From Arenibacter latericius DSM 15913 (GTDB taxonomy: Bacteria > Bacteroidota > Bacteroidia > Flavobacteriales > Flavobacteriaceae), in NCBI RefSeq assembly GCF_000424985.1, contig NZ_KE384286.1:1-64000 (forward strand): a stretch of DNA of 64,000 nucleotides, given 5' to 3'. Position numbers and translations under genes: made by a program. The notes beneath the pieces are model-generated. The model was not told the origin of the DNA and searched no databases. It was given only the letters and a program-made list of their open reading frames with translations. Position 1 is the first letter of the stretch. Each line of letters begins with the position of its first letter. This document shows, piece after piece, positions 1 to 64,000 of this stretch.

Positions 1-234
1 GTCCAGTATTTTTGATGGATTTAGTTATACTTTTCATTGGATTTATTTATAAAAATGATTAGTTCTGTTCTAAAAACTAATTCTGTTCATTTTTTCCATT
101 GATGAAAAAACGAACCAGGGCCGACAAACTAAGGTACCGGAGTACCTTATGTTTAGAGGAGCCAGCTGTAGCGTTGGACTTTAATGTATTAGCTTATTAG
201 GATGTGAAATCTACACGGCCGCACCGTCCAGGCC

Positions 235-316
235 GCCTACCTCCGGCAGGTAAACTTTCCAACGACTTAGGTGTACATGCGCTGCCGGACGCCTGCCTTC
301 GGCAGGTAAACCTTCC
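235..316. repeat. Pair of GC-rich stem-loop repeats
   Basis: A 26-base block at 235-260 recurs at 291-316 with about three differences. Each copy contains a near or perfect palindrome: CCTACCTCCGGCAGG at 236-250 and CCTGCCTTCGGCAGG at 292-306, followed by TAAAC and TTCC. The second forms a 6-bp stem with a TTC loop. The arrangement resembles REP-type intergenic palindromes. No function is evident. Confidence 0.6.
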
Positions 317-472
317 TTCACCCGCTGTGAAAAGCACTTGATTTTTAACGAAAATTAAAATAGGCCGAATTCTTTTGATTTTAACAATTGAAGAGAAGTA
401 ATATCAAATATTGTAGCAAAGAGTCATATCGTCAGGTATTCCCGCGATTAGCGGGGGAGGTACTGTTCACTG

Positions 473-535
473 CTAACTGTTTATTGCTAACTGTTTATTG
501 CTAACTGTTTATTGTTTATTGTTCATTGTTCACTG
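473..535. repeat. Heptamer array (CTAACTG/TTTATTG)
   Basis: The 14-mer CTAACTGTTTATTG occurs three times without interruption (473-486, 487-500, 501-514). It is followed by 7-base variants TTTATTG, TTCATTG and TTCACTG, so the basic period is 7 bases. The same heptamer family reappears after galK at 2117-2158 and, in shorter form, near 1922-1942. It lies upstream of galK and does not look coding. Confidence 0.75.
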
Positions 536-612
536 TAACACTGCCCACTGAACACTATTTTCTCTATAAACGTATTTTATACATTTATTAATGGATAATT
601 GTTATTTTTGAG

Positions 613-1767
613 GTGTCAATCCATGAGTATATGCTGTTTACAGAGAATTTTACGCCAGAGCTTATAGTAGAATCCCCAGGGAGAATTAATCTGATAGGGG
701 AGCATACCGATTATAATCTCGGTTACGTATTGCCTACGGCGATAGAAAAAACAATCACCTTTAAATTTAGAAAGAACAACTCTTCTACACAATGTAATAT
801 TTTTAGTCTTGGTTATGACGTTGGATTTAAGCTGGACCTGAATAATATTTCTAGAAGTGACGTGGAATGGGAAAACTACCTCCTTGGCGTTTTAAACGAA
901 CTTTTAAAAAGGACCGACAAATTACGTGGATTCGATATTATTATAGAAAGTAAATTGCCAATTGGTTCTGGGCTGAGCTCTTCGGCAGCACTAGAATGTG
1001 GACTGGCATTTGGGTTAAATAAGCTATTTGATCTTGGTATTTCTAATATGGATATTGTCCGACTGTCACAAACGGCAGAACATACTTTTGTGGGAACCCA
1101 ATGCGGTATAATGGATCAATTTGCATCGGTTATGAGTCAAGAGGGGCATGTGCTTCTTTTGGATTGTAAATCTTTGGAGCATACTCAAATTCCTATTGCT
1201 ATTGCTCCTTATAAAATGATTATGCTTAATACCAAGGTTTCTCATAATCTGGCATCCAGCGAATACAATACCCGAAAAAAGGAATGTGAAGATGGGGTGC
1301 GTATAATCCAAAAAAAATATCCAGAGGTAATGTCGCTAAGAGACGCTACCCTTTCTATGTTAGAAGAATCTGCAGCAGAAATGTCTAAGACTATTTATAA
1401 TAGATGTTTGTTTATCATAAGTGAAAATGAGCGGGTGCTAGCTACTGCTAAAGCGTTGCAGGAAAATAACCTTGAGCTCTTTGGACAACTTCTGTACGAG
1501 GCACACCAGGGAATCAGTGAGTTATATGAGGTTAGCTGTCCAGAGTCCGATTTCTTGGTCAATTTTTCTAAACAATACGATTTGGTTCTTGGAGCAAGGC
1601 AAGTGGGTGGTGGATTTGGAGGATGTGTATTGCATATTGTGCACGAAGAGGAGGTTGATCACTATTTTGCGGAAGCAACTAAGGCATATAAAATACGTTT
1701 TGATATAGATCTAGATGCTTTTGAAGTCCGTCCCAGCTCAGGAACCTATATAGCGTATGAAGTGTGA
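613..1767 (+). CDS. galK: Galactokinase
   Basis: Phosphorylates galactose to galactose-1-phosphate in the cytoplasm, the first committed step of the Leloir pathway. The galactokinase signature PGRINLIGEHTDYN lies near residues 22-35, the GHMP-kinase ATP loop LPIGSGLSSSAALE near 115-128, and the C-terminal GHMP motif GGGFGGC near 332-338. At 384 residues it has full family length. The start taken here is GTG at 613; an in-frame ATG at 631 (residue 7) is an alternative because the signature begins early either way. No other Leloir genes are adjacent. The last codons are repeated in the downstream duplication (second copy from 1956). Confidence 0.95.
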   Translation: MSIHEYMLFTENFTPELIVESPGRINLIGEHTDYNLGYVLPTAIEKTITFKFRKNNSSTQCNIFSLGYDVGFKLDLNNISRSDVEWENYLLGVLNELLKRTDKLRGFDIIIESKLPIGSGLSSSAALECGLAFGLNKLFDLGISNMDIVRLSQTAEHTFVGTQCGIMDQFASVMSQEGHVLLLDCKSLEHTQIPIAIAPYKMIMLNTKVSHNLASSEYNTRKKECEDGVRIIQKKYPEVMSLRDATLSMLEESAAEMSKTIYNRCLFIISENERVLATAKALQENNLELFGQLLYEAHQGISELYEVSCPESDFLVNFSKQYDLVLGARQVGGGFGGCVLHIVHEEEVDHYFAEATKAYKIRFDIDLDAFEVRPSSGTYIAYEV

Positions 1768-2115
1768 ATTAATTTGGAGATTAGTTCACATGCCAATATA
1801 AAGATGCGCTAATTTTAAACGTGGCTATTACTCCGTTATTATACATTGATATCCCTCCTGCTAGAGTCAAGGGAAAAACAGGGCTATCCAAGATTAATTT
1901 TAGAAACTGCACATTAACAATGCTAATTGCTAAGCGCTAATTGTTTAAATCCCTTTGAAGTGTGAGCTAATTTGAAGATTGGTTCCCAGGCCAATATTAA
2001 GATGTGCTAATTTTAAACGTGGCTATTACTCCGTTATAATACATTGATATCCCTCCTGCTAGAGTCAAGGTAAATTTCAGGGGCTATCCAAGACTAATTT
2101 TAGAAACTGCACATT
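1758..2115. repeat. Imperfect tandem duplication after galK
   Basis: Copy 1 (1758-1915) and copy 2 (1956-2115) align over about 158 bases with roughly 17 differences and a small indel. Copy 1 begins with the last codons and stop of galK (GAA GTG TGA), and copy 2 repeats that TGAAGTGTGA sequence, so the duplication captured the 3' end of the gene. The longest identical block runs from AATTTTAAACGTGGC through the region around CCCTCCTGCTAGAG. Heptamer repeats lie between and after the copies. The duplication fills most of the 480-base gap between galK and the ROK kinase, and I see no gene in that gap. Confidence 0.85.
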
Positions 2116-2116
2116 G

Positions 2117-2158
2117 CTTATTGTTAATTGTTTATTGCTAATTGCTAATTGTTAATTG
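2117..2158. repeat. Heptamer array (CTAATTG/TTAATTG)
   Basis: Six uninterrupted 7-base units: CTTATTG, TTAATTG, TTTATTG, CTAATTG, CTAATTG and TTAATTG. They belong to the same family as the array at 473-535 on the other side of galK. A shorter run (CTAATTG, CTAAGCG, CTAATTG) is present at 1922-1942. Confidence 0.75.
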
Positions 2159-2247
2159 ATCAAGCGTCTACTTCAAATGACAAGTATCATGAGGAATTAG
2201 TTGAAAATTTGTATTATTTTGTTTTTAATTTTTAAAATGGTTTAAGC

Positions 2248-3210
2248 ATGGAAAAATGGGTTTTAGCAATAGATGTAGGAGGAACCTTTACTAAGGTGGG
2301 GTTGGTAAATGAGGAAGGACAAATAATAGGCGAAAAAGTATATGATACCGGTGCTAAACAGCCCTTTGATGATTTCTTGAGTAAATTAAAGGATGTGATA
2401 GCTGAATTGTTGCGTACCCATGGTAAAGGAATTGATGTTGCTGCGGTTGGGGTAGGAGCCCCTAATTCTAACATGCATACTGGGGAAATGGAAGATCCCC
2501 CTAATTTTAATTGGGGAAGTAGGGTGCCACTAGCCAAATCTATTGAGGTGATTTGCAACCTACCAACTGTTATAGCTAATGATGCTAATGCCGCAGCTAT
2601 TGGGGAAATGACTTATGGATTGGCTAGGGGAATGAAGAATTTTGTGGTACTTACCTTAGGAACTGGTTTGGGGAGTGGAATAGTAATTAACGGAAAGCTT
2701 CTGACTGGGGAGAATGGTATGGCCGGTGAATTAGGTCACGTTAACGTGGATCCCTACGGACGTAAATGTAATTGTGGATTAACAGGATGTTTGGAAAATT
2801 ACGCTTCTGTAACCGGATTAAAACGGACTGTTTTTGAGCTTATTTCTGAAATGCGGGAAGAATCGTCTCTTAAAAATATTAGTTTTAATGACCTAACGGG
2901 AGTGATGATCGCCGAAGCTGCACACAGTGGTGACCCTATTGCATTAAAGGCATTTGAATTAACTGGAAAGGTGCTAGGTACTAAAATGGCAGATACTGCC
3001 GCACATTTAGATCCAGAAGCCTTTATACTTGCAGGCGGACTAGGGAAAGCAGGGGATCTCTTATTAAACCCTACCATTGCCAGTATGGAGAAAAATTTAT
3101 TTATAGCCTACAAAGGGAAAATTCAGGTTAAGATTTCCACAGCGCCAAGCGCCCATGCTATACTAGGTCCGGCTGCTTTGGCATTCCATTACCTTTTAGA
3201 TCATTCATAG
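2248..3210 (+). CDS. ROK-family sugar kinase (glucokinase-like)
   Basis: Predicted cytoplasmic ATP-dependent kinase of a hexose, most likely glucose. The N-terminal phosphate-1 motif AIDVGGTFTKVGLV spans residues 7-20, the second phosphate-binding segment TLGTGLGSG lies near 136-144, and the ROK signature with the substrate histidine (GELGHVNVD) and zinc cysteines (CNCGLTGC) lies around 161-182. Length 320 matches glucokinases of this family. It follows galK in the same direction but 480 bases away, so it probably has its own promoter. ROK proteins also include N-acetylmannosamine and fructose kinases, so the substrate is an inference. Its 3' end overlaps the convergent cbpM by 10 bases. Confidence 0.88.
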   Translation: MEKWVLAIDVGGTFTKVGLVNEEGQIIGEKVYDTGAKQPFDDFLSKLKDVIAELLRTHGKGIDVAAVGVGAPNSNMHTGEMEDPPNFNWGSRVPLAKSIEVICNLPTVIANDANAAAIGEMTYGLARGMKNFVVLTLGTGLGSGIVINGKLLTGENGMAGELGHVNVDPYGRKCNCGLTGCLENYASVTGLKRTVFELISEMREESSLKNISFNDLTGVMIAEAAHSGDPIALKAFELTGKVLGTKMADTAAHLDPEAFILAGGLGKAGDLLLNPTIASMEKNLFIAYKGKIQVKISTAPSAHAILGPAALAFHYLLDHS

Positions 3211-3491
3211 CGGCTAAGTTTATTGTGTAAAGCGGTTATTTCATCCTGCATGGTCTGTATGCGGTCTAATAGCTCTGTAACCACCCCAATACCTTCTAAA
3301 TTAATATCGAGATCTAGATGGAGTCGGACTATTTTCTCTGCTTTAGGTAATTGTTGAATGGGTAGATATTGTAAGTCTTCTTGGAACACTACCTCTACAA
3401 GACCCATTTCATAAAGTTCCAGCATAAATTCAGATGCTATATTGTGGGAAGTACAAAAGTCTTCTATCGCTATATAATTATCCTGATTCAT
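3201..3491 (-). CDS. cbpM: CbpM-like chaperone modulator
   Basis: A 96-residue MerR-like helical protein of the CbpM family, whose known role is to bind the J domain of CbpA and inhibit its co-chaperone activity. The N-terminal half has the winged-helix pattern of these modulators (IAIEDFCTSHNI, then ELYEMGLVEV). The C-terminal half is a helix rich in hydrophobic and charged residues (VVTELLDRIQTMQDEI). It lies 13 bases downstream of the cbpA-like gene in the same direction, the standard pairing, which strongly supports the name despite modest sequence conservation. Its end overlaps the convergent ROK kinase. Confidence 0.85.
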   Translation of the reverse strand: MNQDNYIAIEDFCTSHNIASEFMLELYEMGLVEVVFQEDLQYLPIQQLPKAEKIVRLHLDLDINLEGIGVVTELLDRIQTMQDEITALHNKLSRYE

Positions 3492-3504
3492 AGGGTTTGT
3501 TTTT

Positions 3505-4398
3505 TTACTTTCTTAAATCTGCAAGCTCTTTAAGCAGTGCTTTTTCTTTCGCTGTTAATCCGGTAGGAGTCTTAATATTATAGGTTATAAACAGATCTCC
3601 ATAAGCCCCTTCTTTTTTATATACGGGAAAGCCCTTGCCTCTAAGTTTTACCTTTGTTCCGTTTTGGGTTTCTGGTTTTATCTTTAGTTTAACCTGACCA
3701 TCAAATGTATCTACCGTAATATCACCCCCTAGTAGGGCGGTATATAGATCTAAATCTACGGTGGAGTACAGATGATTTCCATCGCGTTTAAACGGAGTAT
3801 CGTTTACAATGGAAAATGTGATATAGAGATCACCATTAGGTCCACCTTGCTGTCCTGGTCCTCCATGTCCGCTAATTTTAATGGTCTGCCCGTTTTCAAT
3901 CCCTGCAGGGACCGTAATTCGTATATTTTTGTTATTTACGGTAAGGGTTTGTTTGTGGGTGGTATATACATCACGTAAGTGCAATTTTAATTCGGCGTTA
4001 TAATCCTGACCTCTAAATCGGGTGCCTCTTGCACTGCGAAAGCCACCGCTGCCACCAAACATAGATTCGAAAAATTCCGAAAAATCAGCCCCCTCAAAAT
4101 GTTGGGATTGGGATTGTCTACCTGGTCCCGAGGATGCACGACTAGATCGTTGTGCTTTTTCAAACTCTTCGGCATGTTCCCAATCCTTACCATATTTATC
4201 GTATTTCTTCCGTTTTTCTGGGTCGCCCAAAACTTCGTTGGCCTCATTAACTTCCTTAAATTTATGCTCGGCCTCCTTATCATTAGGATTAATGTCCGGA
4301 TGATATTTCCGTGCCATCTTACGGTATGCCTTTTTAATTTGGCTCTGGTCCGCATTTTTATCCAATCCCAAAATTTTATAATAATCAATAAACTTCAC
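3505..4398 (-). CDS. cbpA: CbpA-like DnaJ-family co-chaperone
   Basis: Co-chaperone that stimulates DnaK ATPase activity. The J domain occupies about residues 1-68 with the HPD motif in [11 protein letters not shown] glycine/serine/phenylalanine-rich linker follows (about 85-125), then two DnaJ C-terminal substrate-binding domains (about 130-290) containing [10 protein letters not shown] and LRGKGFP. There is no CxxCxGxG zinc domain, so this is a class II (CbpA/DjlA-like) protein and not DnaJ itself. Length 297 is typical of CbpA. It is followed closely by cbpM, forming a two-gene unit; thioredoxin lies upstream with a hairpin in between. Confidence 0.92.
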
Positions 4399-4454
4399 TT
4401 GAATAATTTTTATGCCTGGTTAATGATTTTGATGATGTTCTTTGGTTGAGCAAC

Positions 4455-4490
4455 ACAGCAATAGAGATATAGTCATATCTTGTGTGCTGT
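4455..4490. other. Imperfect intergenic hairpin between trx and cbpA
   Basis: Nested inverted repeats ACAGCA (4455-4460)/TGCTGT (4485-4490) and AGATAT (4465-4470)/ATATCT (4475-4480) around an AGTC loop. It sits just after the thioredoxin stop codon on the minus strand. There is no strong T-run, so it could be a weak terminator or a processing or stability element. Confidence 0.4.
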
Positions 4491-4496
4491 TCTATG

Positions 4497-4796
4497 TTAA
4501 GAATGGGAGCGAATGACATCTACAATTTCTGCCTGCTGCAAAACACCGGATTCCCTCCAAAGTTGTTTCCCATTTTTAAACAGCATCATGGTAGGGACGC
4601 CACGAACCTGGTATTGGGCGGCTAAAGGAGCATTGGTGTCCACATCTATCTTTATTATTTTTACCGAATCCCCTAATTCTTTTTTTACCGATTCTAAAAT
4701 AGGAGACAGCATCTTACAAGGCCCACACCAAGTGGCAAAAAAGTCGATTAGCACAGGGGTGTCGGAATTTATGATTTCATTGAAACTACTTTTCAT
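4497..4796 (-). CDS. Thioredoxin-family protein
   Basis: Small cytoplasmic disulfide reductase or electron donor. It carries the classical active site WCGPC (in FFATWCGPCKM, about residues 19-29), the cis-proline segment RGVPTM and a C-terminal helix. At 99 residues it is a single thioredoxin fold with no signal peptide. It lies upstream of cbpA on the same strand, separated by 98 bases containing a hairpin, so co-transcription is possible but not required. Thioredoxin reductase is encoded 1.2 kb away on the other strand and is the likely partner (inference). Several thioredoxins usually exist per genome, so I do not call it trxA. Confidence 0.92.
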   Translation of the reverse strand: MKSSFNEIINSDTPVLIDFFATWCGPCKMLSPILESVKKELGDSVKIIKIDVDTNAPLAAQYQVRGVPTMMLFKNGKQLWRESGVLQQAEIVDVIRSHS

Positions 4797-4959
4797 CTTT
4801 CTATTATTCTTTTAATGGTGTTAATCAAATTATTAAAATAAAAATACTCATTAAAATATCTTTTTTTGCTGATATACATCATGAGATTCACCAGTTAATT
4901 CCCTTAAATTTAAGGTAAATTCTTAAATCATCTTATCGCAATCACTAAAATTAACGTCT

Positions 4960-5808
4960 ATGAAGAATATTCTAATACCTACCGATTTTTCTGACAACTC
5001 CTATGGAGCCATAACTTATGCGGTTCAAATGTTGGAGAACCAGGAGTGCACCTTTCACCTACTGCATACCTATACTCCTGCAATCTATCAGTCAGAATTT
5101 TTATTACATAGTCCGGGTCAAGTCGGACTTGGTGATATCTATAGATTAGATGCTGAAAAAAGCTTAAAAGATTTTAAGGAGAGGATAGTGTCTGAATTTC
5201 AAAATCCAAAACATCAATTTATATCTCATAGTGCCTTTAGTATTCTTATAGAAGCTATAGACGAGCTAGTGGAAGAGAAAAATATAGACCTGATAATTAT
5301 GGGCACCCAAGGGGCAACAGGTGCCAAGGAAATATTTTTGGGAAGTAATGCGGTGCACGCCATAAAACGATCGAAACGTCCAATATTAACAATCCCTTTT
5401 AAATATGAATTTGAACCTCCTAATAAGATACTTTTCCCTACAGATTACGAGATAGAATATAATGATACACTTGTAAAAGAGCTACTTTTTATGGCAAAGC
5501 TCCACAACGCTACCATAGATGTGATGCATGTTTCTAATAGCCAAGAGCTAAGTCCACTACAAGAGGCCAATAAAACTAAATTGGAAAAATTGCTCAGTGG
5601 GACTAATCATCACTTTCACGAGGTTCCGGATCAGGGTATAATAGAGGCTATTAATAACAAACAAACAGATTTTAATACTAACATTTTAGTAATGGTAAAG
5701 AACAAGCATACCTTTTTGGAGAATCTTTTCCTTAAGCCAGTAATTAACCAAATAGGATTTCATACCATCATTCCTTTTTTAGTGTTACCCTATCATCTAT
5801 TAGGGTAG
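4960..5808 (+). CDS. Universal stress protein with two UspA domains
   Basis: Cytoplasmic stress-associated nucleotide-binding protein. The first UspA domain (about residues 1-147) begins ILIPTDFSDNSYGA and ends with a good ATP-binding pattern, GTQGATGAKEIFLGSNA. The second half (about 150-282) starts with KILFPTDYE but lacks a clear G-x2-G-x9-G[ST] motif, so it is probably a degenerate domain. Length 282 fits the tandem UspA architecture common in this phylum. It stands alone, divergent from thioredoxin. The precise role cannot be read from the sequence. Confidence 0.88.
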   Translation: MKNILIPTDFSDNSYGAITYAVQMLENQECTFHLLHTYTPAIYQSEFLLHSPGQVGLGDIYRLDAEKSLKDFKERIVSEFQNPKHQFISHSAFSILIEAIDELVEEKNIDLIIMGTQGATGAKEIFLGSNAVHAIKRSKRPILTIPFKYEFEPPNKILFPTDYEIEYNDTLVKELLFMAKLHNATIDVMHVSNSQELSPLQEANKTKLEKLLSGTNHHFHEVPDQGIIEAINNKQTDFNTNILVMVKNKHTFLENLFLKPVINQIGFHTIIPFLVLPYHLLG

Positions 5809-5953
5809 AGGGTAATTGCTTGATATTCAAGTTATAAGCCCTAATTTTGTAAGAGGTAGTGGCTATTTTGTTTGCTTGGAAAACTAGAAATAGTAAGAGA
5901 AGGAAGTTTACAATAGTTTTGGTAACTTGCCTTATAATAACTTTTTATAACTT

Positions 5954-5988
5954 TTGAGACGAGGGTTTTGGTTAAAATCCTACTTTTG
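5954..5988 (+). promoter_or_regulatory. Candidate Bacteroidetes-type promoter of trxB
   Basis: TACTTTTG at 5981-5988 fits the -7 consensus TAnnTTTG of Bacteroidetes sigma-ABfr. A TTG at 5954-5956 lies 24 bases upstream as a possible -33 element, slightly beyond the usual 17-23 spacing. The trxB ATG follows 31 bases after the box. Confidence 0.5.
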
Positions 5989-6019
5989 CTTTATAAAATA
6001 AGTATAGAAGATTTAGATT

Positions 6020-6991
6020 ATGGCAGATAAAGTTGAACGATTAAAAACGTTGATTATTGGATCGGGACCTGCTGGTTATACAGCAGCTATATATGCGGCA
6101 AGAGCCGACTTAAATCCTGTTGTATATACTGGAATGGAACCTGGTGGGCAGCTTACCACTACTACTGAGGTTGATAACTTTCCTGGGTATCCAGAAGGTG
6201 TAGATGGACCTTCTATGATGATAGATTTACAAAAGCAAGCCGAAAGATTTGGGACGGAAGTTCGCATGGGGATGGCTACTGCTGTTGAGTTTAGTGATGA
6301 GGTTGGAGGGATACATAAGGTAACTATTGATAATGATAAGGTTATTGAGGCAGAGACTGTAATTATCTCAACAGGTGCTACCGCTAAATACTTAGGATTA
6401 CCTAGTGAGCAAAAACTTCGCGGAGGGGGTGTGTCAGCATGTGCTGTATGTGACGGATTCTTTTACAAAGGTCAGGATGTAGCTATCGTTGGAGCAGGAG
6501 ATACTGCTGCGGAAGAGGCATCTTATTTGGCTAATATTTGTAGCAAAGTTACTATGTTGGTAAGGAAAGATCATATGCGTGCCTCCAAAGCAATGCAGCA
6601 TAGGGTAAATAGCCTTAAGAATATAGAGATTCGTTACAATACCGAAGTAGATGAGGTGTTGGGAGATCAAGTGGTAGAAGGTTTGCGTATGGTAAATAAT
6701 CTTACTGGAGAGAAAGAAGAGATCGCTATAACAGGTCTATTTGTTGCAATTGGTCATAAACCAAATACAGATATCTTTAAAGGGCAATTGGAAATGGATG
6801 AAACTGGTTATTTAATAACAAAAGGGAAATCTACGAAAACCAGTAAGCCAGGTGTATTTGCTAGTGGAGACGTACAAGATAAAGAATATAGGCAGGCAGT
6901 TACCGCCGCAGGAACCGGTTGTATGGCAGCCCTTGATGCAGAAAGATACTTGGCAACTATAGAATCTGCAGAAGAGGTTTCTACACAATAA
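6020..6991 (+). CDS. trxB: Thioredoxin-disulfide reductase
   Basis: FAD enzyme that transfers electrons from NADPH to thioredoxin. The N-terminal FAD Rossmann motif is IIGSGPAGYTAA (about residues 12-23), the redox-active CAVC pair is at 141-144 within SACAVCDG, a second Rossmann motif VGAGDTAAEEA binds NADPH, and the C-terminal FAD segment contains GVFASGDVQD. Length 323 is standard for low-molecular-weight TrxB. The ATG at 6020 is preceded by a plausible promoter and the gene is followed by a strong terminator, so it appears monocistronic. It fits with the thioredoxin at 4.5 kb and the MsrA-like protein at 16.6 kb as consumers (inference). Confidence 0.96.
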   Translation: MADKVERLKTLIIGSGPAGYTAAIYAARADLNPVVYTGMEPGGQLTTTTEVDNFPGYPEGVDGPSMMIDLQKQAERFGTEVRMGMATAVEFSDEVGGIHKVTIDNDKVIEAETVIISTGATAKYLGLPSEQKLRGGGVSACAVCDGFFYKGQDVAIVGAGDTAAEEASYLANICSKVTMLVRKDHMRASKAMQHRVNSLKNIEIRYNTEVDEVLGDQVVEGLRMVNNLTGEKEEIAITGLFVAIGHKPNTDIFKGQLEMDETGYLITKGKSTKTSKPGVFASGDVQDKEYRQAVTAAGTGCMAALDAERYLATIESAEEVSTQ

Positions 6992-7067
6992 ATTAGTATC
7001 CTTGATTACTTATATTCCTCCTATTTTAATTAGGAGAACATTTTAAGTAGTATTTATTTAATATAAT

Positions 7068-7099
7068 AAAGCCCGATAGTGTATTCACCATCGGGCTTT
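7068..7099. terminator. Bidirectional intrinsic terminator
   Basis: Perfect 10-bp stem AAAGCCCGAT (7068-7077) and ATCGGGCTTT (7090-7099) with a 12-base loop, AT-rich on both sides. It lies between the convergent trxB and the lipocalin-like gene and can serve both. Confidence 0.88.
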
Positions 7100-7142
7100 A
7101 TGTTTGTTAAGAAAATAATTTTAATTTTTTAAAGGAAGAAGC

Positions 7143-7589
7143 TTAATCAATACGCTTATAATTTTCCGAATTGATTCTGTTTCCATCTTCATCCGTGAAA
7201 ATTTGGCTATACATATTTCCTTCTAAGACGAGTTCCATATGCCATTCCATATTTTCATTCGCAATTTTTCTCATTGAGGCGGACATATACTCTAATTTTT
7301 CCGTGAGTGTGCTGTCCGTAGCAGTATAGGAACCATATCCAAACCATTCGATAGAATCTGTGGGAACATATCTAGTCCACATCACTTTACCATTATAATA
7401 CATCTTAATCTGTCTATAACCATCTGTTGCCGGTAATATGCTAACCACATCGTTACCATCGTAGTTATTGAAACTAACTAATTCCCAAGTTCCTTCAAGC
7501 GTGTTGTTGTTTTGGGGTTCAGGTGATGAAAGTTTAGTACCTGCTACCAAAATTAACATCAAGAAAACCAATCCTAATAATTTTTTCAT
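7143..7589 (-). CDS. Secreted lipocalin-like protein
   Basis: Exported protein of 148 residues with an N-terminal signal segment (MKKLLGLVFLMLILVAG). The mature part matches the general pattern of lipocalin-like DUF4488 proteins: an opening LEGTWELVSF strand, a segment with polar strands around YRQIKMYYNGKVMWTRY, and a late strand with YSQIFTDEDGNRI. These small beta-barrel proteins are common in Bacteroidetes and have no established function. It is a single gene with a terminator downstream. The family assignment rests on motif resemblance only. Confidence 0.7.
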   Translation of the reverse strand: MKKLLGLVFLMLILVAGTKLSSPEPQNNNTLEGTWELVSFNNYDGNDVVSILPATDGYRQIKMYYNGKVMWTRYVPTDSIEWFGYGSYTATDSTLTEKLEYMSASMRKIANENMEWHMELVLEGNMYSQIFTDEDGNRINSENYKRID

Positions 7590-7713
7590 AATAGTGTTGG
7601 TGTTTAGGGGTGATACGTTAAATTAAATTAATACAAAAAAGTTACAAAATAAAAAGGACATGGTCAATTAAAATGTTAAAAAAAAGAAGTAATATAAATT
7701 TTAAGAAGAATAA

Positions 7714-8772
7714 TTAGGAATATGAGTTTATTACCTTCTTGAGGTATAAAATATCTTCTTTAGTGTGATGTGCACTTAGAACTATCCTACTCATTAATGG
7801 AGAGTCTTCATCGGGGTATTTAAAACTAGTCACCACAATTTTATGTTTTTCCAAGTATTGGGTAAGGCTAGCGTCTCTAAAACTAAAGGAAGGGTGTCCT
7901 TGCATCCACTTAAACTTGCCTAACTGGTTGTTATTGGCTTTAAATAATGCAATGTTATTTTTTAAGTCGGCTCTCTTTTGTTGAAAAATATCCTCCCCCT
8001 CTAACAAGGAGGCCATAGCGGCTGGGGCGGCTGGACTTGCTCCACCAAAGAAAGCGGTATCTGTTAATTGTTTTATGCGTTTGTGGGAGCCAAAAATAGC
8101 TCCTGCCTGAATTCCGAAACCTTTACCCAGAGAACAACAAATAATTAACTCTTTAGGGTTTAACTGTTGTAGGCTTTTATATACTCCGCTGCCATTATCG
8201 CCAATAATACCGATACCATGAGAATCATCTACCACAAGTATAATCTGGTCTAGGGGTAATTTTTTTAACCCTACAAAGTCTGGATAATTATAGCCCGAAA
8301 AATCAATGGCATCTAGTAATACCACTGGAGTTACATTTTTGTTTTTTCTTAGATGATCTCTAATAGCAATATCTAAAGCAGTAAAAGAGATAAACGGTTT
8401 TAAACGCGTGCCCTGTTGCATTACATATAAAGCGGAATGGGTGTTAGGGGCATAAAACAGTTTATGTTCTTTAGAATCTAAGGTTTGCCTTACTAGTTGT
8501 CCTGCTAAATACCCAGAAGAAACCGTAGTACTACTTTCAGTTCCTATCCATTGGGTTAATAAGCTCTCTGCTTCCTCGTATACAGAAAGTTTAAGATTGG
8601 CCTTTCTAGATGCCCCGTAATTGGTTCCGTATTTTAGGATATTAGAAATATAAAGCTGTTGAAAAGCCTTATCCGTCTGAAGTCCCAAATAAGAGGTGCC
8701 ACCAAAATACAGGTATTTATCTCCATTTATTTCTATTTCCCTACCGGGAAAATGATCTATATAATAATTCAT
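7714..8772 (-). CDS. BioF-like PLP-dependent acyl/aminotransferase
   Basis: Fold-type I PLP enzyme resembling 8-amino-7-oxononanoate synthase / alpha-oxoamine synthases. Features: FGGTSYLGL near the start, VVDDSHGIGIIG with the PLP-binding Asp and His, and the lysine segment CSLGKGFGIQAGAIFG. The start chosen is ATG at 8772, which overlaps the stop of the epimerase gene in a TAATG junction; a longer reading frame upstream only shadows that gene. This gives 352 residues, slightly shorter than BioF. No biotin genes are nearby. The tight coupling to a dipeptide epimerase suggests a role in cell-wall peptide or amino-acid metabolism (inference). Confidence 0.85.
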   Translation of the reverse strand: MNYYIDHFPGREIEINGDKYLYFGGTSYLGLQTDKAFQQLYISNILKYGTNYGASRKANLKLSVYEEAESLLTQWIGTESSTTVSSGYLAGQLVRQTLDSKEHKLFYAPNTHSALYVMQQGTRLKPFISFTALDIAIRDHLRKNKNVTPVVLLDAIDFSGYNYPDFVGLKKLPLDQIILVVDDSHGIGIIGDNGSGVYKSLQQLNPKELIICCSLGKGFGIQAGAIFGSHKRIKQLTDTAFFGGASPAAPAAMASLLEGEDIFQQKRADLKNNIALFKANNNQLGKFKWMQGHPSFSFRDASLTQYLEKHKIVVTSFKYPDEDSPLMSRIVLSAHHTKEDILYLKKVINSYS

Positions 8773-9782
8773 TAACGTAACGTTATTCCGCTTCCACCTA
8801 TGCTTGGGAAAATTACTTTGCCATTTTCTTTTATGATTACTCCGTCTGCAATATCCTCTCTTAATAGCATGGCGCCATCCATATCCACAAAATCTAATTG
8901 AGGAATAAGCTGTGCAACGGCAGAGATGCCTACAGTAGACTCTGTCATACATCCTACCATAACTTTTAACCCTATAGACTTTGCTTTAGTAATCATTCGT
9001 CTAGCTGGCGTTAATCCGCCGCACTTGGTTAATTTTATATTGATTCCAGAAAAATGGGCGCCACATTTTTCTACATCTTCTTCTACAATACAGCTTTCAT
9101 CAGCAATAGTAGGTAATACACTGTGCTGTAATACTTTTTTCATCCCATCCCAATCTTCAGCTTTTAAAGGTTGTTCAAGAAATTCTACACCCAATTCTTT
9201 TAATTGTGGAGCATATTCAATAGTTTGCTCTGCTGTCCAAGCACAATTGGCATCTACCCTAAACACAGCATCGGTATGTTTACGTAATTCTCGTACTATT
9301 TCAACATCGTTTTCGGTACCTAACTTTATTTTATAGATGGGCCACGGAACCTCCTTCATCTTAGCCACCATATTCTCAATAGTTCCTATCCCTATGGTGT
9401 AGTTGGTGATAGGGTAAGTACTATTGTCTGTTCCCCACAGTTGGTATAACGGCTTACCTATTAATTTACCATAAAGATCGTTGGCCGCTAGATCTAAAGC
9501 GCAAACGGCAAAATAGCTTAGATTTTTAGAAGATAAGAAAGCATGAAATTCTTCAGGTGTTTTTAAATTAAACTGCTCTATATCTTGTCTAATATTTTCT
9601 ATTTCAGCTTGCATGGTTTCAAATGTTACCCCGTAGTAAGGGTTAGCTGTGGCTTCTCCATAGCCAGTTTTTCCATCTAGCTTAAGACTGACAATCATGG
9701 AGTCTTGAAAATCACGGGATTCCCGAGATATACTAAAGGTGTGTTTTAACGGGAGAACGTATTTTTTAATATTTAATTCCAT
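8772..9782 (-). CDS. Dipeptide epimerase (L-Ala-D/L-Glu epimerase-like)
   Basis: Enolase-superfamily enzyme predicted to epimerise L-Ala-D-Glu from murein breakdown. The capping domain (about residues 1-120) includes GYGEATANPYYG. The barrel carries the base YKIKLG (KxK), the metal ligands in FRVDANCAW, EFLEQPL and PTIADES, and the second catalytic lysine in INIKLTKCGG. Length 336 fits the family. It is the first gene of a two-gene unit and shares one base with the BioF-like gene. Muconate-lactonising or other dipeptide specificity cannot be excluded from sequence alone, but the KxK...D-E-D...K arrangement and length favour the Ala-Glu group. Confidence 0.88.
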   Translation of the reverse strand: MELNIKKYVLPLKHTFSISRESRDFQDSMIVSLKLDGKTGYGEATANPYYGVTFETMQAEIENIRQDIEQFNLKTPEEFHAFLSSKNLSYFAVCALDLAANDLYGKLIGKPLYQLWGTDNSTYPITNYTIGIGTIENMVAKMKEVPWPIYKIKLGTENDVEIVRELRKHTDAVFRVDANCAWTAEQTIEYAPQLKELGVEFLEQPLKAEDWDGMKKVLQHSVLPTIADESCIVEEDVEKCGAHFSGINIKLTKCGGLTPARRMITKAKSIGLKVMVGCMTESTVGISAVAQLIPQLDFVDMDGAMLLREDIADGVIIKENGKVIFPSIGGSGITLR

Positions 9783-9922
9783 AAGGTGTTCTGGTGTTTA
9801 ATTTAGTAGGTTATTTTAAAGACGAATATAAAGAAAGATGTGGTATATAATAAGCTAAGGTCCATTGAAATTTTAATGGACCTTAGCGTATAGAAGTGGT
9901 AGAGATGTTATTTAGGGGAGGC

Positions 9923-10648
9923 CTATAATTGACTAACGCTTCCCGAGCTATATTTTTTACTTTCTACTTTCGGATTTCCCGTATACTTAATATCCGCTCC
10001 GCTACTTGCCTCCGCGTAAATAGATTCGGTGACATTTATAGAAATGTTGGCGCCGCTACTCGCATTGGCCCTACAAACTGCCGTAGTAAGATTGGAGGCT
10101 TTAATTTCTGAACCACTACTGGCATTACTATTAAAGGTATTAGATTGACCTGCAATTGCAATGTTTGCACCACTACTAGTATTTGCACTTATTTTGTCGG
10201 CATTTAGATCATCTATGTTCAGACTAGATCCACTACTAGCATTTAATTCTAAAGCTTCTGTCTTAATAGTGCTAATAGCTATAAGTTCTGCACCGCTAGA
10301 AGTTTTTAAGACGGTAATGTTTGGCAATGTTACGTACACGTTTTTAGTTGCTCTTCCAATGTTTTCAACAGTATGGATGCGTAAGATCCCATTTTTTAAA
10401 TCGGTAGCAATCAAGTCTATTATGTTTTCATCTCCTTCTACTAAAATATCATAATTAGTGCCTTGGGAAACATAGACGTCTAAGCCTTCTGAAGCAGATA
10501 TGGCAGAGAATTCACCTTCTATTGCTCGTTTATCCTTCTGTATATTTCCGTTTCCTTTTTCTCCTTGTCCGATATTGATATCGAATCCGCAGGATGAAAA
10601 AAGAAGGGTAAGGATCAGTGTAATCGTTATTCTTGCTAAGGTTGTCAT
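9923..10648 (-). CDS. Head-GIN domain lipoprotein (DUF2807)
   Basis: Predicted lipoprotein of 241 residues: the signal segment ends LLFSSC, a lipobox with Cys20. The mature part is a DUF2807 right-handed beta-helix in which the motif S-S-G-[AS] recurs about every 16-20 residues (SSGAEL, SSGSSL, SSGANI, SSGSEI, SSGANI, SSGADI). Such proteins are abundant in Bacteroidetes and are thought to act in the envelope, but no biochemical role is established. It lies downstream of the PspC and PadR genes in the same direction, a recurring association in the phylum, 145 bases after the PspC gene. Confidence 0.85.
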   Translation of the reverse strand: MTTLARITITLILTLLFSSCGFDINIGQGEKGNGNIQKDKRAIEGEFSAISASEGLDVYVSQGTNYDILVEGDENIIDLIATDLKNGILRIHTVENIGRATKNVYVTLPNITVLKTSSGAELIAISTIKTEALELNASSGSSLNIDDLNADKISANTSSGANIAIAGQSNTFNSNASSGSEIKASNLTTAVCRANASSGANISINVTESIYAEASSGADIKYTGNPKVESKKYSSGSVSQL

Positions 10649-10793
10649 GATGGTGGTAGTTGTGACCCAGTAGTGCTTATTTAAAGCAAAGGACCTGAGT
10701 CTGATTAACTGAATTTATTTAATGTTCTACTGCTTAAAATTATAATTATATAGAAAATGATATACCAATTAATTACCCAATTGTAGGTTACTG

Positions 10794-12551
10794 CTACTGA
10801 ACTGTATCTACCTCTTCCTTATTAGATTTGTTTTCCCCTGTTTTTATCTGTACCCCTTGTTTTCCTATCTTCACCTTAAAAGAATCTTCCCCATCTTTTA
10901 TGTCGATATCTAAGCCATCCTCATTGATGATTACTTTGTTCTTTCCGTCCGATTCCTTTATCGTTCTATTATTTTCTGGGCAATCTTGACATTCCAATAC
11001 GCCATTTTTACCCATAACCCAAAGATGCTCTGTTATTTCACATCCATTTAGACCTTGGTCATTATCCGTTCTTAACATCCAACAATGCTTGGGAAAGTTT
11101 TCAAATTTCACCTGGGCTCCTAGGGGTAATAAAAGGTTTGCTCTAATCTGCTGGTCCCTATACTTGTTATCTTTTGCAGTGGTTAAGAAATCATCCAAGA
11201 TAAGGGTGTTATCTTGCAGGGTATAAGAATAATTTATCTTTCCAGCTGTTTCCGTAGCGTCCCTCAAAGAGCTTCCATTCGCTTCTTTTCGTAGCTCTAT
11301 ATGTGCAAGGGAATCTTTGGAACTTTTAATATAAAATCTAATATCATCGAATATTAAAACTTCCTCACCATCTTCAGTGTAATCCAAAATCACCCCGTTA
11401 AATCCAAAATTATTATTCTGTTCCTGCCAGTTAGAAGATCTTAAGCTGACCGTGATAAGTTGGTTAGGTTCTTCCAAGGGTAAGACTTTTTCAAATGTAA
11501 CATTTCCAGAATATGCATGGGCAGCTGCTTGACTTATTCCAAATACAATTAATAGGATAATAGAGATTAACCAAAGCCCTAATAAACTAAACTTGGCAAT
11601 GTTTCCAATAGATTTTAGATTGTTCACTAATATTTTTAAACCTAGGTACATTAAAAAGAAAAAAGGAATACCAATTGCGAAGAATACAAAGAGGGAAATC
11701 AACCACACTGGGATATCGGTACCGTTTACCATATAGTAATATTCCATACCTGGGATATGGATTAGGTCTAAAATCCCCACTGTGAAGAGTCCAACAATAA
11801 GAGAAACGATTCCCGCTGCTCCTGCGATGATCATAATAATGCCTATAAATTTTCCTATAATTTTAAAAAGGAACATAATGATATCGGCAATGGAGTTGAA
11901 AATACTTTTGCTCCCATTCTTTACGCGGTTACCTACTTTCTCATAGTCAACATTTTTCACCTTTTCAGCTACGTCATCAAACCCTTCCTTGACTTTTTTT
12001 TCAATATTACTGATATTGATGGTTTCACCTTTCATATCTAGTTTCTGCGCAGTAGTAACGGCTTCTGGAGTCAATATCCATAATAGTACATATATAAAGA
12101 TAAAGCCACCCCAAGTGAATATGGTTAATAAGACCCATAAGCATCGTACCCATAACGCATCTATTCTAAAATAATGTCCCAATCCGGAGGATACCCCACC
12201 AATATATTTGTTTTCTATATCCCTATATAACTTTCTTACACTACTAGATTTAGGGGTAGATTTTGGTTGGTCCTCAAATATATCCTCATCTACCATATAA
12301 TCTTCGGGCTGTCCCATGATACTAATTACCTCGTCTACTTCTTTTTGGGTAATTACCTGGCGTTCATTTTCCATTTTCTCATGGAATAATTCAGCGATTC
12401 TGGCTTCTATATCTGCAATAATTTCATCACTACCGTTGGTATTGGCGAAGGAGCGTTTTATGGCCTCTAAATAATGTTTTAATTTAGAATAGGCTTCTTC
12501 ATCTATATGAAAGAATAAATTGGCCAGATTTATATTTATTGTCTTGTTCAT
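10794..12551 (-). CDS. PspC-domain membrane protein
   Basis: Envelope stress-type integral membrane protein of 585 residues. The N-terminal ~100 residues are soluble and helical. The PspC domain lies near 110-168 (KLYRDIENKYIGGV, then a two-part membrane segment with WVLLTIFTWGGFIFIYVLLW). Three or four further membrane helices follow between about 230 and 350, then a soluble C-terminal domain that ends in a charged region rich in beta strands. It is translated directly after the PadR regulator with one base between stop and start, so the two genes are coupled. Function in phage-shock or envelope homeostasis is inferred from the domain. Confidence 0.9.
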   Translation of the reverse strand: MNKTININLANLFFHIDEEAYSKLKHYLEAIKRSFANTNGSDEIIADIEARIAELFHEKMENERQVITQKEVDEVISIMGQPEDYMVDEDIFEDQPKSTPKSSSVRKLYRDIENKYIGGVSSGLGHYFRIDALWVRCLWVLLTIFTWGGFIFIYVLLWILTPEAVTTAQKLDMKGETINISNIEKKVKEGFDDVAEKVKNVDYEKVGNRVKNGSKSIFNSIADIIMFLFKIIGKFIGIIMIIAGAAGIVSLIVGLFTVGILDLIHIPGMEYYYMVNGTDIPVWLISLFVFFAIGIPFFFLMYLGLKILVNNLKSIGNIAKFSLLGLWLISIILLIVFGISQAAAHAYSGNVTFEKVLPLEEPNQLITVSLRSSNWQEQNNNFGFNGVILDYTEDGEEVLIFDDIRFYIKSSKDSLAHIELRKEANGSSLRDATETAGKINYSYTLQDNTLILDDFLTTAKDNKYRDQQIRANLLLPLGAQVKFENFPKHCWMLRTDNDQGLNGCEITEHLWVMGKNGVLECQDCPENNRTIKESDGKNKVIINEDGLDIDIKDGEDSFKVKIGKQGVQIKTGENKSNKEEVDTVQ

Positions 12552-12552
12552 T

Positions 12553-12888
12553 TTAGTTGTTTTTTGATTTGGTTACGAGGTTAGTCGCATTTCTTAATTC
12601 TTCCCAGGTAGTATCTAATTCCTTCAGGAATAATTTTCCTTTTTCGGTTAACGTATAATATTTTCTTGGGGGGCCAGAGGGAGATTCTTCCCAACGATAA
12701 TTGAGAAGTCCCGCATTTTTTAATCTTGTAAGTAAAGGGTAAATGGTGCCCTCTACTACTAGCATTTTAGCGTCTTTTAAAGTATCCAGGATTTCGGAGG
12801 TATATTTATCCTTCCCATCTAAAATGGAGAGGATGCAATATTCCAAAACGCCTTTTCGCATTTGCGCTTTTGTATTTTCAACATTCAT
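12553..12888 (-). CDS. PadR-family transcriptional regulator
   Basis: Small winged-helix DNA-binding protein of 111 residues. It shows the PadR pattern: an N-terminal helix-turn-helix (KGVLEYCILSILDGKDKYTS), the recognition and wing region GTIYPLLTRLKNAGLL, the strand YRWEESPSGPPRKYY and the C-terminal helix used for dimerisation (short form, PadR-s1 like). It is the first gene of the operon PadR-PspC-GIN and is adjacent to the PspC gene by one base, so it most likely controls that operon in response to an unknown signal. Confidence 0.92.
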   Translation of the reverse strand: MNVENTKAQMRKGVLEYCILSILDGKDKYTSEILDTLKDAKMLVVEGTIYPLLTRLKNAGLLNYRWEESPSGPPRKYYTLTEKGKLFLKELDTTWEELRNATNLVTKSKNN

Positions 12889-13011
12889 AGTTGCATGATT
12901 ATAATAATTTAACTGTTCGTTTTTTTTGCTGATTTTTGTCAGACGGAAGATTGATTTGATTGATGAATAAACTCCAGAAATAGTGTGATGAGTACTATTT
13001 TTTTTCTCTTA

Positions 13012-13494
13012 TTAGGTTATAAAATTGATGGTTAATGGATATTTAAAATTAATCCCTTCGCTAGTGCGAATGGTGGCTAGTATGGTATAAACAATATTGA
13101 CTATAAATAGTACTATCTGTGCCAAGCCTGCCAATATTAAAGGCCATAATATCCTCCCCAACTTAAAAGGGTGGCGGGCAAAATCTAGGTCAATGCCATT
13201 AAATTCATTTAAAGAGGAAAAGTTTAATAACCCAAAATGAAAGACATCTGGTAGAAAGATGAGTACAAAAGGTATGGTGATAATACCAATACAGATAGAG
13301 TATAACAGCAGGCTTATCTGAAAATTTAAGGCGTGCTTACCATTAGAATCTATAAATGGATGATCCGTTCTCTTCAATGTCCAAAGTACCAAGGGTAAAA
13401 TAAAATTGCCAAATGGTATAAAGTATTTGGAAAAGGTAGATGCATGGATAATTGCCGATACATTTTTATGATGTTTGCTAAGTGTCTCTGTCAT
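13012..13494 (-). CDS. DUF4870-type small membrane protein
   Basis: Integral membrane protein of 160 residues with three to four helices. The N-terminal region contains FGNFILPLVLWTLKRTDHPF followed by an N-terminal-type loop and ALNFQISLLLYS, the typical DUF4870 sequence (membrane helix, charged loop ending in DxxGKxxLNFQ). The final segment FKYPLTINFI also matches this family. Function is unknown. It lies upstream of PadR on the same strand with 123 bases in between and may belong to the same envelope module. Divergent from the DUF4442 gene. Confidence 0.82.
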   Translation of the reverse strand: MTETLSKHHKNVSAIIHASTFSKYFIPFGNFILPLVLWTLKRTDHPFIDSNGKHALNFQISLLLYSICIGIITIPFVLIFLPDVFHFGLLNFSSLNEFNGIDLDFARHPFKLGRILWPLILAGLAQIVLFIVNIVYTILATIRTSEGINFKYPLTINFIT

Positions 13495-13629
13495 GGCATA
13501 CTAGTTTCTTATGCAAATATATGTCTAAAGGAAGGTACTATGCAAAACAAAGTACTATATATTAAGAAAACTTTAACATTAACCGATTCGTCATTTTTAG
13601 TTACTTTAGCTAATATTAAACCCATCAAT

Positions 13630-14085
13630 ATGGCATCTGAGACAAGTAAAATAAATATGTTCTGTTTTTTTAAACTGCCTGCTGCATGGTGGACAGGAGT
13701 CCGTTTAAGGTATATTGATGATGAAAAGGCGGTGGTTACCGTAAGACATAGATGGGTTAACCAAAACCCATTTAAATCCATGTTTTGGGCTGTCCAAGGA
13801 ATGGCAGCGGAATTATCTACCGGAGCTATGGTAATGGGACAGATTAGAAAAAGTGGAAAGAAAATCTCCATGTTAGTAGCGAATAACAATGCTAACTTTT
13901 CCAAGAAAGCAACGGGAAAAATCACTTTTACTTGTGAGGATGGCCATCTTATTAAAGAAGCTATCAATAAAACCTTAGCTACTGGGGAGGGGCAAACGGC
14001 ATGGATGAAATCAGTAGGAGTAAATGAGGAGGGAATAGTGGTGTCTACTTTTAACTTTGAGTGGACCGTAAAGGTGAAAAATTAA
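13630..14085 (+). CDS. DUF4442 hotdog-fold protein
   Basis: Probable thioesterase-like hotdog protein of 151 residues. The start used is ATG at 13630 (MASETSKINMFCFFK), since the open frame upstream of it has poor coding character and overlaps the start region of the divergent DUF4870 gene. Typical DUF4442 features: KLPAAWWTGVRLRYID near the N-terminus, RHRWVNQNPFKSMFWAVQG in the middle, and a central GAMVMGQI strand. DUF4442 proteins resemble PaaI-type thioesterases but no substrate is established. It stands alone between divergent and downstream genes. Confidence 0.82.
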   Translation: MASETSKINMFCFFKLPAAWWTGVRLRYIDDEKAVVTVRHRWVNQNPFKSMFWAVQGMAAELSTGAMVMGQIRKSGKKISMLVANNNANFSKKATGKITFTCEDGHLIKEAINKTLATGEGQTAWMKSVGVNEEGIVVSTFNFEWTVKVKN

Positions 14086-14343
14086 TTTGAAAATTTTAAA
14101 ATGAGTTAATTTAAAATTGGTGTTTTCCCTACAGCTTGCATCCAACAGTTCATTGCCTTAAAACCGTAATGGCCTAATTTTTATTAAAATTACATTGTAA
14201 CAAATTGTACTTTTCTACTACTTATTTTAAGAAATATAAATCCAAATTGAAAGGCTTAACTGGTGAAATACTTTTAGTGTATTCATCAATTTATGCGCGT
14301 ACTTAAGAATTATAAAACCTTAGAACCATTAATACCCAACATA

Positions 14344-15141
14344 ATGAATGCAAACGAAATAGATTACCAGATTTACGGAGAAGAAATGCAATATGTAGAG
14401 ATCGAATTAGATCCTCAAGAAGCTGTTGTAGCCGAAGCAGGAAGTTTTATGATGATGGACACCGATATTAAAATGGACACTATTTTTGGTGACGGTTCCA
14501 ATCAGGATACGGGAGTTTTGGGAAAATTGTTTTCTGCCGGGAAACGTTTGCTAACAGGTGAGAGTTTGTTTATGACTGTGTTTTTAAATATTGGACAAGG
14601 TAAAAAACAAGTGAGTTTTGCATCTCCTTATCCAGGGAAGATAATCCCTATAGACCTCACTGAATTTAGAGGAAAATTTATCTGTCAAAAAGATGCCTTC
14701 TTATGTGCTGCCAAAGGCGTTTCCGTAGGGATAGAATTCTCAAAGAAATTGGGACGCGGACTCTTTGGTGGAGAAGGGTTTATTATGCAAAAATTGGAAG
14801 GAGATGGGATGGCTTTTGTCCATGCTGGTGGTACCACCGCAAAAAAGACACTTGCTGCAGGTGAAGTTCTAAAAGTAGACACCGGGTGTATAATTGGTTT
14901 TACACAGGACGTAGATTATGATATAGAATTTGTTGGAGGTATAAAAAATACTGTTTTTGGAGGGGAAGGCCTTTTTTATGCTACCCTACGAGGGCCTGGT
15001 ACTGTATATATTCAATCCCTACCTTTTAGTAGGCTTGCCGGACGCGTTTTAGCATCCATACCAAGAGGAGGGAAGCAAAAGGGTGAAGGTAGTATTCTAG
15101 GTGGTTTAGGTGACTTATTAGATGGAGATAATCGGTTTTAG
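14344..15141 (+). CDS. AIM24 / TIGR00266 family protein
   Basis: Protein of 265 residues from the ATG at 14344 (MNANEIDYQIYG); a 17-codon upstream extension exists but reads poorly. The family is a beta-rich double-barrel with repeated glycine motifs. Visible blocks are MQYVEIELDPQEAVVAEAG, a GLGRGLFGGEGF-like segment (KKLGRGLFGGEGFIMQKLEG), and the second-half repeat NTVFGGEGLFYATLRGPG. AIM24 in yeast is a mitochondrial inner-membrane organisation factor; the bacterial function is unknown. The gene is monocistronic, with a hairpin downstream at 15175-15198. Confidence 0.88.
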   Translation: MNANEIDYQIYGEEMQYVEIELDPQEAVVAEAGSFMMMDTDIKMDTIFGDGSNQDTGVLGKLFSAGKRLLTGESLFMTVFLNIGQGKKQVSFASPYPGKIIPIDLTEFRGKFICQKDAFLCAAKGVSVGIEFSKKLGRGLFGGEGFIMQKLEGDGMAFVHAGGTTAKKTLAAGEVLKVDTGCIIGFTQDVDYDIEFVGGIKNTVFGGEGLFYATLRGPGTVYIQSLPFSRLAGRVLASIPRGGKQKGEGSILGGLGDLLDGDNRF

Positions 15142-15174
15142 ATTATGCTGTCTAAGCATACTTGCTTTTTCAAT

Positions 15175-15198
15175 GAGAAATAGATATTCCTATTTCTC
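15175..15198 (+). terminator. Candidate terminator after the AIM24-family gene
   Basis: Perfect 9-bp stem GAGAAATAG (15175-15183) and CTATTTCTC (15190-15198) with a 6-base loop, 34 bases after the stop codon. The following sequence has only short T stretches, so termination efficiency is uncertain. Confidence 0.45.
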
Positions 15199-15245
15199 CT
15201 TCAGTTAAAGTCGGCTCAAAAATAAAGTAATCATATATTTAAAGT

Positions 15246-15899
15246 ATGGATTTTAATGCACTCTTTCAATTTCTTAAAGAACTCAACCAAAACAACTCTA
15301 AGGAGTGGATGGATCAAAATAGGAAATGGTATAAAGAGGTTAGAAATCAATTCATCCAATGGCTAGAAGAAATGGATCACGTTTTAGCAAGTGTAGATGA
15401 AGAATACTATCTAACATCTGGGAAGAGGGCAATAAATAGGATTAATAATAACTTACTATTTCATCCCAATAAGCCTATTTATAAAGATCATTTTGGTGCC
15501 GGTTTAGACAAAGCTCCTAATACTGGCGATTTTTATATAGAAATTGGATTGAGTCAATCCATACTAGCTGGGGGGTTATGGAGACCAGATGCTAATAAAT
15601 TACGCAGTATTAGGGAAGCTATTGACTATGACGGGGAAGAATTACAAAAAATATTGAACAAAAGAAGTTTTAAGCAAACATTTAGGGGCCTTGTAGAGGA
15701 TGACCGACTTAAAACAGCGCCCAAAGGGTTTTCCAAGGATCATCCTCATATAGAATTACTTAGAAATAAAACTTTTGCGGTTATGCATCCGCTAAATCGG
15801 GAAGATATCTTAGCTCCTCATTTTAAGGAAAAACTGGTGGAAGTCTACCGAGAGATGCTACCTTTTAGAAGGTACTTAAATAAAGCAATTACGGTCTAG
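15246..15899 (+). CDS. DUF2461 domain protein
   Basis: A 217-residue cytoplasmic protein of the DUF2461 / TIGR02453 family, widely distributed but uncharacterised. Typical elements: the N-terminal FLKELNQNNSKEWMDQNRKW block, RINNNLLFHPNKPIYKDHFG in the middle, and FYIEIGLSQSILAGGLWRPD followed by the conserved PKGFSKDHPHIELLRNKTF-like segment. Length is as expected for the family. It is followed 66 bases later by the NudK-like gene on the same strand. Nothing in the neighbourhood identifies a role. Confidence 0.85.
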   Translation: MDFNALFQFLKELNQNNSKEWMDQNRKWYKEVRNQFIQWLEEMDHVLASVDEEYYLTSGKRAINRINNNLLFHPNKPIYKDHFGAGLDKAPNTGDFYIEIGLSQSILAGGLWRPDANKLRSIREAIDYDGEELQKILNKRSFKQTFRGLVEDDRLKTAPKGFSKDHPHIELLRNKTFAVMHPLNREDILAPHFKEKLVEVYREMLPFRRYLNKAITV

Positions 15900-15965
15900 A
15901 AAAGGTATACAGAAATATCGCCGTATATTTTATAGTTTTGTGTTGGACCACAATAAAGATGTATT

Positions 15966-16553
15966 TTGAAAAACGAGAACGTAAGAAATATAAAAAAGGA
16001 AGTGCTTTCCGACAATTGGTATACGCTGAACAAATTAACCTTTGAATATAAAAAACAGGACGGTACTTGGGAAAAGCAAATTAGAGAGGCTTACGATAGA
16101 GGAAATGGAGCTGCAATACTTTTGTATAACCCCAAAAAGGGAACCGTAACCCTAACTAAACAGTTTAGAATGCCTACCTATTTAAATGGCAATGATGATG
16201 GTATGATGATAGAAGTCTGTGCTGGCGTTTTAGATGGGGATTCTCCGGAAACCTGTATTAAAAAAGAAGCTGAAGAAGAAACAGGTTATAAATTAAATAA
16301 GGTAGAAAAGGTCTTTGAATCCTATATGTCACCTGGTTCGGTTACAGAAATTCTTCACTATTTTATAGGTGAATATGATGATGATATGAAAGTAGGTGAA
16401 GGGGGAGGAGCAGAAGATGAAACCGAGAATATTGAGGTTTTAGAATTGCCTTTCAAAACCGCCTTAGAAATGATTGCTTCAGGGGAAATAAAAGACGCAA
16501 AAACTATTTTATTGCTGCAATACGCCCAAATTAATTCGTTATGTCCTTATTGA
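15966..16553 (+). CDS. NudK-like Nudix hydrolase
   Basis: Nudix pyrophosphatase, probably acting on GDP-mannose or another nucleotide sugar as in NudK. The Nudix box is present at about residues 93-115: G-x5-E-x7-K-E-x2-E-E-E-T-G ([15 protein letters not shown] then AEEETGY), with Lys in place of the usual Arg before the first catalytic Glu. The N-terminal NudK block [14 protein letters not shown] is at about 15-28. The start is TTG at 15966; no in-frame ATG or GTG gives the conserved N-terminus, and the TTG gives 195 residues, as in NudK. ADP-ribose is an alternative substrate. Confidence 0.85.
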
Positions 16554-16571
16554 TAATACGACCAATATAGT

Positions 16572-17078
16572 ATGGCGAAAATATGTGAAATTGCTTTTGG
16601 TGGTGGTTGTCATTGGTGTACAGAAGCAATATTCCAAGCATTAAAAGGAGTTGCTAACGTAAAGCAAGGATTTGTAGCCTCAGAAGGAGAGGCTAAAACA
16701 TTTTCCGAAGCCGTAGTAGTAGAGTATTATTACAATGAAATAGCAATGGAAGATTTAATTCTAATCCATCTGCATACCCATAATGCTACGTCATCCCATA
16801 GTATGCGTAAAAAATACCGGTCTGCCATTTACACTTATAATCTGGCAGACGCCGAAAGAGCTACCAATGCACTTCAAAGTTTTCAAATCAATTTTGATGG
16901 TAAGCTTATTACCAAAGTACTACCTTTTGTAGCGTTTAAAAGTTCGGACCCAATGTTCCATAACTACTACCTAAAAGACAAGGAAAAACCTTTTTGCCAG
17001 CTTTATATTTCGCCAAAATTAAGCCTGCTACGAGAAAAGTTTGCCAAATTTATGGATTCTGACAGGTTAACCGATTAG
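16572..17078 (+). CDS. Divergent MsrA-like peptide-methionine sulfoxide reductase
   Basis: Cytoplasmic repair enzyme family that reduces methionine-S-sulfoxide in proteins. The active-site region reads FGGGCHWCTEAIFQ (Cys12 in the catalytic position), where canonical MsrA has GCFWGxE, so there is an extra Cys15. The substrate-recognition block is IHLHTHNATSSHS followed by KKYRSAIY, replacing the usual HDPTQ...QYRSAIY, and the conserved GYAGG is absent (QGFVAS). Length 168 is normal. The fold and catalytic Cys are preserved, but substrate preference may differ. It lies 18 bases after the NudK-like gene and its 3' end overlaps dacB by 4 bases. Confidence 0.78.
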   Translation: MAKICEIAFGGGCHWCTEAIFQALKGVANVKQGFVASEGEAKTFSEAVVVEYYYNEIAMEDLILIHLHTHNATSSHSMRKKYRSAIYTYNLADAERATNALQSFQINFDGKLITKVLPFVAFKSSDPMFHNYYLKDKEKPFCQLYISPKLSLLREKFAKFMDSDRLTD

Positions 17079-18412
17079 TAATTATCCCTTAGATGTTCAA
17101 AGATTAATTGCATCGACTTTCTTACTTCTGTGCCGCTTTTAATGAAATGATTATTCATAAAACTAAAAACTAAAGTTTTCCCAGAATTGGTGATCAAATA
17201 TCCGCTTAAACAATAGTTATTTCCCAGGGAGCCCGATTTGGCATAAATATAGGGACGTGGATTTCCTGGAAATCTTTTCTCTAGTGTTCCGGAAACACCT
17301 CCTATAGGGAAAAGGTTTAGAATTCGTTCTTGTTGAAATTCCTCTATCATTTTAGTAAGAACTTGAACCATGGATTCTGGTGAAAACAAATTATAACGGG
17401 AGAGTCCTGACCCATCTACCCAACGAGGCCTTTGTTTTAGATCCGACAAGTAATTTTCCAATATATAGTTTCTTGCCGTGGCACTATTTAGTATATCAGA
17501 TAGAGTGGAGGAGGATAGTATCAATAGTTGTTCTGCTAAGAAATTATCACTCTCTAGCATCATTCTTTTATAAACCGAGTCGGAGGGAATACTATATAAA
17601 ATTTGTTTTTCCATAGATGGCATCTGCGAAACCATTTTTATCGGTTTTTGAACCTCCATTTCCAATAAACGTTTTGTAAGCACAGAGTCTACTTTAAAGG
17701 GGACGGTAAGCGTGTCTTTCCGTTTATGGTCAAAATAAAATACATTTTGCTCCTCTTCCCTATTTTTTATATAGTCTATAGGTGTTACCTTATCATAAAA
17801 AACGCTAGGGGATACCATTAGGCTGTCTTCTTTATAGATGTCTACAACATTCCCGAACATTGGAAATCCACTTCTTTCTGGACTGTAATAACTGTCATAA
17901 TCTTCCCAAGCCCAACCTGGTCCGAATCTATCTTCCTTAAAATTATTGAGGTGAAGCGAAATATAATCGTGTGCCTTTACTAGTTTTAAAGCGGTTGAGT
18001 CCTTAAAATAAGGATGTAAAAGGGAAGGGTCTCCAGTGCCCTCCATAAAGAGGGTGTCTTTATAAACTATATACTTAAGAGAGGGGATATTATTGGGAAG
18101 GGTTTTTAGCGCAGAATAAAGAGTAAATATCTTTGTGTTACTGGCAGGGGTAAAGTATCTATTACTATTATGACTAAAAACCGTATCCTGTGTGCTTAAA
18201 TCATAAATTAAAACGCCTTGGAAGTAATCGGCACTAGTTTTAGAATTTATTTCTTGTTCTATCTTAGAAGTTAACTTTTTGCTTTTAAGCGACTTACAGC
18301 TTGTGGTGGTAGAAATCGATAATAGTACAATAATCAATTTTAAATAATTGCTTAAACACTTAATATGTAGGGGAAGTTGTATGAAAAAACGGGAATTCAA
18401 ATGTGTTAACAT
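17075..18412 (-). CDS. dacB: PBP4-type D-alanyl-D-alanine carboxypeptidase (peptidase S13)
   Basis: Periplasmic or lipid-anchored penicillin-binding protein that trims or cleaves peptidoglycan cross-bridges. Three active-site motifs are present in order: SxxK in TPASNTKIFTLY (about residues 81-92), SDN in LESDNFLAEQLL (about 280-291), and KSG in YAKSGSLGNNYCLSG (about 390-404). A hydrophobic stretch followed by TTTSC (about 35-39) looks like a lipobox after a longer than usual N-terminal region, so a start further in is possible. Length 445 fits PBP4. It is monocistronic and convergent with the MsrA-like gene. Confidence 0.88.
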   Translation of the reverse strand: MLTHLNSRFFIQLPLHIKCLSNYLKLIIVLLSISTTTSCKSLKSKKLTSKIEQEINSKTSADYFQGVLIYDLSTQDTVFSHNSNRYFTPASNTKIFTLYSALKTLPNNIPSLKYIVYKDTLFMEGTGDPSLLHPYFKDSTALKLVKAHDYISLHLNNFKEDRFGPGWAWEDYDSYYSPERSGFPMFGNVVDIYKEDSLMVSPSVFYDKVTPIDYIKNREEEQNVFYFDHKRKDTLTVPFKVDSVLTKRLLEMEVQKPIKMVSQMPSMEKQILYSIPSDSVYKRMMLESDNFLAEQLLILSSSTLSDILNSATARNYILENYLSDLKQRPRWVDGSGLSRYNLFSPESMVQVLTKMIEEFQQERILNLFPIGGVSGTLEKRFPGNPRPYIYAKSGSLGNNYCLSGYLITNSGKTLVFSFMNNHFIKSGTEVRKSMQLIFEHLRDNY

Positions 18413-18501
18413 GTATTTATTAAATTTTTAACGATAGGAACATAATAATATATGCCTTTTATTGGTTATATTAGATGACAACCAAAAAATTATTTTGAAG
18501 T

Positions 18502-18699
18502 ATGCCAAAATCTATGTTAGAGTACACCAAGATTGTACTCCAAAAGGTTAGTTTTGACTCTAGATTATTTTGTAGAGAGCTAGAAAAAGCATTGACGAGA
18601 TTGTTACCAATCGAAGTAGAAGAACTTAAACTCTGGTTACAGGGCTATATAAATGATAAACCAGAACTACAGCAAAGTCTGATTTTATTGAAGACTTAA
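18502..18699 (+). CDS. Conserved small protein of unknown function
   Basis: A 65-residue cytoplasmic protein, divergent from dacB. It is rich in helix-forming residues: MLEYTKIVLQKVSFDSRLFC, then ELEKALTRLLPIEVEELKLW. It has no membrane segment or signal peptide. The stop is followed within two bases by a strong rho-independent terminator at 18701-18726, which together with normal codon use supports a real expressed gene. I recognise similar short ORFs in flavobacterial genomes but no function. Confidence 0.7.
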   Translation: MPKSMLEYTKIVLQKVSFDSRLFCRELEKALTRLLPIEVEELKLWLQGYINDKPELQQSLILLKT

Positions 18700-18700
18700 G

Positions 18701-18726
18701 AAAAGACCCCATGATAGGGGTCTTTT
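18701..18726 (+). terminator. Intrinsic terminator after the 65-residue gene
   Basis: Perfect 10-bp stem AAAAGACCCC (18701-18710) and GGGGTCTTTT (18717-18726) with a six-base ATGATA loop, followed by a T-run. It begins directly after the stop codon. Confidence 0.9.
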
Positions 18727-18933
18727 TTATTTTGGCATTCTAACAGTATTACTTTTTTTATTGCCTTAGAGGGGTGGTAGAAGGGGTCTCATTTTAAAAA
18801 AAATCTCTTTTTAAACTTAAAGCACTAAAACTTCCCTTAATTCACTGAGTGGAACTCTAATGATCCGATACATCACCTAAAAAATTTCTATAGGAACTAT
18901 ACAATGCTCTTTGAGATTGGCCCAATGTGCAGG

Positions 18934-19872
18934 TTATTTGCTCAAAGGACTAATAATCTTCACATCTTGGAATGCAATGGCGCCCCGTACAACACTAGAA
19001 ATTACATCGTATAACGCATTAGTTATTTGAATTTTTAGTTCGCTTTTATGATAAATTAGGCTTACTTCTCTAGCTGGGGATGGACTTTGGAAGTTTTTTA
19101 AATTTTGTTTTTTTCTATCGTCTAATTCTAGGGTATTTAAAAATGGAAGGAGGGTCATTCCTAAGCCTTCATTGGCTAAGTTTATTAGTGTCTCAAAACT
19201 CCCACTTTGCAATTGAAAATGATCTTCCTTAAAGTTTTTAGAAGCATCACATAAATTTATTACGTTATCTCTAAAGCAATGACCATCACGTAATAATAAT
19301 ATGTCATTAATATCTAAGTCTTCTGGGATCAGTTCGTTAGAATTACCTAGCCTGTGGTGTGACGGTACATAACCAACAAAAGGCTCATAATATAGCGGTC
19401 GTTCTTTAATAAATTCTATCTCTAATGGTGTAGCTGCTATAGCAGCATCCAAATGGCCGTCCTGTATATTTCTAATTAAGTTTTCTGTGCTTTTTTCCTT
19501 AATGATCAGATTAACCTTAGGATATTTATTTATAAAGGTCTTTAAGAACATAGGGAGAAGGGTAGGCATTACTGTAGGGATAATTCCTAAAGTAAATTCG
19601 CCCCCAATAAATCCTTTTTCTTGGTCTACGATGTCGTGTATGCGGTTGGCTTCGTTTACAATATTTTTTGCCTGAGCCACTATCTTCATCCCCACCTCTG
19701 TTATGGCGATAGGCTTTTTACTTCTGTCGAAAATTAAAATATCCAATTCTTCCTCCAGTTTTTGAACTTGCATACTTAGAGTTGGTTGGGTTACAAAGCT
19801 TTTTTCTGCCGCGAGGGTGAAATTTTGGTATTCGGCAACAGCAAGTACATATTGTAATTGAGTAATAGTCAT
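18934..19872 (-). CDS. oxyR: OxyR-type LysR transcriptional regulator
   Basis: Peroxide-responsive activator of the LysR family. The N-terminal winged helix covers about residues 1-60 (QYVLAVAEYQNFTLAAEKSF, then TQPTLSMQVQKLEEEL). The periplasmic-binding-like sensor domain follows. The redox pair is conserved in the segment DGHCFRDNVINLC, matching Cys199 and Cys208 of E. coli OxyR in spacing and context. Length 312 is standard. No catalase or ahpC lies in the window, so targets are elsewhere. A repeat element with a palindrome sits 61-78 bases upstream and should not be mistaken for an OxyR operator. Confidence 0.9.
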   Translation of the reverse strand: MTITQLQYVLAVAEYQNFTLAAEKSFVTQPTLSMQVQKLEEELDILIFDRSKKPIAITEVGMKIVAQAKNIVNEANRIHDIVDQEKGFIGGEFTLGIIPTVMPTLLPMFLKTFINKYPKVNLIIKEKSTENLIRNIQDGHLDAAIAATPLEIEFIKERPLYYEPFVGYVPSHHRLGNSNELIPEDLDINDILLLRDGHCFRDNVINLCDASKNFKEDHFQLQSGSFETLINLANEGLGMTLLPFLNTLELDDRKKQNLKNFQSPSPAREVSLIYHKSELKIQITNALYDVISSVVRGAIAFQDVKIISPLSK

Positions 19873-19932
19873 ACAGGATTTTTTAAAGCAATAAAAATAG
19901 GAAAACTATCAGTAAAACCTACTATGTTTCGG

Positions 19933-20050
19933 TTTTACTCACTAAGTGAGTTGTGAATCTTAGGACCCTTAACTGCCCGTTCTATCCCTGCAGGCCTAAA
20001 ATTGTAATAGGAACTTATCTTTATTTGCTTGTCCTGAGCTGATTACCCTA
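19933..20050 (-). repeat. Degenerate copy of the REP-like intergenic element
   Basis: Starts on the plus strand with TTTTACTCACTAAGTGAGTT, a palindrome matching the head TTTACTCGATAATCGAG seen at 21155 and 56889. It contains CTGCCCGTTCT then GCAGGCCT, resembling the 23-base module at 21382-21427, and ends with CTTGTCCTGAGCTGATTA, matching the tail seen near 21233 and 21490. The copy is upstream of oxyR and downstream of the phosphoesterase, with the head nearest to the start codon. Confidence 0.6.
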
Positions 20051-20202
20051 TTCGTTTAAGAAGGGTGTTAATAAGTATAGTTATTATAGATAAACTGTCA
20101 ATAGCTATATAAGATGTTGTAATAAGAGTACGGTATTTTATTTACAGTTAATTTTATGCATAAAATTGCTAATGATGTCCTTCAGTTGTTATTTACTTAG
20201 GC

Positions 20203-21135
20203 TTAATCCAAAAACTTCTGGTCGAATACAAATGAGGAGCTTGATTCAGTATCCACTGTAATCTTAACGGCCTTGATTCCTCCTTCTATTTGAAGGCGAG
20301 TAATATTATTTTCTGGCCAAGGATTATTTTGAAGCCAGAAATGGCCATCACCATGTACAAAAAGAACTGGTTTGTTAAAAGTTTTGGAGGCCGATCTAAA
20401 AGCATTGGTAAACACTTGAAATTTATCTGCACCTAATTCTACTATGTTGGCATGAGCGAATATAACAGCGGAAGACACCTTGTCCTTTTGTTCTTCCATC
20501 TGCTTCTTTATCCAATTGCCGTTATCCGTTAACCTTGTTTGCCATTCTGCGGGGTCATGAACAGTGCTGCCCACCAAATTGATTCCAATAAATAAGACGT
20601 TATTTTTTACCCAACTAAAATTTTCATTGCGTTCTTTCTGATAGGAAACCGTTGGCTCAAAAGTCCAGTTTTCATTAAATTTTAAAAAATATTTCTTCCA
20701 ATATTCTAATCCTTGGTCTGGATCCGTACAGTCATTATATTCGTTATCGCCAAGTACTACAAACGTAGGAGCTTTAAACAACCTAAGAATGCTATCTACA
20801 TCCTTATAAACAGGCTCTTCACAGGGGACTATTCCTGGTTTAAAGTCGCCTACATGAACTACAAACTCAGACGGGTCCAAGGCATTGTGTTTATCTATAA
20901 GTGCTAATAACCCAGTTCGTTGCTCCTCCGAGTAGGGCACGTCGCCAATTACGGTGAATGTCACAGGATCTGTTTGGATAACAGGATTGTTGTCTATAGG
21001 GTCTTTAGATTCAGAACTGTCTTTTACACAGCCTCCCATTAAAAGGATGGCAGTGGTAGTAATAAATAATACTTTTGTGATATAAGATTTGTTTTTTAAA
21101 TTGAAAATATGACTAGGTAATAGATTCAGTTTCAT
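20203..21135 (-). CDS. Calcineurin-like phosphoesterase lipoprotein
   Basis: Exported metallophosphoesterase anchored by a lipobox (ending LMGGC, about Cys36). The start is ATG at 21135; a longer frame would run into the repeat element upstream. Metal-binding motifs occur in order: VIGDVPY, VVHVGDFK, VVLGDNEYNDC, then histidines in IFAHANI and FVHGDGHFWLQN. At 310 residues it is a single catalytic domain. The substrate is unknown; such exported enzymes act on phosphomonoesters or diesters. Neighbours on both sides are separated by repeats, so it is probably monocistronic. Confidence 0.87.
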   Translation of the reverse strand: MKLNLLPSHIFNLKNKSYITKVLFITTTAILLMGGCVKDSSESKDPIDNNPVIQTDPVTFTVIGDVPYSEEQRTGLLALIDKHNALDPSEFVVHVGDFKPGIVPCEEPVYKDVDSILRLFKAPTFVVLGDNEYNDCTDPDQGLEYWKKYFLKFNENWTFEPTVSYQKERNENFSWVKNNVLFIGINLVGSTVHDPAEWQTRLTDNGNWIKKQMEEQKDKVSSAVIFAHANIVELGADKFQVFTNAFRSASKTFNKPVLFVHGDGHFWLQNNPWPENNITRLQIEGGIKAVKITVDTESSSSFVFDQKFLD

Positions 21136-21154
21136 GCAATTAAAAATTATTTTA

Positions 21155-21344
21155 TTTACTCGATAATCGAGATTTAAATGCTGCGAGGCTTGCCTCGAAA
21201 TCAATACGTTTTTTTTCTTTTAATGCCTTGTGGGCTTGCCCCGAGGTAGTTTACTCGATAATCGAGATTTAAATGCTGCGAGGCTTGCCTCGAAATCAAT
21301 ACGTTTTTTTTCTTTTAATGCCTTGTGGGCTTGCCCCGAGGTAG
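21155..21344 (-). repeat. Perfect 95-bp tandem duplication of the REP-like element
   Basis: Two identical 95-base units, 21155-21249 and 21250-21344. Each begins with the palindrome TTTACTCGATAATCGAGATT, then a second palindrome CGAGGCTTGCCTCG, a T-run, and the tail CTTGCCCCGAGGTAG. A further TTTACT follows unit 2 (21345-21350). The head lies 20 bases upstream of the phosphoesterase start codon, on the same strand. Perfect identity of the units implies a recent duplication or ongoing conversion. Confidence 0.95.
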
Positions 21345-21381
21345 TTTACTATAAAGTTATGTTAGAATATACCGACAATTC

Positions 21382-21427
21382 CCTGCCCGGTCTGCTTAGA
21401 CGAGCCTGCCCGTTCTGCTTAGACGAA
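21382..21427. repeat. 23-bp tandem repeat (two units)
   Basis: Two 23-base units at 21382-21404 and 21405-21427, differing at two positions, each starting with CCTGCCCG and containing TCTGCTTAGACGA. A third, truncated unit begins CAGGTCCG. The same period and a related sequence (CCTGCCCGAATCTTTCAG) occur at 56945-56990, inside another copy of the intergenic element. Confidence 0.85.
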
Positions 21428-21469
21428 CAGGTCCGAAAGGCACGAGCGGGAGGCGAATTTGATAGCGGT

Positions 21470-21512
21470 ATTTTTCCTTTTAAACCTCTTAGGCTTGCCC
21501 TAAGGTGATTAA
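21470..21512. repeat. Degenerate tail of a further element copy
   Basis: The segment with CTTTTAAACCTCTTAGGCTT and GCCCTAAGGTGATTA resembles the end of the 95-bp unit (CTTGCCCCGAGGTAGTTTACT) at reduced identity. It may be the remnant of a third element unit in this gap, or of a diverged copy. Confidence 0.5.
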
Positions 21513-21553
21513 CATTACTAAACTTAAGCTCTTTTAAAGAAAACTATAGCGAG

Positions 21554-21976
21554 TTACTTCTGCATTTTTAAATAATAGTCTGCTGAGTGTTTTCCCGATC
21601 CATAGATTAAAAAGAATACTAAAAGCACCAAAACGATGGTAGCTAAAATTAGGTTGCTTAAATTCATTTCACCAAGGAAATTTACCAAAATTGCGCCAAT
21701 TATAATAGGTAATTGTGCAATTACTACCCACCTTGTCAATAATCCGATTATCAGCAAGAAACCACCTACAAAATGTGCTGGTGCTACATAGTGCATAATA
21801 ATCATGCCGCCAGGCATGTTTTGGAAAGGTTTTATCATCTCCACCATTTGAGCGTGATTAGACATAAAGTCCACCCCTTTCATAAAAAGAAATACTCCTA
21901 AAGCAATGCGAACTAAATCCAAGGGGTAGTAAGTGTGTGCATTGGCCCATTTGTTTAAGGATTTTACTGTAGCCAT
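21554..21976 (-). CDS. DoxX-family membrane protein
   Basis: Small integral membrane protein of 140 residues with four predicted helices (around residues 18-38, 62-80, 84-104 and 108-132). Typical DoxX features: LVRIALGVFLFMKG near the N-terminus, then VAPAHFVGGFLLIIGLLTRW. DoxX proteins are linked to membrane redox processes in some bacteria, but the role of this one is not known. It stands alone, with the repeat region downstream between it and the phosphoesterase. Confidence 0.9.
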   Translation of the reverse strand: MATVKSLNKWANAHTYYPLDLVRIALGVFLFMKGVDFMSNHAQMVEMIKPFQNMPGGMIIMHYVAPAHFVGGFLLIIGLLTRWVVIAQLPIIIGAILVNFLGEMNLSNLILATIVLVLLVFFLIYGSGKHSADYYLKMQK

Positions 21977-22198
21977 AATGTTTAGAATTAATTATTAGTA
22001 CTCTATAAGATACTTATAATTAGGGAGATATGGTGCAGTCTTTTGATTTTTTTTGAGAGGATTTTTATTAGTTAACCTCATTTTTCTCTCATTTTTTGGA
22101 GTGATTATTCCGTTTACTATAACCCCCATAGTATTCAATATCTTTGAGGGTTTATTAATTGAGAGTGTAATATCATTAAAATCTTATAATCTGTTGGT

Positions 22199-22738
22199 TC
22201 ATTTTTTAGATCTACTGTTGATGGCCTGATAATCTCCTTCAAAAGTATTTTTAATCTCTTCAGAAACAGTCATTTCCTTAGCAGTAACCCCACATTTTAT
22301 TAGAATAGGCCTAATGTCTTGAGCTTTTTTTGCCTTCCAAAAAGCTACTTTAGTATACCCAATTGCGCAGAGCTGATTATCCTGTTCAAATAGTTGGCTA
22401 TGATATACCCATTTATCGTCCCATCCCTCAAGGACTAAAGTGATTTTAAATAGAGTCCATCTTTTTAAAGGTTTTCGGTAAATAATTTTTTGAGCACCTA
22501 ATACAGGGAACATTCCTTTTCTTATAGTTTGGTCGTATAATTGGGAACGAAACATTTTTTCACACCGAATAAAGTCCATGTAATAGGCATATCTGGAATT
22601 AGCCATATACTTAAAGCCGTCACAGTCTAAAACGCTAACCCTTCGTATTCTAGTCTGATCGGAGGTTAGGCTAACCTTGCTCCAAAATACTTTAGAGAAA
22701 ACAAAGAGGTAAAACATTTTTAACCAGTAATACAGCAT
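22199..22738 (-). CDS. THEM6-like acyl-CoA thioesterase (hotdog fold)
   Basis: Predicted thioesterase of 179 residues with a hydrophobic N-terminal segment (YYWLKMFYLFVFSKVFW) that could anchor it to the membrane. The hotdog core follows: RVSVLDCDGFKYMANSRYAY, with the conserved D-x-x-x-x-H/M-N pattern of 4HBT_2 proteins, then YRKPLKRWTLFKITLVLEGW and a late strand. THEM6-like proteins are present in bacteria and eukaryotes; the natural substrate is unknown. Monocistronic, with an inverted repeat upstream at 22780-22842. Confidence 0.75.
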   Translation of the reverse strand: MLYYWLKMFYLFVFSKVFWSKVSLTSDQTRIRRVSVLDCDGFKYMANSRYAYYMDFIRCEKMFRSQLYDQTIRKGMFPVLGAQKIIYRKPLKRWTLFKITLVLEGWDDKWVYHSQLFEQDNQLCAIGYTKVAFWKAKKAQDIRPILIKCGVTAKEMTVSEEIKNTFEGDYQAINSRSKK

Positions 22739-22779
22739 TATGAAAAAAATGGGGCTTTATCATGATTAAACTATTAATA

Positions 22780-22842
22780 AAACCTAACAGCAATCTATCT
22801 TAATTTCCCCCAAAATAAAAGTTAGATTAACCTGTTAGGTTT
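22780..22842. terminator. Long inverted repeat between the thioesterase and lipoprotein genes
   Basis: AAACCTAACAG (22780-22790) pairs with CTGTTAGGTTT (22832-22842), 11 perfect base pairs, and AATCT (22792-22796) with AGATT (22824-22828) extends it. The loop is about 27-41 bases. On the minus strand it follows the stop of the 22925 gene and ends in a short T stretch, so it may terminate that operon. Confidence 0.45.
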
Positions 22843-22924
22843 GTGATATTTATGTAGGTGCCAATTTCATTATAATGATATTCCTAGCTTTAAGTTTATT
22901 AACTACTGAAGATGATATACTTTT

Positions 22925-23425
22925 TTATTCAGTAGCTATAGCATTTTCTGCCTGTATCTTTTGGGTTGCTAATATTACAGGAGAATTATCCCATATGCCT
23001 ATTTCTCTAACTATTTTTCCTTCTTTAAATTGATAGGTCAAATGTATGGGAATCCTAACTTCCTGATTACTTTCCTTAACGATGCCTTTCCAATCTAACC
23101 AACAATTTACCCAAGTTTCTCCATCATCAGTGACAACCATCTCGTATTCCTGATCTTGATTTAAAAATTCACGAGATTTAAATATGGTATCATTAGCTTG
23201 GTGATAGGCGATTGTTGTTGAGGGAGACATAGATATAGATACAGAGTTATAACGGGTTTTGCAGGTGTCCGAATAAATACTAATGTCGTACGTCTTATCG
23301 TTGTAATTCTTAATTAACGTTTTTACCGTTTCAATTTCCTTTGATTGTTGGGTATAGCGCTTTTCTTGTTCTTGGCACGAGCTGAATAGAATTAGTACTA
23401 AACCTATAAAAATGAACTTTTTCAT
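22925..23425 (-). CDS. Putative lipoprotein, NTF2-like (SnoaL-like) fold
   Basis: Exported lipoprotein of 166 residues; the signal segment IFIGLVLILFSSC gives a lipobox at Cys17. The remainder has the order of an NTF2-like domain: an N-terminal helix region with TVKTLIKNYND, a strand around YNSVSISMSPSTT, YEMVVTDDGETWVNCWLDW in the centre and a C-terminal sheet (PIHLTYQFKEGKIVREIGIW). No catalytic residues are obvious. It is the last gene of a three-gene operon (spacing 9 bases) with two other exported proteins. Function unknown. Confidence 0.7.
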   Translation of the reverse strand: MKKFIFIGLVLILFSSCQEQEKRYTQQSKEIETVKTLIKNYNDKTYDISIYSDTCKTRYNSVSISMSPSTTIAYHQANDTIFKSREFLNQDQEYEMVVTDDGETWVNCWLDWKGIVKESNQEVRIPIHLTYQFKEGKIVREIGIWDNSPVILATQKIQAENAIATE

Positions 23426-23434
23426 AATATTTAT

Positions 23435-24202
23435 TTACTGTTCTGGGGCATAACCCAATTCTGGACGCATTCCACCAGATTCTGTTTTATATTCATCAAC
23501 GTATCCAAATAGTTCTTGGAATAGCTTTTCCCCTTCTTCTCCAAGTAGAACTTCGTTTTCCTTGGATTTTTTGGCATAGTCTTCAGCATCTATTGCAGAT
23601 ACTACTGCAAGGTAATAGTCGCCCATAGTACCAAACCCACTGTGATAAATGCGATAATATTCCTTAGATCCCTTTTTAGTGTATAATGCCTTCAGTTCTT
23701 TTAGTTTACCTTTTAGGTTTTGAATGTTGTTAGGAGTGACGTTCATAAAATGCCATTTACGATAATTCTGACCTTCAGTAGTAGTGCTAATTCCCTCTGG
23801 CATATATGTAAGTTCTTTGTTTAGATAAATTATATAATCTCCATGTTTATCATAACATTTGTTAAAACGTGTAAACATTTCCCCAAACGCTTCCTCTCCC
23901 ATTTTCTCATATAATGTTGCCATTACATTCTTATCTAGTTCGGCCATGTTTTCTATAGGTGAAATGGTAAAATAGCGCCCAGTAGATGTAGAGGCTACTT
24001 GCCATTTTAATTCTTGAATATTGTGTTCTTTACAAGCTTCCATAAAATCTTTGGATACCATTTCATATTCTTGAATCATTGATGGTTTTACCTGGTCTTC
24101 ATGAATATAATAGGCCTGGTTTTTCTCTTCCTGGGCTTGAATAATAAATGGTGCCTGTAATATTAAAAAGGCAAGAATCATAGTGTTTCTGAGTGTTCTC
24201 AT
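23435..24202 (-). CDS. Secreted protein with two similar domains
   Basis: Exported protein of 255 residues with a signal peptide (ILAFLILQAPFIIQAQ). The mature part looks like an internal duplication: the first half (about 30-130) contains GRYFTISPIENMAELDK and KMGEEAFGEMFTRFNKCYD, the second (about 140-245) contains GDYYLAVVSAIDAEDYAK and LGEEGEKLFQELFGYVDEY. The pattern fits a tandem ferredoxin-like alpha/beta barrel (ABM-like) fold. The role is unknown. It is the middle gene of the three-gene operon; the other two members are NTF2-like lipoproteins, suggesting a shared envelope function. Confidence 0.68.
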   Translation of the reverse strand: MRTLRNTMILAFLILQAPFIIQAQEEKNQAYYIHEDQVKPSMIQEYEMVSKDFMEACKEHNIQELKWQVASTSTGRYFTISPIENMAELDKNVMATLYEKMGEEAFGEMFTRFNKCYDKHGDYIIYLNKELTYMPEGISTTTEGQNYRKWHFMNVTPNNIQNLKGKLKELKALYTKKGSKEYYRIYHSGFGTMGDYYLAVVSAIDAEDYAKKSKENEVLLGEEGEKLFQELFGYVDEYKTESGGMRPELGYAPEQ

Positions 24203-24261
24203 GATATTTAAATATTAGGTTATACTATTAAGTTTATTTAGGGGAACACTTAAGACTTTTG

Positions 24262-24801
24262 CTATTCTAGATTAGGGGGAGTTAGAGAATATCCTAATTG
24301 TTGTAAAAAATCTAATTGATTAAAGAAAATATCTTCTTGAAATAACTCTCCTTTCTTATTAAATTGGAGTTGCGAAAATCCCGTTATATGTACCTTTTTG
24401 CCGGTAGCGATAACTTCTGCAAACTCCCCAGTATTTGTACCTGTAAAGACCCATTGGATAAAAGCACGATTTCCACATACCTCAGTAAATGTTTTGTCAA
24501 TAGTATAATTTGGAAATCCGATGGCATAAAGGTGCATTTTTGCGTTTAATTCAGTTTTATTAGTGGCAATCGGGATGCCATTCATATACCTGGTATAGTT
24601 TTCTGTAATCCTTTCATTTAAAAGCGTATCGTTTATAGTATTTAAATATTGATTGAGAAATTCCTTAATTACAGCTTGCTCCTTAGCTCCCATAGTTATC
24701 CCATCAACCTTATGTTGGTCATTGTCCAATGATTTTGTTTCGTTTTTACATGAAATTAAAAGAAGGATCATAAGAGTAATTGAAATTATTCGCCATTTCA
24801 T
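24262..24801 (-). CDS. Putative NTF2/SnoaL-like lipoprotein
   Basis: Lipoprotein of 179 residues: MILLLISC ends the signal segment at Cys18. The mature part shows a SnoaL-like ester-cyclase pattern: EFLNQYLNTINDTLLNERI, YTRYMNGIPIATNKTEL, the central FTEVCGNRAFIQWVFTGTNT-type strand and THITGFSQLQF-like end. Ester cyclases often carry His and Asp here, but I cannot confirm a catalytic set. It is the first gene of the operon that continues with the two-domain secreted protein and the other lipoprotein. Function unknown. Confidence 0.68.
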   Translation of the reverse strand: MKWRIISITLMILLLISCKNETKSLDNDQHKVDGITMGAKEQAVIKEFLNQYLNTINDTLLNERITENYTRYMNGIPIATNKTELNAKMHLYAIGFPNYTIDKTFTEVCGNRAFIQWVFTGTNTGEFAEVIATGKKVHITGFSQLQFNKKGELFQEDIFFNQLDFLQQLGYSLTPPNLE

Positions 24802-24979
24802 ATTGGATTATTAAAACTCATTATCTCCCTAATTAACGGTTTAAGCGCATGTAATACAATTAGATTAGGACGAAATGACCCTGTCGTTGTCCGAACATAG
24901 TATTTTATTTATCAGGGGATTAACGAAAAAAAACGTATATTTAAAATCCCGACTTCTTAAGACCTAAGAAAGGTACAGA

Positions 24980-26935
24980 ATGGGAAGACCAACATTTATT
25001 ACTATATTTTCATCTCTATTGTTCAGCATTTTCTTGTTTGGACAGACCCAAGATTTTGATAAAAATGAACCCTACAAAAGGGTATTTGTAGATACTGATA
25101 ATTTTGGAGAGTCTTATTTGGAGCTTCTAGGAAAATCCTATAAAGAAGTGGTAGATAACGATACGTTGCAATTCTCCATGTTAAATGATTTTGCCTATTA
25201 TTGGCATACAAGAAATTTAACGAAAGCTCTAGAGTTTACTCAAGAGGGCCTAGACCTTACAGCCCTTAAAGAAGATGAGCTTTGGAATGGCCGTTTTCAA
25301 ATTACCCAAGGCGCTATATTATTACGGATGGAAAAACTGGATAGTGCCCAGAGAGTATTAGAAAGTGCTAAGAAGAAGGTGCTAAATAAAGATTTAGCAT
25401 TTTTAAATACGCAATTGGGGTATGTCTATGAACGTAGGGGACAATTAGATAGAGCCGCAGATTATGCGATGGAGTCTTTAAAGTTGGGGAATCTTAATAA
25501 TGATCAGAAAGCTATTGCCTTAGCTTATAGTGATCTTAGTAATATTTTCTGGAAGCAGTCTAAGTTTGAAAAAGGATTAGAATATGGACTTAAGTCTCTT
25601 GAGATCTTTGAGGAACGGGGTATTAACGATTTAGATTATGATTTTACCCTCTATGTAGTAGGGAATAATTATATGGATTTGAATGAATTTGATAATGCCC
25701 TTAAATATTATGACCATGCCAAGTCTATTGGGGAACGATATGGGTTCTATAATAATTTAAGTGATATTTACATTTCTCTGGTAGAATTATATTGTCATAT
25801 AAATAACTTTGAGGCTGCAGAAAAAGCAGGTAAGAAAGCAATAAAGTATGCTCAATTATTAGAGAATACTTTCCTATTGATGAGGGCCTATCTTTCTGTA
25901 GGGAAATCACAAAACTTACAAGGCAAATATAGTACTGCTATCCTAAGTCTTCAAAAATCTATTGAAGTCGCTACCGTAAACTTTGGGGACAAATACTATT
26001 TAAGTGAGGCTTATGAAACTCTCGGGATGGCTTTTGCAGGGAATCATAATTATATGGAGGCCTATAAGGCATTTTCTGAATACGATAAACTAAAAAAGAA
26101 AGTCTTTACCGCGGAGGCAGATCAACGTATCGCTTTGTTGCAAACGGAATTTGATGTAGCCCAAAAGGAAAATACTATTCTTTTACAGCAGTCCACAATA
26201 AAAAAGCAAAATACAAATCAGATTCTAACCTCAGTAATTATGGGATTGTTGATTTTTCTTTTGATTTTAGGTTTTGTAGCTATTAGAAATAATCGAAAAA
26301 AAAATGTACTCCTACAGGTTCAAAATGAAGAAAAGGAATTTTTAATTAAAGAAATTCACCATAGGGTAAAGAATAATTTAGAAGTAGTCTCTAGCCTTTT
26401 ATCTCTCCAAACCGCTCAGATTAGCGATGCTAAAATTAAGGATACCATGTGTCAAATTCAGAATAGGATTCAGAGTATGAGTATGATTCATCAAAACTTA
26501 TATCATGGTAAACATCTTACTTCCATAGGGATGAGGCCATATTTTATGAATTTGGCAAACTTCATTTTAGACTCCTATGGCGCCAGTAATAGAATATCGA
26601 TGGTGTACAAAATGAAGGATATAGAACTGAATGTAGATATTGCCACCCCAATAGGATTAATTGTAAATGAGCTGCTCACCAATTCCTTAAAGTATGCCTT
26701 TCCAGAAGATTCTGAGGGAATAATAACCATTGAGTTGGTAGAAAATAGATCGCTATTGGAACTAAAGGTTATGGATAACGGGATTGGTTATACGGATAAA
26801 GATAAAACAAGAGGTACTGGATTCGGCACCCAATTAGTGAGGTTGTTAACACAACAATTAGATGGTAAAATGGTGTTAAAAAATAATGAAGGGACCTCTG
26901 TTTCATTTGAATTTTATCATCATAAAGCAGCATAA
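24980..26935 (+). CDS. TPR-containing HisKA_2 sensor histidine kinase
   Basis: Membrane sensor kinase of 651 residues. It has an N-terminal signal or anchor segment (TIFSSLLFSIFLFGQ), an extracytoplasmic domain of tetratricopeptide repeats (about residues 70-400, e.g. ALAYSDLSNIFWKQSKFEKG), a coiled segment, one membrane helix (about 415-436), the HisKA_2 dimerisation domain with the phospho-acceptor region EIHHRVKNNLEVVSSLLSLQ (His460/461), and an HATPase_c domain with the N-box NELLTNSLKYAF. HisKA_2 with TPR sensors is frequent in Bacteroidetes. The adjacent LytTR regulator begins 2 bases after the stop, so the two form one signalling operon. The ligand is unknown. Confidence 0.9.
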   Translation: MGRPTFITIFSSLLFSIFLFGQTQDFDKNEPYKRVFVDTDNFGESYLELLGKSYKEVVDNDTLQFSMLNDFAYYWHTRNLTKALEFTQEGLDLTALKEDELWNGRFQITQGAILLRMEKLDSAQRVLESAKKKVLNKDLAFLNTQLGYVYERRGQLDRAADYAMESLKLGNLNNDQKAIALAYSDLSNIFWKQSKFEKGLEYGLKSLEIFEERGINDLDYDFTLYVVGNNYMDLNEFDNALKYYDHAKSIGERYGFYNNLSDIYISLVELYCHINNFEAAEKAGKKAIKYAQLLENTFLLMRAYLSVGKSQNLQGKYSTAILSLQKSIEVATVNFGDKYYLSEAYETLGMAFAGNHNYMEAYKAFSEYDKLKKKVFTAEADQRIALLQTEFDVAQKENTILLQQSTIKKQNTNQILTSVIMGLLIFLLILGFVAIRNNRKKNVLLQVQNEEKEFLIKEIHHRVKNNLEVVSSLLSLQTAQISDAKIKDTMCQIQNRIQSMSMIHQNLYHGKHLTSIGMRPYFMNLANFILDSYGASNRISMVYKMKDIELNVDIATPIGLIVNELLTNSLKYAFPEDSEGIITIELVENRSLLELKVMDNGIGYTDKDKTRGTGFGTQLVRLLTQQLDGKMVLKNNEGTSVSFEFYHHKAA

Positions 26936-26937
26936 TT

Positions 26938-27672
26938 ATGGAACGAAAAACAAGGATTTTAATTGTAGAGGATGACATGATTATCGCAGCTAATATATCA
27001 TTACAACTCACCAATCTGGGGTATGAGGTTACTGGATTGGTAACTAGGGGAGAGGAGGCTGTTATCCATGCAATATCCAATAAACCTGATATTATTTTAC
27101 TCGATATCAATTTAAAGGGAGATTTGGACGGAATATCTGCTGCTTTAAAAATACAGGAAACCCAAAATATCCCTATTATTTACCTAACTGCAAATTCTGA
27201 TGAAGCTACCTTTACTAGAGCCAAATCTACCCACCCTTACGCATTTATTTCAAAACCGTTTAGTAATTTAGATTTAAGACGTACCATAGCCTTAGTGGTA
27301 GAACAAATAAAAGGAAATTCTGAAGGTGTAGTCGATGGACCACAAAACATACAAGTATTGAACGACCGTATTTTTGTTCGTCACAATGGGAATATGATAA
27401 AATTGTTGTTAGATGATATCTCCTATATAGAAGCGGATAGAAATTATAGTAATCTTGTAACTCCAACAGGTAGCTTTCTTATCAGCACTACTTTAAAGGT
27501 TCTAGAGGCCGAGCTTATAAACCATAAGTTTATAAGGGTACACCGTTCTTATATGGTAAACATATCCAAGTTAGATGTGGTGGGAGAACATCATTTAGAA
27601 ATAAAACGAAAGGTTATACCCTTAAGTAAATCGTTTAAACAACATCTACTAAAACGCTTGCATACCATTTAA
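26938..27672 (+). CDS. LytTR-family response regulator
   Basis: Response regulator of 244 residues partnered with the TPR kinase just upstream (2-base gap). The receiver domain (about 1-120) has the acidic pocket EDDMI near the N-terminus, the phospho-acceptor Asp in DIILLDINLKG, the conserved Thr/Ser in YLTANSDEA and the lysine in FISKPF. The C-terminal LytTR DNA-binding domain (about 145-240) includes DDISYIEADRNYSNL and FIRVHRSYMVNISKLD. LytTR regulators usually bind direct repeats near promoters. The target genes are not evident. Confidence 0.92.
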   Translation: MERKTRILIVEDDMIIAANISLQLTNLGYEVTGLVTRGEEAVIHAISNKPDIILLDINLKGDLDGISAALKIQETQNIPIIYLTANSDEATFTRAKSTHPYAFISKPFSNLDLRRTIALVVEQIKGNSEGVVDGPQNIQVLNDRIFVRHNGNMIKLLLDDISYIEADRNYSNLVTPTGSFLISTTLKVLEAELINHKFIRVHRSYMVNISKLDVVGEHHLEIKRKVIPLSKSFKQHLLKRLHTI

Positions 27673-27711
27673 TCATTACTTTTATAATCTATAGTAGGTT
27701 AAAGCGCAATT

Positions 27712-28389
27712 CTATTTTTTAAAAGTAAGGGTAGATGCTCCTTTGCCAACAATTATAATATCTGCCATGTCTAGAAAAAGCCCTGTTTCTACAATTCCTG
27801 GAATTTGCTTAAGGGTATAATTAAGTAAAGGGAGGTTATTTATGTGTTTAATGTTGAGGTCTATAATATGATTTCCTTCATCGGTAATAAAAAGCTGTTC
27901 TTCTTTTTTCCGCATTATCGGCTGCAATTGCATGTTATCAAGTAACTGCATTATTTTACGGGTGGCTAGTGGGATTGTCTCTATAGGGAGTTTAAAGCTT
28001 CCTAGTCGATCTACCTGCTTATGGGAATCGGCGATAATAATAACAAGGTCCGAATTATGGGCTAAAATCTTTTCGTGTAATAAGGCTCCGCCTCCGCCTT
28101 TAATTAATTGCAGATACGGGTCAAACTCATCCGTACCGTCTATGGTGAGGTCAATGCTGTCTGCTTTTTCTAACGATATTAGAGGGATATTCAGATCTAA
28201 AGCAAGTTTACGGGTGTTTTCTGAGCTAGGTACACCTTTGATGTTTAGTCCGTTAGCTACCTGTATGCCGAGTTCTTTAATCATAAAGTTGGCGGTACTA
28301 CCAGTCCCTAATCCGACCGTCATCCCTTGTTTTACATACTTAACTGCTTCCAAGGCAGCCAATTTCTTTTCGTGATCTATAGCTGTCAT
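27712..28389 (-). CDS. rpiA: Ribose-5-phosphate isomerase A
   Basis: Interconverts ribulose-5-phosphate and ribose-5-phosphate in the non-oxidative pentose-phosphate pathway. Conserved blocks: GLGTGSTANFMI (phosphate binding, about residues 22-33), GVPSSENTRKLA, TIDGTDEFDPYLQLIKGGGG (substrate binding), and KLPIETIPLA further on. Length 225 is typical. It is oriented toward the 3' side of the two-component operon and is followed upstream by the PaiB-like gene. The oxidative-branch genes zwf, pgl and gnd are encoded 9-13 kb away. Confidence 0.95.
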   Translation of the reverse strand: MTAIDHEKKLAALEAVKYVKQGMTVGLGTGSTANFMIKELGIQVANGLNIKGVPSSENTRKLALDLNIPLISLEKADSIDLTIDGTDEFDPYLQLIKGGGGALLHEKILAHNSDLVIIIADSHKQVDRLGSFKLPIETIPLATRKIMQLLDNMQLQPIMRKKEEQLFITDEGNHIIDLNIKHINNLPLLNYTLKQIPGIVETGLFLDMADIIIVGKGASTLTFKK

Positions 28390-28426
28390 TACTACCTAGA
28401 TGTTTAAATTAATTGATATAAGTTCT

Positions 28427-29044
28427 CTAATGGGGACATTTATTGCTTCTTATCATATTGGCAATTTCTTTAGAACCACAGTTCTTAGATTTGTTTAACT
28501 CCGCTATTATTTGTGGATGGTCTTCTGTACGCGTCTGAGATAACTTGTAAGCGGCCTGGATCTCCTTAATACGGATTTTAAACCCTACTATGCCACTAAT
28601 CTGACTCATGGTTTCCTGGGATAAATTATCTAGGGAAACGGGATTGGTAGCTACCTTCTCATACTTATTAACAAGCTTGTGCAAGGATTCTAGGACGGCT
28701 TTCTCATCTATTAATTCAATCGTTCCGTAAACATGAACTGCAATATAATTCCAAGTGGGGACTTCCTCTTCCTTATACCAAGAGGAGGAAATGTAACTAT
28801 GTGGCCCGTTAAATATAGCTAATACCTCCTCTTTCCCCTTAAAGTATTTCCATTGAGGATTAGCTTTGGAAATATGTCCTACCAACAGATCGTTTCCATC
28901 TACATCTATCTCCAATTCTAAGGGGATATGAGTAGCCCAGGGGCGCCCTTCGGTTTGGTTTACTAGAATTCCAAAACTGTTTTGTTTTAGGAACTCCTTT
29001 ACCTCTCCAAGATCTGTATTCTTATAATGTGATGGAATGTACAT
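28427..29044 (-). CDS. PaiB-type FMN-binding protein
   Basis: Cytoplasmic protein of 205 residues matching the PaiB / FMN-binding split-barrel family, named after the Bacillus repressor of sporulation and protease genes. Characteristic segments: MYIPSHYKNTD at the N-terminus, GILVNQTEGRPWATHIPLEL, NGPHSYISSSWYKEEEVPTW, and the following YIAVHVYGTIELID. The C-terminal part KIRIKEIQAAYKLSQ completes the domain. Whether it binds DNA is doubtful; many homologues look like flavin-binding enzymes. It lies between rpiA and the EEP hydrolase in one direction. Confidence 0.87.
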   Translation of the reverse strand: MYIPSHYKNTDLGEVKEFLKQNSFGILVNQTEGRPWATHIPLELEIDVDGNDLLVGHISKANPQWKYFKGKEEVLAIFNGPHSYISSSWYKEEEVPTWNYIAVHVYGTIELIDEKAVLESLHKLVNKYEKVATNPVSLDNLSQETMSQISGIVGFKIRIKEIQAAYKLSQTRTEDHPQIIAELNKSKNCGSKEIANMIRSNKCPH

Positions 29045-29084
29045 AATAACTGGTTTTGGTAGGGAATATGTTATTGCGCCAACT

Positions 29085-29930
29085 TTATTCGGCTATCGTA
29101 ACCAATACAGGTAAATGGTCGGAAATATGTTTGTTGTTCGCCATTCTATCGTCTATATGAGTATAGGACAGCACTTCTAAATCCTGCGCAAAAATGTAAT
29201 CTATTCGGTCCATTAAGATGTGCTCTTGGTTAAAACCGTTGAAGGTGCCTAAAGGACCATAAAATGGTTTCTTAGAGATGTCCATACCATCCTGTAAATA
29301 CTGCTGTAGAAAACGTATGGCTTCCGTTTCTGGGGTTAAATTAAGGTCTCCCATAAGGACAACTGGTACTTTATTGGTGTTAATCTCATTTATTTTTTTG
29401 TAGATCAGTTGAGCAGATTTTGTCCTTGCCTGCACTCCCCGATGGTCAAAGTGGGTGTTAAAGACCCAAAATTGCTTTTTGGTCTTCCGATTCTCGAAAA
29501 GAGCATAAGTACATATACGCTCTAGAGCAGCGTCCCATCCCACTGAAACTTTTTCTGGAGTTTCGGAAAGCCAAAAGGTATTGGTTTTTAAAACCTTGAA
29601 TTTATCTGAATTATATAAGATAGCAGTGTATTCTCCCTTTTGCTTACCATCGTCTCTACCAACACCAACGTAAGAAAAACTAGGAAGGGCTTCATTTAAA
29701 TAAGTCACTTGGCGATGTAAGCCTTCTTGGATCCCTATAATGTCTGCATTATAGTGTTGTAGCAAATGCACCATGGTCTCTTTACGATCATTCCAATTAT
29801 TAATTGTGTCACCGGTATTGTCGTACTTAATATTATAACTGATTAAGTTGGTAGTTTGCGAGGCTAGTTCGATTGGAAGTGCCATTAGTACAAAAACTAA
29901 AAGTACAGTTGAAAATGTATTTTTCATCAC
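29085..29930 (-). CDS. Secreted endonuclease/exonuclease/phosphatase-family hydrolase
   Basis: Exported hydrolase of 281 residues with a signal peptide (TVLLVFVLMALPIELASQ). It has the EEP catalytic set: SYNIKYD (Asn), IIGIQEGL (Glu), the central FNTHFDHRG (His), VLMGDLNLTP (Asp and Asn), DRIDYIFA (Asp) and the terminal ISDHLPVLV (Asp-His pair). This fold includes DNases, sphingomyelinases and phosphatases; substrate is not clear, but a secreted nuclease or phosphodiesterase is likely. Located 40 bases upstream of the PaiB-like gene, with a terminator before the following helicase gene. Confidence 0.9.
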   Translation of the reverse strand: MMKNTFSTVLLVFVLMALPIELASQTTNLISYNIKYDNTGDTINNWNDRKETMVHLLQHYNADIIGIQEGLHRQVTYLNEALPSFSYVGVGRDDGKQKGEYTAILYNSDKFKVLKTNTFWLSETPEKVSVGWDAALERICTYALFENRKTKKQFWVFNTHFDHRGVQARTKSAQLIYKKINEINTNKVPVVLMGDLNLTPETEAIRFLQQYLQDGMDISKKPFYGPLGTFNGFNQEHILMDRIDYIFAQDLEVLSYTHIDDRMANNKHISDHLPVLVTIAE

Positions 29931-30022
29931 TTAGATATTTAAGTATAAATTAAAACGATTTAAATGCTCAATAAAGGTCTTGATTTTTTCAATGACCAAC
30001 TAAAAATTACACATTATTCATT

Positions 30023-30057
30023 AAAAAAGCCGGAATAATTTCTTACCCGGCTTTTTT
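30023..30057. terminator. Intrinsic terminator downstream of the DEAD-box helicase
   Basis: Perfect 11-bp stem AAAAAAGCCGG (30023-30033) and CCGGCTTTTTT (30047-30057) with a 13-base loop and A/T tracts on each flank. On the minus strand it lies directly after the helicase stop codon; the next minus-strand gene starts at 29930. Confidence 0.88.
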
Positions 30058-30079
30058 ACTTTATGTATAATAGGAAATA

Positions 30080-31363
30080 TTAATCCCTTTTTGGTCTGTT
30101 ACTATTATTGCTACTTCTGCTTCTATTGCCATTTCTTCCTCCTCGTGGATTGGAATGCCCAGTCCTTTGTCGCTGTCTATTGTTATGATGCTTTTTAGCT
30201 GGCTGTAAAGGCACATCTTCAATACCATCATCTACAAAGGGATGGTCGGTAATAACCGGTACTTGTTGGTTAATCAATTTCTGAATATCCTTTAAGTAAG
30301 GCCTTTCTTCTGTATCACAAAAAGAAAGGGCAATCCCACTAGCACTTGCTCTTCCGGTCCTACCAATACGGTGAACGTAAGTCTCAGGAACATTAGGAAG
30401 GTCGTAGTTAATTACTAGTGAGAGTTCCTCTACGTCTATACCTCTTGCTGCAATATCTGTAGCGACAAGTACTTTTAGATCTCCATTCTTAAAATCACCC
30501 AAGGCTTTCTGTCGTGCATTTTGGGATTTGTTTCCATGAATTGCATCTGCCTTAATATCGGCTTTTGCCAATTGCTTTACAATTTTATTGGCCCCGTGCT
30601 TGGTTCTCGAAAAAACCAATGCAGAATCATTGGGATCTTTTTCCAACAAATGAACTAACAAACTTGGTTTGTTTTTTTTAGAAACAAAGTATAAGGCTTG
30701 TTCTACCTTTTCTGCTGTAGCTTGCTGAGGTTTAATAGTAACTTGTTCAAAATCGCCCAATAATTTACGGGACAATTCTACGATCGCTTTCGGCATTGTG
30801 GCCGAAAAGAAAAGCGACTGGCGATTATCGGGTAGCTTGGCAATTATCTTTTTTATATCGTGTATAAAGCCCATATCCAGCATCTGGTCGGCTTCATCCA
30901 ATACTGCGTATTGTATATCTCGTAGGGAAATAAAACCCTGGTTCATTAGGTCTAATAGTCTTCCTGGAGTAGCGATAAGTACATCTACACCTTTCTTTAA
31001 GGCATCTGTTTGTCGACCTTGCTTAATACCACCAAAAATAACGGTGCTTCTAATATCGGTAAATCTAGCGTAAGAGGTGAAATTCTCACCAATTTGTATT
31101 GCTAATTCCCGGGTTGGGGTAACTACTAATGTTCTAATTTTGCGCTGATGCGAATTTGTATCGCGATTTGTAACCAATTGTTGAATAATTGGTATGGAAA
31201 AGGCGGCAGTTTTACCAGTGCCTGTTTGTGCACAGCCTAGTAGATCTTTGCCTTTTAATAAAATTGGAATTGATTGTTCTTGTATTGGGGTGGGGTTTGT
31301 ATAGCCTTCCGCCGCTAGGGCTTTAAGTATAGGTTCTATAATACCTAAATCTTTAAATGTCAT
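30080..31363 (-). CDS. DEAD-box RNA helicase (RhlE-like)
   Basis: ATP-dependent RNA helicase of 427 residues, probably in ribosome assembly or RNA decay. Motifs occur in order: Q motif around YTNPTPIQEQSIP, Walker A AQTGTGKTAAFS, PTRELAIQI, the DEAD box VLDEADQMLDMGF, SAT in FFSATMP, motif IV/V with ATDIAARGIDV, and motif VI YVHRIGRTGRA. A basic arginine/asparagine/glycine-rich tail begins near 390. The shape resembles RhlE more than DeaD or DbpA; no DbpA-type RNA-binding domain is present. A second helicase with that domain is encoded at 60.7 kb. It is monocistronic. Confidence 0.93.
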   Translation of the reverse strand: MTFKDLGIIEPILKALAAEGYTNPTPIQEQSIPILLKGKDLLGCAQTGTGKTAAFSIPIIQQLVTNRDTNSHQRKIRTLVVTPTRELAIQIGENFTSYARFTDIRSTVIFGGIKQGRQTDALKKGVDVLIATPGRLLDLMNQGFISLRDIQYAVLDEADQMLDMGFIHDIKKIIAKLPDNRQSLFFSATMPKAIVELSRKLLGDFEQVTIKPQQATAEKVEQALYFVSKKNKPSLLVHLLEKDPNDSALVFSRTKHGANKIVKQLAKADIKADAIHGNKSQNARQKALGDFKNGDLKVLVATDIAARGIDVEELSLVINYDLPNVPETYVHRIGRTGRASASGIALSFCDTEERPYLKDIQKLINQQVPVITDHPFVDDGIEDVPLQPAKKHHNNRQRQRTGHSNPRGGRNGNRSRSSNNSNRPKRD

Positions 31364-32544
31364 ATAATATGTAAAATAAGTGGTAAAGGTACGGGATTAG
31401 TTTGGATTAAGGGTTTATTATTTAAATAGTGGTCTTAGCAAAACGTTACCCATCCATTGCTGCAGATGTAATTCGACCTAAATAATTAGCCTCCTCTCCT
31501 TATAAAATTTGGTCATAAATTATAAGATACGTTAGTTTTTACTCACTATTTGTGGTGACCCTACATTTATACTTGAATTATTTTGGTATTGGCGATTTCT
31601 ATAGTATTTGTGATGCTTTGTATGTGAGGCTGACTTACTTTTTTTAGGTTTAAAAGACGGAGATATAGCTTTAACTCTTACAGTGTGAGTTGCGTTAATA
31701 TCCTATTCCTACACTTATTTCCTAAATATTCTTTATTTCGTTTGAAACCCTACTCAGTGTGGTTATAAAGAATCTAGTAGAGTAGAGGAAGTTTTGATAT
31801 TGAAAGGTATGCTAAGTTTTATATGGATTTCCTATCTCAATTTCTGTTGTACTTTAACCAAAAGGGGTGGACTATCTCCCTTTGGGTAAATGACGACAGT
31901 AGTAGGTTGTTTAGATGTTCCACACCCTTTAAAAACTAAATTTTATCCTCCCTGTAATACACTACATAAAATTGATTCTATTCTTTAATTCGTGCTAGCA
32001 AGGTTTTTATAAAAAATATTCGATTGCGTTATTTTTTTTGGGGATAAAGCGCTAAAATTAAATTTTAACACGTAATTTTACACTTCATAAGTAAGAAAAA
32101 ATAAGTTTGAATTGAATTTGTTTTTTGACTTTTAAAGAGGACGTAGGGGTGCGTCCTCTTTTTTATTTTACACACATGCCTTTAATTACTGCAAATCTTT
32201 AGTTTTCCTGTTTCTATTATCCTTTGATAATATTATGACTGATTTTCAGTATGATTATTTGGCCTTCTACAGTTCATCCTTCATAACTTACAATTGAGTG
32301 TAACTTAATTTTATCTCTTGTGGATTTGGATAATCTTTGTGCTAGAATCTATAAATAGAAGATAATCAGAACAATGAGATTTCAAAATCAGCCTAATATC
32401 TCCAGAAATAACATTATGTCAATTATAGGGTCATCTAATTTCACTCCCTCCTTGGAACTTTTCACTAACTTTAATCGTGAACCTTCTTCTTGTTTCAGGA
32501 AAACAATGAAATCAAACGAAACCAGTTTTTGAACAAATCAATAA
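31364..32544. other. Large gene-free interval (1.2 kb)
   Basis: No reading frame of convincing length or composition occurs on either strand between the helicase and the LytS-like kinase gene. The only clear structure is the orphan terminator at 32134-32161. AT-rich sequence elsewhere shows no inverted repeat or tandem array of note. A short protein-like 36-codon open stretch on the minus strand (31835-31942) lacks a start codon and is not called. The interval may hold a small RNA and the promoter of the kinase operon. Confidence 0.5.
32134..32161 (+). terminator. Orphan intrinsic terminator
   Basis: Perfect 10-bp stem AAAGAGGACG (32134-32143) and CGTCCTCTTT (32152-32161), 8-base loop, followed by a T-run. 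No gene ends in front of it on the plus strand, so it is a candidate 3' end of an untranslated transcript. Confidence 0.8.
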
Positions 32545-33888
32545 GTGAATATGAATCGTTTTTTAAAGCATTTAGGCAACGCCATATTTATTGGGACCTT
32601 AATTTATTTTGTTTTCCTAGCCATCTTCTTTTTTATGGGCAGGTTTGATGAGGGATTTAGTTATGATCGTGCTTTACAAGAGTATTATAGAAATATGATA
32701 TACTCCCTTATCCTCTATATGGTAAATGCTTATTGGATGCAATATCTTATTGTTAAGCATAAAAAACATATCCTAGCTAAAAGACCAATGTTGGTTGGGA
32801 TAACAGGAAATATTATACTATCTCTTATAGGGATATTTATCTCCAGATTTATTCTTAAGGTAGGATTAGACAACATGGCATTGTCCGATTTTCTACGAGG
32901 GGAAAGACTAGAGTATTATAAGGTTTCTATGCTCATAGCGATTATAATATCTATTATTTTTTATGTGGCTTGGCACTTTAAGTACAAACAAGAAAATAAA
33001 GTAAAAGAGCAAAAGATCATTGCCGGAACAGCATCTGCCAAATTTGATGCACTAAAGAATCAATTGGATCCGCATTTCTTGTTTAATAGTTTAAATGTGC
33101 TTACCAGTTTAATAGAGGAGGATCCAGTACAAGCTCAAAAATTTACCACTTCACTTTCTAAGGTTTATCGGTATGTTTTAGAACAGAAAAATAAAGATCT
33201 TGTAACTGTAGATGAGGAGCTGAGTTTTGCTAAGACCTATATTAAGTTGCTGAGAATGAGGTTCGAGAATAGTATTGTCTTGGATATCCCAGCAGAAAGC
33301 AGTAATCCTGAGGCTAAAATAGTGCCCTTATCCTTGCAACTATTACTAGAAAATGCGGTAAAACACAATGTGGTTACCGCTTCCCGGCCATTAAAGATTA
33401 GGGTGTATGAAGAAGGGGGAATGCTATGTGTAAGTAATAATTATCAGGAAAAGCGGATGGTTAAAAAAAGTAGTGGGGTAGGACTTAAGAATATCCAACA
33501 GCGGTATCAAATACTGTCTAAAAGAGAAGTTGAAATTGTAAAATCGGATTCAGAATTTACCGTGAGACTGCCATTACTGACTGAAATATTAAACAATTTT
33601 GAGACGCAAGAGCTCATTATAGAGGATAAGCGATATAAAAAAGCTAAGGAACGGGTAGAGGCCCTAAAAAGTTTTTACGGCAATTTAGGAGCCTATATAG
33701 TGGTAATACCAATTCTGGCGGTATTAAATTATAATACTACATCTTTTCCTTGGGCAATCTTTCCTGCCTTGGGTTGGGGATTTGGTGTGGTTATGCACGG
33801 GTTAGATGCTTATGGTCGCGCCCCTATTTTAGGTAAGGGATGGGAAGAACGTACCATGCGTAAATTAATGGAGGATGACGACTTTTAA
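32545..33888 (+). CDS. LytS-like histidine kinase with C-terminal 2TM domain
   Basis: Membrane histidine kinase of 447 residues. Four predicted membrane helices occur at about 13-31, 52-70, 82-101 and 127-145, followed by a LytS/YehU-type histidine kinase domain with the phospho-acceptor LDPHFLFNSLNVL (His177), FAKTYIKLLRMRFENS, and an ATPase region with LLENAVKHNVVTA. Unusually, residues about 350-447 form a 2TM domain (KKAKERVEALKSFYG, two helices, then GKGWEERTMRKLMEDD) identical in layout to the three separate 2TM proteins that follow. Transcribed first in a five-gene operon ending in a LytTR regulator. The input signal is unknown. Confidence 0.9.
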   Translation: MNMNRFLKHLGNAIFIGTLIYFVFLAIFFFMGRFDEGFSYDRALQEYYRNMIYSLILYMVNAYWMQYLIVKHKKHILAKRPMLVGITGNIILSLIGIFISRFILKVGLDNMALSDFLRGERLEYYKVSMLIAIIISIIFYVAWHFKYKQENKVKEQKIIAGTASAKFDALKNQLDPHFLFNSLNVLTSLIEEDPVQAQKFTTSLSKVYRYVLEQKNKDLVTVDEELSFAKTYIKLLRMRFENSIVLDIPAESSNPEAKIVPLSLQLLLENAVKHNVVTASRPLKIRVYEEGGMLCVSNNYQEKRMVKKSSGVGLKNIQQRYQILSKREVEIVKSDSEFTVRLPLLTEILNNFETQELIIEDKRYKKAKERVEALKSFYGNLGAYIVVIPILAVLNYNTTSFPWAIFPALGWGFGVVMHGLDAYGRAPILGKGWEERTMRKLMEDDDF

Positions 33889-34064
33889 AAGTATGTTCTA
33901 AGGTTAAACTAAGCAGATGTTGGAGGTGGGGTAATTATAAATTTATGTTCCTTCTAAATTAAATTTTGTGCTTACAGTTCAACATAACTTTTCTACAGTT
34001 GAGTCTAATAGATTTAGACATTTACGCTCTTCTAACGAAATTTGAGACATCAAAAATAATACTC

Positions 34065-34367
34065 ATGGAAAATTCAGGAAAAGAGAGTAAGTACTTTAGG
34101 GCTAAGGCAAGAGTTGCCGAAATTAAGAAATTTTATAATAGTTTGTTTTCTTCCCTCTTTACTATTGCTCTAGTAGCTGGTATAAACTACTACGTTAATG
34201 AATGGCGTTACCCGTGGTTTTTATGGGTTGTCCTTGGCTTAGGTATTAGCTTGGTTTTTAAGGGCTTTAAGGTTTTTGGGTATAATTCATTGTTTGGTAA
34301 AAATTGGGAACAACGAAAGATTAAAGAGTTTTTAGAGCAAGAGGAGCAAAATGAACGGTGGAAATAA
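34065..34367 (+). CDS. 2TM domain protein (first)
   Basis: Small membrane protein of 100 residues from the ATG at 34065; the upstream extension to 33966 reads poorly. It has the 2TM layout: a basic N-terminal segment AKARVAEIKKFYNSL, a first helix (about 28-45), a short loop with an aromatic Trp/Tyr/Pro cluster, a second helix (about 52-70) and the ending NSLFGKNWEQRKIKEFLEQE. The function of 2TM (PF13239) domains is not known. It lies 176 bases after the kinase and precedes two related 2TM genes, pointing to a multi-subunit or paralogous membrane component of the signalling operon. Confidence 0.85.
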   Translation: MENSGKESKYFRAKARVAEIKKFYNSLFSSLFTIALVAGINYYVNEWRYPWFLWVVLGLGISLVFKGFKVFGYNSLFGKNWEQRKIKEFLEQEEQNERWK

Positions 34368-34393
34368 ATCTTGTATATGTAAAGGATTAAGAA

Positions 34394-34723
34394 ATGGAGA
34401 ATTATGACGTTAATAAGAAGAAAAGAGCTAAAAGGAGAATAGAGGAGTTAAAAGGTTTTTATGTTCATCTGGTCATATTTGTTGTGATTAACCTATCTAT
34501 TTCCATTAATAAGATACTAAGGAATATACAAGACGGAGAAACCTTCTGGGATGCTTTTTGGGACTTCGGGACTTTTGCGGTTTGGATATTTTGGGGAGTA
34601 GGGCTAATTTTTCATGCCTCTAAAACCTTTAATTATAATCCTTTTTTTTCCAAAGAATGGGAAGAGAAACAAATAAAGAAATTTATGGAGGAGGATAGAA
34701 AAGAATCAGAAAAATATAGGTGA
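34394..34723 (+). CDS. 2TM domain protein (second)
   Basis: Membrane protein of 109 residues, paralogue of the preceding and following genes. It has AKRRIEELKGFYVHLVIFVV with helix 1, a longer loop (NKILRNIQDGETFWDAF), helix 2 with AVWIFWGVGLIFHA, and the ending SKEWEEKQIKKFMEED. The ending block W-E-x-[RK]-x-[IM]-[KR]-[KE] is shared with the kinase C-terminus. Its stop overlaps the start of the third 2TM gene in an ATGA junction, so the two are translationally coupled. Confidence 0.88.
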   Translation: MENYDVNKKKRAKRRIEELKGFYVHLVIFVVINLSISINKILRNIQDGETFWDAFWDFGTFAVWIFWGVGLIFHASKTFNYNPFFSKEWEEKQIKKFMEEDRKESEKYR

Positions 34724-35049
34724 TGCAAGAGAATAGAAAGAATGGTCTAAAATTGGAAAGGGCCAGAAAACATGTGGCTGCGGTTAAGGGATTTTATAAT
34801 CACCTTTTTGTATACTTGTTTGTTAATTTAGGCATATTCTTTTTGTATGCCGGCTATAGGTTTATAAATACGGGATACTATGAAACCTTGGAAGTAGGGT
34901 TTAGGAATTGGATAGATTGGAATATTTTATTCACACCTTTATTTTGGGGGATAGGGCTATTCTTTCATGGTCTTAGCGTTTTTGGAAGGAAACCAAGATT
35001 TTTAAAGAAATGGGAAGTACGGCAAATTAAAAAGTACATGGAAGAGTAG
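34720..35049 (+). CDS. 2TM domain protein (third)
   Basis: Membrane protein of 109 residues with the same plan: ARKHVAAVKGFYNHLFVYLF, helix 1, a loop with tyrosines (YRFINTGYYETLEV), helix 2 (ILFTPLFWGIGLFFHGLSVF) and the C-terminal RKPRFLKKWEVRQIKKYMEE. Its start overlaps the stop of the second 2TM gene by 4 bases. The LytTR regulator begins 49 bases downstream. The presence of three consecutive paralogues next to a kinase that carries the same domain is noteworthy; function unknown. Confidence 0.88.
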   Translation: MMQENRKNGLKLERARKHVAAVKGFYNHLFVYLFVNLGIFFLYAGYRFINTGYYETLEVGFRNWIDWNILFTPLFWGIGLFFHGLSVFGRKPRFLKKWEVRQIKKYMEE

Positions 35050-35098
35050 CGAGGCAAGTCCTATTCTAAAAACAATAAACAATCTATTTCACCAACTA

Positions 35099-35854
35099 AT
35101 GAATGTAATTATAATAGAGGACGAAAAACCAGCTGCTAGACGGTTGGGACGCTTATTAAACCAATTAGAAGTTTCTGTAGCTACCATGCTCCATTCTGTA
35201 GAAGAGGCTATAATATGGTTTCAAAACAACGAACATCCCGATCTTATCTTTTTGGATATTCAACTTTCAGATGGACTCTCTTTTGAAATCTTTGAGGTGG
35301 TTAAAATAGAAAGCTCTGTGATTTTTACTACTGCTTTTGACGAGTATGCCTTGCAGGCATTTAAGTTAAATAGTATTGATTATTTATTGAAACCTATAGA
35401 TGAAGAAGAGTTAGAAATAGCAGTTAAAAAATACCAATCTTTTGGTCCTAAAAAGCAAGAGGTTTCTATGGATTTTGAGGATGTAAAAAAGTTACTATTA
35501 AACCCCTTGGAACGAGAGTATAAAAAACGATTTACAGTGAGGGTGGGGCAGCATCTAAAAATTATAAATGCGGATCTAATAGAATGTTTTTACAGTGAAA
35601 ATAAAGGTACTTATGCAGCTACTAATGATGGTAGAAATTACCTGTTAGATGTCTCATTAGAAAATTTAGAAAAGGATCTCGATCCTGAAACATTCTATAG
35701 AGTAAGTAGAAAATTCTATGTCAACATAAATCATATAAAAGATATTATATCTTATACAAATTCTAGGTTGCAGATTAAGCTAAATAGGTATAATGATCAA
35801 GAAATAATAGTAAGTAGAGAGCGGGTGAAAGATTTTAAGCTTTGGTTGGAGTAA
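35099..35854 (+). CDS. LytTR-family response regulator
   Basis: Response regulator of 251 residues that closes the 2TM operon. The receiver contains IIEDEKPAARRL, the phospho-acceptor Asp in IFLDIQLSDG, the Thr pair in VIFTTAFDEYAL, and the lysine in DYLLKPID. The LytTR DNA-binding domain (about 140-250) includes GQHLKIINADLIECFY and FYRVSRKFYVNINHI. It pairs with the LytS-like kinase 1.2 kb upstream in the same transcript. Targets are unknown; autoregulation of the operon is possible. The intergenic region after it has no clear terminator. Confidence 0.92.
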   Translation: MNVIIIEDEKPAARRLGRLLNQLEVSVATMLHSVEEAIIWFQNNEHPDLIFLDIQLSDGLSFEIFEVVKIESSVIFTTAFDEYALQAFKLNSIDYLLKPIDEEELEIAVKKYQSFGPKKQEVSMDFEDVKKLLLNPLEREYKKRFTVRVGQHLKIINADLIECFYSENKGTYAATNDGRNYLLDVSLENLEKDLDPETFYRVSRKFYVNINHIKDIISYTNSRLQIKLNRYNDQEIIVSRERVKDFKLWLE

Positions 35855-35950
35855 TGTATGTTAGTATGCTGAATAGCAATTAATTGATTTAAGTAAAAAG
35901 TCGTTATAGATTTATCTTATAGTGCAGGTTTTTAGCCAATTATGCGAATT

Positions 35951-37135
35951 TTAGTCCACCCTATTCTCATCAAATGCTGAGGGTAGCAATTTAGGAATTA
36001 ATTTTATAAATATAGGTAATAATACAGCTCCTCCAGGAAGAATAAAAATAGCCAAGGAAGGAATACTTTTAAAAATATCCAGTAATTGGTCTTGTACTTT
36101 TTTCTTTTCTTCTTCAGTTAAATCTTTTACTGTAGACTTGGATAAGAGGGTGACCAACTCCTTACTTTCAGAGATTTCTTTTTGTAGCCTTTTACTATTT
36201 CTTAAGATTAATTTATCTACAATTCTAGCCATACTTTCATAGAATTGAACGGCCATATTTTGATCCTTTAAATGAGGGATTTTTTTAGCGTTTATTTCAA
36301 AGAATTCAGTTACATCAAATAGTGATTTTCCGATATGGGTTTTGCTAAACCCCATGTCCTCTCCGAGCTCGAAAATAAACTTCGATTCGGTATACGCTAG
36401 CGATTGATCTTCCCAAACTGTTAAGCAAGCAACATCTAAAAAGTACTGCTTTTCACAAGTGGTGAATAGGTCTAATAAATCATTCCTATACGTACTGTCG
36501 ATATGACTTTCTTCACTGTCGATAAAAGTTAATGAAGAGGCAAATAGCTGTGCTAACTTTTCGTCATTTCTACTTTTTGTTTTTGAATTTAAGGTATGGT
36601 AGGTAATATTGATTGTGATATGCTCTAATCGTTGTGCAATTTTCCTTTTGTTCTTTACACCTTCTAAATGTCGCTTAAAGGTAAGTACGTCTATAAATAG
36701 AAGCGAGTTGGTAATAGTGCTATTAAAGGTCTTGCTAATTAAATTATCCTCTAAATAGATCCTAGAGTTGATGAGCGACTCTAATTTAGCGGAGGTCTTT
36801 CTGCCCATTAACAATTTATTGATAAAGGAGATTTTTGCAATATCTAATCCTTGGTAAAACTTAAGTAGACATTTTACAAAAACCTCAAAATCTGAATTGC
36901 CAGTAGTGAATTTATGAGTGTAATATAAGCCTGCGAGTAGATTAATCTTTGCCATTTCATCCTCAGATAAAGGATGTTCAATCGCTATAAAGTCGGGCAC
37001 ATTTAGATTGATGCCATAAACAAAACCAGTTTTCTTCAGTTTTGTGTACATGGTGTTAAATGAGGAACAGTACTTATTGTCATTCTTAACCAGATATCCA
37101 AATTTATCTATCCAACCAGAGGCCGATGGGTTCAT
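35951..37135 (-). CDS. LETM1-like / biofilm-associated membrane protein
   Basis: Protein of 394 residues, mostly helical and soluble, ending with a LETM1-type C-terminal segment: KVQDQLLDIFKSIPSLAIFI, then LPGGAVLLPIFIKLIPKLLP and SAFDENR. This ending is strikingly like the LETM1 region of mitochondrial cation exchangers. Similar proteins occur in flavobacteria and have been annotated as LETM1-related biofilm-associated; I am recalling that annotation and have not verified a function. The N-terminal domain (about 1-300) has no other family I recognise. Transcribed alone, oriented away from the broken gene at 37344-37607. Confidence 0.75.
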   Translation of the reverse strand: MNPSASGWIDKFGYLVKNDNKYCSSFNTMYTKLKKTGFVYGINLNVPDFIAIEHPLSEDEMAKINLLAGLYYTHKFTTGNSDFEVFVKCLLKFYQGLDIAKISFINKLLMGRKTSAKLESLINSRIYLEDNLISKTFNSTITNSLLFIDVLTFKRHLEGVKNKRKIAQRLEHITINITYHTLNSKTKSRNDEKLAQLFASSLTFIDSEESHIDSTYRNDLLDLFTTCEKQYFLDVACLTVWEDQSLAYTESKFIFELGEDMGFSKTHIGKSLFDVTEFFEINAKKIPHLKDQNMAVQFYESMARIVDKLILRNSKRLQKEISESKELVTLLSKSTVKDLTEEEKKKVQDQLLDIFKSIPSLAIFILPGGAVLLPIFIKLIPKLLPSAFDENRVD

Positions 37136-37343
37136 AGCGTCAACTATATTAGAGGGTAAAATTACATTAAAATTAAGACAATGATTATATAGGGGGATAC
37201 TTTAGAGAAATTAGCTCTAATTATAAATAGTGTTTAACGTTGGTGTTTTAAACAAGTGTGTCGCACTTTCAGCAATAGAGATAGGAGATTGGGATTGCAT
37301 TTATACTACAATATATAGTAAACCAATCCAATTATCGTAGTCC

Positions 37344-37607
37344 TTAAAGGATATGACTAATGAAAAGTAAAAGGGCCAAAATAATACCAATAAAAATAAT
37401 TAAATTCCTATTGGGGTCTTTTTTGGCCCTAATTCTAATATTGTGATTTATTTTCTTTAGCTCTGTAGCGGATACCTCCTTAAAGGATGGTTAAGTAGCA
37501 TTAGGAGCAGTATCTGAATGGATAGTGCCTCTGTTGCTTTCTTTGAACCTAACGCGATTGTGGTTCAATCTATTGTTCATATCCGCTAGGTGTCCGGCTC
37601 CGCTCAT
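37344..37607 (-). pseudogene. Broken small membrane-protein gene with in-frame stop
   Basis: An 87-codon frame from ATG at 37607 to TAA at 37344-37346, interrupted by a single in-frame TAA at 37491-37493 (codon 39). The N-terminal part reads MSGAGHLADMNNRLNHNR and FKESNRG; after the stop it continues with PSFKEVSATELKKI, basic residues and a terminal hydrophobic helix (NLIIFIGIILALLLFISHIL). The protein-like composition on both sides of the stop, in one frame, argues for a decayed gene or a sequencing error. I recall similar short proteins next to metabolic genes in flavobacteria but cannot verify it. It lies downstream of gnd on the same strand. Confidence 0.6.
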
Positions 37608-37649
37608 TTTAAGTTAATTTTAATGATATTAAGTTTAACTTAAAATGAG
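37603..37649. other. 15-bp hairpin covering the start of the broken small gene
   Basis: CTCATTTTAAGTTAA (37603-37617) pairs with TTAACTTAAAATGAG (37635-37649), 17-base loop. On the minus strand the second arm includes the ATG of the broken gene at 37607. A T-run follows on the plus strand (37653-37658). It lies between gnd and the small ORF and could act as terminator or start-site mask. Confidence 0.6.
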
Positions 37650-37682
37650 GGGTTTTTTAAAAGCTTGCCGAAAAAGCTTAAA

Positions 37683-39089
37683 CTATTCCCATTCCGTATG
37701 GAATATTCCTTCCATGTCGGTACGCTCATAGGTATGAGATCCAAAATGATCTCGCTGTGCCTGAATTAGGTTTAGCGGTAATCTTCCAGAGGTATACGTA
37801 TCAAAATAGGTTAGAGAATTAGAAAGCCCTGGTAAAGGAATTCCATTTTTGGCCGCGTAGGCAACCAAATTTCTTGCCGATGAAACTGTGGATTGTACTT
37901 TAGGGACAAAATTTGGTGATAGTAAAAGGTTGCGCAACTCTTTATCTTCGGTATATGCTTTTGAAATATCTTCTAGCAATTCAGCGCGGATAATACATCC
38001 AGCTCTCCAAATTTTAGCAATTACCGAAAGGTCTAGCTCATATCCATACTCGGTTGAGGCATCCGATAGTTGGTGTAGCCCTTGAGCATAGGTGGTAATA
38101 AAGGCAAAGTAAAGCGCTTCTTCGGCCCATTTTGCTAACTCTTCTTTGTCTATTGCAGCTGGCTCTGGACGACCATACAATTCATCAGCCTGTACGCGTT
38201 CTGCCTTAAGAGCAGATATCTCTCTCATACTTACCGCTATGTCTATACTTGGAACAGGAATCCCTAAGTCCATCGCATTTTGGGAGGTCCATTTTCCCGT
38301 TCCTTTTTGCTTGGCTTTATCTAGTATTTTTTCTACCAATTTCCCTGGTCCTTTGTCGTCATCTCTTTTAAAGATTTCAGCAGATATTTCTACTAAGAAA
38401 GACTGTAGTCGACCTTTGTTCCAACTGTCAAATAATGTATGCAGCTCCTCATAACTATAGTTTCCTGCTTTTTTTAGAATGTCGTAAATCTCAGAGGTAA
38501 GCTGCATCAGACCATATTCTATGCCATTGTGGACCATTTTAACGTAGTTTCCTGCCGATTTTGGCCCAAGATAGGCAACACATGGCTCTCCCTGGAATTT
38601 CGCCGATACGGCTTCAAAAATAGGTTGTACCTCTTTATAGGCTTCTTTGTTTCCTCCTGGCATGATACTAGGTCCGCGTCTCGCGCCTTTTGCTCCACCA
38701 GAAACTCCCGATCCAAAAAAGTGAATGCCTTTCTCCTTTAAATAAGCTTCCCTACGATCCGTGTCAGTGAAAAAAGAATTTCCTCCATCAATTATAAGAT
38801 CGTTTTTATCTAGATGAGGTAATAGACTTTCTATTACAGAATCTACTATCTTTCCAGCAGGTACTAGAAGCATAATTTTTCTAGGTTGAGATAGCGAACT
38901 TACAAATGTTTCTATGTCTGAAGTTGCATTTACTCTTTTAGTGTCCTCGCCTTCAGCTATTAATGCATTTACCTGATCTTCATTTAAGTCGTATCCCATC
39001 GCGGAAAAATTGTTTTCAGCAACGTTCAGAATAAAATTCCGTCCCATAACGCCTAGTCCAATCAATCCAAAATCATATGTATTTTTCAT
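37683..39089 (-). CDS. gnd: 6-phosphogluconate dehydrogenase (NADP-dependent, decarboxylating)
   Basis: Converts 6-phosphogluconate to ribulose-5-phosphate, CO2 and NADPH, the last oxidative step of the pentose-phosphate pathway. The NADP fold begins GLIGLGVMGRNFILNVAE (about residues 8-25), the substrate site has SGGAKGARRGPSIMPGG and the catalytic lysine segment KMVHNGIEYG. Length 468 is standard for the long form. Divergent from zwf, which lies 192 bases away across a shared promoter region, so coordinated control of the branch is likely. A broken small ORF lies directly downstream. Confidence 0.96.
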   Translation of the reverse strand: MKNTYDFGLIGLGVMGRNFILNVAENNFSAMGYDLNEDQVNALIAEGEDTKRVNATSDIETFVSSLSQPRKIMLLVPAGKIVDSVIESLLPHLDKNDLIIDGGNSFFTDTDRREAYLKEKGIHFFGSGVSGGAKGARRGPSIMPGGNKEAYKEVQPIFEAVSAKFQGEPCVAYLGPKSAGNYVKMVHNGIEYGLMQLTSEIYDILKKAGNYSYEELHTLFDSWNKGRLQSFLVEISAEIFKRDDDKGPGKLVEKILDKAKQKGTGKWTSQNAMDLGIPVPSIDIAVSMREISALKAERVQADELYGRPEPAAIDKEELAKWAEEALYFAFITTYAQGLHQLSDASTEYGYELDLSVIAKIWRAGCIIRAELLEDISKAYTEDKELRNLLLSPNFVPKVQSTVSSARNLVAYAAKNGIPLPGLSNSLTYFDTYTSGRLPLNLIQAQRDHFGSHTYERTDMEGIFHTEWE

Positions 39090-39280
39090 AAATGTGCTTT
39101 AAAAAATTCCTAACAAATTAAAGTGTTTTTTGTTAAGAGTCCGTGTTTGTAAAATGTATAAGCTAAATTAGTTTTATCTTCGCAGCCTAAATTAAAAATC
39201 AAAAGTAGTCATTTTATAGGTTTTTGAATCTTTTGTATCAAAATCCAACAAAATAAAACGATTATTCCAATAATTATAAT

Positions 39281-40813
39281 ATGGGCAAAACAGCAAATCA
39301 AATGCTTGTTATCTTTGGAGCTTCCGGTGATCTTACTGCAAGAAAATTGGTTCCTTCATTATATAATTTGTATAAAGCAAATCACCTTCCAGAAAACTTT
39401 GTGGTCTTGGGAGTTAGTAGGAGCAATTTAACCGATGGCGAATTTAGAAAGAAAGTAGTTCTAGAAAGTTCATATTTAGAGGACAAAACTAAAGGAGATG
39501 CAGAAGAGGTAATAAACGCTTTTGCAGACAAGTTCTTTTATGAAGATCTTGGGGATGACTACAGTAAGGAATATAGTAAGTTGGCAACCAGAATATCTGA
39601 TTTAAATGCTAAATATAATTTGGAGGAAAATTATATTTTTTACCTATCTACCCCGCCAAGCTTATATGAGGTTATTGCCAAAAATCTTTCCGAGCAGCAC
39701 TTAAACAACGAAAAAGTCGGTTGGAAGCGAATAATTGTTGAAAAACCTTTTGGATACAGTTTAAAAACCGCTAAAAATTTAAATGCTGGACTTCAGAAGC
39801 ATTTTAACGAAACACAGATCTATAGAATAGATCATTACTTAGGAAAAGAAACCGTACAGAACCTATTGGTTACCCGTTTTTCCAATAGTATTTTTGAGCC
39901 ACTTTGGAATAGGAATTATATTCATCATGTAGAGATTACCAATGCCGAAAGAGGCGGAGTGGAAAAAAGAGGAGGCTATTATGATAAATCAGGAGCTTTG
40001 CGCGATATGTTCCAAAACCATTTGCTGCAGATTGTTTCCCTAATTGTTATGGAGCCCCCAATAGATGCCAGTGCATTAGAAATAAGAAACGAAAAGGTAA
40101 AAGCCCTTAAATCGTTACGTATAATGCGAGACGAAGAAACCCTATTTAAAAATACAGTAAGAGGTCAGTATCTTGCTTCGGTAATAGACGGTGAAAAGGT
40201 AAAGGGGTATAGGGAAGAAGAAGGAGTAGACCCTAATTCTAAAACGGAGACCTATGCAGCTATAAAATTTTATGTGGACAACTGGAGATGGAAAGATGTG
40301 CCTTTTTATGTACGTACTGCTAAAAGAATGCCTACAAAGGTAACCGAAGTAGTGATTCATTTTAAATCACCACACCACCAGGTGTTTAAAAATTCAAATT
40401 TAAAGAACAAGGATAATCAGTTGATTATTAGAATACAGCCCGATGAAGGGATTCTTATTAAATTTGGCGTGAAAGTTCCTGGGCAAGGATTTAAGGTAGA
40501 CCGAGCTAATTTAGATTTTTACTATTCTAATCTAGCAGAAAATAATGTAATGGAAGCTTATGAGCGACTGTTATTAGATGCTATGCAAGGAGATGCAACC
40601 CTATATGCCCGTGCAGATGAGGTAGAGGCGGCTTGGGAATTTGTAGATCCTATATTGGATTATTGGGAAAATAATCCGGATGTAAATATTTATGGTTATT
40701 CTGCCGGAGTATGGGGTCCTACTAATTCAGACGATTTATTGGAAGGCAACCTTAGATGGCGTAATCCAGGAGAGAACTTGGCCGATGACCCAGGCTTCTG
40801 TGTAATTAAATAG
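39281..40813 (+). CDS. zwf: Glucose-6-phosphate dehydrogenase
   Basis: Oxidises glucose-6-phosphate to 6-phosphogluconolactone, producing NADPH. The N-terminal coenzyme site is IFGASGDLTARKLVP (about residues 11-25), the active-site segment RIDHYLGKETVQNL contains the conserved His and Lys, and PLWNRNYIHHVEITNAE follows. Length 510 matches bacterial Zwf. A weak -7-like TATCTTCG occurs at 39175-39182. Pgl follows after 115 bases with a hairpin in the gap and gnd is divergent, so the oxidative branch is clustered here. Confidence 0.96.
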   Translation: MGKTANQMLVIFGASGDLTARKLVPSLYNLYKANHLPENFVVLGVSRSNLTDGEFRKKVVLESSYLEDKTKGDAEEVINAFADKFFYEDLGDDYSKEYSKLATRISDLNAKYNLEENYIFYLSTPPSLYEVIAKNLSEQHLNNEKVGWKRIIVEKPFGYSLKTAKNLNAGLQKHFNETQIYRIDHYLGKETVQNLLVTRFSNSIFEPLWNRNYIHHVEITNAERGGVEKRGGYYDKSGALRDMFQNHLLQIVSLIVMEPPIDASALEIRNEKVKALKSLRIMRDEETLFKNTVRGQYLASVIDGEKVKGYREEEGVDPNSKTETYAAIKFYVDNWRWKDVPFYVRTAKRMPTKVTEVVIHFKSPHHQVFKNSNLKNKDNQLIIRIQPDEGILIKFGVKVPGQGFKVDRANLDFYYSNLAENNVMEAYERLLLDAMQGDATLYARADEVEAAWEFVDPILDYWENNPDVNIYGYSAGVWGPTNSDDLLEGNLRWRNPGENLADDPGFCVIK

Positions 40814-40869
40814 TATGAAGAATATTTGGGGATGTGGTATGCAATACTTATCCTTGAAATAGTATTAAA

Positions 40870-40905
40870 TCTACAGGTATTCCATTCTAAAAATGGATCT
40901 GTAGA
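40870..40905 (+). other. Hairpin between zwf and pgl
   Basis: TCTACAG (40870-40876) with CTGTAGA (40899-40905) and an inner TCCAT (40881-40885)/ATGGA (40893-40897) enclosing a 7-base loop. No T-run follows, so it is more likely an mRNA stability or processing element than a terminator. Confidence 0.4.
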
Positions 40906-40928
40906 AAATTTATAAAAGCAAAATAGAG

Positions 40929-41639
40929 ATGAAAACTTATGTAGATCCGTCTAAAGCGGAGGTTGCCAAAAGATTTTCCGAGTATTTGGAAGAGCAGATT
41001 AAGAATAACACCGTTATGCATATTGCCCTTTCTGGGGGTAGTACGCCAAAAGGGGTGTTTGATTATATGTCCGAAAATTCTAAGGGAATAGATTGGTCCA
41101 AAGTACATTTATATTGGGGAGATGAGCGTTGTGTAGCCCCAACAGATGCGGAGAGTAATTATAAAATGACGGTAGATCATCTTTTGTCTAAAATAGATAT
41201 TCCAGAAGAGAATATTCATCGCGTGTTAGGAGAAGCTAATCCACAGGATGAGGCGGTTAGATATAGTGAAGTGCTTGATGCACAATTGCCTAAAGTAAAT
41301 AATATTCCCCAATTTGATCTTGTTATTCTAGGAATGGGAGACGATGGACATACAGCTTCTATATTCCCTCATGAGATTGAACTATGGGACTCTAAAGAGA
41401 ACTGTGAAGTGGCCATTCATCCAGATTCTGGTCAACGCAGGATTACTATTACTGGAAAGATAATTAACAATGCTAAGACTGTAGCGTTCTTGGTAACAGG
41501 AGAAGGCAAGGCAGAAAAAGTGAAAACCATTATAGGGAAAGAGAGTGGATATGAGAAATATCCCGCTTCCTTAGTAGCTCCTACGTCCAAAGACCTAATT
41601 TGGTTCATGGATAAAGATGCTGCAGCTGGAATTGAGTAA
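40929..41639 (+). CDS. pgl: 6-phosphogluconolactonase
   Basis: Hydrolyses 6-phosphogluconolactone to 6-phosphogluconate, linking zwf and gnd. Sugar-isomerase-like (SIS/DevB) fold with the signature IALSGGSTPKGVFDYM (about residues 32-47), LYWGDERCVAPTDAESNY in the middle, and the conserved MGDDGHTASIFPHE (about 136-149). Length 236 is typical of DevB-type enzymes. It is the second gene of the zwf-pgl unit and is followed by a strong bidirectional terminator. Confidence 0.95.
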   Translation: MKTYVDPSKAEVAKRFSEYLEEQIKNNTVMHIALSGGSTPKGVFDYMSENSKGIDWSKVHLYWGDERCVAPTDAESNYKMTVDHLLSKIDIPEENIHRVLGEANPQDEAVRYSEVLDAQLPKVNNIPQFDLVILGMGDDGHTASIFPHEIELWDSKENCEVAIHPDSGQRRITITGKIINNAKTVAFLVTGEGKAEKVKTIIGKESGYEKYPASLVAPTSKDLIWFMDKDAAAGIE

Positions 41640-41661
41640 TATCTATAAATAATTTTAATCT

Positions 41662-41703
41662 AAAATGCCGCATAATCTTCTACTGTTGATTATGCGGCAT
41701 TTT
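41662..41703. terminator. Bidirectional terminator between pgl and the thioesterase gene
   Basis: 16-bp perfect stem AAAATGCCGCATAATC (41662-41677) and GATTATGCGGCATTTT (41688-41703) with a 10-base loop. It separates two convergent genes and can serve both. Confidence 0.92.
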
Positions 41704-41705
41704 GA

Positions 41706-42251
41706 TTATTTCAACATCAACTTCACATTTTCTTCGTCTAGCTTCTTTAAATAGTCTTGAAACTTAAATTGAGATTCATCAAATTTAGTCGATCTAGACA
41801 TAGCTTGTTTTTTTCTCTCCAAGCTTCTAGTAAAGCGTCTAACTCCCTGCTCGTCCTCTATAATCAATCCCGGAATGGGTAAATTGTTGCCTTCGGCATC
41901 TTTAGCGACCATGGTAAAATAGGAAGAGTTGCAATGTAATGTTTTTCCGGTTCGTATGTTTTCAGATTCTACACGTACACCTACTACCATAGAGGTTCGC
42001 CCCGTGTAATTTATAGACGCTTTTAAAGTGACTAATTCGCCCACCTCTATTGGGTTTAGAAAGTCTACCTTGTTAACCGATGCGGTAACACAGTAGCTAT
42101 TAGAGTGTTTTGAGGCGCAAGCAAAGGCAATTTGGTCCATAAGGTTAAGGACATGTCCTCCGTGAACTTTCCCTCCAAAATTAGAATGGGAAGGAAGCAT
42201 TAATTGGGTAAGGGACAGTTGTGAATCTTTAGCTGATTTAAACTTTTGCAT
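41706..42251 (-). CDS. Acyl-CoA thioesterase (hotdog, BACH-like)
   Basis: Hydrolyses acyl-CoA thioesters in the cytoplasm. The start is the ATG at 42251 (MQKFKSAKDSQLSLTQLM), which removes a 10-codon extension; length is then 181. The domain order fits YciA/BACH-type enzymes: LMLPSHSNFGGKVHGGHVLN with LMDQIAFACASKHS, then YCVTASVNKVDFLNPIEVGE. A C-terminal extension rich in charged residues follows (about 130-181). Chain-length preference is not readable. It is convergent with pgl across the strong terminator and is followed upstream by a small membrane protein. Confidence 0.9.
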   Translation of the reverse strand: MQKFKSAKDSQLSLTQLMLPSHSNFGGKVHGGHVLNLMDQIAFACASKHSNSYCVTASVNKVDFLNPIEVGELVTLKASINYTGRTSMVVGVRVESENIRTGKTLHCNSSYFTMVAKDAEGNNLPIPGLIIEDEQGVRRFTRSLERKKQAMSRSTKFDESQFKFQDYLKKLDEENVKLMLK

Positions 42252-42319
42252 GGGTTTACTTTTAATATATAATATTCCCAAGTTATTTGTCTTAGGAGAT
42301 TAATGATTTTAAAAATGAT

Positions 42320-42670
42320 TTAATGGGGTGAATTCTCCTCCTGCACTTTCGTGATAAAATACTTGGTGTCACCTAGCCAAAAGAAGGTTCTGTAACGCTC
42401 TATATATTCTACTCGCACATAAGAGCCTTGGTATTCTCTAAGCTTCTCAATAGCATCCTTATCAATAACCGAAAAGGTGAATATCTGTGCTCCTGATATT
42501 CCTTGACTTATTTCGCCTTCCCAAGTTTTAATAAATACCCCTTTATGACTTATTTTTATGAGTTCTCCGGAGCGTGTTCCCGTACTGTAGGGGACATAAT
42601 AAACAAATAGAAAATAAGCTGTAATTAGTAAGGTAACGGCCAAAAGTACTAGGCCAAATATTTTTTTCAT
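42320..42670 (-). CDS. Small membrane protein of unknown function
   Basis: Protein of 116 residues with an N-terminal hydrophobic segment (FGLVLLAVTLLITAYFLFVY) that is either a signal anchor or a cleaved signal. The rest forms a small domain with GTRSGELIKISHKGVFIKTW, SGAQIFTFSVIDKDAIEKL and YRTFFWLGDTKYFI. I recall that homologues in flavobacteria are often mislabelled as 6-phosphogluconate dehydrogenase; nothing here supports that activity. It lies between rmuC and the thioesterase in the same direction and may be co-transcribed. Confidence 0.75.
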   Translation of the reverse strand: MKKIFGLVLLAVTLLITAYFLFVYYVPYSTGTRSGELIKISHKGVFIKTWEGEISQGISGAQIFTFSVIDKDAIEKLREYQGSYVRVEYIERYRTFFWLGDTKYFITKVQEENSPH

Positions 42671-42688
42671 ACGTCTATATTTATAGGT

Positions 42689-44095
42689 TTAGCTATAGGG
42701 TAATAGTCTGTCTTTGTTGTCTTCTTCTTCTTCTTCTTCTTCTTCGTTATGGTCAATAGCTTTATTTAATATGGGATCTGGAATGGACTTTTTAGCCTTG
42801 GCCCCCATTTTTTTTAATTTCTCTATTCTAGTGATGATATTTCCTCTACCCTCTACCAATTTATTCATAGCACCCTTGTATTCGGTTTTTGCTTCCTCCA
42901 TTTTCTTACCTACCTTGGTTAAATCTCCAATAAAACCTTCAAACTTATCATAAAGGGCACCTGCCTGTCTTGCGATTTCAATTGCGTTGCGCTGTTGTTT
43001 TTCATTGTTCCACATAGTGTCTATAGTGCGCAGTGTAGCCAATAGGGTAGAAGGGGTTACTATAATAATATTCTGTTCAAATGCTTTGTTGTAAAGGGAA
43101 TTGTCGTGATTTATAGCGATAGCGAAAGCAGGCTCAATAGGGACAAACATCAGAACAAAATCCGGACTATCCATCTCATAAAGATCTTCGTACTTTTTGG
43201 CAGAAAGTTGGTCTACGTGTCTACGAAGCGAATTAATATGGTCTTTTAGAAATTTTTCCCTTAAGTCGTCTTCAGAATTTACATAGCGCTCGTAATCGGT
43301 TAGAGATACTTTAGAGTCTACAATTAATTTTTTGCCATCTGGCAGGTGGATAATTACGTCTGGTAATACCCTTGTGCCATCTTCCCTTTTAAAACTCTGT
43401 TGTACACTATATTCACGGTCTTTTTCTAGCCCAGATTTTTCCAATACACGCTCTAATACCAATTCCCCCCAATTCCCCTGCATCTTGCTATCTCCTTTAA
43501 GTGCTTTGGTAAGATTTTCGGCCTCTTGTGTAATTTTTAAGTTTTGGGTTTGTAGGTTAACCAATTGTTCTTTAAGGGCAGAATGCATGCCTACACTTTC
43601 TTTCTGACTGTCTTCTACCTTTTTTTCGAACAGAACAATTCTTTCCTGCAAGGGGATTAAAATGTTTTTAATGTTTTCGCGGTTCTGCTCGGTAAACTTA
43701 CTGCTATTTTTATCTAGAATCTTATTGGCTAAATTTTCAAATTCCTTGGCGAAGGTGGCCTGTAGTTTTTCTACCTCTTCTTTTTGTTCTCTATTTTTTA
43801 ATTGGAGGTTCTCCATATCTGCCTGATACCTCGTAAGCTGGTTTCCTAATCGTTCTTTCTCTAAACGAAGTTGTTGTTTTTCGGCCTCAGCGGTAATACG
43901 GAGCTCATTTTTTTCGGCTTCCATCTTTTTCAACTGTTCTTCCAAGGAGTTAATAGTATACCGTAATTGATTCTCTCGTTCTAAAAAGACACTCTGTTCA
44001 GATTTGGTCTTTAGCCCTCTAATGTAATTTCCTAAAAAGTAACCAATGCCCAAACAAATAAGGGCGATTACAATAGGTGCAAGCAATTCGTTCAT
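42689..44095 (-). CDS. rmuC: DNA recombination protein RmuC
   Basis: RmuC family protein of 468 residues, a putative nuclease that limits inversions at repeats in E. coli. An N-terminal membrane anchor (LLAPIVIALICLGIGYFLGN) is followed by a long coiled coil (about 40-190), then the conserved RmuC core with KMQGNWGELVLERVLEKSGL, and DSKVSLTDYERYV. Near the C-terminus a run of eight glutamates is encoded by perfect GAA codons (42721-42744 on the plus strand as CTT repeats). Downstream is the small membrane protein gene. Confidence 0.93.
   Translation of the reverse strand: MNELLAPIVIALICLGIGYFLGNYIRGLKTKSEQSVFLERENQLRYTINSLEEQLKKMEAEKNELRITAEAEKQQLRLEKERLGNQLTRYQADMENLQLKNREQKEEVEKLQATFAKEFENLANKILDKNSSKFTEQNRENIKNILIPLQERIVLFEKKVEDSQKESVGMHSALKEQLVNLQTQNLKITQEAENLTKALKGDSKMQGNWGELVLERVLEKSGLEKDREYSVQQSFKREDGTRVLPDVIIHLPDGKKLIVDSKVSLTDYERYVNSEDDLREKFLKDHINSLRRHVDQLSAKKYEDLYEMDSPDFVLMFVPIEPAFAIAINHDNSLYNKAFEQNIIIVTPSTLLATLRTIDTMWNNEKQQRNAIEIARQAGALYDKFEGFIGDLTKVGKKMEEAKTEYKGAMNKLVEGRGNIITRIEKLKKMGAKAKKSIPDPILNKAIDHNEEEEEEEEDNKDRLLPYS
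42721..42744. repeat. (CTT)8 microsatellite inside rmuC
   Basis: Eight uninterrupted CTT units on the plus strand, GAA on the coding strand, encoding eight Glu residues in the acidic tail of RmuC. Such perfect trinucleotide runs can vary by slippage without shifting frame. Confidence 0.85.
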
Positions 44096-44241
44096 TTAAT
44101 TTAATACTTTAAGGTAAAGATAGTAGATTGGGATTAAAGTTGAAGTGGATTCAATTTAAAGATACCGTAGTGTATTTGCTTAGATATATAATAGAATCCT
44201 TACTTGTTAAGGGAAAATACAAATTATAAATAAAATTTCAA

Positions 44242-45036
44242 TTATCTATTTACCCTAAATGCACCAGTATTACCATCAAAGGTTATGGTGTCCGAAGGGA
44301 AGAGATTATCAAAATTTTTATTTTCAATTAATTCGCAGGGCTCTCCAAAAGCGCTTTTACCTTTTTCTAAAATCAACATCTTATCACAAAGCTGAATGGC
44401 GATTTCAATTTCATGAGTAGTAAAAAGGATGGTCTTTCTAGTCTTATGAGCAATATCTTGAAGCAATTTTAGAATTTGTACTTTGTGATAGAGATCTAAA
44501 TGCGAGGTAGGCTCGTCCATTAATATAATAGAGGTGTCCTGTGCTAAAGCTCTAGCGATCATTACCTTTTGTAGTTGCCCATCACTAAGCTCGTAGCATT
44601 TCTTTAATTTTAAAGAGGTGAGATCTACCATTTTTATGGCAGCATTGACCTTTTCTTTATCCACTTCGCTCAAGGTGCCTATCCAATTAGTATATGGCTG
44701 TCTACCCAAGCTTACTAATTCCCAAACGGTTAAATTTTTAGAGGCAATAGGCTCCGTGAGTACTACACTAATTTCTGTGGCAAGTTTTAAGTGGGACAGC
44801 TTCTCTAATGGGGTTTTATTTAAAAGAATCTTACCATAGAGTTTTGGCTGTACTTTTCCCAAAGTCCTTAATAAGGTAGATTTTCCTATTCCGTTTACAC
44901 CTATTATAGCTGCCAACTCCCCTTTTAATAAGGAGAAATTAATATTTTCCGCTATTATATTTTGCTGCTTCCTAGCGGTATACCCTATCCTTAGGTCTTT
45001 AATTAATAATGCGATATGTTCTTGGGTGGTGCTAAT
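44242..45036 (-). CDS. btuD: ABC transporter ATP-binding protein BtuD-like, non-AUG start
   Basis: ATPase of the cobalamin/iron-siderophore (FecE/BtuD) type. Walker A is GVNGIGKSTLL, Q-loop region VVLTEPI, signature LSDGQLQKVMIARAL, Walker B IILMDEPTSHLDL, and the H-loop FTTHEIEIAI. A TTG at 44916 would drop the first ~40 residues, including the conserved KDLRIGYTARKQQN and NINFSLLKGELAAI. The same frame stays open upstream to a TAA just before AAT CAA TTA, with no ATG, GTG or TTG; the best start is ATT at 45036 (reading MSTTQEHIALLIKDLR), giving 264 residues, as in FecE. An assembly error or start-codon mutation is the alternative. It follows btuC by 117 bases. Confidence 0.8.
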   Translation of the reverse strand: MSTTQEHIALLIKDLRIGYTARKQQNIIAENINFSLLKGELAAIIGVNGIGKSTLLRTLGKVQPKLYGKILLNKTPLEKLSHLKLATEISVVLTEPIASKNLTVWELVSLGRQPYTNWIGTLSEVDKEKVNAAIKMVDLTSLKLKKCYELSDGQLQKVMIARALAQDTSIILMDEPTSHLDLYHKVQILKLLQDIAHKTRKTILFTTHEIEIAIQLCDKMLILEKGKSAFGEPCELIENKNFDNLFPSDTITFDGNTGAFRVNR

Positions 45037-45153
45037 GACTATTAATTTTAAAACTAAGTTATCTAATTGATTTTAAAAATACTTTAAACTATGGAGATTA
45101 GTCTCTTTGTTATGCTGTGACATATTAAGAAAGTTGTAAGCTTCACGTTATAA

Positions 45154-46185
45154 TTAAAATACCATTTTCCGTTTCCTTACCAAAAGCCAGATTACTATAG
45201 GGGCTCCTATAATGGAGGTGATGGCATTTATAGGTAATACATTTGCCGAGGCAGGCCATTGAGCAATAGTATCACATATCAACATAAGAATGGCCCCGTA
45301 AACCATTACTGCTGGGAGCAATATTCTATGATCAGTGGTATTGAAAATTTGTCGCGTTAAATGAGGAACCGCCAAACCAATAAACGCTATGGGTCCAGCA
45401 AAAGCCGTAGCACCACCCGCAAGCAAACCGGTGGCTATTATAATGGAATAACGAGAACGTTTTATGTTTACTCCCATGCTTCTTGCATAATTTTCGCCCA
45501 ACAAGAGGGAGTTAAGTGGTTTTATACTTAAAATACTGATTGTAAGTCCTATTACTGTAATTATAAACAATAGTAGTAGTTGTTGCCAAGAAAGATTTCC
45601 TAAGCTTCCAAAAGACCAATAAATATATTGCTGTAGTTTTTCCGCAGTGGAAAAATAGGAGAGCACACTTACCACTGCTGCGGTTAGGCTTCCAAACATT
45701 AGTCCTATAATTAGCAATGCCATGGTATCTTTAATTTTAGAAGCAACCACCATTACGGCTAAAAGCACTATAAAACTTCCTATACTAGAGGCTAGAGCAA
45801 GAGAAATATCGTTTACTATCCCAAAAGTAAATATTCCATTAAATAGGGAAGCCCCCATAATTAATATTGCAGCTCCTAGACTGGCGCCAGAGCTTATCCC
45901 AAGTACAAATGGTCCGGCTAGAGGGTTTCGGAATAGTGTTTGCATTAATAATCCACTTAATGCTAGGCCGCTACCTACAAGTATGGCAGTTAGAGATTTA
46001 GGAATCCTATAATCCCAAATTATATATGCCCATGATGCTTTTTCTGTAGCCTTACCTAAAATGGCATGTACCACCTCTGTAAAGGGTATGGATACTGATC
46101 CAAAGCTGATATTTACCAAGAAACAGGTTAGTAATACTACTATTAGCAGTATAAAGTATAGGCTATATGGTTTTGATTGAGGCAC
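45154..46185 (-). CDS. btuC: FecCD-family permease BtuC-like
   Basis: Inner-membrane permease of 343 residues with about nine to ten helices, FecCD family. Conserved segments include LVGSGLALSGLLMQTLFRNP, LAGPFVLGISSGASLGAAIL, and GPIAFIGLAVPHLTRQI with the typical coupling-helix sequence. It starts immediately after the stop of the substrate-binding protein gene (zero-base gap) and is followed by the ATPase gene, the standard binding-protein, permease, ATPase order. Substrate cobalamin is inferred from the divergent riboswitch-controlled receptor; heme or siderophores use the same families. Confidence 0.92.
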   Translation of the reverse strand: MPQSKPYSLYFILLIVVLLTCFLVNISFGSVSIPFTEVVHAILGKATEKASWAYIIWDYRIPKSLTAILVGSGLALSGLLMQTLFRNPLAGPFVLGISSGASLGAAILIMGASLFNGIFTFGIVNDISLALASSIGSFIVLLAVMVVASKIKDTMALLIIGLMFGSLTAAVVSVLSYFSTAEKLQQYIYWSFGSLGNLSWQQLLLLFIITVIGLTISILSIKPLNSLLLGENYARSMGVNIKRSRYSIIIATGLLAGGATAFAGPIAFIGLAVPHLTRQIFNTTDHRILLPAVMVYGAILMLICDTIAQWPASANVLPINAITSIIGAPIVIWLLVRKRKMVF

Positions 46186-47331
46186 TTAATCCAAGGGTTT
46201 AAAGAAAACGGGGTTGTGTTCCATTAATAGTTCTGGGTGAAAGATTTGTATTAAGTCTTTTAGGACTAAGTCTGGCCTATTAGGTGCTAGTTCAAAATAT
46301 AGCATCCCTTCTGTAGCGCCTTTGGTGTTGGCGTAGGTGTATATTTTCTTATTTTTAAAAGGAGAAAATTGGGAGTAATGTCTATTGCTTTCTATCATCC
46401 CTTTGTAACTTGTAAATTGAGAGGGTGATATCCAAAAATCAGCCTCCTGTCCTTTTTCTAAAACGCTTTCCAGACTAAGAGAGAGGCTACCGGTTTCTTT
46501 GGAGTCTTTCCATAGGTAATTGGTATTAGCGTCTTCCAGGAATTGTGCTCCCCAACTCTTACCACCGGGAAGGTACCAAACATCTTTATATAGTGCGCCG
46601 CTCAACACTGTGGGGCGTGATTTAGCTTGTTCTGCTAATTGCTTGGTTTGATTGTAGCTCTTTGCAATGTCAGAGAAAATAGAATCTGCTTTTGCTTCCT
46701 TTAGAAAAAATGGAGCGAAAAACTTAATCCATTCGGCCTTTCCTAATGGGGTCTCTTCTGTCCATTCTCCATTATATACTACTGGTATACCTGCTCTTTG
46801 AATGGTTTCATACGCTTTGTTTTCGTTGTTAATCCCAAAACCTACCACTAAATCGGGATTTAGGTCGATTACCATTTCTGTATTTAATGCTTCATTCTTT
46901 CCCAAATCTTTAACCTTTTCTGCATCAATTCGTTCCCGAGTAATTTCTGAGGAAATATACTTGGTGTCTGGAAATCCAATTAATTTATCTTCTTGTCCTA
47001 AAGCTTCTAGGGCAGGAACATGGGTAGTAGAAGTTACAACTATATTTTCTACCGGTACAGGAATAATAGCTTGGTATGCATCCCGGTCCAAACTGATGAC
47101 GGGTAGTAGATCTTTTGGAACTAGCGCATAGGTAAAGGTAGCTTCGGCATTGGGCCATGGGGAGGTTATTTTAATAATGGTTAATCCATTTGCAAGTTTC
47201 TCCATGGTAAAACCCTTGGCGTATTCCATAGGTGTAGGTGTTGCTGTTACCTCGCTAGAAAGTCGCTCCTTTTTGTCTTGTTTACAAGACCACATAATTA
47301 GAACTATGAGTATATAAATTATTTTTTTCAA
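46186..47331 (-). CDS. btuF: ABC transporter substrate-binding lipoprotein BtuF-like
   Basis: Cobalamin or related corrinoid/metal-chelate binding protein anchored as a lipoprotein (lipobox IMWSC, about Cys16). It has the two-lobed helical-backbone fold: N-terminal lobe with VTSTTHVPALEALGQEDKLI, linker helix, C-terminal lobe with LPGGKSWGAQFLEDANT. Length 381 is longer than E. coli BtuF because of an N-terminal extension of about 60 residues. It is the first gene of the btuF-btuC-btuD unit. The divergent promoter region contains no second riboswitch that I can see. Confidence 0.88.
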   Translation of the reverse strand: MKKIIYILIVLIMWSCKQDKKERLSSEVTATPTPMEYAKGFTMEKLANGLTIIKITSPWPNAEATFTYALVPKDLLPVISLDRDAYQAIIPVPVENIVVTSTTHVPALEALGQEDKLIGFPDTKYISSEITRERIDAEKVKDLGKNEALNTEMVIDLNPDLVVGFGINNENKAYETIQRAGIPVVYNGEWTEETPLGKAEWIKFFAPFFLKEAKADSIFSDIAKSYNQTKQLAEQAKSRPTVLSGALYKDVWYLPGGKSWGAQFLEDANTNYLWKDSKETGSLSLSLESVLEKGQEADFWISPSQFTSYKGMIESNRHYSQFSPFKNKKIYTYANTKGATEGMLYFELAPNRPDLVLKDLIQIFHPELLMEHNPVFFKPLD

Positions 47332-47512
47332 AAGGACTATTTTAAATTTTGTAGGTTCAAAAGTAGTGTTAAATTTTTTTACCTAAGCAATTTGTCATGA
47401 ATCCCTGTCTCTAGGAACAGTGTTTTATGTTTAATGGATTCTTTAATACTTTTTGTACCTCTGCTAAAATATGAAAATCAATAATTTACCTGCCTTCTTT
47501 TAAAAAATGTAT

Positions 47513-47520
47513 TAGCTTCG
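47513..47520 (+). promoter_or_regulatory. Candidate -7 element of btuB
   Basis: TAGCTTCG resembles the Bacteroidetes -7 TAnnTTTG with one change and lies about 10 bases before the riboswitch, which would place transcription start at the first aptamer bases. No good -33 TTG is present, so this is a weak call. Confidence 0.45.
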
Positions 47521-47529
47521 CGCCAAAAT

Positions 47530-47717
47530 TTGGTTTCAATTGCTCTGGTAATAGGGAGCTAGAATTAAATGGGAATTCGGTGAAAATCCGAAACTGTTCC
47601 CGCAACTGTAAGCTTTGTCCGGAATTTGTTGGACGGCTGTCATTACTTTAAAAACCACTGCCCTAATAAATGGGTGGGAAGGTAAATGATGGTACGCAAG
47701 TCAGGAGACCTGCCAAA
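47530..47717 (+). promoter_or_regulatory. Cobalamin riboswitch
   Basis: Leader RNA with the hallmarks of the cobalamin aptamer: the GGTGAAAATCCGAAACTG block (47579-47596), CCCGCAACTGTAAG, a variable stem with ACCACTGCCC and GGGTGGGAAGG, and the 3' segment AAGTCAGGAGACCTGCC (47699-47715). It ends about 90 bases before the btuB ATG. In known cases adenosylcobalamin binding represses translation or transcription of the downstream gene. Confidence 0.95.
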
Positions 47718-47807
47718 ATTGAATAAATAGAATGTTAAACTTTCGGGACAAAGGTTTGCGTATGGGTACAGACATACTACTTTCCCGTTTATTGAATTAA
47801 ACAAAAA

Positions 47808-49667
47808 ATGAACAAAAATTTTATTGGTTTGTATGCTGCGTTAATGGCATGCTCAAGTGTTATAGCTCAAGAGGAGGAGGCTACTATCCAACATTTAGAT
47901 GAAGTTGTTGTTAGTGATTCTCGTTTTGAACTTAAAAGAGAAAACTCGGGTAAAACGGTGATTAAGATAACTGCCGAAGAAATAAAGAGGAGTCAGGGGA
48001 AAACCATTGCTGAAATCATTAACTCTAAAAGCGGATTTTCTATTGCTGGGAGTAATGGGAAGGAAGGTACTGTTTTAGGTGTTTATGCCCGTGGGGGTAG
48101 AGGCAGACAGGTGTTAGTGTTAGTGGATGGAGTACGTATTTCGGACCCCTCATCAGTAAATCAGGAATATGATTTAAGGTTGCTTTCCACTGCCAATATA
48201 GAATCTATAGAAATTATTAAGGGTGCTGCAAGTACCTTGTATGGTACCAACGCTGCCACTGCGGTTATTAATATCACGACAAAGAAAGCATCAGAAAATA
48301 AAATATCTGGGAATTTTCAATCGAGTATGGGTACCAATCATACGTCCGAAGATCAAAATTATAATATTGCTGATTTTTCTAATAACGTTTCCATAAACGG
48401 CACCTTGGACAAGTTTAGCTATATTATTGGATTCTCTAATCGATATTCAGAAGGAATGTCGGCATTAGTTACTCCTGAAAATGAGGAGGATGATTTCTCT
48501 AGCTTTAGTACTGATGTAAAATTAGGGTATGCCTTTTCTAACAATTTTAAGATTAACCTATACGGGAATCAAACTAAAACTAGGGCAGAGTTTGATGAGG
48601 CCTTTGGAATGATTGATGCTCCTTATGTGTTTCTTAGTGAGCAAAACAGAGCGGGATTGTCTGCAGAATTTAAGTACAACAAAGGGGCTTTAGTTCTTAA
48701 TTCGGCCTTTAGTGAGTATGAATCGGATATTAAAGATGGGTTTCCTACTATCTATAAAGGAAAAAATAGGGTGTTAGACCTCTATAATAAATATAGTTTT
48801 AATGATAAACTGCATACCATTTTAGGCTTAAATTATATCTATGACGAAACGGAGTATTCAGAGGTGCAAGATTTTAATATTATAGACCCTTATGTTAACT
48901 TGGTATATGTGTCCGATTATGGTTTTAATTTAAATACAGGCATGCGTGCTAATAATCATTCTGAATATGGAAGCCATTTTGTTTATAATGTAAATCCATC
49001 ATTTACCATTAAAAATTCCAAGGGCTATGTTAAGGTGATGGGATCTTATGCCACTTCATATATAACGCCTAGTTTAAATCAGCTGTTCGGTAATTTTGGT
49101 GCCAATGCAGATTTGAAGCCAGAGGAGAACCGCACCTTGGAAGGAGGAATAGAATACACTTTAAATACCGACTTTAGAATAAGCGCACTTTATTTTAATA
49201 GAAAGGAAAAGAACTTTGTTTACTATGCTAACACCGGTTACGAGAATGCTGAAAATACAATTGATGCTAGTGGGGTAGAAGTTGAATTAAATTGGAATCC
49301 AATAACTAATTTTAATCTTGGTGCTAATTATACGTTTACGGAAAGAGAGGGGGATAATGCAATTCGTTTACCGAAACACAAGGTGAATGCCTTTTTAGGG
49401 TTTGACTTTTCTAATCGTACTACAGCGAACTTAAGTTATGCTATGATTGGTAAACGTATGGATACCGATTTTGGAACTTTCCCGTCCGTGAATGTTGACC
49501 TAGACTCCTACGCTATCTTAGATTTCTACATTGCGCACCAAGTGATTCCTAGTAAGTTGACCTTTTACTTGAATGCGAGTAACCTTCTAAATGAAGAATA
49601 TACAGAAATTATAGGATATACTACCAAAGGAAGAAACATAAGACTAGGGCTTAACCTTAGTTTGTAG
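47808..49667 (+). CDS. btuB: TonB-dependent vitamin B12 receptor
   Basis: Outer-membrane receptor of 619 residues, BtuB-like length. Signal peptide (IGLYAALMACSSVIAQ), then a TonB box region around VVVSDSRFE, the plug domain (about 30-150) with GVYARGGRGRQVLVLVDGVR and ASTLYGTNAATAVINI, and a beta-barrel to the C-terminus ending with aromatic Leu-Ser-Leu. The cobalamin riboswitch directly upstream identifies the ligand as cobalamin or a corrinoid. Expressed divergently from btuFCD, which completes import to the cytoplasm. Confidence 0.94.
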   Translation: MNKNFIGLYAALMACSSVIAQEEEATIQHLDEVVVSDSRFELKRENSGKTVIKITAEEIKRSQGKTIAEIINSKSGFSIAGSNGKEGTVLGVYARGGRGRQVLVLVDGVRISDPSSVNQEYDLRLLSTANIESIEIIKGAASTLYGTNAATAVINITTKKASENKISGNFQSSMGTNHTSEDQNYNIADFSNNVSINGTLDKFSYIIGFSNRYSEGMSALVTPENEEDDFSSFSTDVKLGYAFSNNFKINLYGNQTKTRAEFDEAFGMIDAPYVFLSEQNRAGLSAEFKYNKGALVLNSAFSEYESDIKDGFPTIYKGKNRVLDLYNKYSFNDKLHTILGLNYIYDETEYSEVQDFNIIDPYVNLVYVSDYGFNLNTGMRANNHSEYGSHFVYNVNPSFTIKNSKGYVKVMGSYATSYITPSLNQLFGNFGANADLKPEENRTLEGGIEYTLNTDFRISALYFNRKEKNFVYYANTGYENAENTIDASGVEVELNWNPITNFNLGANYTFTEREGDNAIRLPKHKVNAFLGFDFSNRTTANLSYAMIGKRMDTDFGTFPSVNVDLDSYAILDFYIAHQVIPSKLTFYLNASNLLNEEYTEIIGYTTKGRNIRLGLNLSL

Positions 49668-49735
49668 TTCGATGTGGGGTGGAGATAATTAATTTTATTC
49701 TCATCAGGTTCTATTAGAATAGTTGATGAAAATTT

Positions 49736-49777
49736 GGGCTCGTTATATTGTTAAATCGATATAACGGGCCCTTTTTT
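49736..49777 (+). terminator. Intrinsic terminator after btuB
   Basis: Stem GGGCTCGTTATAT (49736-49748) with ATATAACGGGCCC (49759-49771), one mismatch, 10-base loop, and T-run 49772-49777. It lies 69 bases after the btuB stop. Confidence 0.9.
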
Positions 49778-49907
49778 AATTCTTTTGGTAAGATGTGATT
49801 AATACGAAGCTTGCTTTCCTGTTCCATTTAGGGGGCATAGAAATAGTGAAGATGGTTCCCTTCTGATGCTTTTTAGGATTACTCTCAGGGAATTGCCTTT
49901 CGTGTCT

Positions 49908-51371
49908 TTATTGCAGCGGTAAGCTTTCTATTTTATCTAAATACATATTGTCTTTCGTCGGAGTGAAGAGTTTGGAATTAGATATTTCTTCAACTGGCAT
50001 TGGGTTGGTATAATCTCTTTTGGCAGTTTTTCCTGTAATTTCTTGGATTGCCCTTGAAAAAAAGGCCTCATTGGGATCTCCCAATTCCCCTAAATTAGAT
50101 AGGTCTTCCTTGATTTCTATGTTGGGCACTAGACCATCTGTATAGTCCGAGAACCCTTCTGCGTTTTCATTGCGCCCCATAAGAGGTTGCATGGCCCATT
50201 TGTGGTTTGGGTTGATTTTGTTTTCCCTAGCGGGACTATAGATATAGTCGTTAGCTACATCATCTACCATGGTAACCGAAAATTCATTTTTTCCTCTTGT
50301 CTGTTCTCCTATATGAATAACGTTTACATAAGGTGCAAGTCCATTCATCACTAGTTCACTAGCACTTGCAGAGCTTCTAGTTGCCAAGACATAGACCTTG
50401 TTAAGGTTTAGAGAATTAATGGCTGTTCCCTTATCGGTCTTGGAAGCAAAATAGTCTTCCGAACTGTATGTAGCTTGTTTTTTGTCATTCCAACGTTGTC
50501 TAATAAAAACTTCATTGGTATTAGTGCCGTAAACCATGCTAGCCAAAAGCCTAGCGCTATTTACGGATCCCCCAGGGTTGTATCTTAAGTCTAACACTAG
50601 TTCGGTTACACCTTCAGATTTAAACTGTGCAAAGGCCGTATTTAATTCCTCGTTAAAGCTAGAAGTAAATCCGTTATACATAAGATAGGCAATCTTAATA
50701 CCGTCTACTTCTACAGTTTTTGCGACTAGGATTGGGTTTTCTACCAATCCTTCTTGTTTGGTAAGGGTTACCTCTTTGTTATTATTGGTAACCACGTTTC
50801 CGTTAATATCGGCCATGCCCAGAGTATAGGTGTCGTCACCCCCAAATAGTAGGTTGGCATAATTACTATTGTTGAGTTTTACACCGTTTACCCGATTAAA
50901 AATTTCTCCCCTAGAAATGTCTTTGGTGGCGGCGTCGGAATTAGGGACAATATACCGCACATAACCAAAAATATCAGAACTACCTTGAAAACGGACTAAA
51001 CCAAATTCCATTCCATTGCTTTTAGAAATTCCGTTTAAGGAGTTAACTAGCACCCTATAGTCTTTATTTAAAAAGCTAAAACGATCAATAGCATTTGCCT
51101 CACCTATAATCCTACTGTGCTTGTAGCAGGTTTGATAAAAAAACTCTTCGGGGTCTGTATATTTTTCTAGGTAGTCTATGTACTCTTCATTAGTTGCAAA
51201 CCTATTATCTCCAAGGTTTGGGGCATCTGCCTGCCAAAAGTACCATTGGTTTAATCCCTGCCACATAAAATGTTGGACCTCGGAATCATTTGGGTAAATA
51301 AAAGCCTCATCATCTTGGTCCGTACAGGAAAAAACTGCAGAGAGCAATAGTAGTGCTATAAATTTTCTCAT
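49908..51371 (-). CDS. S41-family peptidase lipoprotein (second copy)
   Basis: Exported C-terminal-processing-type protease of 487 residues, lipobox LLLSAVFSC (about Cys16). An N-terminal S41_N region (HFMWQGLNQWYFWQADAPNL) precedes a PDZ-like domain (about 115-200), then the peptidase core with LRYNPGGSVNSARLLASM, the nucleophile region ATRSSASASELVMNGL and the lysine segment GEQTRGKNEFS. Paralogue of the neighbouring gene, from which it is separated by 84 bases on the same strand. Substrates are unknown; these proteins are common in flavobacterial periplasm. Confidence 0.88.
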   Translation of the reverse strand: MRKFIALLLLSAVFSCTDQDDEAFIYPNDSEVQHFMWQGLNQWYFWQADAPNLGDNRFATNEEYIDYLEKYTDPEEFFYQTCYKHSRIIGEANAIDRFSFLNKDYRVLVNSLNGISKSNGMEFGLVRFQGSSDIFGYVRYIVPNSDAATKDISRGEIFNRVNGVKLNNSNYANLLFGGDDTYTLGMADINGNVVTNNNKEVTLTKQEGLVENPILVAKTVEVDGIKIAYLMYNGFTSSFNEELNTAFAQFKSEGVTELVLDLRYNPGGSVNSARLLASMVYGTNTNEVFIRQRWNDKKQATYSSEDYFASKTDKGTAINSLNLNKVYVLATRSSASASELVMNGLAPYVNVIHIGEQTRGKNEFSVTMVDDVANDYIYSPARENKINPNHKWAMQPLMGRNENAEGFSDYTDGLVPNIEIKEDLSNLGELGDPNEAFFSRAIQEITGKTAKRDYTNPMPVEEISNSKLFTPTKDNMYLDKIESLPLQ

Positions 51372-51455
51372 AAAATAAAAAGCGATAGGTTTTATTACAA
51401 CATAAATAGCTAAAAGGATGTTAGAAATGTATTAGTCTTTCTCTGCAAAACTTTA

Positions 51456-52949
51456 TTATTGCTGTTTAATAGGTAATGGATTTTTGATGTCCATATACAT
51501 GTTGTTCTTGGTTATGGTGAACATTTTAGAGCTAGTAACCAAATTTACTGGATGCTGAACGGTAAAATCCATTTTTGCGGACATGCCTGTAATTTCTGAA
51601 ATAGCCTTTTTCAATAAAGGTTCATTTATGTCTCCTAAAACACCAAGATTAGACAAGTCTTCTCTTAATTCGATGTCTGGCTGAAGTCCATCAGTATAGT
51701 CTGAAAATCCAATTGAATTTTCATTTCTGCCAATGAGGGGTTGTATGGCCCAGTGGTTGTCTGGATTTATTTCATCTTCTCTATCTGAATCATATACGTT
51801 TCCGTTGTCAAAATCATCCACAAAAGTAACGGAGAACTCGTTCTTCCCAGTAGTTGTGGTACCAATATGTACAACATCTATATAAGGATCCAAGCCGTTA
51901 ATGACCAATTCACTTGCAGAGGCGCTACTGCCAGTGGCAAGTACATATACTTTATTTAACCCTAAGGAATTAATAGGGGTGCTCTTATTTGTTTTGTTAG
52001 AAAAGTAGGTGTTTAGGTCAATGTTGTTGTTCTCATAGCCTTTTTGCAATTTTTCATTGTACCTTGCCTTTAAGAAAACTTTGTCAGAATTGGTGCCATA
52101 GATCATACTAGACAATAGTACGGCAGAATTCACTGATCCTCCTGGATTGTACCTTAGATCTACTACTAAATCTGTTACTCCTGCAGATTTAAATGTGCCA
52201 AAAGCTTCGTTAAGATCTTCATCAAATTCATTGGTGAAGCTGTTATACATCAGATAGCCAATCTTTTTACCATTCACTTCTAATACTTCAGCTATATGAA
52301 CAGGATTTTCTGTTAAATCCGCTTCTTTAGTAAGGGTAACTTTCTCTCCAGTATTTCTTATTACATTATCAGAAATAATGGCCATATCTAGGGAGTAGGT
52401 GTCTTCTTTCCCAAACAAAAGTTCTTCGTAATTATTTAAGTTAAGAGGTGTTCCATTCACGCCAGTGAAAAAGTCTCCTCTTTTAATCTCTTTGCTAGCC
52501 GCGTTAGAATTGGGGACTACATATCTAACATAACCAAAAACGTCGTCGCTATCGGCAAAAAGGCTAAGTCCAAATTCCAATCCGTTGCTTTTAGAAACTC
52601 CAGAAAAGGCTTTGGTTAATTCTTTATAATCTTCGGAATAGAAACTGAATCGGTCTTCAGAAAAAAGAAGTTTTTCCTCAAAGAATTTACCAGGATCTTG
52701 TTCAGATTCCAAAAACTGTCTGTATCCTGATTTTGTGGTAAATCTGTCATCATCTAAATCAGTTACATCGCTCTGCCAAAAATAATAAAGGTTCATGGTT
52801 TGCCACATAAAATCCTGTACCGTTACGTCTATTGCTTCTACTTCAGGTTCTATTTCTGGTGACACCGGGTCCGGTAAGACTTCGTCATTTTTAGAACATT
52901 GGATAAAGAGTAAGCTAATTCCCAGTACTATACTTAAATATTTTTTCAT
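51456..52949 (-). CDS. S41-family peptidase lipoprotein (first copy)
   Basis: Paralogue of the following gene, 497 residues from the ATG at 52949 (MKKYLSIVLGISLLFIQC, lipobox Cys18); 11 upstream codons are not needed. Layout is the same: S41_N with QDFMWQTMNLYYFWQSD, PDZ-like domain, core LRYNPGGSVNSAVLLSSM, Ser region ATGSSASASELVINGL and GTTTTGKNEFS with the catalytic lysine. A Pro/Glu-rich spacer follows the lipobox (about 22-40). Transcribed first. Tandem duplication of this protease type suggests related but not identical substrates. Confidence 0.88.
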   Translation of the reverse strand: MKKYLSIVLGISLLFIQCSKNDEVLPDPVSPEIEPEVEAIDVTVQDFMWQTMNLYYFWQSDVTDLDDDRFTTKSGYRQFLESEQDPGKFFEEKLLFSEDRFSFYSEDYKELTKAFSGVSKSNGLEFGLSLFADSDDVFGYVRYVVPNSNAASKEIKRGDFFTGVNGTPLNLNNYEELLFGKEDTYSLDMAIISDNVIRNTGEKVTLTKEADLTENPVHIAEVLEVNGKKIGYLMYNSFTNEFDEDLNEAFGTFKSAGVTDLVVDLRYNPGGSVNSAVLLSSMIYGTNSDKVFLKARYNEKLQKGYENNNIDLNTYFSNKTNKSTPINSLGLNKVYVLATGSSASASELVINGLDPYIDVVHIGTTTTGKNEFSVTFVDDFDNGNVYDSDREDEINPDNHWAIQPLIGRNENSIGFSDYTDGLQPDIELREDLSNLGVLGDINEPLLKKAISEITGMSAKMDFTVQHPVNLVTSSKMFTITKNNMYMDIKNPLPIKQQ

Positions 52950-53107
52950 TGTAAAGAGTAAGTTTCTATTATATTCATGCAAACAAAAATCATTCCAACA
53001 AAAAATAATATAAGGAAGCGAGAATAATTTTTATATATACGGAACAAATGCGTATTTGGTTTCTTTGGGTGTAAATTACGAACATTGAAAAGAAATAAAA
53101 ATAAAAC

Positions 53108-53134
53108 GTAACAAAAGAGGTTTTATTTCGTCTT
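53108..53134 (+). promoter_or_regulatory. Candidate ECF-sigma-type promoter
   Basis: GTAAC (53108-53112), a 16-base spacer and CGTCTT (53129-53134) upstream of the sigma-factor start at 53180. GTAAC/CGTC pairs resemble group-IV ECF promoters, consistent with autoregulation. Position and spacing are seen; the assignment is inferred. Confidence 0.55.
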
Positions 53135-53179
53135 CCAATTGTAAGCCTGTTAAAAGGGATTACAAAACAACCGAACCTA

Positions 53180-53689
53180 ATGCAACAGACAGAGTTTTTA
53201 GATGTGGTACTTCCTTTTAAGGACAAGATGTTTAGGCTTGCTAAACGATTGTTGACCTCTAGGGAAGAGGCAGAAGACGCTACACAGGAAATTTTAATGA
53301 AGCTATGGTCTAAAAATAAGGTAATGGGCAACTATAAGAATGTAGAGGCTTATGCGATGACCATGACAAAGAATTTTTGTTTAGACCGATTGAAGTCCAA
53401 ACAAGCGAGTAATTTAAAATTGGTACACAGCAATTATCAAGACGAAAACGTTTCCTTACAGTCAGAAATAGAAGTTAACGACAGTCTTAGTTGGGTAGAG
53501 AAGATTATAGCAGAATTGCCCGAACAGCAAAAAATGGTGCTTCAATTAAGAGATGTAGAGCAATATGAGTTTGAGGAGATTGCAGATTTATTAGATATGA
53601 AGCCTACAGCTATAAGGGTTGCATTGTCGAGAGCAAGAAAAACGGTTAGAGAAAAATTGGTTCAAAAACATAATTATGGAATTGGATAG
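53180..53689 (+). CDS. RNA polymerase ECF sigma factor
   Basis: Sigma-70 family, group IV, 169 residues. Region 2 (about 20-90) has LTSREEAEDATQEILMKLW, and region 4 (about 105-160) has LPEQQKMVLQLRDVEQYEF then the helix-turn-helix AIRVALSRARKTVREKL. It is the first gene of an operon that continues with a small membrane protein (14-base overlap) and two DUF4252 proteins, as often seen in Bacteroidetes. The upstream GTAAC/CGTCTT pair could be its own target. Stimulus unknown. Confidence 0.93.
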   Translation: MQQTEFLDVVLPFKDKMFRLAKRLLTSREEAEDATQEILMKLWSKNKVMGNYKNVEAYAMTMTKNFCLDRLKSKQASNLKLVHSNYQDENVSLQSEIEVNDSLSWVEKIIAELPEQQKMVLQLRDVEQYEFEEIADLLDMKPTAIRVALSRARKTVREKLVQKHNYGIG

Positions 53690-54104
53690 AATAGAAAAGC
53701 TATTGGAGAAATACTTGGAGGCTACTACCACAGTTCCCGAAGAAGAAATATTACGGGACTATTTCTCAAATGAAGATATACCGGTACATTTAAGAGCCTA
53801 CGCGCCAATGTTTCAATATTTTTCCAAAGCAAAAGAGGAGCGGTTTACCAAACAACTAGAGCTAAAGCGTAAGAAAAGGTACATGCAGTGGATATCAATT
53901 GCTGCCGTAGCAGTTTTAGTGTTTGGCATATATTTTGGTAATGCTTACCGCGATCAAAAGGAGCAGGAAAAAGCAGAATACGCTTATAAAGAAACAAAAA
54001 GGGCACTTAGCTTGCTAGCAGCCAATTTTGAAAGAGGCACAGAAAAAGTGGCTTATTTAAAAGAATTTGAAGCGACAAAAGAAAAAATTTACAATAAAAA
54101 TTAA
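53676..54104 (+). CDS. Putative anti-sigma / small membrane protein
   Basis: Protein of 142 residues, ATG at 53676 within the last codons of the sigma gene. It starts with MELDRIEKLLEKYLEA and has one transmembrane helix (about 73-92, ISIAAVAVLVFGIYFG), giving a soluble N-terminal part (about 1-70) and a C-terminal charged tail. Location and topology suggest an anti-sigma factor, but there is no zinc-binding HxxxCxxC motif, so this remains an inference. Coupled to the sigma gene by a 14-base overlap. Confidence 0.75.
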   Translation: MELDRIEKLLEKYLEATTTVPEEEILRDYFSNEDIPVHLRAYAPMFQYFSKAKEERFTKQLELKRKKRYMQWISIAAVAVLVFGIYFGNAYRDQKEQEKAEYAYKETKRALSLLAANFERGTEKVAYLKEFEATKEKIYNKN

Positions 54105-54115
54105 ATAATAAAGAG

Positions 54116-54664
54116 ATGAGAAAAATTATCATAATTGCAATATTGGCCGTACTACCATTTTCAGGGTTCTCGCAATCTGTGTTCGATAAATTTGAAGATT
54201 TGGATAAGGTAAGTGCCGTGGTGGTAAACGAAAGTATGTTTAGGTTACTTAGTAAGATAGATGTGGAGGTAGATGACCAAGAAGCACAAGATTTTATGGA
54301 TATTGCTCAGAACTTAAAGAATTTAAAGGTGTTTATTACAGAGGATAAGGCGGTTTCTGCTGATATGGAGTCTACAATGGCAAAGTATCTAAAATCGGCC
54401 TCATTAGAAGAATTGATGCGGGTAAAAGATAAAGACGCTAATGTGAAGTTTTATATTAGAAGTGGGAAGGACGAAGACCATGTGAGCGAGTTACTCATGT
54501 TTGTTACTAATATAGAGAATGCAGGGGCTAAGATTAATGATAGAAAAATTGAAACGGTACTGCTGTCGCTTACTGGAGACATAGATTTAAACAAGATAGG
54601 GTCGCTTACCAAGAAGATGAACCTTCCAAGTGAATTAAATAAGGCTGGAAAAAACAAAAAGTAG
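54116..54664 (+). CDS. DUF4252 protein (first)
   Basis: Exported protein of 182 residues with a signal peptide (IIIIAILAVLPFSGFSQS) and a DUF4252 domain: VFDKFEDLDKVSAVVVNESM, LKVFITEDKA, and the C-terminal end LLSLTGDIDLNKIGSLTKKM. DUF4252 proteins have no known function and are found almost only in Bacteroidetes, often beside ECF sigma factors as here. No lipobox: the cleavage region has no cysteine. Fourth-gene paralogue follows. Confidence 0.87.
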   Translation: MRKIIIIAILAVLPFSGFSQSVFDKFEDLDKVSAVVVNESMFRLLSKIDVEVDDQEAQDFMDIAQNLKNLKVFITEDKAVSADMESTMAKYLKSASLEELMRVKDKDANVKFYIRSGKDEDHVSELLMFVTNIENAGAKINDRKIETVLLSLTGDIDLNKIGSLTKKMNLPSELNKAGKNKK

Positions 54665-54751
54665 GCAACCCAATGTATAGGGTAGTTCAATAGAGAAGAC
54701 CTATTTTTTAGGGTACGAGGAATACAAAAAATCAATTTAAAAAACTATAAA

Positions 54752-55297
54752 ATGAAAGAGTTACTAACTAAGGGAAGTACTTTACTGTTGTTATTTATAT
54801 TCCTAAGTTGCTCCTCTAATCAGAGCTTGCAAGAATATTATGTGGATAATGCCGAGAATCCTAATTTTATCTCAGTTGATCTCCCCGTTAGTCTTTTAAA
54901 CTTAGCAGAAGCAAATTTAACTAAGGATCAGGAAGAGGCGATGGAGTCGCTGAGAAAACTGAATATACTTGCTTTTAAAAAGACAGACAAAAATGAGGTC
55001 GAATTTCAGAAAGAACGAATGAATATAAAGTCCATTTTAAAAAATGAGAAGTTCACAGAGTTAATGAAAATGAATACCACTTATGGAAAAGCTACCGTTA
55101 AATATTTAGGTGATGAAGACGCTATAGATGAGGTGGTTATTTATGGAGATAGTGATGATAAAGGTTTTATGGTCGTAAGAGTGCTAGGGAAGGATATGAA
55201 TCCTGCTAAACTGGTTCAGTTTATCCAAGCATTAGAAAAATCGGATTATAAGGGGCAAGGCCTACAGCAAATAGGCGCATTTGTAAAAGGAGAATAA
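54752..55297 (+). CDS. DUF4252 lipoprotein (second)
   Basis: Paralogue of the preceding gene, 181 residues, but a lipoprotein: LLLLFIFLSC at Cys20. The DUF4252 body has VDLPVSLLNLAEANLTKDQE, then ILAFKKTDKNEVEFQKE and a C-terminal end GQGLQQIGAFVKGE. The gap to the first DUF4252 gene is 87 bases with no terminator. A strong terminator follows the stop. The pair with different anchoring suggests cooperation in the envelope, possibly as the output or sensor of the sigma module (inference). Confidence 0.87.
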   Translation: MKELLTKGSTLLLLFIFLSCSSNQSLQEYYVDNAENPNFISVDLPVSLLNLAEANLTKDQEEAMESLRKLNILAFKKTDKNEVEFQKERMNIKSILKNEKFTELMKMNTTYGKATVKYLGDEDAIDEVVIYGDSDDKGFMVVRVLGKDMNPAKLVQFIQALEKSDYKGQGLQQIGAFVKGE

Positions 55298-55318
55298 TAA
55301 CACACCCTCAATGTCAAT

Positions 55319-55353
55319 AAACCCTGCTTAGAATTTTCTAGGCAGGGTTTTTT
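55319..55353 (+). terminator. Intrinsic terminator of the sigma-DUF4252 operon
   Basis: AAACCCTGCTTAGAA (55319-55333) pairs with TTCTAGGCAGGGTTT (55336-55350) with one mismatch, tiny loop, and a T-run to 55353, 22 bases after the stop codon. Confidence 0.9.
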
Positions 55354-55442
55354 CATCTTAATATTCCTTATAATTGGCCCGGTTTTGTCGACTAATCGGA
55401 GTCGAAATACCGAGTAAAAGATAAAATAGTGTACACTAGCTC

Positions 55443-56786
55443 TTAAATTCCGGTGTAATTTTGAGGAGTAATTTGTTTTAACTCCTTCTTTATCTCTTCG
55501 CTAACTTCTAAGGTGTCTATAAAATTAGCAATAGAATCTTGCGTAATTTTTTCATTTGTCCTCGTAAGTCCCTTTAAAGCTTCGTAAGGATTAGGATATG
55601 CTTCGCGTCTTAGAATAGTTTGGATAGCTTCTGCAGCAACTGCCCAATTGTTTTCTAGGTCTTCATTAAATTTCTCTTCGTTAAGGAGTAATTTGTTAAG
55701 GCCTTTTAAGGTAGATTGAAAAGCAATTAGAGTATGACCAAAAGGTACTCCCACATTTCTTAGTACAGTACTGTCGGTAAGGTCTCTTTGCAACCTAGAC
55801 ACTGGTAATTTTGCCGATAAATGTTCAAAAATTGCATTGGCAATTCCTAAATTTCCTTCGGAATTTTCAAAGTCTATCGGGTTTACCTTATGGGGCATTG
55901 CTGACGAACCAACTTCTCCAGCCTTAATTTTTTGTTTAAAATAATCCATGGATACATAGGTCCAGAAATCCCTATCTAAATCCAGGATAATGTTGTTGAT
56001 GCGTTTTAAGCAATCGAACAATGCTGCCATATGATCGTAATGCTCAATTTGCGTAGTAGGGAAAGAGTGGTGCAAACCTAGTTTTTCCTCAACAAATTTC
56101 TTTCCAAAGGCTTTCCAGTCAATGTTAGGATAGGCTACTTTATGTGCATTAAAGTTTCCTGTGGCGCCTCCAAATTTGGCTGCGTTAGGAATCTCCTCCA
56201 GCATACGGAATTGTTCCTTTAGCCTAACAGCAAAAACATCTACCTCTTTGCCTAATCGAGTAGGGGACGCAGGTTGTCCGTGAGTTCTAGCAAGCATAGG
56301 AACGGCTTCCCATTCTTTAGCTAGTTCTTCTATTTTATTTAATACTTCTAGGTAGTGAGGAACATACACCTGGTCCATAGCCTCCTTAATGGAAAGAGGA
56401 ATAGCTGTATTATTAATATCCTGGGAAGTAAGCCCAAAATGAATAAATTCTTTATATGCCTGTAAGCCTAGTTGGTCAAACTTCTTTTTAATGAAATACT
56501 CAACAGCCTTAACATCGTGGTTGGTAACCTTTTCAATTTCTTTAATTGCATTAGCATCTTCAGAAGTGAAATTGCTATAGATTTCCCTTAAAGCCGGAAA
56601 CTTGGTAGTGTCAAAGTCCGACAGTTGTGGTAATGGAATTTCGCAAAGCGCAATAAAATATTCAATTTCCACTAAAACCCTATACTTAATAAGTGCTTCT
56701 TCTGAGAAATAGGGTGCCAAAGATGCAGTCTTACTGCGATATCTACCGTCTATAGGCGAAATGGCGTTTAATTTGTTTAATGACAT
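55443..56786 (-). CDS. purB: Adenylosuccinate lyase
   Basis: Cleaves adenylosuccinate to AMP and fumarate and also SAICAR in purine synthesis. The aspartase/fumarase-superfamily signature GSSAMPHKVNPIDFENSEGN is near residues 291-310, and LTSQDINNTAIPLSIK and the His segment ARTHGQPASPTRLGK appear earlier. Length 447 is normal. Gene is transcribed after the HEAT-like gene, with an intergenic repeat element between them and 103 bases from element head to start codon. Confidence 0.96.
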   Translation of the reverse strand: MSLNKLNAISPIDGRYRSKTASLAPYFSEEALIKYRVLVEIEYFIALCEIPLPQLSDFDTTKFPALREIYSNFTSEDANAIKEIEKVTNHDVKAVEYFIKKKFDQLGLQAYKEFIHFGLTSQDINNTAIPLSIKEAMDQVYVPHYLEVLNKIEELAKEWEAVPMLARTHGQPASPTRLGKEVDVFAVRLKEQFRMLEEIPNAAKFGGATGNFNAHKVAYPNIDWKAFGKKFVEEKLGLHHSFPTTQIEHYDHMAALFDCLKRINNIILDLDRDFWTYVSMDYFKQKIKAGEVGSSAMPHKVNPIDFENSEGNLGIANAIFEHLSAKLPVSRLQRDLTDSTVLRNVGVPFGHTLIAFQSTLKGLNKLLLNEEKFNEDLENNWAVAAEAIQTILRREAYPNPYEALKGLTRTNEKITQDSIANFIDTLEVSEEIKKELKQITPQNYTGI

Positions 56787-56888
56787 TTTATAAGAAATTG
56801 GATGTTTTTAGAAAGGCGCAAAGATAGTTATAAGTTAAACAGTATAAAAGCGATCCCAAAATTATGTTTATGGATTGGAATAAAGGGA

Positions 56889-57016
56889 TTTACTCGATAA
56901 TCGAGATTTGAATGCTCCGAAGCTTGGCTACCCGTAGGATACAAGCGGGCCTGCCCGAATCTTTCAGGCGGGCCTGTCCGAATCTTTCAGGTGAACCTGC
57001 TCCGATGTAGTTTGCT
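56889..57016 (-). repeat. REP-like intergenic element, third locus
   Basis: On the plus strand the head TTTACTCGATAATCGAGATT is followed by GAATGCTCCGAAGCTTGG, then two 23-base units (56945-56967, 56968-56990) beginning GCGGGCCTG[CT]CCGAAT and a truncated third, and the tail CTCCGATGTAGTTTGCT. The head is nearest to the purB start codon on the same strand as purB. The element shares head, 23-base module and tail with the loci at 19933 and 21155. Confidence 0.85.
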
Positions 57017-57119
57017 GATGCTGTCTGAATTAGGCGATTCCTATATTTCCGATGCGATGTTATTAGTGAGTGTAACTAATGTTTTTAAGTATAGCTTATG
57101 GAATTAACTGTGGGAGTAA

Positions 57120-57680
57120 CTACTTTAATTTTGCAAGTATCATTCTTGCTCTAGCTTGGTAAGCCGGACTTCCGTTATTGTAATTTTGTTGTAATACCTG
57201 CATTAGCTCGGGCCAAATCCATTTAAACCTTTGGCCTAATAATAAGAGGCAGGTCATAGAATAGGCCTTAGCGGCTACTTTGTGTTCACCTATCAACCAA
57301 TCAAAACAAAGGGTAGCTATTAGGGAGAGGTGCTTTTCTTTTAGCGCCTTACGGGTAGCAGGCGCTTTATCAGTAAAATAGGAATAACATAAGTATTCGT
57401 AGATTTTAGCAGAGGGTCTTACCGCTGAATCTAGATATATTTTTCCGCTATTTTCAAGAATGGTATCTATATGTGGAAGTAGGAGGTTTAAGCGTTGCTT
57501 TGCAATAAACTCCAAAACCCACCATGCCTTGCAAGAAATTGGGTCATCTACTCTAAACGCAACCTCCAGGAGGTTGCCTAAATTTTCTGGATGCTTTAGA
57601 ACAATGGAAGCTGTTTCTGTTCTTTTTTTCTTAGAAGCATTAACATGCTTTAGTGTTTTATACCATTCCGAATTGTTCAC
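57120..57680 (-). CDS. HEAT-like repeat protein of unknown function
   Basis: Helical protein of 186 residues with a HEAT/ARM-like arrangement: IVLKHPENLGNLLEVAFRVD, then SCKAWWVLEFIAKQRLNLLL, further helices with CFDWLIGEHKVAAKAYSMTC, and YQARARMILAKLK at the end. I recall that such genes beside purB in flavobacteria are sometimes labelled adenylosuccinate lyase, but there is no lyase motif here. The gap to the downstream purB holds the intergenic repeat. Function unknown. Confidence 0.72.
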   Translation of the reverse strand: MNNSEWYKTLKHVNASKKKRTETASIVLKHPENLGNLLEVAFRVDDPISCKAWWVLEFIAKQRLNLLLPHIDTILENSGKIYLDSAVRPSAKIYEYLCYSYFTDKAPATRKALKEKHLSLIATLCFDWLIGEHKVAAKAYSMTCLLLLGQRFKWIWPELMQVLQQNYNNGSPAYQARARMILAKLK

Positions 57681-57716
57681 GAGATGTTCTTTTTTTCAAT
57701 TTACTTCTTTACGCTA

Positions 57717-58406
57717 TTAGGTGTTTTTAAGTAATTTTTGCGCTAATAGTTCCATTCCCTTAGTAGCACTATTTTTTATGACTGTAAGGTTGTTAAAGTC
57801 AGTTTCTCTGATATTGGGTTTAGGGTCTATAAAATATATGGGGATGTTATTAGGTGCGTAATGTACCAGACTTGCCGCTGGGTATACTTGCATAGAAGTG
57901 CCAATTATTATTAAAATATCTGCATTAGCAGTTATGTCAGCTGCTTTGGCTAGCATTGGAACATCCTCTCCAAACCAGACAATATGGGGTCTTAACTGCG
58001 TTCCTGCCGTACAGAGATCCCCTAAATTAATGTCTTTTTTCCAGTCCACTATACTGTTGGGGTCACTGGCGCCTCTAGCTTTTAGCAATTCTCCGTGTAA
58101 ATGGATAACGTTAGAACTGCCAGCTCTTTCATGTAGGTCGTCTACATTTTGAGTGATAATATGTACCGTGTATTGGTCTTCTAATTTCGCTAGGGAAAGA
58201 TGAGCCTGATTAGGGTGCACCTCTAGCAATTGTCTTCTTCGCTGATTGTAGAAATCTAGGACTAAGGCAGGGTTTCTCTCGAAACCCTGGGGAGTAGCAA
58301 CCTCCATTACATCGTGACCTTCCCATAAACCATCGGCATCCCTAAAAGTTTTAATACCACTTTCAGCACTGATTCCAGCTCCAGTTAAAACAACTAATTT
58401 TTTCAT
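57717..58406 (-). CDS. Sirtuin-type NAD-dependent deacylase, zinc cysteines lost
   Basis: Removes acyl groups from lysines using NAD. GAGISAESGIKTFRDADGLW binds NAD, TQNVDDLHERAG has the catalytic region, and HLHGELLKARG follows. The segment LDFYNQRRRQL has the Tyr-x-x-Arg pattern used by class III (SIRT5-like) enzymes to bind succinyl or malonyl groups. The four zinc cysteines normally after HG are missing: only one Cys (DLCTAGTQLRP) remains in the stretch. Length 229 fits. It lies 36 bases upstream of the HEAT-like gene. Confidence 0.88.
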   Translation of the reverse strand: MKKLVVLTGAGISAESGIKTFRDADGLWEGHDVMEVATPQGFERNPALVLDFYNQRRRQLLEVHPNQAHLSLAKLEDQYTVHIITQNVDDLHERAGSSNVIHLHGELLKARGASDPNSIVDWKKDINLGDLCTAGTQLRPHIVWFGEDVPMLAKAADITANADILIIIGTSMQVYPAASLVHYAPNNIPIYFIDPKPNIRETDFNNLTVIKNSATKGMELLAQKLLKNT

Positions 58407-58465
58407 TTAAAAAGAGTATATATTTGTAAATCTAACATTTTTATTGAACATCAATTTATACGGAA

Positions 58466-59122
58466 ATGATCGACCATGAACTGCTAGCGTATTTAGAAGG
58501 TTTTATTACTTTAAAAAGGAAACAACGTTTCTTAGATATATTGGAAGATCGTACTAAGTATATTACTGTAGCTGTAGAGGATGTATATCAGATGCATAAT
58601 ATGAGTGCCGTAATAAGGAGTTGTGATGTTTTTGGAATACAAGAGGCGCATTTAATTGAAAACAGATACGGTAAACGATTAGATAAAAGCATTTCTATGG
58701 GTGCCCAGCAATGGGTAGATACCAAAAGATATAATAATACCACATCCTGTATTGATGCGTTAAGAAGGGAAGGGTACCGTATTGTAGCCACAACACCACA
58801 TGAGAATGGTGTTTTGTTGCCCGACTTTAAACTTGATGGTAAAACCGCACTGTTTTTTGGTACGGAAAGGGATGGGTTGAGTCAGGAAGTAATGAACAAT
58901 GCAGATTCATACTTAACTATTCCTATGGTTGGGTTTACAGAAAGTCTTAATATCTCTGTTTCTGCTGCTATAATATTACATCGTCTTACCAGTCTTTTAA
59001 AAAGATCGGATGTAGAATGGCGCCTAACTGAGGAGGAAAAACTAGAGAGAAGGCTAGACTGGACTAAAAAATCGGTTCGTAGTGTTGAGGATGTTTTAGC
59101 AAGATACCACAGTACCAAATAA
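58466..59122 (+). CDS. TrmH-type SPOUT RNA 2'-O-methyltransferase
   Basis: SpoU/TrmH family tRNA or rRNA guanosine-2'-O-methyltransferase, 218 residues. Motif 1 QMHNMSAVIRSCDVFGIQ, motif 2 TALFFGTERDGLSQEVMNNA and motif 3 LTIPMVGFTESLNISVSAAI form the knotted SAM site. The arrangement best matches TrmH (Gm18) but rRNA specificity is possible. Divergent from the sirtuin gene (60 bases), upstream of the SRPBCC gene by 39 bases in the same direction. Confidence 0.92.
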   Translation: MIDHELLAYLEGFITLKRKQRFLDILEDRTKYITVAVEDVYQMHNMSAVIRSCDVFGIQEAHLIENRYGKRLDKSISMGAQQWVDTKRYNNTTSCIDALRREGYRIVATTPHENGVLLPDFKLDGKTALFFGTERDGLSQEVMNNADSYLTIPMVGFTESLNISVSAAIILHRLTSLLKRSDVEWRLTEEEKLERRLDWTKKSVRSVEDVLARYHSTK

Positions 59123-59161
59123 TATTATTCCTATCTTTAAGGGAATCAACACATAAGCGCT

Positions 59162-59689
59162 ATGACAACTGTACTATATATTTTGCTAGGAATTATAGTG
59201 CTAATTTTTCTTTTGGCCGTCCTGGCCCCTAAAACATATAATGTTTCAAGATCAATTGTAATTAATAGTCCTAAGAATAAGGTTTTCGATAATATTAAAT
59301 ACCTTAAAAATCAGCAAGAGTGGTCCCCATGGGCAAATAAAGATCCCAATATGGAAAATAAGTTCACTGGGATTGATGGTGAGGTAGGCTTTGTAAGTTA
59401 TTGGAAGGGAAATAAAGATGTTGGAGAAGGTGAGCAGGAAATCACCAAGGTAGTTGAAGACGAAAGGGTAGAAGGAGAACTCCGATTTTTAAAACCTTTT
59501 AAGTCTACTTCTGATAGTTATCTTATTCTATCCGAGAAAGGGGCTAACCAAACAGAAGTAGTTTGGGGTTTTAAAGGAAAGAATAAATTTCCCATGTCAG
59601 TGATGATGCTCTTTATGAATATGGATAAAATGGTGGGGAAGGATTTTGAGGAGGGTTTAAGAAATTTAAAAATGATAATGGAGAAATAG
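59162..59689 (+). CDS. SRPBCC (START-like) protein with N-terminal membrane helix
   Basis: Protein of 175 residues: a membrane helix or signal anchor (LLGIIVLIFLLAVLAPK) followed by an SRPBCC-fold domain with SIVINSPKNKVFDNIKYLKN near the start, TGIDGEVGFVSYWKGNKD in the middle, and EVVWGFKGKNKFPMSV near the end. Members bind hydrophobic ligands; nothing identifies the ligand. It follows the TrmH-type gene in one direction. Confidence 0.8.
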   Translation: MTTVLYILLGIIVLIFLLAVLAPKTYNVSRSIVINSPKNKVFDNIKYLKNQQEWSPWANKDPNMENKFTGIDGEVGFVSYWKGNKDVGEGEQEITKVVEDERVEGELRFLKPFKSTSDSYLILSEKGANQTEVVWGFKGKNKFPMSVMMLFMNMDKMVGKDFEEGLRNLKMIMEK

Positions 59690-59852
59690 ATGCCTAACCT
59701 TAAAGGTAGGCAGTACACCTCTTTTAAATAGTTGTAATGTATTGTCTAGGGATATATTTCATACAGAAGTGCTCCTAGTTTGTAGTATTCTAAAGTAGGG
59801 GACTAGAAATATGATATTTTTATCAGTGGATTAGAAAAATCCTCGATTCTAA

Positions 59853-60632
59853 TTATTGTTTCCGGTTTAGGACTTTAAATTCTTCGTAACAACTACTAAT
59901 AGCGTCTAAGATTTGCAAATCGTTGGCAGTGGCAATAAAAGATTTGGAGTAGTTGCAATTACTCAATATATCTTCAATATCCACCTTTTCAATTTGAAGT
60001 AGTTCGGTTAGGGTTTCTCTATCAAATTTAGAAGCTAGTAGATCTCTAATTCTATCATCCTCTTTCATTTGCCGAAGTTTACGCATCTGGTTAGGTTTCT
60101 TTCCAAATAGGTTTCGTAAGAGGTCTGCTGGGTTAAGAATGGCTCCTAATACTTTAGTGACTGCGCTTGGGTTCTTGCTTCCTGCTTCGTATCCTACAGA
60201 TAGCCCAGAGATACTATACTGAAAAGCATTGTTGATGGGTAAGTTTTTTACATCTATTTCCAAATAACCGGTAAGGGAATAGGGTCTTACAATAACTTCC
60301 TCTAAAGCGTATGCCAATTCGGTAAGTGATATTTTGGTATTCTTAAACCTAAACATATCGTTAGTTACCCTCACTTTTTGTGATTTAAAACCTAAGAAGG
60401 TGAAATACAAAGTGTCGTTAACTTGGGCAGGTATAGAGAATTCTCCCTGTTTGTTGGTAATAGTACCAATCACCTGATTAAGGTTTACCACGTGGACACT
60501 TTCCATAGGCTGGTCCGTTTGGGCATTTAATACAATAGCTTTAAGTTCTTTAAGTTCGTCTTTTTTTTCAGTCTCTTGGGAGTATCCAAAAGTAACAAAG
60601 ACAATTATGAAGGTTAATAAAAAGGTTTTCAT
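59853..60632 (-). CDS. CarboxypepD_reg-like domain protein
   Basis: Exported protein of 259 residues with a signal peptide (TFLLTFIIVFVTFGYSQ). The N-terminal half is a carboxypeptidase-regulatory-like (CarboxypepD_reg) beta domain: LKAIVLNAQTDQPMESVHVV and FSIPAQVNDTLYFTFLGFKS. The C-terminal half has no family I recognise; it is helical and charged (KKPNQMRKLRQMKEDDRIRD) and includes a DIL-SNC-like segment. These proteins are widespread in Bacteroidetes envelopes with unknown function. It is downstream of the helicase, separated by a terminator. Confidence 0.78.
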   Translation of the reverse strand: MKTFLLTFIIVFVTFGYSQETEKKDELKELKAIVLNAQTDQPMESVHVVNLNQVIGTITNKQGEFSIPAQVNDTLYFTFLGFKSQKVRVTNDMFRFKNTKISLTELAYALEEVIVRPYSLTGYLEIDVKNLPINNAFQYSISGLSVGYEAGSKNPSAVTKVLGAILNPADLLRNLFGKKPNQMRKLRQMKEDDRIRDLLASKFDRETLTELLQIEKVDIEDILSNCNYSKSFIATANDLQILDAISSCYEEFKVLNRKQ

Positions 60633-60667
60633 TCAATTGATCCAAGGTTATGATTGGTAAACTAACT

Positions 60668-60695
60668 AAAAAAATACGCCGAAGCGTATTTTTTT
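60668..60695. terminator. Intrinsic terminator between helicase and CarboxypepD_reg gene
   Basis: Perfect 12-bp stem AAAAAAATACGC (60668-60679) and GCGTATTTTTTT (60684-60695) with a CGAA tetraloop, flanked by A and T runs on either strand; it terminates the helicase transcript on the minus strand. Confidence 0.9.
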
Positions 60696-60708
60696 AGTAT
60701 ACAATTAA

Positions 60709-62520
60709 CTAATAGGAGTCACTTTTTCTCTGAGTCCTTCTTTTACCGGAGCTACTAGAAGAGTTTCCTTTGGCAGGGCCTCGGTCACTTCTTCTACTTC
60801 TGCTTCTATCATTATTTCGGAAATCTCTTCCACTACCGTTTCTTCCTCCGAATCCACTTTTTTTACTATCGCGCCTTCCGCCGCGACCACGTCTTCCGCC
60901 ACCATCTCCACCTGGGTTTTTGGAAACTTCAACATTAACGAACCTTCCGTCTACCTTGAAATCGGTAAAGGTTTTTAATATTTCTTCTGTAGCTGCAGCA
61001 TCAGTGTTAAAGAAAGAGAAACTTTCCTTAACATCTACTTTAAAGATATCATCCTGTCCAAGATTCACGGTATCTCTAATAAAATCTTTTAAGGACATCC
61101 AATCATAGCCGTCTTTTTCTCCAACATTTATAAAGTATCTTACATTGCCATTGTTAAGTGTATTGTTAGATCCTATAACGTCCTTATCTCTTGGAGAAGA
61201 TATGTTTAAGTCTTTGGCTTTGTTGTAATAATTAAAGAAGCGTGTAAATTCTACAGAGACAATTTTTTTGATTAGCTCTTCGCGATCTATTCCCTCTAAA
61301 ACCTCATTAATAGCAGGTAAGTAGTTGTCTACTTCCTTATTAATTTCAGTATCTTTTATTTTGTTCGCTAAATGATAAAGCTGAATCTCACAGATTTCCA
61401 TTCCGGTTGGAATAGTTTTAGCAATAAATGATTGCTTTATCTTGTTTTCAATGGCTTTAATTTTACGAAGTTCACTTCTTGTAATAATAACCATAGAAAC
61501 TCCGGTCTTACCTGCTCTTCCTGTACGGCCACTTCTGTGGGTGTAGGTTTCAATTTCATCAGGTAATTGGTAGTTAATAACGTGTGTAATGTCATCAACA
61601 TCTATTCCTCTAGCAGCAACATCAGTTGCTACTAACATTTGTATCTGTCTTTTACGGAAGGAGTTCATTACCAAATCCCTTTGGTTTTGACTTAAATCTC
61701 CGTGTAATGCACCTGCATTGTATCCGTCTTCGATTAGTTTTTCAGCTACTTTTTGAGTATCTCTTTTAGTTCTACAGAAGATAACTGAGAAGATATCAGG
61801 ATTGGTATCGGCTAACCTTTTTAAGGCAGGATATCTATCTCTACCGCCCACCACGTAATATTCGTGCTGTACGTTATTGGTACCAGAATTTTTTGCTCCC
61901 ACAGTAATTTCCTGAGGGTTGTTCATAAACTTCTTAGCTATAATAGATACCTCTTTTGGCATGGTAGCTGAAAATAACCAAGTAGATTTTTCTTTAGGGG
62001 TATTAGAAAGAATATCTTTAATATCCTCAAAAAATCCCATGTTCAACATCTCATCAGCTTCATCCAAGATACAATAATCGATTTTGGAAATATCTACCAA
62101 ACCTCGGTTTATCATATCTTTCATTCTACCAGGAGTAGCTACTATTATTTGAGCTCCTCTTTTTATTTGTCTGGCCTGATCTGTTATGCTTGCCCCTCCA
62201 TAAATGGCTACTACATTTAATCCTTTTTCATATTTGGAATAATGTACCATTTCATTGGTAATCTGTAAACAAAGTTCACGAGTAGGAGAAAGGATTAAAC
62301 CTTGAGTGGTCCTGCTTGCGCGGTCTATTTTTTGAATTAAAGGAAAACCGAATGCAGCAGTCTTTCCTGTACCTGTTTGGGCAAGGGCTACTAAATCCGT
62401 TTCGCTTTCTAATAAAATTGGGATTGCTTTTTCTTGTACTTCAGATGGACTTTCAAATCCAAGATCTGAAATAGCATTTAATAGGGACTGATCTAGCCCT
62501 AATGCTTCAAATTTTGTCAT
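60709..62520 (-). CDS. DEAD-box RNA helicase with DbpA RNA-binding domain
   Basis: ATP-dependent RNA helicase of 603 residues, DeaD/CsdA-type. Motifs: LGFESPSEVQEKAIPILL (Q), ALAQTGTGKTAAFGFPL (A), ILDEADEMLNMGF (DEAD), LFSATMPKEV (SAT), ATDVAARGIDVDDITHVIN and YTHRSGRTGRAGKTG. A DbpA-type RNA-binding domain follows (about 450-530, with RYFINVGEKDGYDWMSLKDF), then a glycine/arginine-rich tail (RGG-like, about 530-603). Candidate cold-shock or ribosome-assembly helicase. Monocistronic, terminated by the hairpin at 60668-60695. Confidence 0.94.
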   Translation of the reverse strand: MTKFEALGLDQSLLNAISDLGFESPSEVQEKAIPILLESETDLVALAQTGTGKTAAFGFPLIQKIDRASRTTQGLILSPTRELCLQITNEMVHYSKYEKGLNVVAIYGGASITDQARQIKRGAQIIVATPGRMKDMINRGLVDISKIDYCILDEADEMLNMGFFEDIKDILSNTPKEKSTWLFSATMPKEVSIIAKKFMNNPQEITVGAKNSGTNNVQHEYYVVGGRDRYPALKRLADTNPDIFSVIFCRTKRDTQKVAEKLIEDGYNAGALHGDLSQNQRDLVMNSFRKRQIQMLVATDVAARGIDVDDITHVINYQLPDEIETYTHRSGRTGRAGKTGVSMVIITRSELRKIKAIENKIKQSFIAKTIPTGMEICEIQLYHLANKIKDTEINKEVDNYLPAINEVLEGIDREELIKKIVSVEFTRFFNYYNKAKDLNISSPRDKDVIGSNNTLNNGNVRYFINVGEKDGYDWMSLKDFIRDTVNLGQDDIFKVDVKESFSFFNTDAAATEEILKTFTDFKVDGRFVNVEVSKNPGGDGGGRRGRGGRRDSKKSGFGGRNGSGRDFRNNDRSRSRRSDRGPAKGNSSSSSGKRRTQRKSDSY

Positions 62521-62689
62521 AATATGTTATTAAATAATCGCAAATATGTATGTTGATGGGAGCGATTATTTTCTATAACCTATTAAGACTCACTACAACA
62601 CATGCTATACCAGCGGCGTTAATTGAAGCGGCAAAGGTAGTGTTTATTTTTAAATTATAATAATTTGTTTCAGAATGGTTGCTAATTTT

Positions 62690-63304
62690 TTATAAAGAGA
62701 TAAGGCATCCATATACCGCAGATGCTAAGCCGAGCGCCCCAAAGAATATGGATAAAAAAATAAAATTAGACTGTATTTTTTTGTTATCTCGGATTACAAT
62801 ACAGACGGCACAAAGTACTATGCAAATCTGGAAGAGTAGTTTGGCTAGGTCCATTTTTTGTGAGGCTCCTTCATATTTTTGGGCTCTAGTTATCCATTCC
62901 TTAACACCTACAATTTTTCCCATCTCCCCATCTAAATCTTGTGCCCAATATTGGCGTGGGATATTTGAGGACCCTACAAGTAGTTCTGTTTTTTCTGCCT
63001 CATATTTCATAACCATAGATTTGGTATGGGCCATTATGTTTTTGAGGTTTTGGTGTTTCTCTGGAGGTGCAATCCCTATTTCCATAATGGTTTTTAGAAA
63101 GTCTAATTCGCTTTCCTTTAGATTTTGCTTGATGCTTTTAGCCTGATACCAATTAGAATAACTTACCTGTTGATTTTGTGAAATAATGGTTTGTTCTTCT
63201 AAATAGCTATTGATTAGCTCTGTAGTGGCTAATAAGGCGGCAAAAGCTGCAATTAAGATGCCCCCTAATGTTTCCTTGCTTTTAAAATATCTGTTTATTT
63301 TCAT
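62690..63304 (-). CDS. DUF4337-like membrane protein
   Basis: Protein of 204 residues. One N-terminal membrane segment (GGILIAAFAALLATTELI), a soluble central region with VSYSNWYQAKSIKQNLKESE, and two helices near the C-terminus (KLLFQICIVLCAVCIVI and FLSIFFGALGLASAVYGCLI). The pattern of N-terminal helix, W-Y-Q-A-K block and two terminal helices fits DUF4337, a family with no known function. It is upstream of nothing obvious and separated from rdgB by 36 bases on the same strand, so they may be co-transcribed with rdgB first. Confidence 0.75.
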   Translation of the reverse strand: MKINRYFKSKETLGGILIAAFAALLATTELINSYLEEQTIISQNQQVSYSNWYQAKSIKQNLKESELDFLKTIMEIGIAPPEKHQNLKNIMAHTKSMVMKYEAEKTELLVGSSNIPRQYWAQDLDGEMGKIVGVKEWITRAQKYEGASQKMDLAKLLFQICIVLCAVCIVIRDNKKIQSNFIFLSIFFGALGLASAVYGCLISL

Positions 63305-63340
63305 TGTTAGATTGGGGGGGAGTATTAGGTTAGGGATAAT

Positions 63341-63910
63341 TTATTTAAAAAATGCTAGTAACTGTTGTGTGGCCTTAGCTCTGTGACTTATTTTGTTCTT
63401 AATATCCATTGGGATTTCTGCAAAGGTTTTATCGTACCCATCTGGGATAAATATAGGGTCGTAGCCAAAACCTTTTTCGCCTTTTCTTTCCGTAGTTAGC
63501 GTACCTGTTACAATGCCTTGGAAAAGGAACTGTTCTTTATTATGATTTAGAGCAATTACGGTTTTAAAATGTGCAGATCGGTTCAACTCACCCTTTAGAT
63601 TGGTCAATAACTTATTAATATTGTCCTCCGTGTTTTTCTGATTGCCAGCATATCTAGCAGAATGCACTCCTGGTTCGCCGTTTAACGCATCTACTAATAG
63701 GCCTGTGTCGTCCGCAAAACAGGAATACCCATAATGCTTTGTTATGTAATTTGCTTTTAGGATAGCATTTCCCTCTAAAGTAGGTTCTGTTTCTTCTATT
63801 TCTTCGTGGCAGCCAATGTCCTCCAAGGATAGTAGTTTTATATCAGGTGGAAATAACTTTTGAACTTCTTGTAATTTGTTGCGATTATTTGTGGCAAATA
63901 CCAATTGCAT
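63341..63910 (-). CDS. rdgB: RdgB/HAM1 non-canonical purine NTP pyrophosphatase
   Basis: Hydrolyses dITP, XTP and related nucleotides to keep them out of DNA and RNA. The N-terminal substrate motif FATNNRNKLQEVQKLF (about residues 4-19), the metal site CFADDTGLLVDALNGEPGVH (about 60-79) and SARYAG follow, and GFGYDPIFIPDGYDKTF plus the end KISHRAKA complete the family. Length 189 is standard. It is the last complete gene at the right edge; the 90 bases beyond 63910 are AT-rich with no gene start that I can identify. Confidence 0.95.
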   Translation of the reverse strand: MQLVFATNNRNKLQEVQKLFPPDIKLLSLEDIGCHEEIEETEPTLEGNAILKANYITKHYGYSCFADDTGLLVDALNGEPGVHSARYAGNQKNTEDNINKLLTNLKGELNRSAHFKTVIALNHNKEQFLFQGIVTGTLTTERKGEKGFGYDPIFIPDGYDKTFAEIPMDIKNKISHRAKATQQLLAFFK

Positions 63911-64000
63911 TCCAATTATTTTTTTATTGTTGTAGGGTAAGCTATTATAAATTACTTTGGTAGATTCAAATGTAGTAATTTTATTGAAGTTTTATTTTTT

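Follow-up and report, generated by a model that had tools for sequence, protein, structure and literature searches.

The window analysed here is a stretch of 64,000 nucleotides from the 4.48 Mb genome of Arenibacter latericius DSM 15913 (GCF_000424985.1, contig NZ_KE384286.1, positions 1 to 64,000, forward strand). The locus under study encodes a membrane histidine kinase, three small 2TM proteins (S1 to S3) and a response regulator, all on the same strand:

32551..33888, + strand: membrane histidine kinase with N-terminal long helices, His_kinase (PF06580, E 5.9e-25) and a C-terminal 2TM domain (PF13239, E 1.3e-24), by Pfam
Kinase residues about 363-441 (numbered from ATG 32551): C-terminal 2TM domain
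34065..34367, + strand: S1, small 2TM protein (PF13239, E 5.2e-22)
34394..34723, + strand: S2, small 2TM protein (PF13239, E 4.8e-23)
34720/34723..35049, + strand: S3, small 2TM protein (PF13239, E 3.6e-21), its start overlapping the end of S2
35099..35854, + strand: REC-LytTR response regulator (LytTR E 1.6e-20, Response_reg E 4.4e-14)

These Pfam matches, obtained on each gene, bear out the preliminary description of a kinase carrying a C-terminal 2TM domain, followed by three consecutive single-2TM genes and a LytTR regulator. All four PF13239 domains score 75.5 to 86.4 bits (Pfam cut-off of 24.8), and the whole A. latericius genome contains five 2TM matches, four of them in this locus. To our knowledge, no function has been assigned to the 2TM family PF13239. 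The first ATG of the kinase is at 32551, with the listed ORF starting at GTG 32545. The second and third 2TM genes had been described as joined by ATGA; the junction instead reads GTGATG, so S3 starts at GTG 34720 or at ATG 34723, one base of that ATG being common to the S2 stop. The kinase had also been called LytS-like, which holds for its His_kinase family (PF06580), with the motifs DPHFLFNSLN and LQxxLEN (the H and N boxes of PF06580) invariant across 52 aligned kinases. By domain content it does not qualify as a LytS orthologue, since the Pfam search gave no match at E<=1 to 5TM-5TMR_LYT, the sensor domain that defines LytS proper. The same kind of search found no PspA, PspC or LiaF match among the five module proteins. 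Single-chain structure predictions reached a pLDDT of 84.6 and pTM of 0.55 for the kinase, and 83.0 and 0.66 for S3. As expected, the best PDB match of the kinase model is the GanS kinase domain (6swk, E 2.1e-8). The S3 fold had no PDB match at E<=0.001, and its sequence profile search returned weak matches only (best E 0.21).

The set of kinase, small 2TM genes and LytTR regulator is a conserved module. A 2TM-tailed kinase was found at 169 collected loci (168 distinct), most of which also have 1 to 7 small 2TM genes and a LytTR regulator gene alongside. A regulator match is present in the region in 76 of the 80 genus-level loci and likewise in 76 of the 80 named loci; among the named loci lacking it, three are cut by contig ends (L162, L165 and L201) and one is uncut (L203).

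In the tree of 2TM domains, S1, S2 and S3 of the window fall in three different groups. The group of S1 contains kinase tails and mostly first genes, that of S2 contains middle (14) and last (8) genes, and that of S3 mostly last genes (33 of 44). The kinship of S1 with kinase tails hints at an origin of the first small gene from the kinase tail by gene conversion or recent duplication, but we discarded this origin, as the similarity to the own kinase is not raised. The small proteins resemble the tail of their own kinase no more than those of other kinases (the own tail being best for 3 of 65 first genes), and for the window S1 the own tail ranks 88th of 90 in similarity. Outside the order, 14 genomes bear 2TM domains; of the four whose context was examined, one has a kinase/LytTR neighbour. 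In this locus (L139), from another family of the class, the 2TM gene is separate and has as neighbours a PF06580 kinase lacking 2TM and a REC-LytTR gene. In all 7 family loci examined of a further 2TM subfamily, the 2TM domain is either fused to dihydrofolate reductase or encoded next to it.

Upstream of the kinase and of the small 2TM genes we found a direct repeat, TACARTTCATC-N10-KACARTTSRGT, made of two 11-mers with a period of exactly 21. Its exact pattern has only three matches in the A. latericius genome, all in the window, the third being before a DUF2807 gene:

32268..32299, + strand: LytTR-type direct repeat before the kinase gene (30.7 bits, outside the matrix training set; exact pattern match)
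32332..32339, + strand: -7-like element (NAnnTTTG) of the predicted kinase promoter, AATCTTTG, 32 bp downstream of the repeat
33973..34004, + strand: LytTR-type direct repeat before the small 2TM genes (27.6 bits, region inside the training set; exact pattern match)
34037..34044, + strand: -7-like element of the predicted small-2TM promoter, GAAATTTG, 32 bp past the repeat
10775..10806, - strand: LytTR-type direct repeat before the DUF2807 gene (30.1 bits, outside training), overlapping the end of the pspC gene
9923..10648, - strand: DUF2807 (Toastrack) protein, predicted regulon member (PF10988, E 4.1e-44), with a lipoprotein-like start (by eye)
10794-12551: PspC-LiaF-Toastrack (pspC) gene, adjoining the predicted target DUF2807 gene

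The repeat matrix was learned on 34 kinase-2TM gaps, with a site in 28 of them, all at period 21 (the shuffle control for this learning is approximate). When both strands of the 168 distinct loci were scanned, 291 matches were found at period 21 versus 2 to 15 at each of 14 other periods, and 166 loci contain at least one site. Most sites precede genes for TPR-like proteins, TonB receptors, DUF2141 proteins and kinases, all outside the matrix training. Across 80 genomes the exact pattern occurs 129 times and its reversed form 7 times. Of the 64 genomes with at least two 2TM matches, 57 contain the exact pattern and 7 lack it; of the 16 with one such match or none, 3 contain it (Fisher p 1e-7).

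A Bacteroidetes-type -7 element, NAnnTTTG, begins 32 bp past the repeat in 233 of 269 strong sites. Before the DUF2807 gene, the corresponding element, TAATTTTA, also lies 32 bp downstream of the repeat and is one base off NAnnTTTG. A generic sigma-70 scan, unsuited to this phylum, gave 8 promoter-like sites versus a shuffle mean of 20. The imperfect repeats, the period of 21 and the fixed promoter distance agree with the layout of LytTR sites, described as a pair of imperfect repeats with about 12 bp between them (PMC4064291). We therefore consider the repeat a putative LytTR-type box. Its association with the module suggests binding by the module's regulator, and other LytTR regulators may share it; in one genome where no tailed kinase was found (G005), a strong DUF2807 site is present nonetheless. 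The candidate box before the small 2TM, kinase, TonB receptor, TPR-like, DUF2141 and DUF2807 genes is new here.

The preliminary description had taken the locus as one functional unit, against which separate promoters and unrelated regulation of the 2TM genes would speak. A promoter of their own is indeed predicted for the small 2TM genes, but its direct repeat is also that of the kinase promoter, which makes the predicted regulation a common one. This common predicted regulation above all, together with the conservation and the separate-gene form found elsewhere, favours a single unit. For the contact proposed there between the small proteins and the kinase C-terminus, the own-kinase similarity comparison served as an indirect check and was negative.

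Beyond the module, the putative boxes point to a limited group of envelope genes. Among the loci, TPR-like genes (86 sites; the label denotes a match below the Pfam cut-off) and TonB receptor genes (84) have the most boxes, and both are common neighbours of the module. In 40 further regions, picked from exact matches, 46 sites were found, 15 before DUF2141 and 11 before DUF2807 genes, the rest being before TPR-like (5), TonB receptor (4), kinase (1) and other genes (9) or without an ORF (1); some of these genes belong to the module itself, in genomes outside the collected loci. Starting from the DUF2807 protein, a repeat site was found within 300 bp in 17 of the 30 best loci, the window's included. 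Two more loci have a site at about -625 and 11 have none, with at most 1 site at any other period tried. By exact match, the only predicted envelope target in A. latericius is the DUF2807 gene, whose neighbours in the window are PadR and the PspC-LiaF-Toastrack gene.

These data are consistent with an autoregulated two-component system controlling a small envelope regulon and co-regulated membrane 2TM partners, which are probably feedback subunits of the kinase. We consider this reading, built on the computed domains, conservation, box, promoter spacing, association of sites with the module and recurrent targets, fairly probable. The kinase would be anchored by its N-terminal helices and its C-terminal 2TM hairpin and would pass phosphate to the LytTR regulator, as established for these families. 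The regulator would bind two repeats one 21-bp period apart, which lie a constant distance before the promoter. We infer that it activates, rather than represses, its own kinase gene, the small 2TM genes with the regulator gene behind them and, across the family, an envelope set of TonB receptor, TPR-like, DUF2141 and DUF2807 genes, in response to a signal that may be envelope-related. The small 2TM proteins, kin of the kinase tail, would therefore be made while the switch is on. They would most likely assemble with this tail and set the activity of the kinase, a feedback that, by analogy with the membrane inhibitors of LytTR regulatory systems (LRS), would more likely be damping.

LRS comprise at least a regulator and a membrane inhibitor encoded in the operon, and their sites are 9-bp repeats, mostly 12 bp apart and often 10 bp before the -35 (PMC6193735). 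The module resembles HdrRM and BrsRM of Streptococcus mutans in having a LytTR regulator and a membrane protein in one operon and in its autoregulation, predicted here (PMC6193735). However, it includes a histidine kinase and its regulator bears a receiver domain, which places it outside the LRS definition, and its membrane proteins are 2TM proteins related to the kinase tail, with an inhibitor role suggested by analogy. The LRS-like operons of Bacteroides, with an NfeD/DUF2154 membrane protein, a TM-bearing LytTR protein and 11-bp repeats 11 bp apart (PMC6193735), also differ from it.

Kinases of the PF06580 type, like that of the module, are found in LytS and AlgZ types. With LytS/LytR, AgrC/AgrA and AlgZ/AlgR, grouped here partly from general knowledge, the module shares the LytTR response regulator and the direct-repeat site (PMC4064291). 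It differs from this group in that its kinase lacks a 5TMR_LYT match and is tethered C-terminally too, with several small paralogues of the tether in the operon. The PadR and PspC-LiaF-Toastrack genes adjoining the DUF2807 target recall the Lia and PspC/Toastrack envelope-stress systems, where the membrane protein LiaF exerts inhibitory feedback on the kinase LiaS (PMC11237479). The kinase and regulator families are nevertheless different, LiaF, PspA and PspC are absent from the module, and the link is made through the predicted binding site only. Toastrack unifies DUF2154, DUF4097 and DUF2807 and is predicted to be intracellular (PMC11237479), whereas the window DUF2807 protein has a lipoprotein-like start.

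We found no description of this module or regulon in the parts of the literature searched. In Flavobacterium johnsoniae, all five coevolved lines were mutated in FJOH_RS09515 (LytTR) or FJOH_RS09520 (kinase) (PMC10197871). The 80 named loci include no F. johnsoniae record, and this pair is probably not the module, since its two tags are consecutive and a 2TM gene could not fit in between. In addition, Flavobacterium G395 (6.1 Mb, one contig) has the module near 5.93 Mb and not at about 2.2 Mb, the position that we estimate for the pair from its gene number.

The small 2TM proteins could instead be effectors, induced to stabilise the membrane or to anchor proteins, as LiaI/PspB, the kinase tail being only an anchor or sensor of the same domain. 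They are predicted regulon members like the envelope genes, their copy number of 1 to 7 is as expected of effectors, the dihydrofolate reductase loci suggest that 2TM can tether without a kinase, and the own-kinase similarity test was negative. We find this rather unlikely, as the kinase carries the same domain, the unfused 2TM gene of L139 adjoins a kinase, and the ordered tree groups suggest specific roles for the small proteins. It is unlikely that the system is a switch for ligand or nutrient uptake, in which the kinase would respond to a compound imported or sensed by the TonB receptor and the TPR-like protein. Such a switch would fit the abundance of boxes before these two neighbouring genes, but a TPR-like query had no match in the A. 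latericius genome (one query in a single search without positive control, hence weak) and the best DUF2141 gene there has no box, while the switch and the DUF2807 site are still present. That the 2TM genes merely adjoin the kinase through chance or lineage clustering, with unrelated regulation, is highly improbable even with the regulator match missing in 4 of 80 genus-level loci, because the same arrangement recurs in 168 distinct loci, which excludes chance, with a common box of fixed period and fixed promoter distance.

More tentatively, the feedback reading may extend to a class of two-component systems, present in the majority of the Flavobacteriaceae genera sampled as well as in Chryseobacterium-like ones. 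In this class the regulator would induce 1 to 7 membrane subunits related to the C-terminal membrane domain of the kinase, the kinase would be retuned by these self-like subunits, and the same box would drive a compact envelope regulon. The 2TM domain thereby gains a testable setting, with predicted promoters, regulator, regulon and kinase partner, in numerous genera of a major bacterial family of marine and fresh waters, and several poorly understood envelope proteins come under one predicted control. If the small proteins do tune the kinase, the module would show how feedback can be built into membrane sensing by simple, natural means.

All five genes of the module in the window have Pfam matches far over the cut-offs, which bears out the gene set of the preliminary description, with its 2TM-tailed kinase, three 2TM genes and LytTR regulator:

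32551-33888, kinase with His_kinase and 2TM domains
34065-34367, S1, 2TM gene
34394-34723, S2, 2TM gene
34720-35049, S3, 2TM gene
35099-35854, LytTR regulator

The 2TM domain covers residues 365-443 of the kinase (Pfam, numbering of the GTG-start product). The label "LytS-like" was not confirmed for this protein, which has the His_kinase domain and no Pfam match to the LytS-type 5TMR_LYT domain at E<=1. In its AlphaFold model (pLDDT 84.6, pTM 0.55) the long helices are N-terminal, the kinase core comes next and the C-terminus is a helical hairpin, and the model of S3 (pLDDT 83.0, pTM 0.66) is a helical hairpin plus one more helix. The 4.48-Mb genome has five 2TM matches, the fifth being away from the module.

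Sampling a single genome per genus in the same family gave 120 genomes, of which 110 carry a 2TM match and 99 at least two. We took 79 further module regions from the best-scoring genomes and, these being the best rows of the scan, the sample is not random. The resulting 80 genus-level loci, window included, all contain the tailed kinase together with one or more small 2TM genes (80/80), and 76 have a regulator match within the region. The small gene is present in 1 copy in 24 loci, 2 in 26, 3 in 20, 4 in 8, 6 in one and 7 in one. The four loci whose region lacks a LytTR regulator match (L063, L086, L049 and L113) do have the kinase, 2TM genes and boxes; their regulator may be encoded elsewhere.

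In a phylum sample of 148 genomes, a kinase-length frame (442-480 aa) with a 2TM match was found in 14 of 15 family genomes among the matches listed, window genome included, and in both genomes listed from a second family of the same order. Outside the order, none of the 14 2TM-bearing genomes has a 2TM frame longer than 222 aa. Ten more loci drawn from this sample contain the tailed kinase, as do 79 of the best 80 matches among named loci, which span Flavobacterium, Polaribacter, Tenacibaculum, Chryseobacterium, Kaistella, Cloacibacterium, Mariniflexile and Christiangramia, some being labelled Flavobacteriaceae only. The full-length tailed kinase is absent from all 12 checked family genomes having zero or one 2TM match. 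In L139, from another family of the class and one of four outside-order loci examined, a separate 2TM gene adjoins the genes for a REC-LytTR regulator and for a PF06580 kinase that itself lacks 2TM.

The 2TM paralogues are ancient and follow an order. A tree of 312 2TM domains, whose deeper nodes are weakly supported, places S1 in a group made up of kinase tails and, for the most part, first genes (support 0.91), S2 with middle (14/22) and last (8/22) genes (0.94), and S3 with mostly last genes (33/44; 0.92). The first small gene shows no special similarity to the tail of its own kinase. A separate 2TM subfamily travels with dihydrofolate reductase in 7 of 7 family loci examined, window genome among them (L115:7065-7999, i.e. 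G000:C1:162064-162998; L133; L134; L135-L138; two Pfam-checked), fused in 2 and directly adjacent in 5, with a 1-base overlap or a 12 bp gap. This subfamily may tether the enzyme to the membrane.

The box matrix was trained only on kinase-2TM gaps, in the 34 loci where more than 60 bp separate the kinase from the first small gene. After iteration, a direct repeat was found in 28 of these gaps, with a period of 21 every time; in an approximate shuffle control, 0.15% exceed 12 bits. Over both strands of the 169 collected loci there are 293 hits at period 21, whereas each of 14 other periods yields 2-15 (at a stricter threshold, 269 versus 0-4), and 167 loci have a site. Counting the identical L127 and L163 once, 168 distinct loci give 291 hits versus 2-15, with a site in 166. 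The layout agrees with LytTR sites as described in PMC4064291 and PMC6193735, where about 12 bp separate two imperfect repeats. The 269 strong sites are followed by a conserved T triplet at positions 9-11, and NAnnTTTG starts exactly 32 bp downstream of 233 of them. The Bacteroidetes -7 element is TAnnTTTG.

Within 600 bp downstream of sites we found TPR-like genes (86; a label based on a match under Pfam's cut-off), TonB receptors (84), DUF2141 genes (51), first small 2TM genes (32), kinases (24) and second small 2TM genes (5). Clustering of 81 fetched regions, 80 with the module, recovered the TPR-like protein in 57, nearly always immediately upstream of the kinase (median gap 21 bp in 120 loci), the TonB receptor in 36 and DUF2141 in 21. 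A LETM1-related biofilm protein is encoded in 55 of the regions and in nearly all of them lies downstream on the opposite strand; though a conserved neighbour, it has no box listed in the scan of collected loci. Its copy in the window and the predicted DUF2807 target are:

35951-37135, minus strand, LETM1-related biofilm-associated protein (NF040639, E 6.7e-153)
9923-10648, minus strand, DUF2807 gene, following the genes for PadR and for a PspC-LiaF-Toastrack protein

The strict zero-mismatch pattern has three matches in the window genome, all inside the window (kinase, S1 and DUF2807), versus one for the reversed control. One mismatch adds nine (12 in total) versus five for the control, so these extras are largely background. 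Across 80 family genomes there are 129 strict matches versus 7 for the control; strict matches occur in 57 of the 64 genomes with at least two 2TM matches and in 3 of the 16 with fewer. Reading 40 regions chosen from matches outside those already collected, we assigned 46 sites to DUF2141 (15), DUF2807 (11), TPR-like (5), TonB receptor (4), kinase (1), other genes (9, two being a small gene standing before DUF2807) and no ORF (1); some are the module itself in genomes where it was not yet collected, such as the kinase of L296. In one genome (G042), sites with nearly identical repeats (L302:1796 and 3577) stand before two genes whose products look, by eye, secreted or lipoprotein-like; neither belongs to the recurrent target groups.

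The window's DUF2807 protein was also used as a starting point (41 genomes, best 30 loci, window included). Of these loci, 17 have a site within 300 bp upstream and 2 more have one at about -625; 11 have none, and other periods give at most 1. A strong box (26.2 bits) precedes DUF2807 in L321, in a genome (G005) where no tailed kinase was found, and is perhaps read by a different LytTR regulator. In the window, the box overlaps the end of pspC, the PspC-LiaF-Toastrack gene, which has a HAAS match under the cut-off. According to PMC11237479, Toastrack unites DUF2807, DUF2154 and DUF4097 and in envelope-stress systems often accompanies PspC and LiaF; PMC10949514 reports that in P. gingivalis a DUF2807 protein is an adhesin with effects on biofilm and virulence. 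The regulon may be reduced in the window lineage, since the best DUF2141 gene of this genome has no box and one TPR-like protein used as query has no match there.

Beyond the computed anatomy and conservation of the module, the position-locked box and promoter, the association of box and module and the recurrent targets, we propose that the LytTR regulator would bind the box and activate, and that the small 2TM proteins, produced like the kinase under control of this box, would assemble with the kinase tail and set the kinase's activity. An autoregulated regulon is very likely; that the small proteins act on the kinase has about an even chance, and we consider the whole proposal, regulon and action on the kinase together, rather probable. 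Damping is the sign we prefer, on the model of LiaF and of LytTR Regulatory Systems, but the feedback may be positive, or the small proteins may be pure effectors.

In F. johnsoniae, each of the five lines coevolved with B. thailandensis is mutated in the adjoining LytTR/kinase pair FJOH_RS09515/09520, and the available portion of the text on these mutations treats the LytTR gene only (PMC10197871); this pair is probably not the module. Our literature search, with subscription journals mostly outside its scope, found no description of the module. The His_kinase/LytTR kind of system is itself known; what would be new is a two-component system of that kind with self-like membrane subunits.
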